This document shows, in pieces, positions 1 to 32,055 of a DNA stretch of 32,055 bases; the first letter of the stretch is position 1; each line of letters begins with the position of its first letter. Origin of the DNA: Streptomyces afghaniensis 772 (GTDB lineage: Bacteria; Actinomycetota; Actinomycetes; Streptomycetales; Streptomycetaceae); NCBI GenBank assembly GCA_000415505.1, contig KE354220.1, forward strand, positions 1-32,055. The letters are read 5' to 3'. Below the pieces are notes generated by a model. It made no database searches, was not told the origin of the DNA, and saw only the letters and a program-made list of their open reading frames with translations. A program made the translations under genes and the position numbers.

Positions 1-129
1 TCGCAGGTACTGCAGGACGATCCGTCCATCGCCGAGGGGGTCGACTCCTCGGTTAGCAGGAGCCCCTGGCGCACCGGCGGGGCAACAGGGGCAAAGGCGC
101 ATCCGTTCGCGCCTCCGCCACCAGATTAA
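1..129 (+). CDS. Possible C-terminal end of an unidentified protein (partial)
   Basis: The first frame of the window is open from base 1 to a TAA at 127-129. It would encode about 42 residues ending in a Pro-rich tail (APPPPD). Third positions are mostly G or C over the first 90 bases, which fits a Streptomyces coding frame, but the stretch is short and I recognise no family. If real, it is the 3' end of a gene entering from the left and converging on the PH-domain gene. It could equally be noncoding. Confidence 0.3.
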   Translation, partial: SQVLQDDPSIAEGVDSSVSRSPWRTGGATGAKAHPFAPPPPD

Positions 130-180
130 TCAAGACACGGCCCGGTGCGGCAGTGGCGGCCGCCCTGTGGGTGCCCCGAG

Positions 181-636
181 TCAGCCCTGAGGCCGCTCGG
201 GGTCCGCGACGGAACGGGCCTCGGCGAGCGCCCGCAGGGCACGGGCGTCGGCGATCGCACGCTGTCGGGCGATGCCCGGCTGGATGCCCAGCGCGGGCAG
301 GCTGGTGCCGTCGCTGAGGTTGAGGAACACCCACGGGTCGCCGGGCCGGAGGGTCACCTGAAGGATCTCGGCCCATTCCAGCCGGCGCTTGTTCGTGAGG
401 TTCACCACAGTGACGCCGGATTCGTCGGCGACGACCTTGGGCCGCGCCAGCAGAAGCAGCACCGCGTCCAGCAGGAGCGCCGTGACGATGAAGCTGAGGC
501 GCTCGGCGGGGCTGAGCTGCTTCAGCAGCATCGCGACGGCCGTGATCACCACGAGGATCGCGACGGCGGCCGTGAGCAGCACCGCGCGGGTGCTGCCCGG
601 CCGGAAGGTGACGGGCAGGGTGGGCAGGTCGGACAT
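181..636 (-). CDS. Small membrane protein with PH-like domain
   Basis: The product has 151 residues. Two hydrophobic segments (about residues 18-40 and 46-64) form a membrane hairpin. The C-terminal half resembles the bacterial PH (bPH) domains of actinobacterial membrane proteins: it starts near RPKVVADESGVTVVN and contains the typical 'LEWAEILQV' turn. No catalytic motif is visible and the function is unknown. It is the last gene of the rib-his directon, starting 13 bp after the hisG stop, so it is probably co-transcribed with hisG and hisE. The start ATG is chosen because the N-terminus leads straight into the first membrane segment. PH-domain family assignment is from pattern recognition; any link to histidine or riboflavin synthesis is not implied by the sequence. 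Confidence 0.8.
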   Translation of the reverse strand: MSDLPTLPVTFRPGSTRAVLLTAAVAILVVITAVAMLLKQLSPAERLSFIVTALLLDAVLLLLARPKVVADESGVTVVNLTNKRRLEWAEILQVTLRPGDPWVFLNLSDGTSLPALGIQPGIARQRAIADARALRALAEARSVADPERPQG

Positions 637-649
637 CGGTGCGCGCCCC

Positions 650-1498
650 TCAGAGACGGCAGGCGTGGATGGCCGTGGTCAGGATGGCCCGGGCGCCGAT
701 GTCGTACAGGTCGTCCATGATCCGCTGCGCCTCCTTGGCCGGGACCATGGCGCGGACGGCGACCCAGCCCTCGTTGTGCAGCGGGGACACGGTCGGCGAC
801 TCCAGACCGGGAGTGAGGGCGACGGCCTTCTCCAACTGCTCGACACGGCAGTCGTAGTCCATCATCACGTACGTCCGGGCGACCAGGACGCCCTGGAGGC
901 GGCGCAGGAACTGCTGCACCTTGGGGTCGTCACCGTCCGCCCCGGTGCGGCGGATCACGACGGCCTCGGACTGCATGATCGGCTCGCCGACGACCTCCAG
1001 GCCCGCGTTGCGCAGCGAGGTGCCGGTCTCGACGACGTCCGCGATGACCTGGGCGACGCCGAGCTGGATGGCGGTCTCGACGGCGCCGTCGAGGTGGACG
1101 ACGGAGGCGTCGATGCCGTGCTCGGCGAGGTGGGCCGCGACGATGCCCTCGTAGGAGGTGGCGACGGTCTTGCCCGCGAGGTCCGCCAGGCCGCTGATGG
1201 TGCCGGGCTTGCCGGCGTAGCGGAACGTGGAGCGGGCGAAGCCGAGGGCGAGGATCTCCTCCGCGTCGGCGCCGGAGTCGATGAGCAGGTCCCGGCCGGT
1301 GAGGCCGATGTCCAGCTGGCCGGAGGCGACGTAGATGGCGATGTCGCGGGGGCGGAGGTAGAAGAACTCGACCTCGTTCGTCGGGTCGACGATCCGCAGT
1401 TCCTTGGACTCCCGGCGCTGCTGGTAGCCGGCCTCATGCAGCATCTCCGCCGCAGGGCCTGACAGGGAACCCTTGTTGGGGACGGCGATGCGCAGCAT
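650..1498 (-). CDS. hisG: ATP phosphoribosyltransferase (long form)
   Basis: Catalyses the first, committed step of histidine synthesis: ATP plus PRPP gives N1-(5-phosphoribosyl)-ATP, in the cytoplasm. The 282-residue length is that of the long form, which carries its own C-terminal ACT-like regulatory domain (about residues 205-282) for histidine feedback and needs no HisZ. The N-terminus (MLRIAVPNKGSL) is typical, and the PRPP-binding loop DVVETGTSL lies at 154-162. A clear Shine-Dalgarno (AAGGAAG) stands about 7 bases before the ATG at 1498. hisE lies 46 bp upstream on the same strand, so the first two enzymes of the pathway are paired here, away from any other his genes. Length and motifs look complete. 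Confidence 0.97.
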   Translation of the reverse strand: MLRIAVPNKGSLSGPAAEMLHEAGYQQRRESKELRIVDPTNEVEFFYLRPRDIAIYVASGQLDIGLTGRDLLIDSGADAEEILALGFARSTFRYAGKPGTISGLADLAGKTVATSYEGIVAAHLAEHGIDASVVHLDGAVETAIQLGVAQVIADVVETGTSLRNAGLEVVGEPIMQSEAVVIRRTGADGDDPKVQQFLRRLQGVLVARTYVMMDYDCRVEQLEKAVALTPGLESPTVSPLHNEGWVAVRAMVPAKEAQRIMDDLYDIGARAILTTAIHACRL

Positions 1499-1544
1499 GA
1501 GGTCGGCTTCCTTTGCGTGGGTGTCGTGCGGGAACGGGTGCGGC

Positions 1545-1817
1545 TTACAGGTGGGCGTAGACGTCGTCGAGGGAGATGCCGCGGGCGACCATCATCACCT
1601 GGACGTGGTACAGCAGCTGCGAGATCTCCTCGGCGGCCGCCTCCTTGCCCTCGTACTCGGCGGCCATCCAGACCTCGGCGGCCTCTTCGACGACCTTCTT
1701 GCCGATGGCATGGACGCCCTTCTCGACCAGTTCTGCGGTGCGGGAAGTGGCGGGGTCGCCCTGGGCGGCCTTGTGCTGGAGCTCGGTGAAGAGCTCCTCG
1801 AACGTCTTCTTGGACAT
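1545..1817 (-). CDS. hisE: Phosphoribosyl-ATP pyrophosphatase
   Basis: Second step of histidine synthesis: hydrolyses phosphoribosyl-ATP to phosphoribosyl-AMP and pyrophosphate. The 90-residue product is a stand-alone HisE, not fused to HisI as in enterobacteria. It has the all-alpha MazG-like fold signature: an acidic helix with [18 protein letters not shown] (about residues 40-57), then [16 protein letters not shown], where the Glu residues bind magnesium. It starts [10 protein letters not shown], the usual actinobacterial N-terminus. It follows ribH with a 34-bp gap and precedes hisG by 46 bp, so it sits inside the riboflavin transcription unit. Confidence 0.96.
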
Positions 1818-1851
1818 GGTGACGCTCAGCCTATGCCACAGGTGCCCTTCG

Positions 1852-2337
1852 TCAGCGCCAGGGTTCGGATACTGAGCGGAGGGTGGCCGCGGTCGCCACC
1901 GCCGCCGTCACCGCCTCGTGTCCCTTGTCCTCGTTCGAGCCCTCCAGGCCGGCGCGGTCCAGGGCCTGCTCCTCCGTGTCGCAGGTCAGCACGCCGAAGC
2001 CGACGGGGACGCCGGTGTCGACGGAGACCTGGGTGAGGCCCTGGGTCACGCCCTGGCACACGTACTCGAAGTGGGGGGTGCCGCCGCGGATGACGACGCC
2101 GAGGGCGACGATCGCGTCGTAGCCGCGGCCCGCGAGGACCTTGGCGACGACCGGGAGCTCCCAGCTGCCGGGGACCCTGAGGAGGGTCGGCTCGTCGATG
2201 CCGAGGTCGTGCAGGGCGCGCAGGGCGCCGTCGACCAGACCGTCCATCACCTTCTCGTGCCACTGTGCCGCGATGACGGCGACCCTGAGGTCACCCACAT
2301 TGCGTACGGACAGCTCCGGTGCACCCTTGCCGCTCAC
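1852..2337 (-). CDS. ribH: 6,7-dimethyl-8-ribityllumazine synthase
   Basis: Penultimate step of riboflavin synthesis: condenses 5-amino-6-ribitylamino-uracil with 3,4-dihydroxy-2-butanone 4-phosphate. The 161-residue product has the family's usual length. The phosphate and substrate loop [12 protein letters not shown] lies at residues 82-93, with the catalytic histidine at 89. The later segment [10 protein letters not shown] is the usual C-terminal landmark. Lumazine synthases assemble as pentamers or 60-mer capsids. It starts 20 bp after the ribBA stop and belongs to the same minus-strand operon. Confidence 0.96.
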
Positions 2338-2357
2338 GTCTCTCCCTTTGTGCTCTC

Positions 2358-3650
2358 TTACTGGTTGCCGCAGGCCGGCACGGTGGTGGTCGTGTCCAGC
2401 CAGGGCAGGTCGTGGCCCATCCGGTCCCGCTTGGTGCGCAGGTAGCGGAGGTTGTGCTCGCCGGCGCTCACGGGCATCGGCACACGCGTCTTCACCACGA
2501 TGCCGTGGCGGGTGAGCGCGTCTGTCTTGTCGGGGTTGTTGGTCAGCAGGCGGACGCTCCGCACGCCGAGATCGGCGAGGATCTGTGCTCCGGCGGCGTA
2601 GTCGCGGGCGTCGGCGGGCAGGCCGAGTTCGAGGTTGGCGTCGAGGGTGTCACGGCCGCGCTCCTGGAGTTCGTAGGCGCGCAGCTTGGACATCAGGCCG
2701 ATGCCGCGGCCCTCGTGTCCGCGCAGGTAGACCACGACTCCCCGGCCCTCGGCCTGGATGCGGGCCAGCGAGGCGTCCAGCTGGGGGCCGCAGTCGCAGC
2801 GGGCGGAGCCGAAGACGTCGCCGGTGAGGCATTCGGAGTGGACCCGGACCAGGACGTCCTGGCCGTCGCCGATCTCGCCGTGCACCAGGGCGACGTGCTC
2901 GACGCCGTCGACGGTGGAGCGGTAGCCGTAGGCCGTGAAGGTGCCGTGGGCGGTGGGCAGTTGAGTCCTGGCCTCGCGGCGGACGGTGGGTTCGCTGCCG
3001 CGTCGGTAGGCGATCAGGTCCTCGATGGAGATGATCGTCAGGCCGTGCTTGCGGGCGAAGGGGATCAGCTCGGGCAGGCGCAGCATCGTGCCGTCCTCGC
3101 CGGCGATCTCGACGATCGCGCCGGCCGGGCGCAGACCCGCGACGCGGGCGAGGTCGACGGCGGCCTCGGTGTGGCCGTTGCGCGTCAGGACACCGCCGGG
3201 CCGGGCGCGCAGCGGGAAGATGTGGCCGGGGCGGACGAAGTCGTCGGGCTGGGCGGTGCCGTCGGCGAGCAGTTGGAGGGTGGTGGCGCGGTCGGCGGCC
3301 GAGATGCCCGTGCCCACGCCGTGCGCGGCCGAGGCGTCGACGGAGACCGTGAACGCGGTCTTCATCGACTCGGTGTTGTCCTCGACCATCTGCGGCAGGC
3401 GCAGCCGGTCGAGTTCGTCGCCCTCCATGGGGGCGCAGATCAGACCGCGGCACTCGCTCATCATGAAGGCGACGATCTCGGGGGTCGCCTTCTCGGCGGC
3501 GATGACGAGGTCGCCCTCGTTCTCCCGGTCCTCGTCGTCGACGACCACGACCGGGCGGCCGGCCGCGATGTCGGCGATGGCCTGCTCGACCGGGTCGAGT
3601 GCGAAGTCCTCGAAGCCGTCGGTGCCGTACAGGATCGGTGCCGTGCTCAT
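2358..3650 (-). CDS. ribBA: Bifunctional DHBP synthase / GTP cyclohydrolase II
   Basis: Makes both precursors of the riboflavin ring. The N-terminal half turns ribulose 5-phosphate into 3,4-dihydroxy-2-butanone 4-phosphate. The C-terminal half opens GTP to the diamino-pyrimidinone. The product has 430 residues. The DHBP synthase acidic loop [10 protein letters not shown] is at 38-47. The cyclohydrolase half shows the zinc-binding Cys cluster in '[20 protein letters not shown]' and the '[11 protein letters not shown]' motif. The ATG at 3650 overlaps the upstream ribM stop as ATGA, which implies translational coupling. The open frame runs on well upstream, but only inside ribM in another frame, so the longer start is not used. 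Confidence 0.96.
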
Positions 3651-4291
3651 GCCGGCGCTCCTTCCAGGGCGGGCTGCGCTGCCGCGCGGGAGCGCAGCCA
3701 CCAGTCGCGCAGGCCCCACAGGACGAGCGCGCCGTAGATGACGTAGACGAAGCCGGAGAAGGCGAAGCCGTTGGCGAAGTTCAGCGGGACGCCTACCAGG
3801 TCGACCAGCAGCCAGGCGAACCAGAACTCGACCATGCCGCGCGCCTGGGCGTACATGGCGACGATCGTGCCGACGAAGATGTACGCGTCCGGCCAGGGGT
3901 CCCAGGACAGGGTCGGGAAGGCCGTGAACAGGCCGCCGACCGCGAGGGTGCCGAGGGCGGCGGCGCCGGCCAGCACCCCGCGCTCGCGCCAGGTGGCGAA
4001 CCGTACGGCGATGGAGCCGTCCTGGGCCTGCTGCCGACCGCGGTTCCACTGCCAGAAGCCGTAGGTGGCGACGAGCATCACGACGACCTGTTTGCCGGCG
4101 CTGCCGGAGAGGTGGGCGGTGGCGAATGCTGCGAAGAGGATCAGGCCGGAGACGAACTGGGCGGGCCAGGTCCATATGGAGCGGCGCCAGCCCAGGGCGA
4201 GGGCGACCAGACCGATCACGTTGCCGATCATGTCCGACCACTTGATGTGCTGGCCGAAGAGCGAGAACGCCTCGGAGTTGAGCCAGTTCAC
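3647..4291 (-). CDS. ribM: PnuC-family flavin transporter RibM
   Basis: A 214-residue integral membrane protein with about six or seven hydrophobic segments and the aromatic 'YGFWQW' motif in the middle (about residues 78-83), typical of the PnuC family. Family members carry nicotinamide riboside, thiamine or riboflavin by facilitated diffusion. Its place inside a FMN-riboswitch rib operon matches RibM, described as a flavin transporter in Corynebacterium and in Streptomyces davaonensis, so riboflavin uptake or release is the best guess. The GTG start at 4291 overlaps the ribE stop (GTGA) and its own stop overlaps the ribBA ATG (ATGA), so all three are coupled. The substrate is inferred from context, not from binding-site residues. 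Confidence 0.9.
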
Positions 4292-4896
4292 TTGGCCGCC
4301 CCCTGCGCACGGTCGCCCAGCATCCGCTCGACGTACTTGGCGATGACGTCCACCTCGAGGTTGACCGGGTCGCCGGGCTGCTTGTGGCCGAGCGTGGTCA
4401 GGTCGAGGGTGGTGGGGATGAGGCTGACGGTGAAGTAGTCGGGGCCGGCGTCGACGACGGTGAGGCTGATGCCGTCGACGGTGATGGAGCCCTTCTCGAC
4501 GACGTACCGGGTGAGGTCCGCGGGGAGGGAGATCTTCACGATCTCCCAGTTCTCGGAGGGCTTGCGCTCCAGGATCTCGCCGGTGCCGTCCACATGCCCC
4601 TGCACGATGTGCCCGCCGAGGCGTTCGCCGACGGCCATGGGGCGTTCGAGGTTGACGCGGGAGCCGGCCTTGAGCGCGCCGAGGCTGGAGCGGTTGAGGG
4701 TCTCGGCCATCACGTCGGCGGTGAACTCGTCGCCCTCGTGGTCGACGACCGTGAGGCAGACGCCGTTGACGGCGATGGAGTCGCCGTGTTTCGCGCCCTG
4801 GGTGACGACGGGGCCTCGCAGGCGGAAGCGACAGGCGTCGTCGAGGGTCTCGACGGCGGTGACCTCGCCCAGCTCTTCGACGATTCCGGTGAACAC
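4288..4896 (-). CDS. ribE: Riboflavin synthase alpha subunit
   Basis: Last step of riboflavin synthesis: dismutates two 6,7-dimethyl-8-ribityllumazine molecules to riboflavin and the pyrimidine precursor. The 202-residue product contains the two lumazine-binding repeats of the family, landmarks being [12 protein letters not shown] in the first and [13 protein letters not shown] in the second. It starts [11 protein letters not shown], the near-universal N-terminus. I choose the GTG at 4896 because GGAGGAC (4904-4910 on the minus strand) sits 7 bases before it and the N-terminus matches the family; the frame is open another 54 codons upstream, through the riboswitch leader. First gene of the operon, directly under FMN control. 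Confidence 0.96.
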
Positions 4897-4989
4897 TTCC
4901 CGGGTCCTCCTGCCTCTTCGGGCACGGACTCCGGGGCTGTCGATGACGACAGATCTACGAGCGAGGACACCGGGAACGACGCCGGACGG

Positions 4990-5010
4990 AGTCCGCCCGG
5001 AGGACGGACT
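4990..5010 (-). promoter_or_regulatory. Hairpin in the rib leader (candidate expression platform)
   Basis: A 9-bp stem (AGTCCGTCC / GGGCGGACT, one G-T pair) with a 3-base loop lies between the riboswitch and ribE. No T run follows, so it is not a classical terminator. Its minus-strand segment GTCCTCC (positions 4999-5005) is perfectly complementary to the ribE Shine-Dalgarno GGAGGAC at 4904-4910, so it could act as a switchable anti-Shine-Dalgarno. That role is inference. Confidence 0.5.
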
Positions 5011-5042
5011 TCTTGGGCGGCGCGCACGTATGCCCGCTCGCC

Positions 5043-5169
5043 GCGCACTGCCTCCCATCCGGACTTTAACCGTCGGTCCAGGAATTTCACCTGGTCAACC
5101 GGTCGCTGGAGGCGACCGGGTCGCGGACTGTAACCGCCGGTTCGGACTTTCACCGACCCCGGAGTGCGC
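5043..5169 (-). promoter_or_regulatory. FMN riboswitch (RFN element)
   Basis: Read on the minus strand, the region contains the conserved RFN words in order: GGTGAAAGTCCGAACCGGCGG, then a variable stem (CCGGTCGC ... GCGACCGG), then CAGGTGAAATTCCTG, CCGACGGTTAAAGTCCGGATG and GGAGGCA. The ends pair as P1 (GCGCACT with AGTGCGC, 7 bp). FMN binding to this aptamer lowers expression of downstream flavin genes. Here it precedes ribE by about 146 bases and should govern the whole rib cluster, and possibly the his genes behind it. Confidence 0.95.
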
Positions 5170-5325
5170 TGCTACTGATACAAGGCCAGTGTGCCACGCC
5201 TGATCGATGTCCAGACGGGCGGGCGGTGTGGGGTGCCTCACAGAACGTGTCGCCACCCTTCCCGTGTGCGACAGGACGATGCAACTCCCGTGCGCACGTC
5301 CGCCCTTGCCCGATGAGGCTCGGGT

Positions 5326-5368
5326 TGGTACACACCTATTGACGCTGTGGTCTAGTCCTTTCTAGGGT
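5326..5368 (+). promoter_or_regulatory. Chitinase-type promoter with direct repeats / DasR-like site
   Basis: TTGACG (5339-5344) and TAGGGT (5363-5368) form a good -35/-10 pair with an 18-bp spacer. Two 12-bp direct repeats of the form TGGTnnAnnCCT lie at 5326-5337 and 5348-5359, exactly 22 bp apart, flanking the -35. The second matches the DasR consensus (AGTGGTCTAGACCACT) at 12 of 16 positions. This is the layout of streptomycete chitinase promoters. No chitinase gene follows; the next gene is the sigma factor at 5473. Confidence 0.65.
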
Positions 5369-5375
5369 CGTGCGC

Positions 5376-5405
5376 ATGATGCGCAGACCGGCCCGGCGGC
5401 GGTGA
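5376..5405 (+). CDS. Nine-codon Arg-rich mini-ORF (leader peptide or gene remnant)
   Basis: ATG ATG at 5376-5381 opens a frame MMRRPARRR followed by TGA at 5403-5405. The first A is 7 bases after the -10 TAGGGT, so a transcript from that promoter would start at or next to the ATG and the peptide could be translated leaderless. The residues also look like the charged n-region of a signal peptide cut short. Whether it is translated is unknown; it is too short for codon statistics. Confidence 0.3.
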   Translation: MMRRPARRR

Positions 5406-5431
5406 CGACGGCCCTTGCCCGCCGTCGGGCC
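5406..5431 (+). terminator. Hairpin behind the mini-ORF
   Basis: CGACGGC (5406-5412) pairs with GCCGTCG (5421-5427) over an 8-base loop; an alternative GGCCC/GGGCC pairing extends to 5431. It begins at the base after the mini-ORF stop. There is only a weak pyrimidine tail (CTTCCC). It could terminate or attenuate transcripts from the promoter at 5339-5368. Confidence 0.4.
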
Positions 5432-5472
5432 TTCCCACGCCGTACGGACGGTGTTCTGGCAGGGTGAGGCGT

Positions 5473-6360
5473 ATGACCACCACGCTCGCCGACGAGTTCG
5501 AGACCCACCGGCCCCGGCTGTTCTCGCTCGCCTACCGGATGCTGGGCTCGGCCGAGGAGGCGGAGGACGCGGTCCAGGACGCCTATCTGCGCTTCAGCGG
5601 CGCGGACCGTACGGGGATCGAGCATCCGGCGGCCTGGCTCGCGAAGGTCGTCACCAATCTCTGCCTGAACCGGCTGACCTCCGCCCGCGCCCGCCGCGAG
5701 CAGTACGTCGGCACCTGGCTGCCCGAGCCGGTGGTGACCGCGGACGGCGCGCTCGGCCCGCTGGAGTCGGCCGAGCAGCGGGACGCCGTGTCGATGGCGA
5801 TGCTGGTGCTGCTGGAGCGGCTCACGCCGACCGAGCGGGCGGTGTACGTGCTGCGGGAGGCGTTCGGGTACGGGCACCGGGAGATCGCCGGGGTGCTGGA
5901 TCTGAGCGAGGGCAACTGCCGCCAGCTGTACCGGCGGGCCGTGCAGCGGGTGGGCGAACCGCAGGCCCGGTTCGAGCCCGCGTCCGAGCAGCAGGAGGAA
6001 CTGGTCACGTCGTTCATCACGGCTGCCCGCGAGGGCGACCTGGCCGGGCTGGAGAAGCTGCTCGCGGCCGACGCGACCTGGTGGAGCGACGGGGGCGGCA
6101 AGGTCATCGCGGCCCGGTGGCCGATCGAGGGCGGGTCGAGGATCGCCCAGTTCCTGGCGGGCGGGGGCCCGAAGTTCTCGGTGGGCCTGGAGTTCACCGT
6201 CACCGAGGTCAACGGTGCGACGGGGCTTGCCAGCTGGGCGGGCGACACGCTCGTCGGCCTGGCGGCGCTCGAGGTGCGCGACGGGCTGGTCGTGGGCGTG
6301 CGGGCCGTGGTCAACCCGGAGAAGCTGGCCTTCGCGCGGCGTCAGCTCAGCCGGGCGTAG
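5473..6360 (+). CDS. sigJ: ECF41-family RNA polymerase sigma factor (SigJ-like)
   Basis: An extracytoplasmic-function sigma factor of 295 residues. Sigma-2 spans about 1-75 and sigma-4 about 110-160, with the HTH near FGYGHREIAGVLDLSEG. A SnoaL-like C-terminal domain runs from about 175 to 295. The diagnostic ECF41 motifs are all present: WLPEP at 82-86 in the linker, WWSDGGGK at 203-210 and NPEKL at 281-285. In this group the C-terminal domain, not an anti-sigma factor, controls activity, and the target is usually a neighbouring oxidoreductase, decarboxylase or epimerase gene. The epimerase/SDR at 6911 fits that rule. ATG 5473 is preferred over GTG 5464 because AGGG and GAGG lie at suitable distance before it. 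Its own promoter may be the chitinase-type one upstream. The symbol is by family only. Confidence 0.9.
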   Translation: MTTTLADEFETHRPRLFSLAYRMLGSAEEAEDAVQDAYLRFSGADRTGIEHPAAWLAKVVTNLCLNRLTSARARREQYVGTWLPEPVVTADGALGPLESAEQRDAVSMAMLVLLERLTPTERAVYVLREAFGYGHREIAGVLDLSEGNCRQLYRRAVQRVGEPQARFEPASEQQEELVTSFITAAREGDLAGLEKLLAADATWWSDGGGKVIAARWPIEGGSRIAQFLAGGGPKFSVGLEFTVTEVNGATGLASWAGDTLVGLAALEVRDGLVVGVRAVVNPEKLAFARRQLSRA

Positions 6361-6825
6361 GGCGCCGGGCGGGGGTGTGCGATCCCCGGCGGGAGCGGGG
6401 CGCCGGGCGCGGGTCGTCGGGCGCGGGTCGCCGGGCACAGGACGCCGGTCATGCCGGGCACCAGGCGCGGATCGAAGGGCGCGGTCGCGGGGCGTCGCGC
6501 GGGTCGCGGATCGTCAGCGCGGGACGCCAGTCGCGCCGAGCACGAAGCGCGAAGCCAGGCGCCGTCGCGGAACGCCACGCGGGCCGCAGATCGTCGCACG
6601 GGGCACGGAACGCCGGCGTGGATCGCGGAACGTCAGCGGAGGACGCCAGTCGCGCCGAGCACGAAGCGCGAACGCCAGGCGCCGTCGCGGAGCGCCACGC
6701 GGGCCGCCGTCGCACGGGGCACGGAACGCCGGCGCGGGACGCGGAACGTCGGCGTGGGAAAACGCCAGTCGCGCCGAGCACGGAGCGTGCGACGCCGGAC
6801 GCGGTCTCGGGTCGCCGCGCGGGGA
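6361..6825. repeat. About 119-bp tandem repeats in a low-complexity spacer
   Basis: The 550-bp gap between sigma factor and SDR holds no convincing gene. The word GACGCCAGTCGCGCCGAGCA (first base A in the third copy) starts at 6523, 6642 and 6761, exactly 119 bp apart each time. Copies 1 (6523-6641) and 2 (6642-6760) match along nearly their whole length with compensating small indels. Copy 3 is a partial, diverged one of about 50 bp. The stretch 6404-6522 looks like a decayed earlier copy sharing the CGGATCGTCAGCG end. Shorter words such as GCACGGAACGCC and CGCGGAACGTC recur inside units. One frame is open throughout, but this follows from GC content, and the reading is Arg/Pro/Ala-rich junk. 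Confidence 0.85.
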
Positions 6826-6854
6826 TGTCACATCCGGCAGGGGCTGTCCGGTCT
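6826..6854 (+). promoter_or_regulatory. Candidate ECF41-type promoter
   Basis: TGTCACA at 6826-6832 is the -35 reported for ECF41 sigma factors (consensus remembered as TGTCACA, about 16 bp, CGTC). After 16 bp follows CGGTC at 6849-6853. A start near 6862 would leave a leader of about 50 bases before the SDR gene at 6911. I saw no second good copy in front of the sigma gene itself. Confidence 0.6.
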
Positions 6855-6910
6855 CAGTTGCAGAGGGCGCTCCGTTCGGGAGCGCCGGCGTTCCGAAGGG
6901 ACTGAACAGC

Positions 6911-7687
6911 ATGACCACGATCCTGGTGACCGGCGGCACCGGAACGCTCGGCCGGCTCGTCGCCGAGCGGCTGCGCGCGGACGGGCACGACGTGCGGGTA
7001 CTCAGTCGGCACACCCAGCCGTACGCGGTCGACCTGCGGGAGGGCGGTGACGCGCTGGACGCGGCCGTCGCCGGTGTGGAGACGATCGTGCACTGCGCGT
7101 CGTCGCCGAAGGGCGACGAGCAGGCGGCGGCGAACCTGATCGGCGCGGCGCGCGGAGCCGGTGTGCGACACCTCGTCTACATCTCCATCGTGGGTGTCGA
7201 CCGGGTGCCGTTCCGCTACTACAAGAGCAAGCTCGCGGTGGAGAGGCTGGTCGAGGAGTCGGGGCTCGGCTGGACCGTGCTGCGGGCGACGCAGTTCCAC
7301 GACCTGCTCGTCATGATGCTCCAAGGGTTGTCGAAGCTGCCGGTGCTGTTCCTGCCGGCCGGTGTCCGGGACCAGCCGGTCGAGGTGGCCGAGGTCGCCG
7401 ACCGGCTGGTCGAACTCGCGGCGGGGGCGCCGGCGGGGCGGGTCGAGGACATGGGCGGGCCGGAGGTGCGGACGCTCGAGTCCCTGGCCCGCACCTATCT
7501 GAAGGCGGCCGGGCGGCGCCGGGCGGTGGTGAACGTGCCGCTGTGGGGCGCGGCGTACCGGGGCTTCCGCAACGGTGGTCACCTGACGCCGCAGCGTGCG
7601 ACCGGCACGGGCACGTTCGAGGAGTATCTGGCGCGGCGGTACGGGGGCGAGCAGGCGCGGGCGGGAAGTGGGCGGTCCAGGGCGTGA
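6911..7687 (+). CDS. NAD(P)-binding epimerase / atypical SDR (NmrA-like)
   Basis: A 258-residue Rossmann protein. It starts TTILVTGGTGTLGRLVAERL, with the dinucleotide-binding GGTGTLG at residues 8-14. The middle part 'RHLVYISIVGVDRVPFRYYKSKLAVE' has the YxxxK pair of the SDR superfamily. The short C-terminal half resembles NmrA/HSCARG-like atypical SDRs. The substrate cannot be told. ATG 6911 follows GAAGGGA by 9 bases and begins the Rossmann fold directly; the frame is open much further upstream through the repeats, which I discount. It lies behind an ECF41-like promoter and downstream of the ECF41 gene, so it is the expected target of that sigma factor. ECF41 partners are often oxidoreductases of this kind. 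Confidence 0.88.
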   Translation: MTTILVTGGTGTLGRLVAERLRADGHDVRVLSRHTQPYAVDLREGGDALDAAVAGVETIVHCASSPKGDEQAAANLIGAARGAGVRHLVYISIVGVDRVPFRYYKSKLAVERLVEESGLGWTVLRATQFHDLLVMMLQGLSKLPVLFLPAGVRDQPVEVAEVADRLVELAAGAPAGRVEDMGGPEVRTLESLARTYLKAAGRRRAVVNVPLWGAAYRGFRNGGHLTPQRATGTGTFEEYLARRYGGEQARAGSGRSRA

Positions 7688-7700
7688 GCCCCGGCACGGC

Positions 7701-9074
7701 CTACCACCGCTGAACCGGCCGCTCCCCTGGCGCGAAGAGTTCCTCCTGGGCGCGGTCCCGGGCCGTGAGGAGGGCGCCGCGCAGGACCGCGCCGCCGCCG
7801 AGTGTGGTCGTCCGTACCTCCGTGGGCAGGGGGGTCATCCGGGCGATGCGGTCCTGCACACGGGCGGCGAGTTCGTCGCCGCCCGCTCGGCCGACCTCAC
7901 CGCCGAGCACCACGCAACCGGGGTCCAGGATCGCGACGACCGAGGCGACGCCGACGGCGAGCCGGTCGGCGAGGGCATCGAGGAAACGGGCAGCGGGGAG
8001 GGCAATGGGGGACGCGGACGCCTCGCTCCCGCTCAGGGCGCGGGGCTCCTCGACCGCAGGCCGGGACTCCCCGCCCCCACGCGCAGAGTGAGGCACATCG
8101 GCCGCACTAGCGGGCCAGATCGCCCCGGCCCCCGTCCCCGCAGCCCGCACGTCCCGTACCTGGCGCACCGCCGACCGCACCACGCCGACCGCCGCTCGCA
8201 CCACCCCCACCACCGACGGCCCCTGCCCCGGCCCCGCCGAAATCCCGCACCGTGCCGCGAGGTCCACGACCGCGCCCGCCGCCGCGAGGGAGTGGAAGCC
8301 GCCCTCGCAGTCCGTCGAGGACGGCAGCGCGGCGGTGCCCGGGACCGGGAGGAAGCCGATCTCGCCGGTGCCGCCGGAGGCACCGCGTCGCAGCGCGCCG
8401 TCGAGGACCACCGCCGCGCCCGTCCCGTGGCCGAGCCACAGCAGGACGAAGGTGTCCCGGTCCCGGGCCACCCCGTCACGCTGCTCTGCCAGCGCCGCCA
8501 GGTTGGTCTCGTTCTCCACGCTCACCCGGGCCTCGGGCAGCCGCTCCTCGAGGGCGGCGACGAGCCGGCGGTGCCACTCGGGCAGCCCGGAGGAGTCGCG
8601 GAGTTCGCCGCTGGCCGGGTCGATCAGGCCGGGCGCCCCGATCCCGACGGTGTGCAGCCGGTCGGCGCCGGCCTCCTTGACCACGCGCTCGACCAGCGCG
8701 ACCGCCTGCTCCACGGCGGGGCCCGTCCCCATGTCACCGCCGATCGGCACCGACTCCTCGGCCAGCACCCGTCCCACCAGGTCCGCGACGGCCACGGCGA
8801 CGCCCTCGGTGCGTACGTCCAGCGCGGCGAGGTGCGCCCGGTCCGCGACGATGCCGTACACCTTGGCGTTGGGCCCGCGCCGCTGCTCCCCCGCCTCGCC
8901 GACCACCGCGATCAGCCCGGCTGCGGTGAGGCGTTCGACGAGGTCGGCGACGGTCGGCCGGGACAGACCGGTCAGCTGCTTCAACTGCCCTGCCGTCAGC
9001 GGGCCCTCCTGCTGGAGCAGACGCAGGGCGAGCCGGTCGTTGATGGCCCGGGCGGTGCTCGGGGATGCGGGCAT
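7701..9074 (-). CDS. ROK-family transcriptional regulator
   Basis: A 457-residue protein with an N-terminal winged HTH (about 10-75, core TAGQLKQLTGLSRPTVADLV) and a ROK/sugar-kinase-like domain (about 80-455, landmarks VGIGAPGLIDP and WLGHGTGAAVVLDGAL). ROK repressors of this layout (XylR/NagC/Mlc type) sense sugars or sugar phosphates. The zinc site is missing: GExGH is GEIGF (237-241) and CxCGxxGCxE is reduced to DCEGGF (255-260). The usual catalytic Asp position reads NETN. A low-complexity insertion of roughly 80 residues (about 280-360) makes it longer than usual. It is divergent from an MFS gene with a strong palindrome between them, so it probably controls that gene and itself. The ligand is unknown. 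Confidence 0.88.
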   Translation of the reverse strand: MPASPSTARAINDRLALRLLQQEGPLTAGQLKQLTGLSRPTVADLVERLTAAGLIAVVGEAGEQRRGPNAKVYGIVADRAHLAALDVRTEGVAVAVADLVGRVLAEESVPIGGDMGTGPAVEQAVALVERVVKEAGADRLHTVGIGAPGLIDPASGELRDSSGLPEWHRRLVAALEERLPEARVSVENETNLAALAEQRDGVARDRDTFVLLWLGHGTGAAVVLDGALRRGASGGTGEIGFLPVPGTAALPSSTDCEGGFHSLAAAGAVVDLAARCGISAGPGQGPSVVGVVRAAVGVVRSAVRQVRDVRAAGTGAGAIWPASAADVPHSARGGGESRPAVEEPRALSGSEASASPIALPAARFLDALADRLAVGVASVVAILDPGCVVLGGEVGRAGGDELAARVQDRIARMTPLPTEVRTTTLGGGAVLRGALLTARDRAQEELFAPGERPVQRW

Positions 9075-9141
9075 GCCGGGATCCTTCCAGATCTGTGGGG
9101 CCGCACGGCCGGGTGCTCCGGCCGACCGGTCATCCCCTTAT

Positions 9142-9164
9142 CTATCAGGCAGGGTTCCTGATAG
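9142..9164. promoter_or_regulatory. Palindromic operator between ROK regulator and MFS gene
   Basis: CTATCAGG (9142-9149) and CCTGATAG (9157-9164) form a perfect 8-bp inverted repeat with a 7-bp spacer. It is the only AT-rich patch in the 159-bp divergent gap. It is well placed to bind a dimeric regulator, most likely the adjacent ROK protein, and to overlap promoters on both sides. Binding is inferred. Confidence 0.65.
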
Positions 9165-9233
9165 TTTACGCCCGCCAACACGCGCCGACGGGCGTGCACG
9201 CGGGGAAGACCAGGAGAGGACGGGGGCCGGAGA

Positions 9234-10439
9234 ATGAGCAACGTGGTCTACGAACAGCGCGAGGTGAAGCGGTCGCGGTACGCCGTGGCCGCCGTCTTCG
9301 CCGTGCACGGCGCCGTGACCGGCTCGTTCGCCACGCGCGTGCCGTGGATCCAGGACCACGCGGACGTCAGCGCCGGTCAGTTGGGGATCGCGCTCGCCTT
9401 CCCCGCGCTCGGCGCGTCCGTCGCGATGCCGCTCGCCGGCAGCGTCAGCCACCGCTTCGGCGCCCGCAACGCGCTGCGCGGACTGATCGCCCTGTGGACG
9501 CTGTCGCTGGTGCTGCCGTCCCTCGCCCCGAACCTGCTCACGCTCTGCCTGGCCCTGTTCACCTACGGCGCCACGGCGGGCATGGCGGACGTGGCGATGA
9601 ACGCGCTGGGCGTCGAGGTCGAGAACCGCCTCGGCCGGTCGATCATGTCGGGACTGCACGGCATGTGGAGCGCGGGCGCCCTGGTCGGATCGGCGGCCGG
9701 CACGCTCGCCGCGCACCTCGGTTCGGACGCCCGGTTGCACCACGTCCTGGCCGCCGCGGTCCTCACCGTCGTCGGCGTGCTGTCCTGCCAGTGGGTGCTC
9801 GACCTCCAGCCCGCCGAGGACGAGGAGCCGCCACCGCGGTTCGCGCTGCCGCCCCGGTCGGCGCTGCTCATCGGCGCCATCGGGTTCTGCGCGGTGTTCG
9901 CCGAGGGCGCGAGCCTGGACTGGTCGGCGGTCTATCTGCGCGAGCAGTTGGAGACCTCGGCCGGTCTCGCCGCGGCGTGCACGACGGGCTTCACACTCAC
10001 CATGGCCATCGCCCGGATCGCCGGTGACAAGATCGTGGACCGCTTCGGTGCCGTGCGGACCGTGCGGGCGAGCGGGGTCTTCGCCGTCCTCGGCGGGCTG
10101 CTGATCGTGGTCGCGGAGCACCCGGCGGTGGCGATGAGCGGGTTCGCGCTGATGGGGCTGGGCATCGCCGTCGTCGTACCGCTGTGCTTCGCGGCGGCGG
10201 GCCGCAGCGGCTCCAACCCGAGCTTGGCCATCGCGGGCGTCGCGACCATCACGTACACCTCGGGGCTGATCGCGCCGAGCGCGATCGGCATGCTGGCGCA
10301 GGCGACCAGCCTGATGGTGTCGTTCGCTCTGGTGACGCTGCTGTCCTGCGGGCTGGTGGCGTTCGCGCGCGTGCTGCGCCCCGGCGACCGGGCGACGATC
10401 AGCCGGCCGGACGCGGCGGTCCCCGACGCGCGCCCCTGA
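9234..10439 (+). CDS. MFS transporter
   Basis: A 401-residue membrane protein with about 12 hydrophobic segments in two halves, split near residue 200 by an acidic/proline loop (AEDEEPPPRF). Segments such as GSFATRVPWIQDHADVSAGQLG and 'LFTYGATAGMADVAMNALGV' resemble the YbjJ/FucP-like branch of the major facilitator superfamily, some of whose members export or import sugars and small organics. The substrate is not readable from sequence. ATG 9234 follows an AGGAGAGGACG-type Shine-Dalgarno within about 20 bases. It is divergent from the ROK regulator, and the shared palindrome points to a sugar-like inducer. Confidence 0.88.
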   Translation: MSNVVYEQREVKRSRYAVAAVFAVHGAVTGSFATRVPWIQDHADVSAGQLGIALAFPALGASVAMPLAGSVSHRFGARNALRGLIALWTLSLVLPSLAPNLLTLCLALFTYGATAGMADVAMNALGVEVENRLGRSIMSGLHGMWSAGALVGSAAGTLAAHLGSDARLHHVLAAAVLTVVGVLSCQWVLDLQPAEDEEPPPRFALPPRSALLIGAIGFCAVFAEGASLDWSAVYLREQLETSAGLAAACTTGFTLTMAIARIAGDKIVDRFGAVRTVRASGVFAVLGGLLIVVAEHPAVAMSGFALMGLGIAVVVPLCFAAAGRSGSNPSLAIAGVATITYTSGLIAPSAIGMLAQATSLMVSFALVTLLSCGLVAFARVLRPGDRATISRPDAAVPDARP

Positions 10440-10540
10440 TCGGACGCCCGGCCGGCCCGGGCAACCCCGGTCACCAGCGCTTCCGACGCACCCCGACAAT
10501 GGTCCGGACACTCGCCCGCACGACGAAAGCGAAACGCACC

Positions 10541-11920
10541 ATGGATCTCGGCGTCCGCTGGAAACTGCACGGCGACGGACGCACCCCGGCGCCCGGCGCG
10601 GTGGTCCGCCCCGACGAGCGGCTCTCCTGGCCCCGTACCGCCGGGCTCGGTGCCCAGCACGTGGTGGCCATGTTCGGGGCGTCCTTCGTGGCCCCGGTGC
10701 TGATGGGCCTGGACCCCAACCTCGCGATCATGATGTCGGGCGTCGCGACCGTCGTGTTCCTGCTCGCCACCCGCGGCCGCGTACCCAGCTACCTGGGCTG
10801 CTCGCTGTCCTTCGTCGGCGTGGCGGCGGTCATCCGCGCGCAGGGCGGCAGCAGCGCCACCGTCACCGGCGCGGTCCTCGTCGTCGGTGCCGCGCTGTTC
10901 CTGGTGGGGCTCGCCGTGCGGCGGTTCGGGGCGCGGATCATCCACGCCGCGATGCCGCCGATCGTCACCGGCGCGGTGGTGATGCTGATCGGCTTCAACC
11001 TGGCGCCGGTGACGGCCTCGACGTACTGGCCGCAGGACCAGTGGACGGCGCTGCTGGTGATGCTGTTCACCGGTCTCGCCGTGGTGTGTTTGCGCGGTTT
11101 CTGGTCCCGGATCGCGATCTTCCTCGGGCTGGTGTTCGGGTACGGCATCTCCTGGGTCTTCGACCTGGTCTTCGGCAAGATCCACTCGGTGGACGCCAGT
11201 GGCAAGCTGACCGACCACTGGCGGCTCGACCTCTCCGGCGTGGGTCAGGCCGACTGGATCGGGCTGCCGACCCTGCACGCCCCGTCGTTCGAGTGGTCGG
11301 CGATCCTGGTCGCCCTGCCGGTCGTCATCGCGCTGGTCGCGGAGAACGCCGGGCACGTCAAGGCGGTCGGCGAGATGACCGGAGATCCGCTGGACGACAA
11401 GCTGGGCACGGCGATCGCGGCCGACGGCGTCGGCTCGATGCTGTCCACCGCGGTCGGCGGCCCGCCCAACACCACGTACTCCGAGAACATCGGTGTGATG
11501 GCCGCGACCCGGGTCTACTCGACGGCCGCCTACTGGGCCGCCGCCGGCTTCGCCCTGCTCTTCGGCATCTGCCCGAAGTTCGGCGCGGTCGTGGCGGCGA
11601 TCCCGGGCGGGGTGCTCGGCGGGATCACCGTCATCCTGTACGGCATGATCGGCCTGCTCGGCGCCCAGATCTGGATCAACGCCGAGGTGGACCTGCGCAA
11701 TCCGCTGAACCTGGTCCCGGCCGCAGCGGGCATCATCATCGGCGTCGGCAATGTCTCCATGAAGATCACGGACACCTTCTCGCTGAGCGGCATCGCGCTC
11801 GGCACGCTCGTCGTCATCACCGGCTACCACGCGCTGCGGGCCTTCGCCCCGCCGCACCTGAAGACGCAGCAGCCGCTGCTGGACGAGGGCACCAGCTCCT
11901 ACGACGAGGCCAAGTCGTAG
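10541..11920 (+). CDS. NCS2 uracil/xanthine permease
   Basis: A 459-residue nucleobase:cation symporter of the NCS2 (UraA/RutG/PbuX) family with about 14 membrane segments. Family landmarks seen are QHVVAMFGASFVAPVLMG in the first segment, VAENAGHVKAV in the substrate-site helix and 'GGPPNTTYSENIGVM' after the half-helix. The overall look is nearest to uracil permeases of the RutG type, but xanthine cannot be excluded. The ATG at 10541 is taken because MDLGVRWKLHG is the common N-terminus in relatives; the Shine-Dalgarno is weak (GAAAG), and an ATG at 10499 is the alternative. Its 3' end overlaps the cellulase gene on the other strand by 22 bp. Confidence 0.92.
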   Translation: MDLGVRWKLHGDGRTPAPGAVVRPDERLSWPRTAGLGAQHVVAMFGASFVAPVLMGLDPNLAIMMSGVATVVFLLATRGRVPSYLGCSLSFVGVAAVIRAQGGSSATVTGAVLVVGAALFLVGLAVRRFGARIIHAAMPPIVTGAVVMLIGFNLAPVTASTYWPQDQWTALLVMLFTGLAVVCLRGFWSRIAIFLGLVFGYGISWVFDLVFGKIHSVDASGKLTDHWRLDLSGVGQADWIGLPTLHAPSFEWSAILVALPVVIALVAENAGHVKAVGEMTGDPLDDKLGTAIAADGVGSMLSTAVGGPPNTTYSENIGVMAATRVYSTAAYWAAAGFALLFGICPKFGAVVAAIPGGVLGGITVILYGMIGLLGAQIWINAEVDLRNPLNLVPAAAGIIIGVGNVSMKITDTFSLSGIALGTLVVITGYHALRAFAPPHLKTQQPLLDEGTSSYDEAKS

Positions 11921-13103
11921 GCGTACGACGCCGTGAACGTCCCCGGCTTGCCCTTGCAGCCGTCCGACTCCCCCGGCAGCTTGACCCAGAGATAGGCGTC
12001 GATCCGGTCCTCGCCGGTGCTGAGGGTCGGTGTCCGGCCGAGCTTGCGGCCCGCCGGGTCGCACCACGCGCCGCCGGGCGGGGCGCCGTTGCCGTTGCGG
12101 CTGGTGTCGATGACGGCACCCAGGCCCGCCGGGCCGCCGAGCGCGTCGAGGACCCGCCGGTCGTAGGCCACCTCGTCGGCCGTGGTGTGGAAGTTGGAGA
12201 CGTTGCTGAAGATCCCGTCGGAGGACTCGGGCGAGGCGGCCCCGGCCTGCCGCAGCCACGCCGCCTGTTTGCCGGGCGCGTTCCAGCCCGAGTGCCCCGC
12301 GTCGAAGTACACGCGGGCCCGGGGGTTGGCGGCCTTCAGTACGCGTCCGGCCCGGGCCAGCGAGGCGAAGCGGTCCGCGCGCTCACCGGCGGACAGGCAC
12401 TCGGTCTGGGCGACGGAGTCCGGCTCCAGGACGACGATGACCTCTCCGGAGCCCAGCCCGTCGGCGAACCGGTCGATCCACGCGTCGTAGGCGTCCAGGT
12501 CGGGCGCCCCGCCCTGGGAGTACCCGCCGCAGTCCCGGCCGGGGATCGCGTACGGCACGAGGACGGGCACCCGGCCCAGCGCGGCAGCGCCCGATGTCAC
12601 CGCGGCGACCCGGGCGGTGAGCGTGTCCGGGGCGTAGTCGGCGAACCAGACGGCGGCCGGCTGGTCGGCGATGCGGGAGGCGATGACCGCCCGGCGGGGA
12701 TCGCCGGCGTTGGCGCGGACCCAGTCGAGCACCTGGGAGTCGGCGTGGCGGTAGAGCCGGGCGCTCACGGGAGTGGTCCGCTCCTGCTTCTTCCGGGTTC
12801 TGTGCGGCGACGGCGTGGGGCTCGGCGTCCCGGCCGCTGATGTGACGGGCGTGGGGGAAGCGGACTCGGTGGCCGGCGGGGACGCCGGTGGCAGGGCGGG
12901 CAGGGGCGCCATGCGGGGCGACGCGGAGACCTCGGGGCGCCGCGCCTGGTCCGAGCCGCGCCGGTCGTCGACCGCGGAGAGCACCCCGGCGGCCGAGCCG
13001 GCCGCGACCACGACGGAAGCCGCCACGACCATCGCGCCCCGCGTACGGCACGCCTGCGCTCGGCCCTGCGGGCGGCCAGGCGCTGGGCACGTGAGCCTGA
13101 CAC
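11899..13103 (-). CDS. Secreted or anchored glycoside hydrolase family 6 (endoglucanase), N-terminal frame break
   Basis: A GH6 cellulase acting outside the cell on beta-1,4-glucan. Both signatures are present: 'VPYAIPGRDCGGYSQGGA' and 'VIVVLEPDSVA', the latter with the family's Asp acid. A Pro/Ser/Thr linker precedes the catalytic domain. The main frame covers 11899-13032, where an ATG opens the hydrophobic segment MVVAASVVVAAGSAAGV. The better start is the GTG at 13103: GGGGGAGGGGGACC lies about 9 bases before it, and it encodes SGSRAQRLAARRAERRRAVRG, the basic n-region a signal anchor needs. That part is in another frame; one missing base near 13040 would join them to about 401 residues. 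The 3' end overlaps the permease by 22 bp. I found no CebR box upstream. Confidence 0.85.
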
Positions 13104-13206
13104 GGTGCCGGTCCCCCTCCCCCTGCGGCGGGCGGCGTTCCCCCGTTTCGGGGAAGCGCCGGGCCTGCCGGTACTCCCGCCAGCCTAGAGCTGGGACTCT
13201 GCCCGC

Positions 13207-13919
13207 ATGCCGCGATGCGAACAAGTCCCCTCAGCCGTGGACACTCCGGTCGACGGAGTCATCTCCCGTATGCGCGCTCTCGACGCGACCCTGCACCCCC
13301 GGGACGGGGTTGCGGTCTTCAACCGCGTCTACCTCGCCGTCACGGAAGGGGTGGACCGGTACGTCGACACGGGTCGGTTCCCGGACCCGCACGCCGCGAT
13401 CACGCTGGACGTACGGTTCGCGGAGCGGTACCTGGAGGCCGTCGAGGCGGCGGCCGGCGAGCGGCGCCCGCCGGCCTGCTGGCGGCCCCTGTTCCAGTTC
13501 CGCCGGCATCCCGGGGTACGGCCGTTGCAGTTCGCGCTGGCGGGTATCAACGCGCACATCGGGCACGATCTCGCACTGGCCGTCGTGGACACCTGCCGTA
13601 CGCTCGACTGCGCTCCCGGCGAGCTGGAGGACGAGTTCGACACGGTGGGCGATCTCCTCGTCTCGCTGGAGGAGCGCATCCGCGAAGATCTGATGCCGGG
13701 CCCCGACCTCCTGCAGGTCGCCGACCCGCTGACCCATCTGCTCGGCTCGTGGAGCCTGGAGCGCGCCCGCGACGCCACGTGGACGGCGGCCCGGGCACTG
13801 TGGGCGCTGCGCGGATTCCCCGACGTGGCCGAGGAGTTCACCGAACGCCTGGACACGGCGTGGGCTTCGCGGGGCGCATGCTGCTCACGCCCCTGCCGCA
13901 GCCCTCCTGCCTGCCCTAG
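13207..13919 (+). CDS. DUF5995-type protein of unknown function, C-terminal frame break
   Basis: About 237 residues. The body ('HPRDGVAVFNRVYLAVTE', 'FQFRRHPGVRPLQFALAG', 'GINAHIGHDLALAVVDTC') fits the DUF5995 family as I know it, common in actinobacteria; function unknown. There is no signal peptide. The starting frame runs past 13860 into a Cys/Arg/Pro-rich tail and would end at 14025, inside davB. A neighbouring frame instead gives VGFAGRMLLTPLPQPSCLP and stops at 13919, a sensible end just before the davB stop at 13931. One base missing around 13860 would restore it. The gene is divergent from the cellulase; TAG-containing -10-like words near 13185 could serve both sides. Confidence 0.75.
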
Positions 13920-13930
13920 GGCAGGTCCGC

Positions 13931-15628
13931 CTAGTCCTCGGGCAGCTCGACCGGCGCGATGTCGTCGTAGACATCGCCGGGACCCGGGTTGGCCGGGTCG
14001 GTCGTGCCGCCGAAGTGGTGCATGACGCCCCAGACCGCGTTGAGGGCGGTCTGGACGGCGCCCTCGGCCCAGCCGGCCGTCCAGGAGATGTCGTCGCCGG
14101 CGAGGAAGATGCCGCGCTTGTCCTCGGGCAGCCGGTCCTGCATGAAGTGCGTGAACAGGCGCCGCTGGTAGCGGTAGTGGCCGGGCAGGTTGGCCTTGAA
14201 CGCGCCCATGAAGTAGGGCTCGTTCTCCCAGGAGACGGTCACCGGGTTGCCGATGATGTGCTTGCGGATGTCGACCTTGGGATAGATCTCGCCGAGCGAC
14301 TTCAGCATGACCTCCATCCGCTCGTTCGCGGACAGCGGCAGCCACTTCAGGCTGTCGTCGCACCAGGTGTAGGAGAGGCAGATGACGGCGGGCTGGTCGG
14401 GGCCGTTGTCGAGCAGGTAGGTCCCGCGCGTCATGCGGTCGGTGAGCGTCATCGACATGACGTCCCGCCCGGTCTCCTCGTCCTTGTCGAGCCAGAACGG
14501 CCGGTCGACCGGCACGAAGAGCTTGGAGCTCTCCATGTAGTGCGTGCGCTCGATGGCCGTCCAGTGGTCGATCGGGAAGAGCGAGTCGTCGCAGTCGATC
14601 TTCGACAGCAGCATCCAGGACTGGGCGGTGAAGATCGCCGCCGGGTAGGTGCGGATGTCGCCGTGCGCGTCGGTCACGGTGATGCGGTTCCCGGCGGTGC
14701 GGTGCAGGCGGGTGACGGCCGGGCGGGGGGCGCCGTTCTCGTGCAGTGTTGCGAGCGAGGTTCCGTAGGCCCAGTGGACGATCTTCTCCGGCTCGCGCTC
14801 CCAGAGGCGCAGCGGCAGTTGCTGGGAGCCGCCGACAATGCCGCGGTGGTGGTCGTCGGCCTCGGTGTAGACGACGCGGAGGATCTCCAGGATGGAGTTC
14901 GGGAAGTCGGTGTCCCAGCCGCCCGTGCCGAAGCCGACCTGGCCGAAGATCTCGCGGTGCCGGAAGGACTTGAACGCCTCGGAGTCGCAGAGGAAGCCGT
15001 AGAAGGTCTGGTTGTCGAGCTTCTCGACGAGCTTGGACCAGATCTCGCGGATGCGCGGGACGTCCCGCTCGCGCAGGGCCCGGTTCATGTCGGAGAAGTC
15101 GGCGCCCTCCTCCAGGCACCGGTTCCAGGCCTCGGCCACGTCCCGGTAGACCTGGGGCAGGTCGGCGATCGTCTCGGCGTAGTGCGACTCGCCCTTGAGG
15201 TCGACGACGGTCGACGGGGTCGTCTCCGCCAGGGGGTTGGGGAACGGCCGCGTCTCGAGGCCGACCAGGTCGATGTAGTGCTGGAGGGCGGTGGAGGACG
15301 GCGGGAAGCGCATCGCGCCCATCTCGGCGGTGAGGGAGTCGTCGCACCCCTCGAAGCCCACCGTCCGCAGCCGGCCGCCGATCTGATCGGCCTCGTACAC
15401 GACCGGCTTGAGACCCATCTTCATCAGCTCGTACGCGGCGACGATGCCGGACAGGCCGCCGCCGATGACCGCGACCTCCGTGCCGTGCTCGGTCGCGGGT
15501 ATCTGCCCGAGACCCGCCGGGTGGGCGAGGAAGTCGTCGTACGCGTACGGGAAGTCCGGGCCGAACATGGTGATCGGCGGCTGCTGCGCGTCTGCGTGCT
15601 CGACGGCGTTGGGCACGGTGGACGTCAT
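13931..15628 (-). CDS. davB: L-lysine 2-monooxygenase (flavin amine oxidase family)
   Basis: A 565-residue FAD enzyme that oxidatively decarboxylates L-lysine to 5-aminopentanamide. The N-terminal 'PITMFGPDFPYAYDDFLAHP' and the ending DNPGPGDV/NPGPGDVYDDI pattern closely recall Pseudomonas putida DavB, as do 'FGQVGFGTGGWDTDFPNS' and 'VSWENEPYFMGAFKANLPGH'. The FAD fingerprint GGGLSG is at 56-61 with E79 for the ribose, and GIFLAGDDISWTAGWAEGAV closes the FAD site. AAGGAGT stands 8 bases before the ATG. It lies 48 bp behind davA, whose product hydrolyses the amide, so the pair makes 5-aminovalerate. Tryptophan 2-monooxygenase is the main alternative, less likely given the resemblance. DavT and DavD functions are not in this window. 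Confidence 0.88.
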   Translation of the reverse strand: MTSTVPNAVEHADAQQPPITMFGPDFPYAYDDFLAHPAGLGQIPATEHGTEVAVIGGGLSGIVAAYELMKMGLKPVVYEADQIGGRLRTVGFEGCDDSLTAEMGAMRFPPSSTALQHYIDLVGLETRPFPNPLAETTPSTVVDLKGESHYAETIADLPQVYRDVAEAWNRCLEEGADFSDMNRALRERDVPRIREIWSKLVEKLDNQTFYGFLCDSEAFKSFRHREIFGQVGFGTGGWDTDFPNSILEILRVVYTEADDHHRGIVGGSQQLPLRLWEREPEKIVHWAYGTSLATLHENGAPRPAVTRLHRTAGNRITVTDAHGDIRTYPAAIFTAQSWMLLSKIDCDDSLFPIDHWTAIERTHYMESSKLFVPVDRPFWLDKDEETGRDVMSMTLTDRMTRGTYLLDNGPDQPAVICLSYTWCDDSLKWLPLSANERMEVMLKSLGEIYPKVDIRKHIIGNPVTVSWENEPYFMGAFKANLPGHYRYQRRLFTHFMQDRLPEDKRGIFLAGDDISWTAGWAEGAVQTALNAVWGVMHHFGGTTDPANPGPGDVYDDIAPVELPED

Positions 15629-15676
15629 GGGGTACGGACTCCTTGCACAGATACGAACAGGCGTGGAAACGGTGTG

Positions 15677-16465
15677 TCAGACGAGCGGCCCGTACAGGCC
15701 GGGGCGCCGGTCCCGCAGATACGGGTTGGCCTCGCGCGACGCGGCGAGGAACACGGGGTCGACGTCGGCCAGGACGAGCTCCTCGGCGCGCCCGGCCCGG
15801 GTCCGGGCGACCCCGTCGGGCCCGGCCAGCGTGGACAGCCCCACGAACTCGAACTCGCCCTCCCGGCCGGCCCGGTTGACGTACGCGACGTACATCTGGT
15901 TCTCGAAGGCACGCACCGGGATCATCGACTCGGCGACGAACTGGAACGGGTGCATCTGCGCGGTCGGGACGACCAGCAGGTCGGTGCCGGCGAGGGCGTG
16001 GGCGCGGACGTTCTCCGGGAACTCGACGTCGTAGCAGATCAGGATCCCGACGCGCAGACCGTCGAGCTCCGCCTGGACGACCGGCTGGTCCCCGGGCGTG
16101 AAGTGGTCGCGCTCGAAGCAGCCGAAGAGGTGGGTCTTGCGGTAGTTGGCGAGACGGGTGCCGTCGGCGGAGATCAGCTGGGCGGAGTTGAACACGGCGT
16201 CACCGGCCCGCTCGGGGTAGCCGTAGGCGATCGCCAGTCCGTGCCTGGTCGCGGTCTCGGCGATGGCGTCCGCGCAGTCGCCGTCGGCGGGCTCGGCGAG
16301 CCGGCCGATGTCGTCGCCGATCGCGTACCCGGTCAGGAACATCTCCGGCGCGACCAGCAGCCCGGCACCCGCGGCGGCGGCCCGGCCCGCGGCCTCGTCG
16401 AGGACCTTGAGGTTCTCGACGGTGGAGCCGGGTCGGCCGGAGCTCTGGAGCAGGGCGGTGCGCAT
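15677..16465 (-). CDS. davA: 5-aminopentanamidase (carbon-nitrogen hydrolase)
   Basis: A 262-residue nitrilase-superfamily amidase. The Glu-Lys-Cys triad is E41 (VAPEMFLTGY), K110 (NYRKTHLFG) and C144 (ILICYDVEFPEN). It resembles P. putida DavA in length and in 'YGYPER' and 'NYRKTHLFG', and should turn 5-aminopentanamide into 5-aminovalerate in the cytoplasm. GAGGAA lies 6 bases before the ATG at 16465. It is the first gene of a two-gene operon with davB. About 85 bp upstream is a three-word array also found in front of the amino-acid permease, which points to shared control. On its own it would be a generic C-N hydrolase; the substrate is assigned from its partner. Confidence 0.85.
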   Translation of the reverse strand: MRTALLQSSGRPGSTVENLKVLDEAAGRAAAAGAGLLVAPEMFLTGYAIGDDIGRLAEPADGDCADAIAETATRHGLAIAYGYPERAGDAVFNSAQLISADGTRLANYRKTHLFGCFERDHFTPGDQPVVQAELDGLRVGILICYDVEFPENVRAHALAGTDLLVVPTAQMHPFQFVAESMIPVRAFENQMYVAYVNRAGREGEFEFVGLSTLAGPDGVARTRAGRAEELVLADVDPVFLAASREANPYLRDRRPGLYGPLV

Positions 16466-16549
16466 GCGTGTTCCTCACCGGGGCGCGGGGGGTTTCGGGG
16501 GCCTGATAGACGGTACGGTCGGCGGCTCCGGCCGGACAAGGAGCAGCCG

Positions 16550-16606
16550 TTGCGCGTCCGTGAGCGGATCATTGCGTTCGCCGGCGGGTCGGCGGCGATT
16601 CGTTGC
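16550..16606. promoter_or_regulatory. Three-word array upstream of davA-davB (copy A)
   Basis: On the plus strand TTGCGCGT (16550-16557), ATCATTGCGTTC (16568-16579, preceded by a shared G) and TTCGTTGC (16599-16606) lie with starts 18 and 31 bp apart. The same three words recur in the same order and orientation at 20689-20743 before the permease-lrp genes, with starts 17 and 30 bp apart. A likely binding array for the Lrp/AsnC protein encoded at 18609. Confidence 0.7.
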
Positions 16607-16764
16607 GGGCACTGACCGGTCCTTCCCTGGGCGTATCCCGCAACCGCCTTCCCCCGCCGGGCGGCGGAGGCCGGGTCCCGTCCCGGGTGCGATGTGGCGC
16701 GGGCGCGGCGACGGGACAGTGGTGAGCGTCCAGTCGACGTGCGTCACCTGCGGAAAGGACCGCC

Positions 16765-17307
16765 ATGAACCGCCGTACGAGGACCGCCTTACTCGGCTCC
16801 GCGCTGCTGCTCACCGTCGCCGCCGCGGCCGGCTCCGCCGGAGCATCCGCCCCCGACGAAAGCGGGCGTGAGGCCGCCGCGCTCACCGGCAAGGCCAAGC
16901 TGTACCGCTCGGCCGGGGACGACATCACCTTCTCCTTCGACGCGCACCTGGCCGCGAAGGACAAGGCCGATCCGATGAAGGCCACCGGCACCTTCGAGTG
17001 GAGCCACTACCTGAACGGTGAGGGCGCCAGGGCGAAGGCGCGGGTCGACTGCCTGCTGACCGGCGGGAAGGTGGCCGTCGTCTCCGGTGTGATCACCGAC
17101 TCCGACCTGCCGGGCGCCGAGGGCAAGCGGGTCGGCATCACCGTCCACGATGTCGGCCGGCACGACCGCCTCGGCTACAGCTGGGCGTCCACGGGCAGCC
17201 CCGTCGAAACGAAGGAGCTGCCCAAGTGCGTGGGCTCCGCCCCCTTCGAGAAGGTCAGGAAGGGGACGGGCGACTTCACGGTCGTGCCGTGGCGGCCCGC
17301 GCTCTAG
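16765..17307 (+). CDS. Secreted protein of unknown function
   Basis: A 180-residue protein with a clear signal peptide: basic start MNRRTRTALLG, hydrophobic core to about residue 22, then AGSAGASA with a cleavage site near residue 28. The mature part is polar and probably beta-rich (AKLYRSAGDDITFSFDAHLA and TFEWSHYLNG). It has two Cys residues, in 'VDCLL' and 'PKCVG', that could form a disulfide. No enzyme motif is seen. GGAAAGGA stands 6 bases before the ATG. It is transcribed away from davA and tail-to-tail with the MFS gene, overlapping it by 32 bp. It is unrelated in strand and type to the lysine genes around it. Confidence 0.85.
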   Translation: MNRRTRTALLGSALLLTVAAAAGSAGASAPDESGREAAALTGKAKLYRSAGDDITFSFDAHLAAKDKADPMKATGTFEWSHYLNGEGARAKARVDCLLTGGKVAVVSGVITDSDLPGAEGKRVGITVHDVGRHDRLGYSWASTGSPVETKELPKCVGSAPFEKVRKGTGDFTVVPWRPAL

Positions 17308-18472
17308 CCAGCGCCAGCGCCGTCACCGCATACGGAATCGCCAGCACCGCGAAGACGGTGCTGTGCGCCAGGTCCGTGCCGAGCAGCGCGTACATGCCGA
17401 ACGTGGCGACCGTCGCCAGCTCGGTGCCCAGGCTCGCGACGGAGGTGAGCGTGGCCCGGCGGGACTCGTCGATACGGTGCTGGAGGCGGACGTCGGCCAG
17501 CACCTCCGCCAGCTGGAACCCGGCGAAGGCGAGGCTCACGAGGGCGATACCGGCCAGTGAGCGGGACGCGGCGCCCACGGCCAGGGCGAGTGCGGCGCCC
17601 GCGAGCAGCGTGGCGAGACCGGCCGGGCCGAGGCGTTCGGCCGGTCCGGCCAGGAGGCTGCCGACGGTGACGCCCGCCCAGATCAGCATGATCAGGTAGG
17701 GCACCGTCGCTTCGGCGACGCCGATGTCCCGGACCAGCAGCGGGGTGTACTCGTCGAGCGCGCCCCACACCGCGGCCACGGCCGGGACCAGCAGCAGGGC
17801 GCCGCGCACCGCACGGTCCCCGCGGACCTGGGCGAGCCCGGTCCGCAGGGTCGTCGCCCAGCTGTCGCCTGCGGTGTCCGGCCGCACCCGGTGCTCGGGG
17901 AACCGGGTCGCGGTGAGGGCGGTCAGCACACAGGCCAGGAAGCTGGCGGCACCGACCGCCGCGTAGCCGCCCTGGGCGAAGACGGGCCCCGCGAGGCCGA
18001 GCGAGACCACGGTGCCCGCCAGCCGCGCGGCCCGTGCCCGGCCCATGACCCGTGCGTATCGGTCGGCAGCGCCGAGGTGGTCCAGTTCGTCGTACACCAG
18101 CGCCTCCAGCGCGCCGGAGCCGAGCGCCCCGCCCGCGCCCCACAGGACGAAGCCGGCCGCGAAGGCCCCGTACGACGGGACGGCCACCCACAGCGCGAAG
18201 CCGGCGGCGGTGAGCAATGGGCCGATCCACAGCAGCCTGCGGCGCGACACGGCGTCGGCCCAGGCGCCGGAAGGGACTTCCAGCGCCACCGAGGTGATCG
18301 ACCACAGAGCGAACAGGGAGGAGATCTGCCAGAGCGACATGCCGGTGTCGGCGAACAGCAGCGCGTACACCGGGTAGAGCAGGACGAAATCGTCGAGGAA
18401 CGCGTAGCCGTACAGCGTGGTCGTCAGCCGCCGGACGCCGGTGGCGGGCACGCGTGCAGGTGAGAGTGTCAT
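17276..18472 (-). CDS. MFS transporter
   Basis: A 398-residue membrane protein with about 12 hydrophobic segments. The stretch 'EVPSGAWADAVSRRRLLW' between segments 2 and 3 is the MFS G-x-x-x-D-x-x-x-R-R signature. It is a drug or metabolite exporter type; the substrate is unknown. I take the ATG at 18472 because GGGAAGG lies about 6 bases before it, the protein then begins MTLSPARVPATG close to segment 1, and the longer open frame adds only a non-conserved-looking tail. It lies between the lysine catabolic operon and the lrp gene, so a role in amino-acid export is possible but unsupported. Confidence 0.88.
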   Translation of the reverse strand: MTLSPARVPATGVRRLTTTLYGYAFLDDFVLLYPVYALLFADTGMSLWQISSLFALWSITSVALEVPSGAWADAVSRRRLLWIGPLLTAAGFALWVAVPSYGAFAAGFVLWGAGGALGSGALEALVYDELDHLGAADRYARVMGRARAARLAGTVVSLGLAGPVFAQGGYAAVGAASFLACVLTALTATRFPEHRVRPDTAGDSWATTLRTGLAQVRGDRAVRGALLLVPAVAAVWGALDEYTPLLVRDIGVAEATVPYLIMLIWAGVTVGSLLAGPAERLGPAGLATLLAGAALALAVGAASRSLAGIALVSLAFAGFQLAEVLADVRLQHRIDESRRATLTSVASLGTELATVATFGMYALLGTDLAHSTVFAVLAIPYAVTALALARARAATARP

Positions 18473-18608
18473 GAGGCCTTCCCGCAGGGACGGATCGGAT
18501 GCCGGAGGTACGGCGTCCGAGGCGGCCCTCGGGAGGCGCGGCTGGTGGATCAATGTCGCCAGGTCATGACACCGATGCTAGGCGCCGACCGGCGGATCGT
18601 CCTGTGGA

Positions 18609-19061
18609 TTACGTGGGCGAACCCGACGAGAAGCGCCGCAGCAGCGGCGACAGCACGAGTACGGACTTGGTCCGCTCGACGAACGGCTCCCCGGCGATCC
18701 GCTCCAGGACCCGTTCGAAGTGCCGCATGTCGGAGGCGAAGACCTGGGCGATCGCGTCCGCGTCCCCGGTGACGGTGGACGCGGCCACGACCTCCTGGTA
18801 GCGCTCCAGGCCCCGCTGGATGGTCTCCGGGGAGGTGTTGCCCCGGCAGTAGATCTCGACGAACCCCTCGGTCTGCCAGCCGAGGGCGCCCGGGTCCACC
18901 CGGACGGTGAAGCCGGTGATGGCTCCGGTGGCCCGCAGCCGGTCCACGCGCCGTTTCACGGCGGGCGCGGACAGGCCGACGATGTGGCCGATGTCGGCGT
19001 AGGAGCGGCGGGCGTCCTCGGCGAGGGCGTGCACGATGCGTTCGTCGAGATCGTTCAGCAC
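18609..19061 (-). CDS. Lrp/AsnC-family transcriptional regulator
   Basis: A 150-residue feast/famine regulator. The N-terminal HTH (about 5-55) contains 'YADIGHIVGLSAPAVKRRVD'. The RAM ligand-binding domain follows (about 62-140), with 'VVAASTVTGDADAIAQVFAS' where the amino-acid effector of the family usually binds at dimer contacts. GTG 19061 is taken because the family start LNDLDERIVHAL follows at once; the frame is open 30 codons further into the permease. It lies 10 bp after the permease stop on the same strand, so the two form one operon. The array upstream of that operon recurs before davA-davB, making both the likely targets and lysine the likely effector. Effector and targets are inference. 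Confidence 0.9.
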   Translation of the reverse strand: MLNDLDERIVHALAEDARRSYADIGHIVGLSAPAVKRRVDRLRATGAITGFTVRVDPGALGWQTEGFVEIYCRGNTSPETIQRGLERYQEVVAASTVTGDADAIAQVFASDMRHFERVLERIAGEPFVERTKSVLVLSPLLRRFSSGSPT

Positions 19062-19071
19062 AGTGGGTCGG

Positions 19072-20538
19072 TCACTTTTCGGATGGTGCGAGTCGGGAAC
19101 GGCGATAGCCGTACACGAAGTAGAACACGAGCCCGGCGGCCATCCAGACACCGAAGACGACCCAGGTCACGGTCGACAGGCTGCCCATCATCCACAGGCA
19201 GAGGGCGAAGCCCAGCGCGGGCAGGACCGGGGAGAGCGGCACCCGGAAGGTGCGGGGCATGTCCGGCCGGGTCCGGCGCAGCACCACGACGGCCACGTTG
19301 ACCAGCGCGAAGGCGAACAGGGTGCCGATGCTGGTGGCGTCGGCGAGCTGCCCGAGCGGGATCGCGGCGGCCAGCACACCGCAGAACAGGGAGACGATCA
19401 GGGTGTTGGCGCGGGGCGTGCCGCTCTTCGGGTGGACCCTGGCGAACACCTTCGGCACCAGGCCGTCGCGGGACATGGCGAACAGGATGCGGGTCTGGCC
19501 GTACAGCACGGTCAGCACCACGCTCGCGATGGCGATGACGGCGCAGAACGCCAGCAGCGTGCCCCAGAAGGTCTGCCCGGTGACCTCGCGCATGATCTGG
19601 GCGAGGGCGGCCTCGGAGTCGGTGAAGTTCTCCCAGGGCTTGGCGCCGACCGCGACGGCGGCGACGAGGACGTACAGCGCCGTGACGATGACCAGCGACA
19701 GCATGATCGCGCGCGGCAGGTCGCGCTGGGCGTTCTTGGCCTCCTCGCCGGCGGTGGAGGCGGCGTCGAAGCCGATGTAGGAGAAGAACAGCGTCGCCCC
19801 GGCGGCGCTGACGCCCGCCATGCCCAGCGGCATGAAGTTCTCGTAGTTGCCGGAGCGGAAGCCCTGGACGCCGATGGCGCAGAAGAGCACCAGCGCGCCG
19901 ATCTTCACGATGACCATGACGGTGTTGGCCCGGGCGGACTCGCGGGCGCCGCCCAGCAGGAACGCCATCGCGAGCAGCACGACGATCAGCGCGGGGAGGT
20001 TGAACACGCCGCCGTCGCCGGGCGGGGCGGACAGGGCGGCCGGGATGGTGACGCCGACGGTCCCGTCGAGCAGTTCGTTGAGGTACTCGCCCCAGCCGAC
20101 CGCGACGGCGGCGACGGACACGCCGTACTCCAGGACCAGGCACCAGCCACAGATCCAGGCGATCAGTTCGCCCATCGTTGCGTACGCATACGAGTACGAG
20201 GAGCCGGAGACCGGGATGGTGCCCGCCAGCTCGGCGTAGGACAGGGCCGAGAACAGGGCGGTCAGACCGGCTATGACGAAGGCGAGCGTGACGGCCGGTC
20301 CCGCCTTGGGGACGGCCTCGCCGAGCACGACGAAGATGCCGGTGCCGAGGGTGGCACCGATGCTGATCATGGTGAGCTGCCACAGGCCGAGGGAGCGCCG
20401 CAGCGAGCCCCCCTCGCCCTGGCCACCCTCCGCGACCAGGTTCTCCACCGGCTTGCGACGCATGAGGCGCGCGCCGACGCCCGGGGACGGCGGGGCGGTC
20501 TGACTACTGCTGTGCGGGGGTGCGCCTTGGTCGAGCAC
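19072..20538 (-). CDS. Amino-acid permease, CAT/YfnA type (probable lysine or basic amino-acid uptake)
   Basis: A 488-residue APC-superfamily transporter with about 12 membrane segments after a charged N-terminus (to about residue 52). Family landmarks are 'SIGATLGTGIFVVLGEAV' in segment 1 (the G-x-G-I-F substrate loop), 'SYSYAYATMGELIAWICG', 'FFSYIGFDAASTAGEEAKN' and FAMSRDGLVPKVF. These are typical of the cationic amino-acid transporter branch. GTG 20538 follows AAGGAG by about 8 bases. It is the first gene of the permease-lrp operon. Basic amino acids are favoured by family and by the operator shared with the lysine-degrading davA-davB genes. Other substrates of the branch are possible. 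Confidence 0.9.
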   Translation of the reverse strand: MLDQGAPPHSSSQTAPPSPGVGARLMRRKPVENLVAEGGQGEGGSLRRSLGLWQLTMISIGATLGTGIFVVLGEAVPKAGPAVTLAFVIAGLTALFSALSYAELAGTIPVSGSSYSYAYATMGELIAWICGWCLVLEYGVSVAAVAVGWGEYLNELLDGTVGVTIPAALSAPPGDGGVFNLPALIVVLLAMAFLLGGARESARANTVMVIVKIGALVLFCAIGVQGFRSGNYENFMPLGMAGVSAAGATLFFSYIGFDAASTAGEEAKNAQRDLPRAIMLSLVIVTALYVLVAAVAVGAKPWENFTDSEAALAQIMREVTGQTFWGTLLAFCAVIAIASVVLTVLYGQTRILFAMSRDGLVPKVFARVHPKSGTPRANTLIVSLFCGVLAAAIPLGQLADATSIGTLFAFALVNVAVVVLRRTRPDMPRTFRVPLSPVLPALGFALCLWMMGSLSTVTWVVFGVWMAAGLVFYFVYGYRRSRLAPSEK

Positions 20539-20688
20539 GCGCTGACTCCTTCGTCACTGCCGGTCTTGGGCGGCGGGAACCGGCAGCGTCCCGCCCGACA
20601 GCCGGGACCCACCGAGCGGGGTCCCCGCCACGCCACGTACGAGGCGACAGCCTACGAGGAGCGGCGTTGCCCGTGTAATGCAGCAACC

Positions 20689-20743
20689 TTGCGCGTGCCC
20701 GCAAGATCATTGCGTTCCTCGGGACTGGCCGGAGGTTCGTTGC
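20689..20743. promoter_or_regulatory. Three-word array upstream of permease-lrp (copy B)
   Basis: TTGCGCGT (20689-20696), ATCATTGCGTTC (20706-20717, again preceded by G) and TTCGTTGC (20736-20743) repeat copy A at 16550-16606. Extra TTGC words flank it (GCGTTGCCC near 20665, CCGTTGCAC near 20758). The array lies 151-205 bp before the permease start and most of it is inside the 3' end of the GNAT gene. Confidence 0.7.
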
Positions 20744-21273
20744 ACATCCGCGTTCGTCCGTTGCACGGGACTTGCTCGGACCAGCTCTTTCACCAGGAAC
20801 GTGAGCTCCTCGACACACTCGTGCGTGACACCGTCGTGGCCCTCGTAGGACCAGCGGCCGAGGTAGGTGGCGAGGGGCCGGTAGCCGAGCCTGGCATAGA
20901 GGGCGGCGGCGCGCGGGTTGTCGTCGGCGACGCCCAGGCCGATGGCCGTGCGGCCCCGCTCCCGCGCGCGTTCCTCGGCGGCGCGGACCAGGGCGCTGCC
21001 GATGCCGCGCGAGCGCAGCGGCTCGGGCCACACGGTCAGCGCGTTGATCTCCGGGCAGCCGGGCCGTGCCGCCCGTACGGCCGCGTCGTCGCAGCCGCCC
21101 CAGCGCAGCTCCGTGTGCCCGACCGGACGTCCGTCGAGCCAGGCGACGAGGTACGTGCTCTGCCCCCGCTCCTGGCGTTCGAAGCGGCGCGCGTGGAACG
21201 AGGTGGCGCCCGGCGAGCCGATGTACTGGTCGAGCAGCGCCACGTCGGCGGCCCGGCAGACGGTGATCTCCAT
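20707..21273 (-). CDS. GNAT-family N-acetyltransferase
   Basis: A 188-residue acetyl-CoA-dependent acyltransferase. The acetyl-CoA pyrophosphate loop is 'LRSRGIGSALVRAAEERA' (about residues 88-105, R/Q-x-x-G-x-G/A form). The following strand and helix 'AIGLGVADDNPRAAALYARLGYRP' are typical of GNAT motif B. The acceptor is unknown. It is the only GNAT in the window. The last 15 or so residues are polar and look unconstrained, and they are encoded by the operator-like array of the downstream permease operon, so this tail may be a by-product of that DNA. It follows the guaB1 terminator and is co-directional with the permease genes, separated by 168 bp. Confidence 0.88.
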   Translation of the reverse strand: MEITVCRAADVALLDQYIGSPGATSFHARRFERQERGQSTYLVAWLDGRPVGHTELRWGGCDDAAVRAARPGCPEINALTVWPEPLRSRGIGSALVRAAEERARERGRTAIGLGVADDNPRAAALYARLGYRPLATYLGRWSYEGHDGVTHECVEELTFLVKELVRASPVQRTNADVQRTSGQSRGTQ

Positions 21274-21304
21274 GACCTACGACGGTAGGGCGCCCGCACG
21301 CACG

Positions 21305-21331
21305 AGGCCCCCGATTTTTCATCGGGGGCCT
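21305..21331 (-). terminator. Strong hairpin terminator between guaB1 and GNAT
   Basis: AGGCCCCCGAT (21305-21315) and ATCGGGGGCCT (21321-21331) form a perfect 11-bp stem with a 5-base loop. It lies 21 bases after the guaB1 stop and 32 bases before the GNAT start on the same strand. There is no T run, as is common for Streptomyces terminators. It should end guaB1 transcripts. Confidence 0.85.
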
Positions 21332-21351
21332 GGACGAGGGTATGGGGACCG

Positions 21352-22902
<1,551 letters not shown>

Positions 22903-23277
22903 TCATCCAGGCTGGTCAGGGCCTCGTTCGGAGGATGCTCCAAGGCCGAGGGTCACGAAGAGACCCGGGCCCCGGTCCGTCGCCTCGGCGAAGATCTCCT
23001 CCGCGACCTGCCACTCCTCGGGCCGCTTCTCGGCGTACGCCCGCCAGCCCCGGACGACGACCAGCAGCCCCCGCTCCACGGCTCCCTCGGGCCAGAGGCC
23101 GGGGTCGGCCAGGCAGTCGGCGAGGGCGTCCCAGTTGCGGCCGAACCACTCGGGCAGGGCCAGGTCACGGGCGCAGCGGTCCATGAGGCCCGCCTTGTCC
23201 GTGACCCCGTCGAGGTCCAGCACGAGCACGATCCGGCCGGCCGGGTCGTCCGGCACCTCATGCGACTGGCTGACCAT
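22903..23277 (-). CDS. Barstar-like protein
   Basis: A 124-residue protein of the barstar (ribonuclease inhibitor) family. The core 'LALPEWFGRNWDALADCLAD' (about 39-58) is the barstar helix that plugs the barnase active site; the acidic start (LDLDGVTDKAG) is also typical. No barnase or other RNase gene lies beside it, so it is an orphan inhibitor or has taken another role. Its start is 3 bp after the stop of the SorC-type regulator, so the two are translated from one message. What it binds is not visible in the sequence. Confidence 0.88.
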   Translation of the reverse strand: MVSQSHEVPDDPAGRIVLVLDLDGVTDKAGLMDRCARDLALPEWFGRNWDALADCLADPGLWPEGAVERGLLVVVRGWRAYAEKRPEEWQVAEEIFAEATDRGPGLFVTLGLGASSERGPDQPG

Positions 23278-23280
23278 CTG

Positions 23281-24300
23281 TCAGACTCCGTCCGGGTCGG
23301 ACCTGTTGAGCGCGGACTTCGGTGCCGGGCCCGCCGTCATCAGATAGTCCGCGGCCGACGTGTCCGTCACCAGGCTGGTGACGAGCCCGGACCGCAGCAC
23401 CGCGTCGATCGCGGGTCCCTTGCGCTGTCCGCCGGCGATCGCGACGACCTCGGGGATTCGGCGGAGCTGGTCTGCCTTGACGGTGATGCACCGCTCGCCC
23501 AGGTCCCGGCCGACCCTTCGGCCCTCGGAGTCGAAGAGGTGCGCGGACATCTCGGCGGCGACACCCAGGGAGGCGTAGTGCGCGCGCTCCTCGTCGCTGA
23601 GCATGTCGTGCACCGTGGAGATGCCCGGCTCCCAGGAGCCGATGGAGACGCAGGCGACGGTGACCTTGTCGAAGTGCTCGAAGGCCCGGGCGATCCCCGT
23701 CTGGTTGCGCAGTGCCGTGGCCGTGGCCGCGTCGGGCAGCAGCATCGGCGCGTAGATGGGGTGCGCGTCACCGCCGGACACCTGGGCGGCACGGCGTACC
23801 GCCTCGACGGAGCCGCGCTCGGCAGTCCCGGCGTCGTACACGCCTGTCAGCTGCACCACCGTGCAGGGCGGCAGCCGGTCGAGCGCCGCTGCCATGTGGA
23901 TGGTGGAGCGGCCCCAGGCCAGGCCCAGCACATCTCCTTCGTTGACCAGTTCGCCGAGCAGGTCGGCGGCCACCTCTCCCAGGTTCTCGGGGTCGGGCGA
24001 CTCCTCGGCGTCGGCCGGGGACTCGACCACGACGGCGTGCCTGAGGCCGTAGCGGGCGCGGAGCGCGTCCGAGCGCTCGGCGTCCAGCTCCGCAGGCACA
24101 CGGATCTCGATCCGCACGAGATCCCGCTCGAGGGCGGTCTCCAGGACCCGGGCCACCTTGAAGCGGCTGACGCCGAACTCCTCCGCGATCTGGATCTTGG
24201 ACTTGCCCTCGAGGTAGAAGCGGCGGGCCATGGCCGCCGCCTGCACCAGCTCAGCGGGTCCCATCCGCATGGCTGACCGGCCCGCCGACATACCCGACAC
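23281..24300 (-). CDS. SorC/DeoR-type sugar-binding transcriptional regulator
   Basis: A 339-residue regulator. An N-terminal HTH (about 20-55, 'KSKIQIAEEFGVSRFKVARV') is followed by the SorC sugar-phosphate-binding domain related to sugar isomerases (about 60-335, with 'NEGDVLGLAWGRSTIHMAAAL' as the phosphate loop). Relatives sense phosphorylated sugars and act on sugar or central carbon genes. GTG 24300 is chosen for the GAGGAG 6 bases before it; GTG 24324 is the alternative. It lies 102 bp behind rpe and directly before barstar. Three GCYGTTCA repeats in the upstream gap may be its own operators. A pentose-phosphate effector would fit the rpe neighbour but is a guess. Confidence 0.9.
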   Translation of the reverse strand: MSGMSAGRSAMRMGPAELVQAAAMARRFYLEGKSKIQIAEEFGVSRFKVARVLETALERDLVRIEIRVPAELDAERSDALRARYGLRHAVVVESPADAEESPDPENLGEVAADLLGELVNEGDVLGLAWGRSTIHMAAALDRLPPCTVVQLTGVYDAGTAERGSVEAVRRAAQVSGGDAHPIYAPMLLPDAATATALRNQTGIARAFEHFDKVTVACVSIGSWEPGISTVHDMLSDEERAHYASLGVAAEMSAHLFDSEGRRVGRDLGERCITVKADQLRRIPEVVAIAGGQRKGPAIDAVLRSGLVTSLVTDTSAADYLMTAGPAPKSALNRSDPDGV

Positions 24301-24315
24301 GGCGATCTCCTCACT

Positions 24316-24390
24316 GCTGTTCACACTCTGGATTCGCCGTTCATCCTTGCAGATCCGGCGCGGATGATCAGCCCTGATGAGAGCCGTTCA
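24316..24390. promoter_or_regulatory. Three GCYGTTCA direct repeats between rpe and the SorC-type gene
   Basis: GCTGTTCA at 24316-24323, GCCGTTCA at 24336-24343 and GCCGTTCA at 24383-24390, all in one orientation, with starts 20 and 47 bp apart. The first overlaps the alternative start of the regulator. Such direct repeats near the gene's own start suggest autoregulation. Confidence 0.45.
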
Positions 24391-24402
24391 CTTTGCTGTG
24401 GC

Positions 24403-25088
24403 TCAGTGGTCGCAGGCCCAGGAGGCCTTGGCGGTCGCCGCATCCGCCTGCGTGCGTAGTGCACGTACTGCCTCTGCCGGGTCGTTTGCCCCGTAGACCG
24501 CCGATCCGGCCACGAAGACGTCGGCTCCGGCGTCCGCGCACCGCTCGATAGTGGAAGCGGAGACTCCGCCGTCGACCTGGAGCCAGAGCTCCAGACCGTG
24601 CTTGCTGATCAACTCGCGGGTGCGGCGAATCTTCGGAAGCATGATGTCGAGGAAGGCCTGTCCCCCGAAGCCCGGTTCGACCGTCATGATCAGCAGCATG
24701 TCGAGCTCGGGGAGCAGGTCCTCGTACGGCTCGATGGGGGTCGCGGGCTTCAGCGCCATGGAGGCGCGGGCGCCCTTGGCGCGGATCTCCCGGGCGAGCC
24801 GGACCGGGGCGGCGGCCGCCTCGACGTGGAAGGTGACGGAACCGGCCCCGCCTCGACGTACTGGGGCGCCCACCGATCGGGGGCCTCGATCATCAGATGG
24901 CAGTCCAGCGGGGTGTCCGTCGCACGGGCGAGCGACTCTACGACCGGCACACCGAGCGTGAGGTTCGGGACGAAATGGTTGTCCATGACGTCGACGTGGA
25001 GCCAGTCGGCTCCCTCCACGGCCTTCGCCTCGTCCGCGAGGCGGGCGAAATCGGCGGACAGGATGCTGGGGTTGATCTGCGCGGCCAT
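24403..25088 (-). pseudogene. rpe: Ribulose-phosphate 3-epimerase, frame broken by one base
   Basis: Interconverts ribulose 5-phosphate and xylulose 5-phosphate in the pentose phosphate pathway. The first part (25088 down to about 24850) reads [17 protein letters not shown], then [17 protein letters not shown], ending 'APQYVEAG'. The second part is in another frame and reads '[17 protein letters not shown]', '[12 protein letters not shown]' and '[11 protein letters not shown]' to the stop at 24403. Joined they give a full epimerase of about 228 residues. The break is at the C run 24846-24849 (G run on the coding strand), which needs a fifth base. All active-site segments are intact and the enzyme is central, so I regard it as a functional gene with a sequence error, though I list it as broken because the given sequence is. 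Confidence 0.9.
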
Positions 25089-25153
25089 GACCTAAGACTG
25101 CCATGCCCTCCGGGGGTTGTGGGCATCGGTCCCGGGTCGCAGAGGGGGTTGCC

Positions 25154-27295
25154 GTGAAACAGGGCGTCGCACATCTCGTCTGCGGTCGGCGGGCCAAGTG
25201 GCTGGTGCTGGTGTTGTGGGTGGTGGTGCTGTTCGTGACGGCACCCCTCGCGATGAAGCTCACCGACGCCCAGGACAACGACGCGTCGTCCTGGCTGCCG
25301 GGGTCCGCGGAGTCGACGCAGGTGCTGGAGATCTCCGAGGACTTCCGGCCGGAGCAGATCCCGGCGGTCGTGATCTACGCCCGGGACAGCGGGCTGACGG
25401 CCCGGGACCGGGCGGAGATCGCCGAGGACGTGCGGCAGCTCAAGGAGCTGCGTGACCACGGCATCCGGGGTGCGGAGACCCGGGGGCCGGTCTTCGACCG
25501 GCAGACCGATCCGCGGGCGGCGCAGGTCTTCGTGCCGATCACGATGGACGAGAAGGGCTGGGAGCGGATCGCGCCCGCCGTCGACTCCGTCCGGGACGAC
25601 GTCGGCGAGGGCGGCGGCGGCCTGGCCGTGCACATCACGGGCCCGGGCGGCACGTCGGCGGACTTCTCGGAGGCCTTCGAGGGCATCGACTCGACACTGC
25701 TGTTCGCGGCGATGACCGTCGTCATCGTCATGCTGCTCATCACCTACCGCAGCCTGACCCTGCTGCTGGTCCCCCTGGTCTCCGTGGTCTGCGCGCTGTT
25801 CACCTCCCAGGCGCTGATCTATCTGCTGGCCGAGCACGCGGGCCTGACGGTGAACGGCCAGAGCGCCGGCATCCTGACGGTGCTGGTCTTCGGAGCGGGG
25901 ACGGACTACGCCCTGTTGCTGGTCGCCCGCTACCGGGAGGAGCTGCGCCGGCACGAGGACCGGCACGAGGCGATGGCCCTGGCACTGCACCGCGCAGGCC
26001 CCGCGGTGCTCGCCTCCGGCGCGACGGTCGTGCTGAGCATGCTGGTGCTGCTGGTCGCCGAGATGAACTCGACCAGCGGCCTGGGCCCGGTCGCCGCGAT
26101 CGGTGTCGCCGTCGCCCTGCTGGCGATGATGACCCTGTTCCCGGCGCTGCTGGTGATCGTCGGCCGGTGGATCTTCTGGCCGGCGATCCCGCACTACGGC
26201 ACGCCCGACCCGACCGAGCGCGGCATCTGGGCGCGCACGGGCCGCCGTATCGCCCGTCGGCCGCGCATGACCTGGGCCGTCACGGCACTGGCCCTGGCGG
26301 TCTGTTCGCTGGGCCTGATCCAGCTGCGCGCCGAGGGCATCGGCAACGCGGACGCGTTCACCGGGAAACCGGACTCGATCGTCGGCCAGGAGGTTTCCGC
26401 ACGCTACTTCCCGGCCGGGAGCGGCAGCCCGCTCGTCATCGTCAGCGACCAGGCGCAGGCCCAGCAGGTGGGCCGCGCGGTCGCCGCCACGCCGGGCGTG
26501 GTCCCGCAGTCGCTGGGCCTGCCGCCGGGCACGAAACCGTCCTTCCAGGGCAGGGTCCTCTTCGAGGCCACGATGACCGCCCCGGCCGACAGCGACGCGG
26601 CGAAACAGACCGTGGAGCGGGTACGGGACGCCGTCCGTGCGGTACCGGACGCCGATGCCAAGGTGGGCGGCGGTACGGCCGGCCTCGTGGACATGGACGA
26701 GGCGATCACCCGCGACAACGTGCTGATCATCCCGCTGGTGCTGGCGGTCGTCCTGCTGATCCTGTGCGTCCTGCTGCGCGCGCTGATCGCCCCGCTGCTG
26801 CTGATCGGGACGGTGATCCTGTCGTTCGCGGCGGCCCTCGGCATCAGCGCGCTCGCGTTCCGGTACGTCTTCGACTACGCGGGCGAGGCGACCGACTTCC
26901 CGCTGTTCGTCTTCGTGTTCCTGGTCGCCCTGGGCATCGACTACAACATCTTCCTGACCACCCGCATCCGCGAGGAGGCGGCCCGCCAGGGCACCAGAAC
27001 GGGCGTGGTCACCGGGCTCGCCACCACCGGCGCCGTCATCACCTCCGCCGGCCTGGTCCTGGCCGGCACCTTCGCCGCCCTCGGCACCCTCCCGATGGTC
27101 GCCTTCGCCGAGATCGGCTTCGCGGTCGCCCTCGGCGTCCTCATCGACACGTTCGTCGTGCGCTCAGTCCTGGTGACGTCGCTGTTCCTGGACATCGGTC
27201 CGAAGGTGTGGTGGCCGCACCGGCTGGCCGGGGAGGACGGCGGTGCGGCCGACCGGGAGAGCGTCGGAGCGGGGGTCAGCCGGTCCGGCGGATGA
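25154..27295 (+). CDS. MMPL-family RND transporter
   Basis: A 713-residue inner-membrane transporter of the MMPL/RND superfamily. The layout is one membrane segment, a large outer loop (about 40-180), five segments, a second loop (about 390-530) and five more segments. The paired Asp-Tyr motifs for proton coupling are '[18 protein letters not shown]' and [17 protein letters not shown]. Relatives move lipids or drugs out of the cell; the cargo here is unknown. GTG 25154 is chosen because AGAGGGGG lies about 5 bases before it and the basic [15 protein letters not shown] leads into segment 1. It is divergent from rpe and its end overlaps rsmB by 20 bp. Confidence 0.92.
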
Positions 27296-28703
27296 GCGCC
27301 AGGTACATGGCGTCGGTCCCGTGCAGATGCGGCCACAGCTGCACGTCGGGCCCTTCGCCGAGATCCGGTACGCCGGGCAGCAGCGGCCGGGCGTCGAGGA
27401 GCTCGGTGTCCGGGTACTGCTTGAGGACGTCGGCGACCACGGCTCTGGTCTCGGCGAGGTGCGGCGAGCAGGTCGCGTAGCCGACGACGCCGCCGACCCG
27501 CACCGACTCCAGGGCGGTGCGCAGCAGGCCGCGCTGCAACGGCGCGAACCCCTCCAGGTCCTCCGGCCGGCGCCGCCAGCGTGCCTCGGGGCGTCGTCTC
27601 AGGGCACCGAGCCCGGTGCACGGCACGTCGACCAGCACGCGGTCGAAGCTGCCGGGCCGCCACGCCGGACGCGTCCCGTCCGCGGCGATCACCTGGTACG
27701 GCCCGGGGTTGCCCTCCAGCGCCCTGGCCACGAGCCCGGCGCGGTGGGTCTGCTTCTCGGAGGCGACGAGCAGCGCGCCCCGCTGGGCCGCGAGGGCGCC
27801 GAGCAGCGCGGCCTTGCCGCCGGGCCCCGCACACCCGTCCAGCCACCGCCGGTCGGGCCCGTCCAGCGGCGCGCCCGCGAGGGCGAGCGCCACGAGCTGG
27901 CTGCCCTCGTCCTGCACGCCCGCTCGTCCGTCCCGCACCGCCGCGACGGCGCCCGGCTCACCGCCCTCGGTCAGCCGCACGGCGTACGGCGACCAGTGCC
28001 CCGGCACGGCAGCGTCCTCTTCGAGCAGTTCCTCGGCGGTGGCCCGCCCGGGCCGGGCCACCAGGGTGACCTCGGGCCGCTCGTTGTCGGCGCGCAGCAG
28101 GTCCTCGATGCCGGCGCGGCCGCCGCCGAGGGAGTCCCACAGTGCCGACACGACCCACCGCGGATGCGAGTGGACGACGGCGAGATGGTCCTCGGGATCG
28201 TCGTCGTACGGCGGCGCGACCCGCTCCAGCCAGCCGTCCAGATCGTGCTGCGCGACCTTCCGCAGCACGGCGTTGACGAACTTGGCGCGCCCGTCGCCGA
28301 GCACGACCCGGGCGAGCTCGACGGTGGCGGACACCGCCGCGTGCGTCGGAATCCGGGTCCCGAGCAGCTGGTGCGCGCCGAGGCTCAGCACGTCCAGCAC
28401 CGGCGGGTCGACCTCCCCCAGCGGCCGGTCCACGCAGGCCGAGAGGACCGCGTCGTACGTCCCCTGCCGCCGCAGCGTGCCGTACACCAGCTCGGTGGCC
28501 AGCGCCGCGTCCCGGGCGTCGAAGTTCTCGGGTCCCTCCTTCTCCCGCGCCTTGCGCAGCAGCGGCGGGAGGACGAGGTTGGCGTAGGCGTCCCGCTCGT
28601 CCACGGCCCTCAGCGCCTCGAAGGCGAGGATGCGGACGGGGTCCTTCTTGGGCCGCCGGTAGGGCTTGCCGGACGTACGGGGCCGACGGGGCTGGTCGCT
28701 CAC
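27276..28703 (-). CDS. rsmB: 16S rRNA m5C967 methyltransferase (RsmB/Fmu)
   Basis: A 475-residue SAM-dependent methyltransferase. An NusB-like RNA-binding domain (about 25-170) precedes the Rossmann domain. Motif I is WLDGCAGPGGKAALLGA; the two catalytic cysteines lie in LVDVPCTGLG and 'GYATCSPHLAETR'. It modifies C967 of 16S rRNA. The GTG at 28703 gives MSDQPRRPRTSGKPYRRP, a basic disordered start usual in actinobacteria. It follows fmt by 69 bp on the same strand, the usual fmt-rsmB order, and probably shares its message. Its 3' end overlaps the MMPL gene by 20 bp. Confidence 0.95.
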   Translation of the reverse strand: MSDQPRRPRTSGKPYRRPKKDPVRILAFEALRAVDERDAYANLVLPPLLRKAREKEGPENFDARDAALATELVYGTLRRQGTYDAVLSACVDRPLGEVDPPVLDVLSLGAHQLLGTRIPTHAAVSATVELARVVLGDGRAKFVNAVLRKVAQHDLDGWLERVAPPYDDDPEDHLAVVHSHPRWVVSALWDSLGGGRAGIEDLLRADNERPEVTLVARPGRATAEELLEEDAAVPGHWSPYAVRLTEGGEPGAVAAVRDGRAGVQDEGSQLVALALAGAPLDGPDRRWLDGCAGPGGKAALLGALAAQRGALLVASEKQTHRAGLVARALEGNPGPYQVIAADGTRPAWRPGSFDRVLVDVPCTGLGALRRRPEARWRRRPEDLEGFAPLQRGLLRTALESVRVGGVVGYATCSPHLAETRAVVADVLKQYPDTELLDARPLLPGVPDLGEGPDVQLWPHLHGTDAMYLALIRRTG

Positions 28704-28772
28704 GAAAAAGGTGCTCCGGGTGTGAGAAGAAGTGCGCCGTCCAGCCTACGCCGCCCCGGACGTGTCGCCGCG

Positions 28773-29705
28773 TCAGCCCCCGAGCCGCTCGCCCTCGGTG
28801 ATCCGCGCCCCGCGGGCCCAGTCCGCCGCCCGCATCGGCTTCTTGCCCTGGGCCTGCACCCAGAGCAGCTCGACGGCGTACGAGCCGGTGCCGACGTACA
28901 CGTTGTTCTTCCTGGCGGAGATCTGCCCCGGGGCGAGATCCGTCCGGTCCGGCACGGGGGCGACCTGGATGAGCTTGAGCCGCTCACCGCGGAACATGGT
29001 CCAGGCGCCGGGGGCCGGAGTGCAGCCCCGCACCATCCGGTCGACGCGCAGCGCGGGAGCGCTCCAGTCGATGTGAGCGTCCTCGACGTTGACCTTCGGG
29101 GCCAGGCTGACGCCGTCGGCCGGCTGCGGTACGGCCTTCAGCGTGCCGTCCTCGATCCCGTCCATGGTCGCCGCGAGCAGCCCGGCACCGGCGAAGGCCA
29201 GCCGCGTCAGCAGGTCCCCGCTGGTGTCGGTGGGCCGGATCTCCTCGGTGACCGTCCCGTACACCGGCCCGGAGTCGAGTCCCTCCTCGATGAGGAAGGT
29301 GGAAGCCCCGGTGATCTCGTCCCCGGCCATGATGGCGTGCTGCACGGGCGCGGCACCGCGCCAGGCGGGCAGCAGGGAGAAGTGCAGATTGACCCAGCCG
29401 TGCGCGGGGACGTCGAGAGCGACGCGGGGCAGCAGGGCGCCGTAGGCGACGACGGGACAGCAGTCCGGCCCGATCTCCCGCAGCCGCTCCAGGAACTCGG
29501 GGTCCTTCGGCTTCGCCGGCTTCAGCACCTCGATCCCGGCCTCCTCCGCCCGCTCGGCGACGGGCGACGCGACGAGCCTGCGCCCCCGCCCGGCCGGCGC
29601 GTCGGGCCGCGTGACGACAGCGGCCACCTCGTGCCGCTCAGAGGCGAGAAGAGCGTCCAGAGCGGGAACGGCGACCTCGGGTGTACCGGCGAAGACGAGC
29701 TTCAT
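28773..29705 (-). CDS. fmt: Methionyl-tRNA formyltransferase
   Basis: Formylates the initiator methionyl-tRNA using 10-formyl-tetrahydrofolate. The 310-residue length is normal. The hallmark '[20 protein letters not shown]' (about 112-131) carries the catalytic Asn and His, and the Asp follows in [13 protein letters not shown]. The C-terminal domain (about 205-310) binds tRNA. The ATG at 29705 gives [15 protein letters not shown], the standard N-terminus; 14 more open codons upstream are ignored. The Shine-Dalgarno is weak (GAGG, about 10 bases away). It heads the fmt-rsmB pair; priA lies further upstream on the same strand, separated by an oppositely oriented gene. Confidence 0.96.
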
Positions 29706-29934
29706 GGGGTGGTGGGGGCCTCTCGGACGGGGGTCGATGACGGGCAACGCCCAAGTCTATGAGCCGGACACGGAAAGCCGCCGACGGCGCCCGGCCACCA
29801 CGGGAGAGCCGGGCCACTTGGTGGAGAGCTACGGGCGGTGCGCGGGTGGGAGACCAAAGCCGATGACCGAAGGCTGAGGCGCACACCCCGCGCAAACAGG
29901 CGCACGCATATGCCCCCACGCCCCCACACCGTGA

Positions 29935-30576
<642 letters not shown>

Positions 30577-30595
30577 GCCACCCTCCTGTCCCCTG

Positions 30596-30643
30596 CCTTC
30601 CCGGAGCACTTCCGGGAGGGCAGCGACGTATCCGGACGCTGCC
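30596..30643. terminator. Double hairpin between the convergent HTH and priA genes
   Basis: CCTTCCCGGA (30596-30605) pairs with TCCGGGAGGG (30611-30620), a 10-bp stem with one G-T pair and a 5-base loop. It is followed by GGCAGCG (30619-30625) with CGCTGCC (30637-30643). Placed between two converging stops, it probably serves as a terminator in both directions. Confidence 0.7.
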
Positions 30644-30689
30644 GTCCCGGTGTCGTGCGAAAGCCGCCCCGCCGGACCCCGGCAGCGGC

Positions 30690-32055
30690 TCACCCGATGT
30701 CAGCCGGATCGATCCGCACCCAGACAGGCTCCGCACTCCCCCGGGCCATCCGCGCGGCCTGCGCGGCCTTCAGGGCGGCGGCCAGCGCCGCCCCTTCCCC
30801 GGCGGCACCCGGACCAACGCCCGTTCCCACTGCTCCCCGGGCGGCGGCGCTCCCGCCCGCCGCGGTCGCCCCGCCGCGGGGACGGGCAACGGCACCGGTC
30901 CCAGCACCTCGGCCTCCGGCGGCAGTTCGGCCGTCCGGAGAAACTCCGCCACCGCCTCCGCCGGCCCCGACACGGCGGCCATCCGCGACACCGGCGGAAA
31001 CCCCAGCTCGGCCCGCTCGGCGAGCTCCCGCACCGCGTGACCGACGGGGTCCCACCGTACGAGCGCCTGGACGGGCCGCAGCGTCGGCTCGGCCACGACC
31101 ACCACCGTGCCGCCGGCCGGCTGCGGCCGGACCGAGCGACCCGGCCGCGATCCACCGCCGCAACGCGTCCTCTCCGGCCCGCAGATCGGGCCGCCCGAGC
31201 ATGGCCCACCCGTCCAGCAGCAGCGCCGCCGCGTATCCGCCCTCGGCGACGGGCTCGGCCCCCGGCGTGCTCACCACCAGGGCGGGCGCCCCCGGCACCG
31301 TGTCGAGCACGTGTTCACGACCCGAGGTCCGCACCGGAACGGCGGGGAAGGCCCGTCCGAGTTCCTCGGCGGTCCGCCGCGCGCCCACCACCGAGGCGCG
31401 CAGCCGGAAGGCGCCGCACTCCGGGCAGTGCCAGCCGCTCTCCTCACGGCCGCACCACCCGCAGCACAACGCGCCGCCGTCCCGCGTTTCCAGCGGCCCG
31501 GAGCAGTGCCGGCACCGCGCGGGCGCCCGGCAGTTGGCGCACGCCATGCGCGGCACGTACCCCCGCCGGGGCACCTGCACCAGCACCGGACCGTGCCGCA
31601 GGCCCTCCCTGACGACCTGCCAGGCGAGGGTCGGCAGCCGGGCGGCCCGGGCGGCCTCGTCCCGGGCGAGGTCTCCGTCCCCGACGGTGCGGACGAGCGG
31701 AGCGGTGGCGCGCACCTGTTCGCGCCCGGCGACCAGCGGTCGGGCCCATCCGCTCTCGACGAGCTGCGCGGCCTCCACCGTGCAGCCCCAGCTGCCCAGC
31801 AGGAAGCCGCACTTGTCCTGGGCAGCCCGCAGCAGCAGCACCTCGCGTGCGTGGGGCTGCGGGGCGTGCTGCTCGCTGTGGCTGTCGTCCCCGTCGTCCC
31901 AGATGGCGACCAGTCCGAGGTCCTGGACCGGTGCGAACATCGCGGCCCGGGTCCCGATCACGGCCCGGACGGAGCCCCGCCGGACCGCGAGCCACTGCGC
32001 GTACCGCTTCTCGGGCCCCGCGTCGGCGGTGAGCACCGCGTGCCGCCCCTCCCCA
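30690..32055 (-). pseudogene. priA: Primosomal protein N' (PriA), C-terminal part, two compensating frame breaks, cut by window end
   Basis: PriA restarts stalled replication forks; actinobacterial versions are often annotated as probable because helicase motifs are degenerate. The 5' end lies beyond 32055. Visible parts are 'AVIGTRAAMFAPVQDLGL', WDDGDDSHSEQHAPQPHAR, and the zinc-binding region with paired cysteines (CANCRAPARCRHC, then CCGWC and CPEC). The frame is normal down to 'DALRRWIAAGSL', then shifts near 31132 (one extra base; the correct text 'TVVVVAEPTLRPVQALVRWD' is in another frame), and returns near 30791-30794 (one missing base in a G run) to end WVRIDPADIG. Two small indels fix the protein, so the gene is probably intact in the cell. 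Confidence 0.88.

What the first reader, a model, noticed from the sequence alone, without database searches (positions are those of the whole stretch)
16550..20743. Identical three-word operator array before davA-davB and before permease-lrp: a candidate local lysine regulon
The plus-strand words TTGCGCGT, GATCATTGCGTTC and TTCGTTGC occur in that order at 16550-16606 and again at 20689-20743. Starts are 18 and 31 bp apart in one, 17 and 30 in the other. Both arrays have the same orientation towards minus-strand genes. The 13-mer is identical in otherwise unrelated intergenic DNA. The genes behind them are the lysine 2-monooxygenase operon and a basic amino-acid permease co-transcribed with an Lrp/AsnC protein. 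Lrp-family proteins bind multiple phased half-sites and respond to amino acids. Inference: this Lrp protein couples lysine uptake and breakdown through these arrays. I know of no description of such a DavAB regulator in Streptomyces.
Basis: partly seen in the sequence, partly recalled or inferred. Interest (0 to 1): 0.8.

Follow-up and report, generated by a model that had tools for sequence, protein, structure and literature searches.

The report
Conserved Lrp operators for basic-amino-acid breakdown
Two Streptomyces operons, one for importing and one for breaking down a basic amino acid, share a three-part DNA switch that has been kept at fixed spacing across most sampled Streptomyces and also precedes arginine-breakdown genes in other actinomycetes, most likely read by the small Lrp-type regulator encoded beside it.

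Summary
The 13-mer occurs only twice in the 9.85-Mb genome, both times here. A three-site pattern built from the arrays is found in 187 of 199 Streptomyces genomes, with one hit for the reversed control. With a stricter pattern, 137 of 142 arrays lie before davA or before the permease-lrp operon; five were not settled. Spacing is fixed, and site 3 lies exactly 14 bp before a -35-like hexamer in both promoters. In one genome where davA lies 3.8 Mb from permease-lrp, both keep arrays; in four without davA the array precedes davB.

Outside Streptomyces, 31 of 35 arrays sit before a dimethylargininase/arginine-dihydrolase gene, 29 of them with an Lrp homologue within 523 bp. The DNA-reading helix core (VKRRVD) is identical in all 137 aligned Lrps, while the rest differs.

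So Lrp control of both operons is well supported, though by inference. "Lysine regulon" is only partly supported: relatives of the system serve arginine genes, and DavB's pocket fits lysine or arginine. Binding, ligand and sign of regulation are untested. New variant of a known kind.

The parts
16550..16606 (-). davA operator array, 57 bp: site 1 GCAACGAA 16599-16606, site 2 ACGCAATGATC 16567-16577, site 3 CGCAA 16550-16554
   Evidence: Direct reading and strand check. Same offsets 0/29/52 in 46 of 47 orthologous davA promoters. 53 of 142 strict hits in 199 genomes lie 80-119 bp before davA.
16534..16539 (-). -35-like hexamer TTGTCC of davA
   Evidence: 14 bp from the start of site-3 GCAA; TTG at exactly +14 in 46 of 46 aligned promoters, hexamer TTGTCC in 41 of 46. 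No transcription start was measured.
16510..16515 (-). -10-like hexamer TACCGT of davA
   Evidence: 18-bp spacer; TACCGT in 31 and TACCTT in 10 of 46 promoters.
15677..16465 (-). davA: carbon-nitrogen hydrolase (amide hydrolase), 262 aa
   Evidence: PF00795, E 2.7e-49. Match at E<=1e-60 in 185 of 199 Streptomyces genomes.
13931..15628 (-). davB: flavin amino-acid oxidase/monooxygenase, 565 aa
   Evidence: PF01593. Best solved relative is Pseudomonas sp. AIU 813 L-amino acid oxidase/monooxygenase, 3we0, 803.8 bits.
20689..20743 (-). permease-lrp operator array, 55 bp: site 1 GCAACGAA 20736-20743, site 2 ACGCAATGATC 20705-20715, site 3 CGCAA 20689-20693. Further half-site-like GCAACGGA 20757-20764 and GCAACG 20665-20670
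   Evidence: Offsets 0/28/50 in 57 of 59 orthologous permease promoters; the two outer words also show in the consensus. 81 of 142 strict hits lie 1.55-2.17 kb before lrp and three more were seen before the permease.
20673..20678 (-). -35-like hexamer TTACAC of permease-lrp
   Evidence: 14 bp from the start of site-3 GCAA; TT at +14 in 57 of 57 aligned promoters, the rest of the hexamer variable.
20649..20654 (-). -10-like hexamer TAGGCT of permease-lrp
   Evidence: 18-bp spacer; TAGGGT in 36 and TAGGCT in 14 of 57 promoters.
19072..20538 (-). APC-family amino acid permease, 488 aa
   Evidence: TIGR00909 618.1 bits, above its cut-off 556.8. A 48-49% identical permease lies near the array-bearing ddah gene in 5 of 35 non-Streptomyces loci (L172, L175, L246, L247, L248).
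18609..19061 (-). Lrp/AsnC-family regulator, about 150 aa, likely GTG start at 19061, 10 bp after the permease stop
   Evidence: PF13404 and PF01037 above cut-offs. Found in 191 of 199 Streptomyces genomes at E<=1e-50. Recognition-helix core VKRRVD invariant in 137 homologues.

Best explanation
The two arrays are operators of one dedicated regulator, the Lrp/AsnC protein at 18609-19061. Each operator is three direct half-sites about 2 and 3 helical turns apart on one face of the DNA, joined at a fixed 14-bp distance to the -35 element. The likely mechanism is that an Lrp multimer wraps or bridges the three half-sites, reads the intracellular level of a basic amino acid (arginine, lysine or both), and recruits or releases RNA polymerase at both promoters. 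That couples uptake (the permease), its own synthesis (autoregulation) and breakdown (oxidative decarboxylation by DavB, then amide hydrolysis by DavA). The module is a Streptomyces branch of a wider actinomycete Lrp system attached to arginine-breakdown genes. Shown: conservation, spacing, promoter-like geometry, target restriction, Lrp linkage. Inferred: Lrp binding, the ligand, and activation rather than repression; activation is favoured because the operator lies upstream of the -35 and the comparable roc cluster of M. tuberculosis is arginine-induced.
For: 187 of 199 Streptomyces genomes carry the pattern, control one. 134 of 142 strict hits are at davA or permease-lrp by coordinates and three of the other eight by fetched sequence. 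Natural tests: in G012 davA lies 3.8 Mb from permease-lrp and both keep arrays; in G002, G021, G094 and G187, with no davA match, the array is 158, 171, 316 and 585 bp before davB, with TTGTCC still at +14. In other actinomycetes an Lrp homologue lies within 523 bp of the array in 29 of 35 hits. VKRRVD identical in 137 of 137 Lrps. Lrp and davA co-occur: 184 with both, 7 with neither, 8 with one only, of 199. The Streptomyces ddah operon, where it is next to its own Lrp paralogue (53-57% identical), keeps GCAA-N10-TTG in 9 of 11 loci, one of which (L183) was picked because it had the array. Arginine induces the M. tuberculosis roc cluster more than 20-fold and its Lrp, Rv2324, 6-fold (PMC4569260, passages).
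Against: No binding or expression data for this Lrp. Two of the 8 genomes without the Lrp still carry one array: G120's lies beside the ddah-Lrp paralogue, G028's davA lies at a contig end. Six genomes with the Lrp have no pattern match. In the eight loci where an aldehyde dehydrogenase stands before lrp instead of the permease, no array was found before it, so autoregulation there is lost or different. In G012 the relocated davA has no davB in the fetched 9 kb. Eleven of 20 fetched Streptomyces ddah loci have neither an Lrp nor GCAA-N10-TTG in the fetched stretch. Outside Streptomyces TTG is at +14 in only 7 of 22 re-found loci and at +18 in 8. Co-occurrence counts are not corrected for shared ancestry. 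An arginine microarray study in S. coelicolor names no dav gene among responders in the sections I read (PMC3293853, sections 6 and 13; its gene tables not seen).
Confidence: 0.78

Rival explanations
1. As above, but the signal and substrate are arginine: DavB makes 4-guanidinobutyramide and DavA hydrolyses it, so this is an arginine regulon that happens to look like DavAB.
For: The operator and Lrp relatives elsewhere sit on dimethylargininase/arginine-dihydrolase genes (31 of 35), with an ornithine transaminase next in 26 of those 31. The dav-Lrp clade is sister to ddah-linked Lrps of family f19, support 96/90. The crystallised relative of DavB binds Lys, Orn and Arg through Asp238 (PMC5832979, abstract and section 4), and that residue is kept. 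In S. coelicolor arginine raises gabT independently of ArgR (PMC3293853, section 6), as a route through 4-guanidinobutyrate and GABA would predict.
Against: PMC5082578 (passage) states that the S. lividans genome has no arginine monooxygenase and that it needs fed 4-guanidinobutyramide; whether S. lividans has this davB was not tested. Streptomyces has a separate ddah-rocD operon with its own Lrp. Positions such as 96 and 107 differ between the dav-type and ddah-type Lrps, so the ligand may have shifted.
Confidence: 0.45
2. One reading: a lysine regulon. The dav-Lrp is a paralogue whose ligand shifted to lysine, and DavAB makes 5-aminovalerate.
For: DavB's closest solved relative is a lysine oxidase/monooxygenase. 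Outside the DNA-reading helix the Lrp has diverged from the ddah paralogue. A second Lrp is already linked to the arginine-type genes in 9 of 20 fetched Streptomyces ddah loci.
Against: No lysine-specific gene was identified in the array set. Targets in other actinomycetes are arginine genes. Three pocket residues of DavB differ from the lysine enzyme (Cys254 to Ala, Gln258 to His, Ala515 to Gly).
Confidence: 0.35
3. A different, unlinked transcription factor binds the arrays and the Lrp is a passenger.
For: No binding data. G028 keeps a davA array without a detected Lrp.
Against: An Lrp homologue is within 523 bp of the array in 29 of 35 non-Streptomyces cases with quite different target genes; its recognition helix is invariant. 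G028's davA lies at a contig end in an assembly of about 1300 contigs.
Confidence: 0.08
4. Chance repeat or a local DNA duplication with no function.
For: 13-mers often recur in this GC-rich window (226 distinct).
Against: Genus-wide conservation with near-absent controls, fixed offset to the -35-like hexamer that was not used for the alignment, and retention where davA has moved or is missing.
Confidence: 0.01

Closest known systems
M. tuberculosis roc cluster with Rv2324 (Lrp/AsnC), Rv2323c, rocD, rocE (PMC4569260)
   Same: Lrp-type regulator beside a basic-amino-acid catabolic operon with a permease. Unnamed actinomycete loci whose ddah gene passes the cut-off of NF045659 (a model whose name points to the Mtb dimethylargininase; 5 of 5 tested) carry the array next to ddah and lrp.
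   Different: Catabolic route is hydrolase plus transaminase, not a flavin monooxygenase plus amidase. In most of those loci lrp is divergent from ddah; in Streptomyces it follows the permease. Whether Mtb itself carries the array was not tested by name.
Pseudomonas davBA (lysine 2-monooxygenase and 5-aminovaleramidase)
   Same: Homologous flavoenzyme, and an amide hydrolase partner of the type expected.
   Different: No regulator of this type is known to me there (recalled). Substrate in Streptomyces is unproven and three first-shell residues differ.
E. coli Lrp and AsnC (feast/famine regulators)
   Same: AsnC-type HTH and ligand-binding domain; multiple phased half-sites (general Lrp property, recalled).
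   Different: Not global: at strict stringency there are at most two hits per Streptomyces genome. Specific operator words and a rigid tie to the -35.
ArgR of S. coelicolor (PMC3293853)
   Same: Arginine-responsive regulator in Streptomyces.
   Different: Binds 18-bp ARG boxes (passage read); the GCAA half-sites here are different.

Membership tests
Lrp/AsnC (feast/famine) regulators | AsnC-type HTH plus Lrp/AsnC ligand-binding domain | tested here: met
   PF13404 57.3 bits (cut-off 27), PF01037 53.4 bits (cut-off 25).
Lrp/AsnC (feast/famine) regulators | Operators made of several half-sites in helical phase | tested here: met
   GCAA words 21-22 and 30-31 bp apart, offsets fixed in 46 of 47 and 57 of 59 promoters.
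Lrp/AsnC (feast/famine) regulators | Sequence-specific binding to these operators, modulated by an amino acid | not testable with these tools
   Needs protein-DNA assays.
Actinomycete arginine (ddah-rocD) Lrp system | Same operator words and spacing | tested here: met
   31 of 35 non-Streptomyces array hits lie at most 196 bp before the matched start of a ddah gene.
Actinomycete arginine (ddah-rocD) Lrp system | Same recognition helix in the Lrp | tested here: met
   VKRRVD in 137 of 137 aligned Lrps.
Actinomycete arginine (ddah-rocD) Lrp system | Operator stands before ddah-rocD | tested here: not met
   Here it stands before davA and the permease; the ddah operon of this genome has a separate Lrp paralogue. 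So it works like that system but is a branch of it, not the same operon.
DavAB lysine 2-monooxygenase pathway | Flavin monooxygenase with acidic residue for the basic side chain, plus adjacent amide hydrolase | tested here: met
   Asp238 equivalent kept in the alignment to 3we0; PF00795 neighbour.
DavAB lysine 2-monooxygenase pathway | Lysine is the physiological substrate | not testable with these tools
   Lys, Orn and Arg all bind the solved relative (PMC5832979).

The most novel reading that the evidence does not exclude
An actinomycete-wide operator-promoter module, three GCAA half-sites tied to the -35 region and read by an Lrp with an invariant recognition helix, originally served arginine breakdown by dihydrolase and ornithine transaminase. 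In Streptomyces a paralogous Lrp changed its ligand domain but kept its DNA-reading helix, and was wired to a different chemistry (flavin monooxygenase plus amidase) and its own permease, giving two parallel basic-amino-acid circuits with closely similar operators in one cell.
Probability: 0.5. Interest if true: 0.62.

Novelty: new variant of a known kind. Interest (0 to 1): 0.52.

Why it matters
It gives a concrete operator, promoter and regulator for basic-amino-acid uptake and breakdown in nearly all sampled Streptomyces, where the arginine and lysine catabolic routes are poorly defined: a 2012 S. coelicolor study (PMC3293853, section 13) reports only two arginine catabolic genes identified (both arginine deiminase) and no standard arginase. 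It ties that circuit to the arginine-induced roc type of cluster in other actinomycetes and makes the question 'what does DavAB degrade in Streptomyces?' directly testable. The paralogue pair is also a clean case for studying how an Lrp may change ligand while keeping its DNA target.

Tried and rejected
Chance or local duplication: rejected on conservation and controls. A global regulator: rejected, since at most two hits per genome were found at strict stringency and 137 of 142 belong to the two operons. The plus-strand gene 16765-17307 as the array's target: unlikely, because it has no match in many relatives that keep the davA array. Extra Streptomyces dimethylargininase paralogues as further targets: the 30 fetched top-scoring loci had no lrp or rocD match beside them; the only array score of 18 or more (L212) is on the other strand. 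A second set of 20 Streptomyces ddah loci was fetched: 9 have an Lrp beside ddah, 7 of these with GCAA-N10-TTG (not L232, L234); the other 11 have neither. Adding L185 (own genome) and L183 (picked because it has an array) gives 9 of 11 Lrp-linked loci. Only the site-3-to-TTG step was scored there; sites 1 and 2 were judged by eye and are looser (CGCAGC-like). Non-Streptomyces promoters: the regex re-found 22 of 32 loci; TTG at +14 in 7, at +18 in 8, so the 14-bp rule is firm for Streptomyces dav and permease promoters only. Literature searches (open-licence PMC only, listings with abstract starts) showed no description of this operator or of a DavAB regulator in Streptomyces; the locus tags used were recalled and gave nothing. 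The second davA-like copies L142 and L143 (49-50% identical) were not scanned.
Full report
OBSERVATION. The own genome (9.85 Mb, 1724 contigs) has GATCATTGCGTTC exactly twice, both here, and the three-site pattern exactly twice. Word starts are 17/32 and 16/31 bp apart, not 18/31 and 17/30. The second array runs into the 3' end of an acetyltransferase ORF whose stop is at 20707-20709. A repeated 13-mer is not rare in this GC-rich window (226 distinct), so the case rests on genome-wide uniqueness and conservation.

CONSERVATION IN STREPTOMYCES. The strict pattern gave 142 hits in 107 of 199 genomes, none for the reversed control. Matched against listed coordinates of davA and lrp, 53 hits (all 57 bp) are 80-119 bp before davA and 81 hits (78 of 55 bp, two of 48, one of 56) are 1552-2165 bp before lrp, that is before the permease. 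Eight could not be classed that way, because coordinates were not listed, the contig ended, or lrp lay further away. Three of these eight (G099, G018, G035) are before the permease in the fetched stretches (L090, L091, L108); five remain open. A looser fixed-spacing pattern hits 187 of 199, with one control hit; its hit list was cut off and was not classed. In the 80 named lrp loci kept (547 encoded a relative), 59 had a complete permease start and 47 a complete davA start with 400 bp upstream; the scan found offsets 0/28/50 before 57 of the 59 (two 0/29/51) and 0/29/52 before 46 of the 47 (one 0/27/50). In 28 davA loci from 30 genomes that had no hit (30 of 92 such genomes), 25 have 0/29/52 (L137 and L140 weak), one has 0/29/51, L141 has none, and L136 scores 19 only at other offsets and nearer the gene, which I judged not to be the array. 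The same scan before lrp itself in 17 of these loci gave best scores of 12-16, against 17-22 for the 0/29/52 sites.

GEOMETRY. Site columns average 1.80 (davA) and 1.89 bits (permease), spacers 1.07 and 0.93, the 20 bp upstream 0.48 and 1.05. The rows were anchored on the site words, so the site figures lean upward; the promoter-like columns were not used for anchoring. In both promoters site-3 GCAA starts 14 bp before a -35-like hexamer (TTG in 46 of 46 davA, TT in 57 of 57 permease promoters), and an 18-bp spacer leads to TACCGT/TACCTT (41 of 46) or TAGGGT/TAGGCT (50 of 57). The permease consensus shows two further GCAA words. Promoters are inferred from sequence; no transcription start was measured.

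NATURAL EXPERIMENTS. In G012 davA is at 8.92 Mb and permease-lrp at 5.12 Mb; each keeps its array. The davA there has no davB in the fetched 9 kb. In G002, G021, G094 and G187 no davA was found (E<=1e-60; none at 1e-3 in the fetched stretches), and the array, with TTGTCC at +14, is 158, 171, 316 and 585 bp before the matched davB start. In eight fetched loci (L144-L148, L150-L152) an aldehyde dehydrogenase stands before lrp where the permease would be, with no array before it (the family was checked for L144 only). Lrp and davA co-occur: 184 with both, 7 with neither, 1 davA only, 7 lrp only, of 199; Fisher p 1.2e-8, not corrected for ancestry. Of the 8 genomes without the Lrp, 6 have no array and 2 have one; of the 191 with it, 6 have none.

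OTHER ACTINOMYCETES. In 394 class genomes (40 of them same-genus) the loose pattern hit 73, 38 of them same-genus, with one control hit. I fetched all 35 non-Streptomyces hits (19, 16). 31 lie at most 196 bp before the matched start of a dimethylargininase/arginine-dihydrolase gene on the same strand; 29 of these have an Lrp homologue within 523 bp and 26 a rocD match downstream. One (L179) is before a davA-davB pair with an Lrp 2.7 kb away. Three (L178, L250, L251) have nothing relevant. Of ten proteins scanned from these loci, five ddah proteins all pass the NF045659 cut-off and four transaminases all pass the TIGR01885 ornithine transaminase cut-off; the tenth is unrelated. The window's own genome has ddah and rocD matches and an Lrp 56% identical to the dav-Lrp beside ddah, with the same 14-bp step from GCAA to TTG. 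That step is present in 9 of 11 Streptomyces loci where ddah has an Lrp beside it, and absent, together with the Lrp, in the 11 other fetched loci.

THE REGULATOR. Tree of 42 Lrps: the 17 Streptomyces dav-Lrps form one clade (100/97) sister to five f19 ddah-linked Lrps (96/90), and the 10 Streptomyces ddah-Lrps form another (100/100). In 137 aligned Lrps (98 dav, 11 Streptomyces ddah, 28 other) residues V36-K37-R38-R39-V40-D41 never vary, while S96, Q107, G67, A124 and G125, among others, mark the dav type. That the region around 96-107 holds the effector is recalled from Lrp structures, not tested here.

THE ENZYMES. DavB aligns with 3we0 over residues 12-562. Using the residue list of PMC5832979 (abstract and section 4 read) and a 20-residue numbering offset in the chain that I inferred from matching residues, Arg102, Trp235, Asp238, Tyr416, Trp418, Phe473 and Trp516 are kept, and Cys254, Gln258 and Ala515 become Ala, His and Gly. 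So a basic amino acid is the expected substrate; lysine versus arginine is open.

LITERATURE. PMC4569260 (abstract and passages): arginine induces the roc cluster (rocE, rocD, Rv2323c, Rv2319c) more than 20-fold and Rv2324 6-fold in M. tuberculosis. PMC4866775 (passages): Rv2324 mutations in persister mutants; no operator mentioned in those passages. PMC3293853 (abstract, sections 6 and 13, passages): in S. coelicolor arginine raises an amidinotransferase gene (SCO1222) and gabT independently of ArgR; that SCO1222 is the ddah gene is my guess. PMC5082578 (passages): S. lividans said to lack arginine monooxygenase. PMC10322714 (passages): arginine-derived starter units.

VERDICT. The arrays are real, conserved regulatory elements, and the linked Lrp is by far the best candidate reader. 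The system is a branch of an Lrp family attached elsewhere to arginine genes; whether the Streptomyces branch senses and degrades arginine, lysine or both is undecided.

Noticed in passing
L144-L148, L150-L152 (for example L144:9394-10851 +): In eight fetched Streptomyces loci an aldehyde dehydrogenase stands directly before lrp-davA-davB where the permease would be (for L144 the best NCBIfam matches include semialdehyde dehydrogenases, none over cut-off), a plausible later step of the same pathway; no array was found before it.
   Followed up: partly
L160-L163: Four genomes keep davB and its array but have no davA match, so either another amidase serves or the enzyme works as an oxidase.
   Followed up: partly
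L158:3646-4577 (-): In G012 davA with its array lies 3.8 Mb from permease-lrp and has no davB in the fetched 9 kb.
   Followed up: partly
window 13931-15628 (-): Compared with the Pseudomonas lysine oxidase/monooxygenase, DavB has Ala, His and Gly where Cys254, Gln258 and Ala515 line the pocket, which could change the oxidase/monooxygenase balance or widen the pocket.
   Followed up: no
L186-L215: Many Streptomyces genomes carry more than one dimethylargininase-family match (up to four); the 30 fetched top-scoring ones have no lrp or rocD match beside them and no array; their role is unknown.
   Followed up: partly
window 20757-20764 and 20665-20670 (-): Two extra GCAA words flank the permease array and show in the consensus of orthologous promoters, so the permease operator may have five half-sites where davA has three.
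   Followed up: partly
L179:2394-5126 (-): A davA-davB pair with the array in another actinomycete family (f17), with an Lrp 61% identical 2.7 kb away, suggests that the dav circuit is older than Streptomyces or was transferred.
   Followed up: partly
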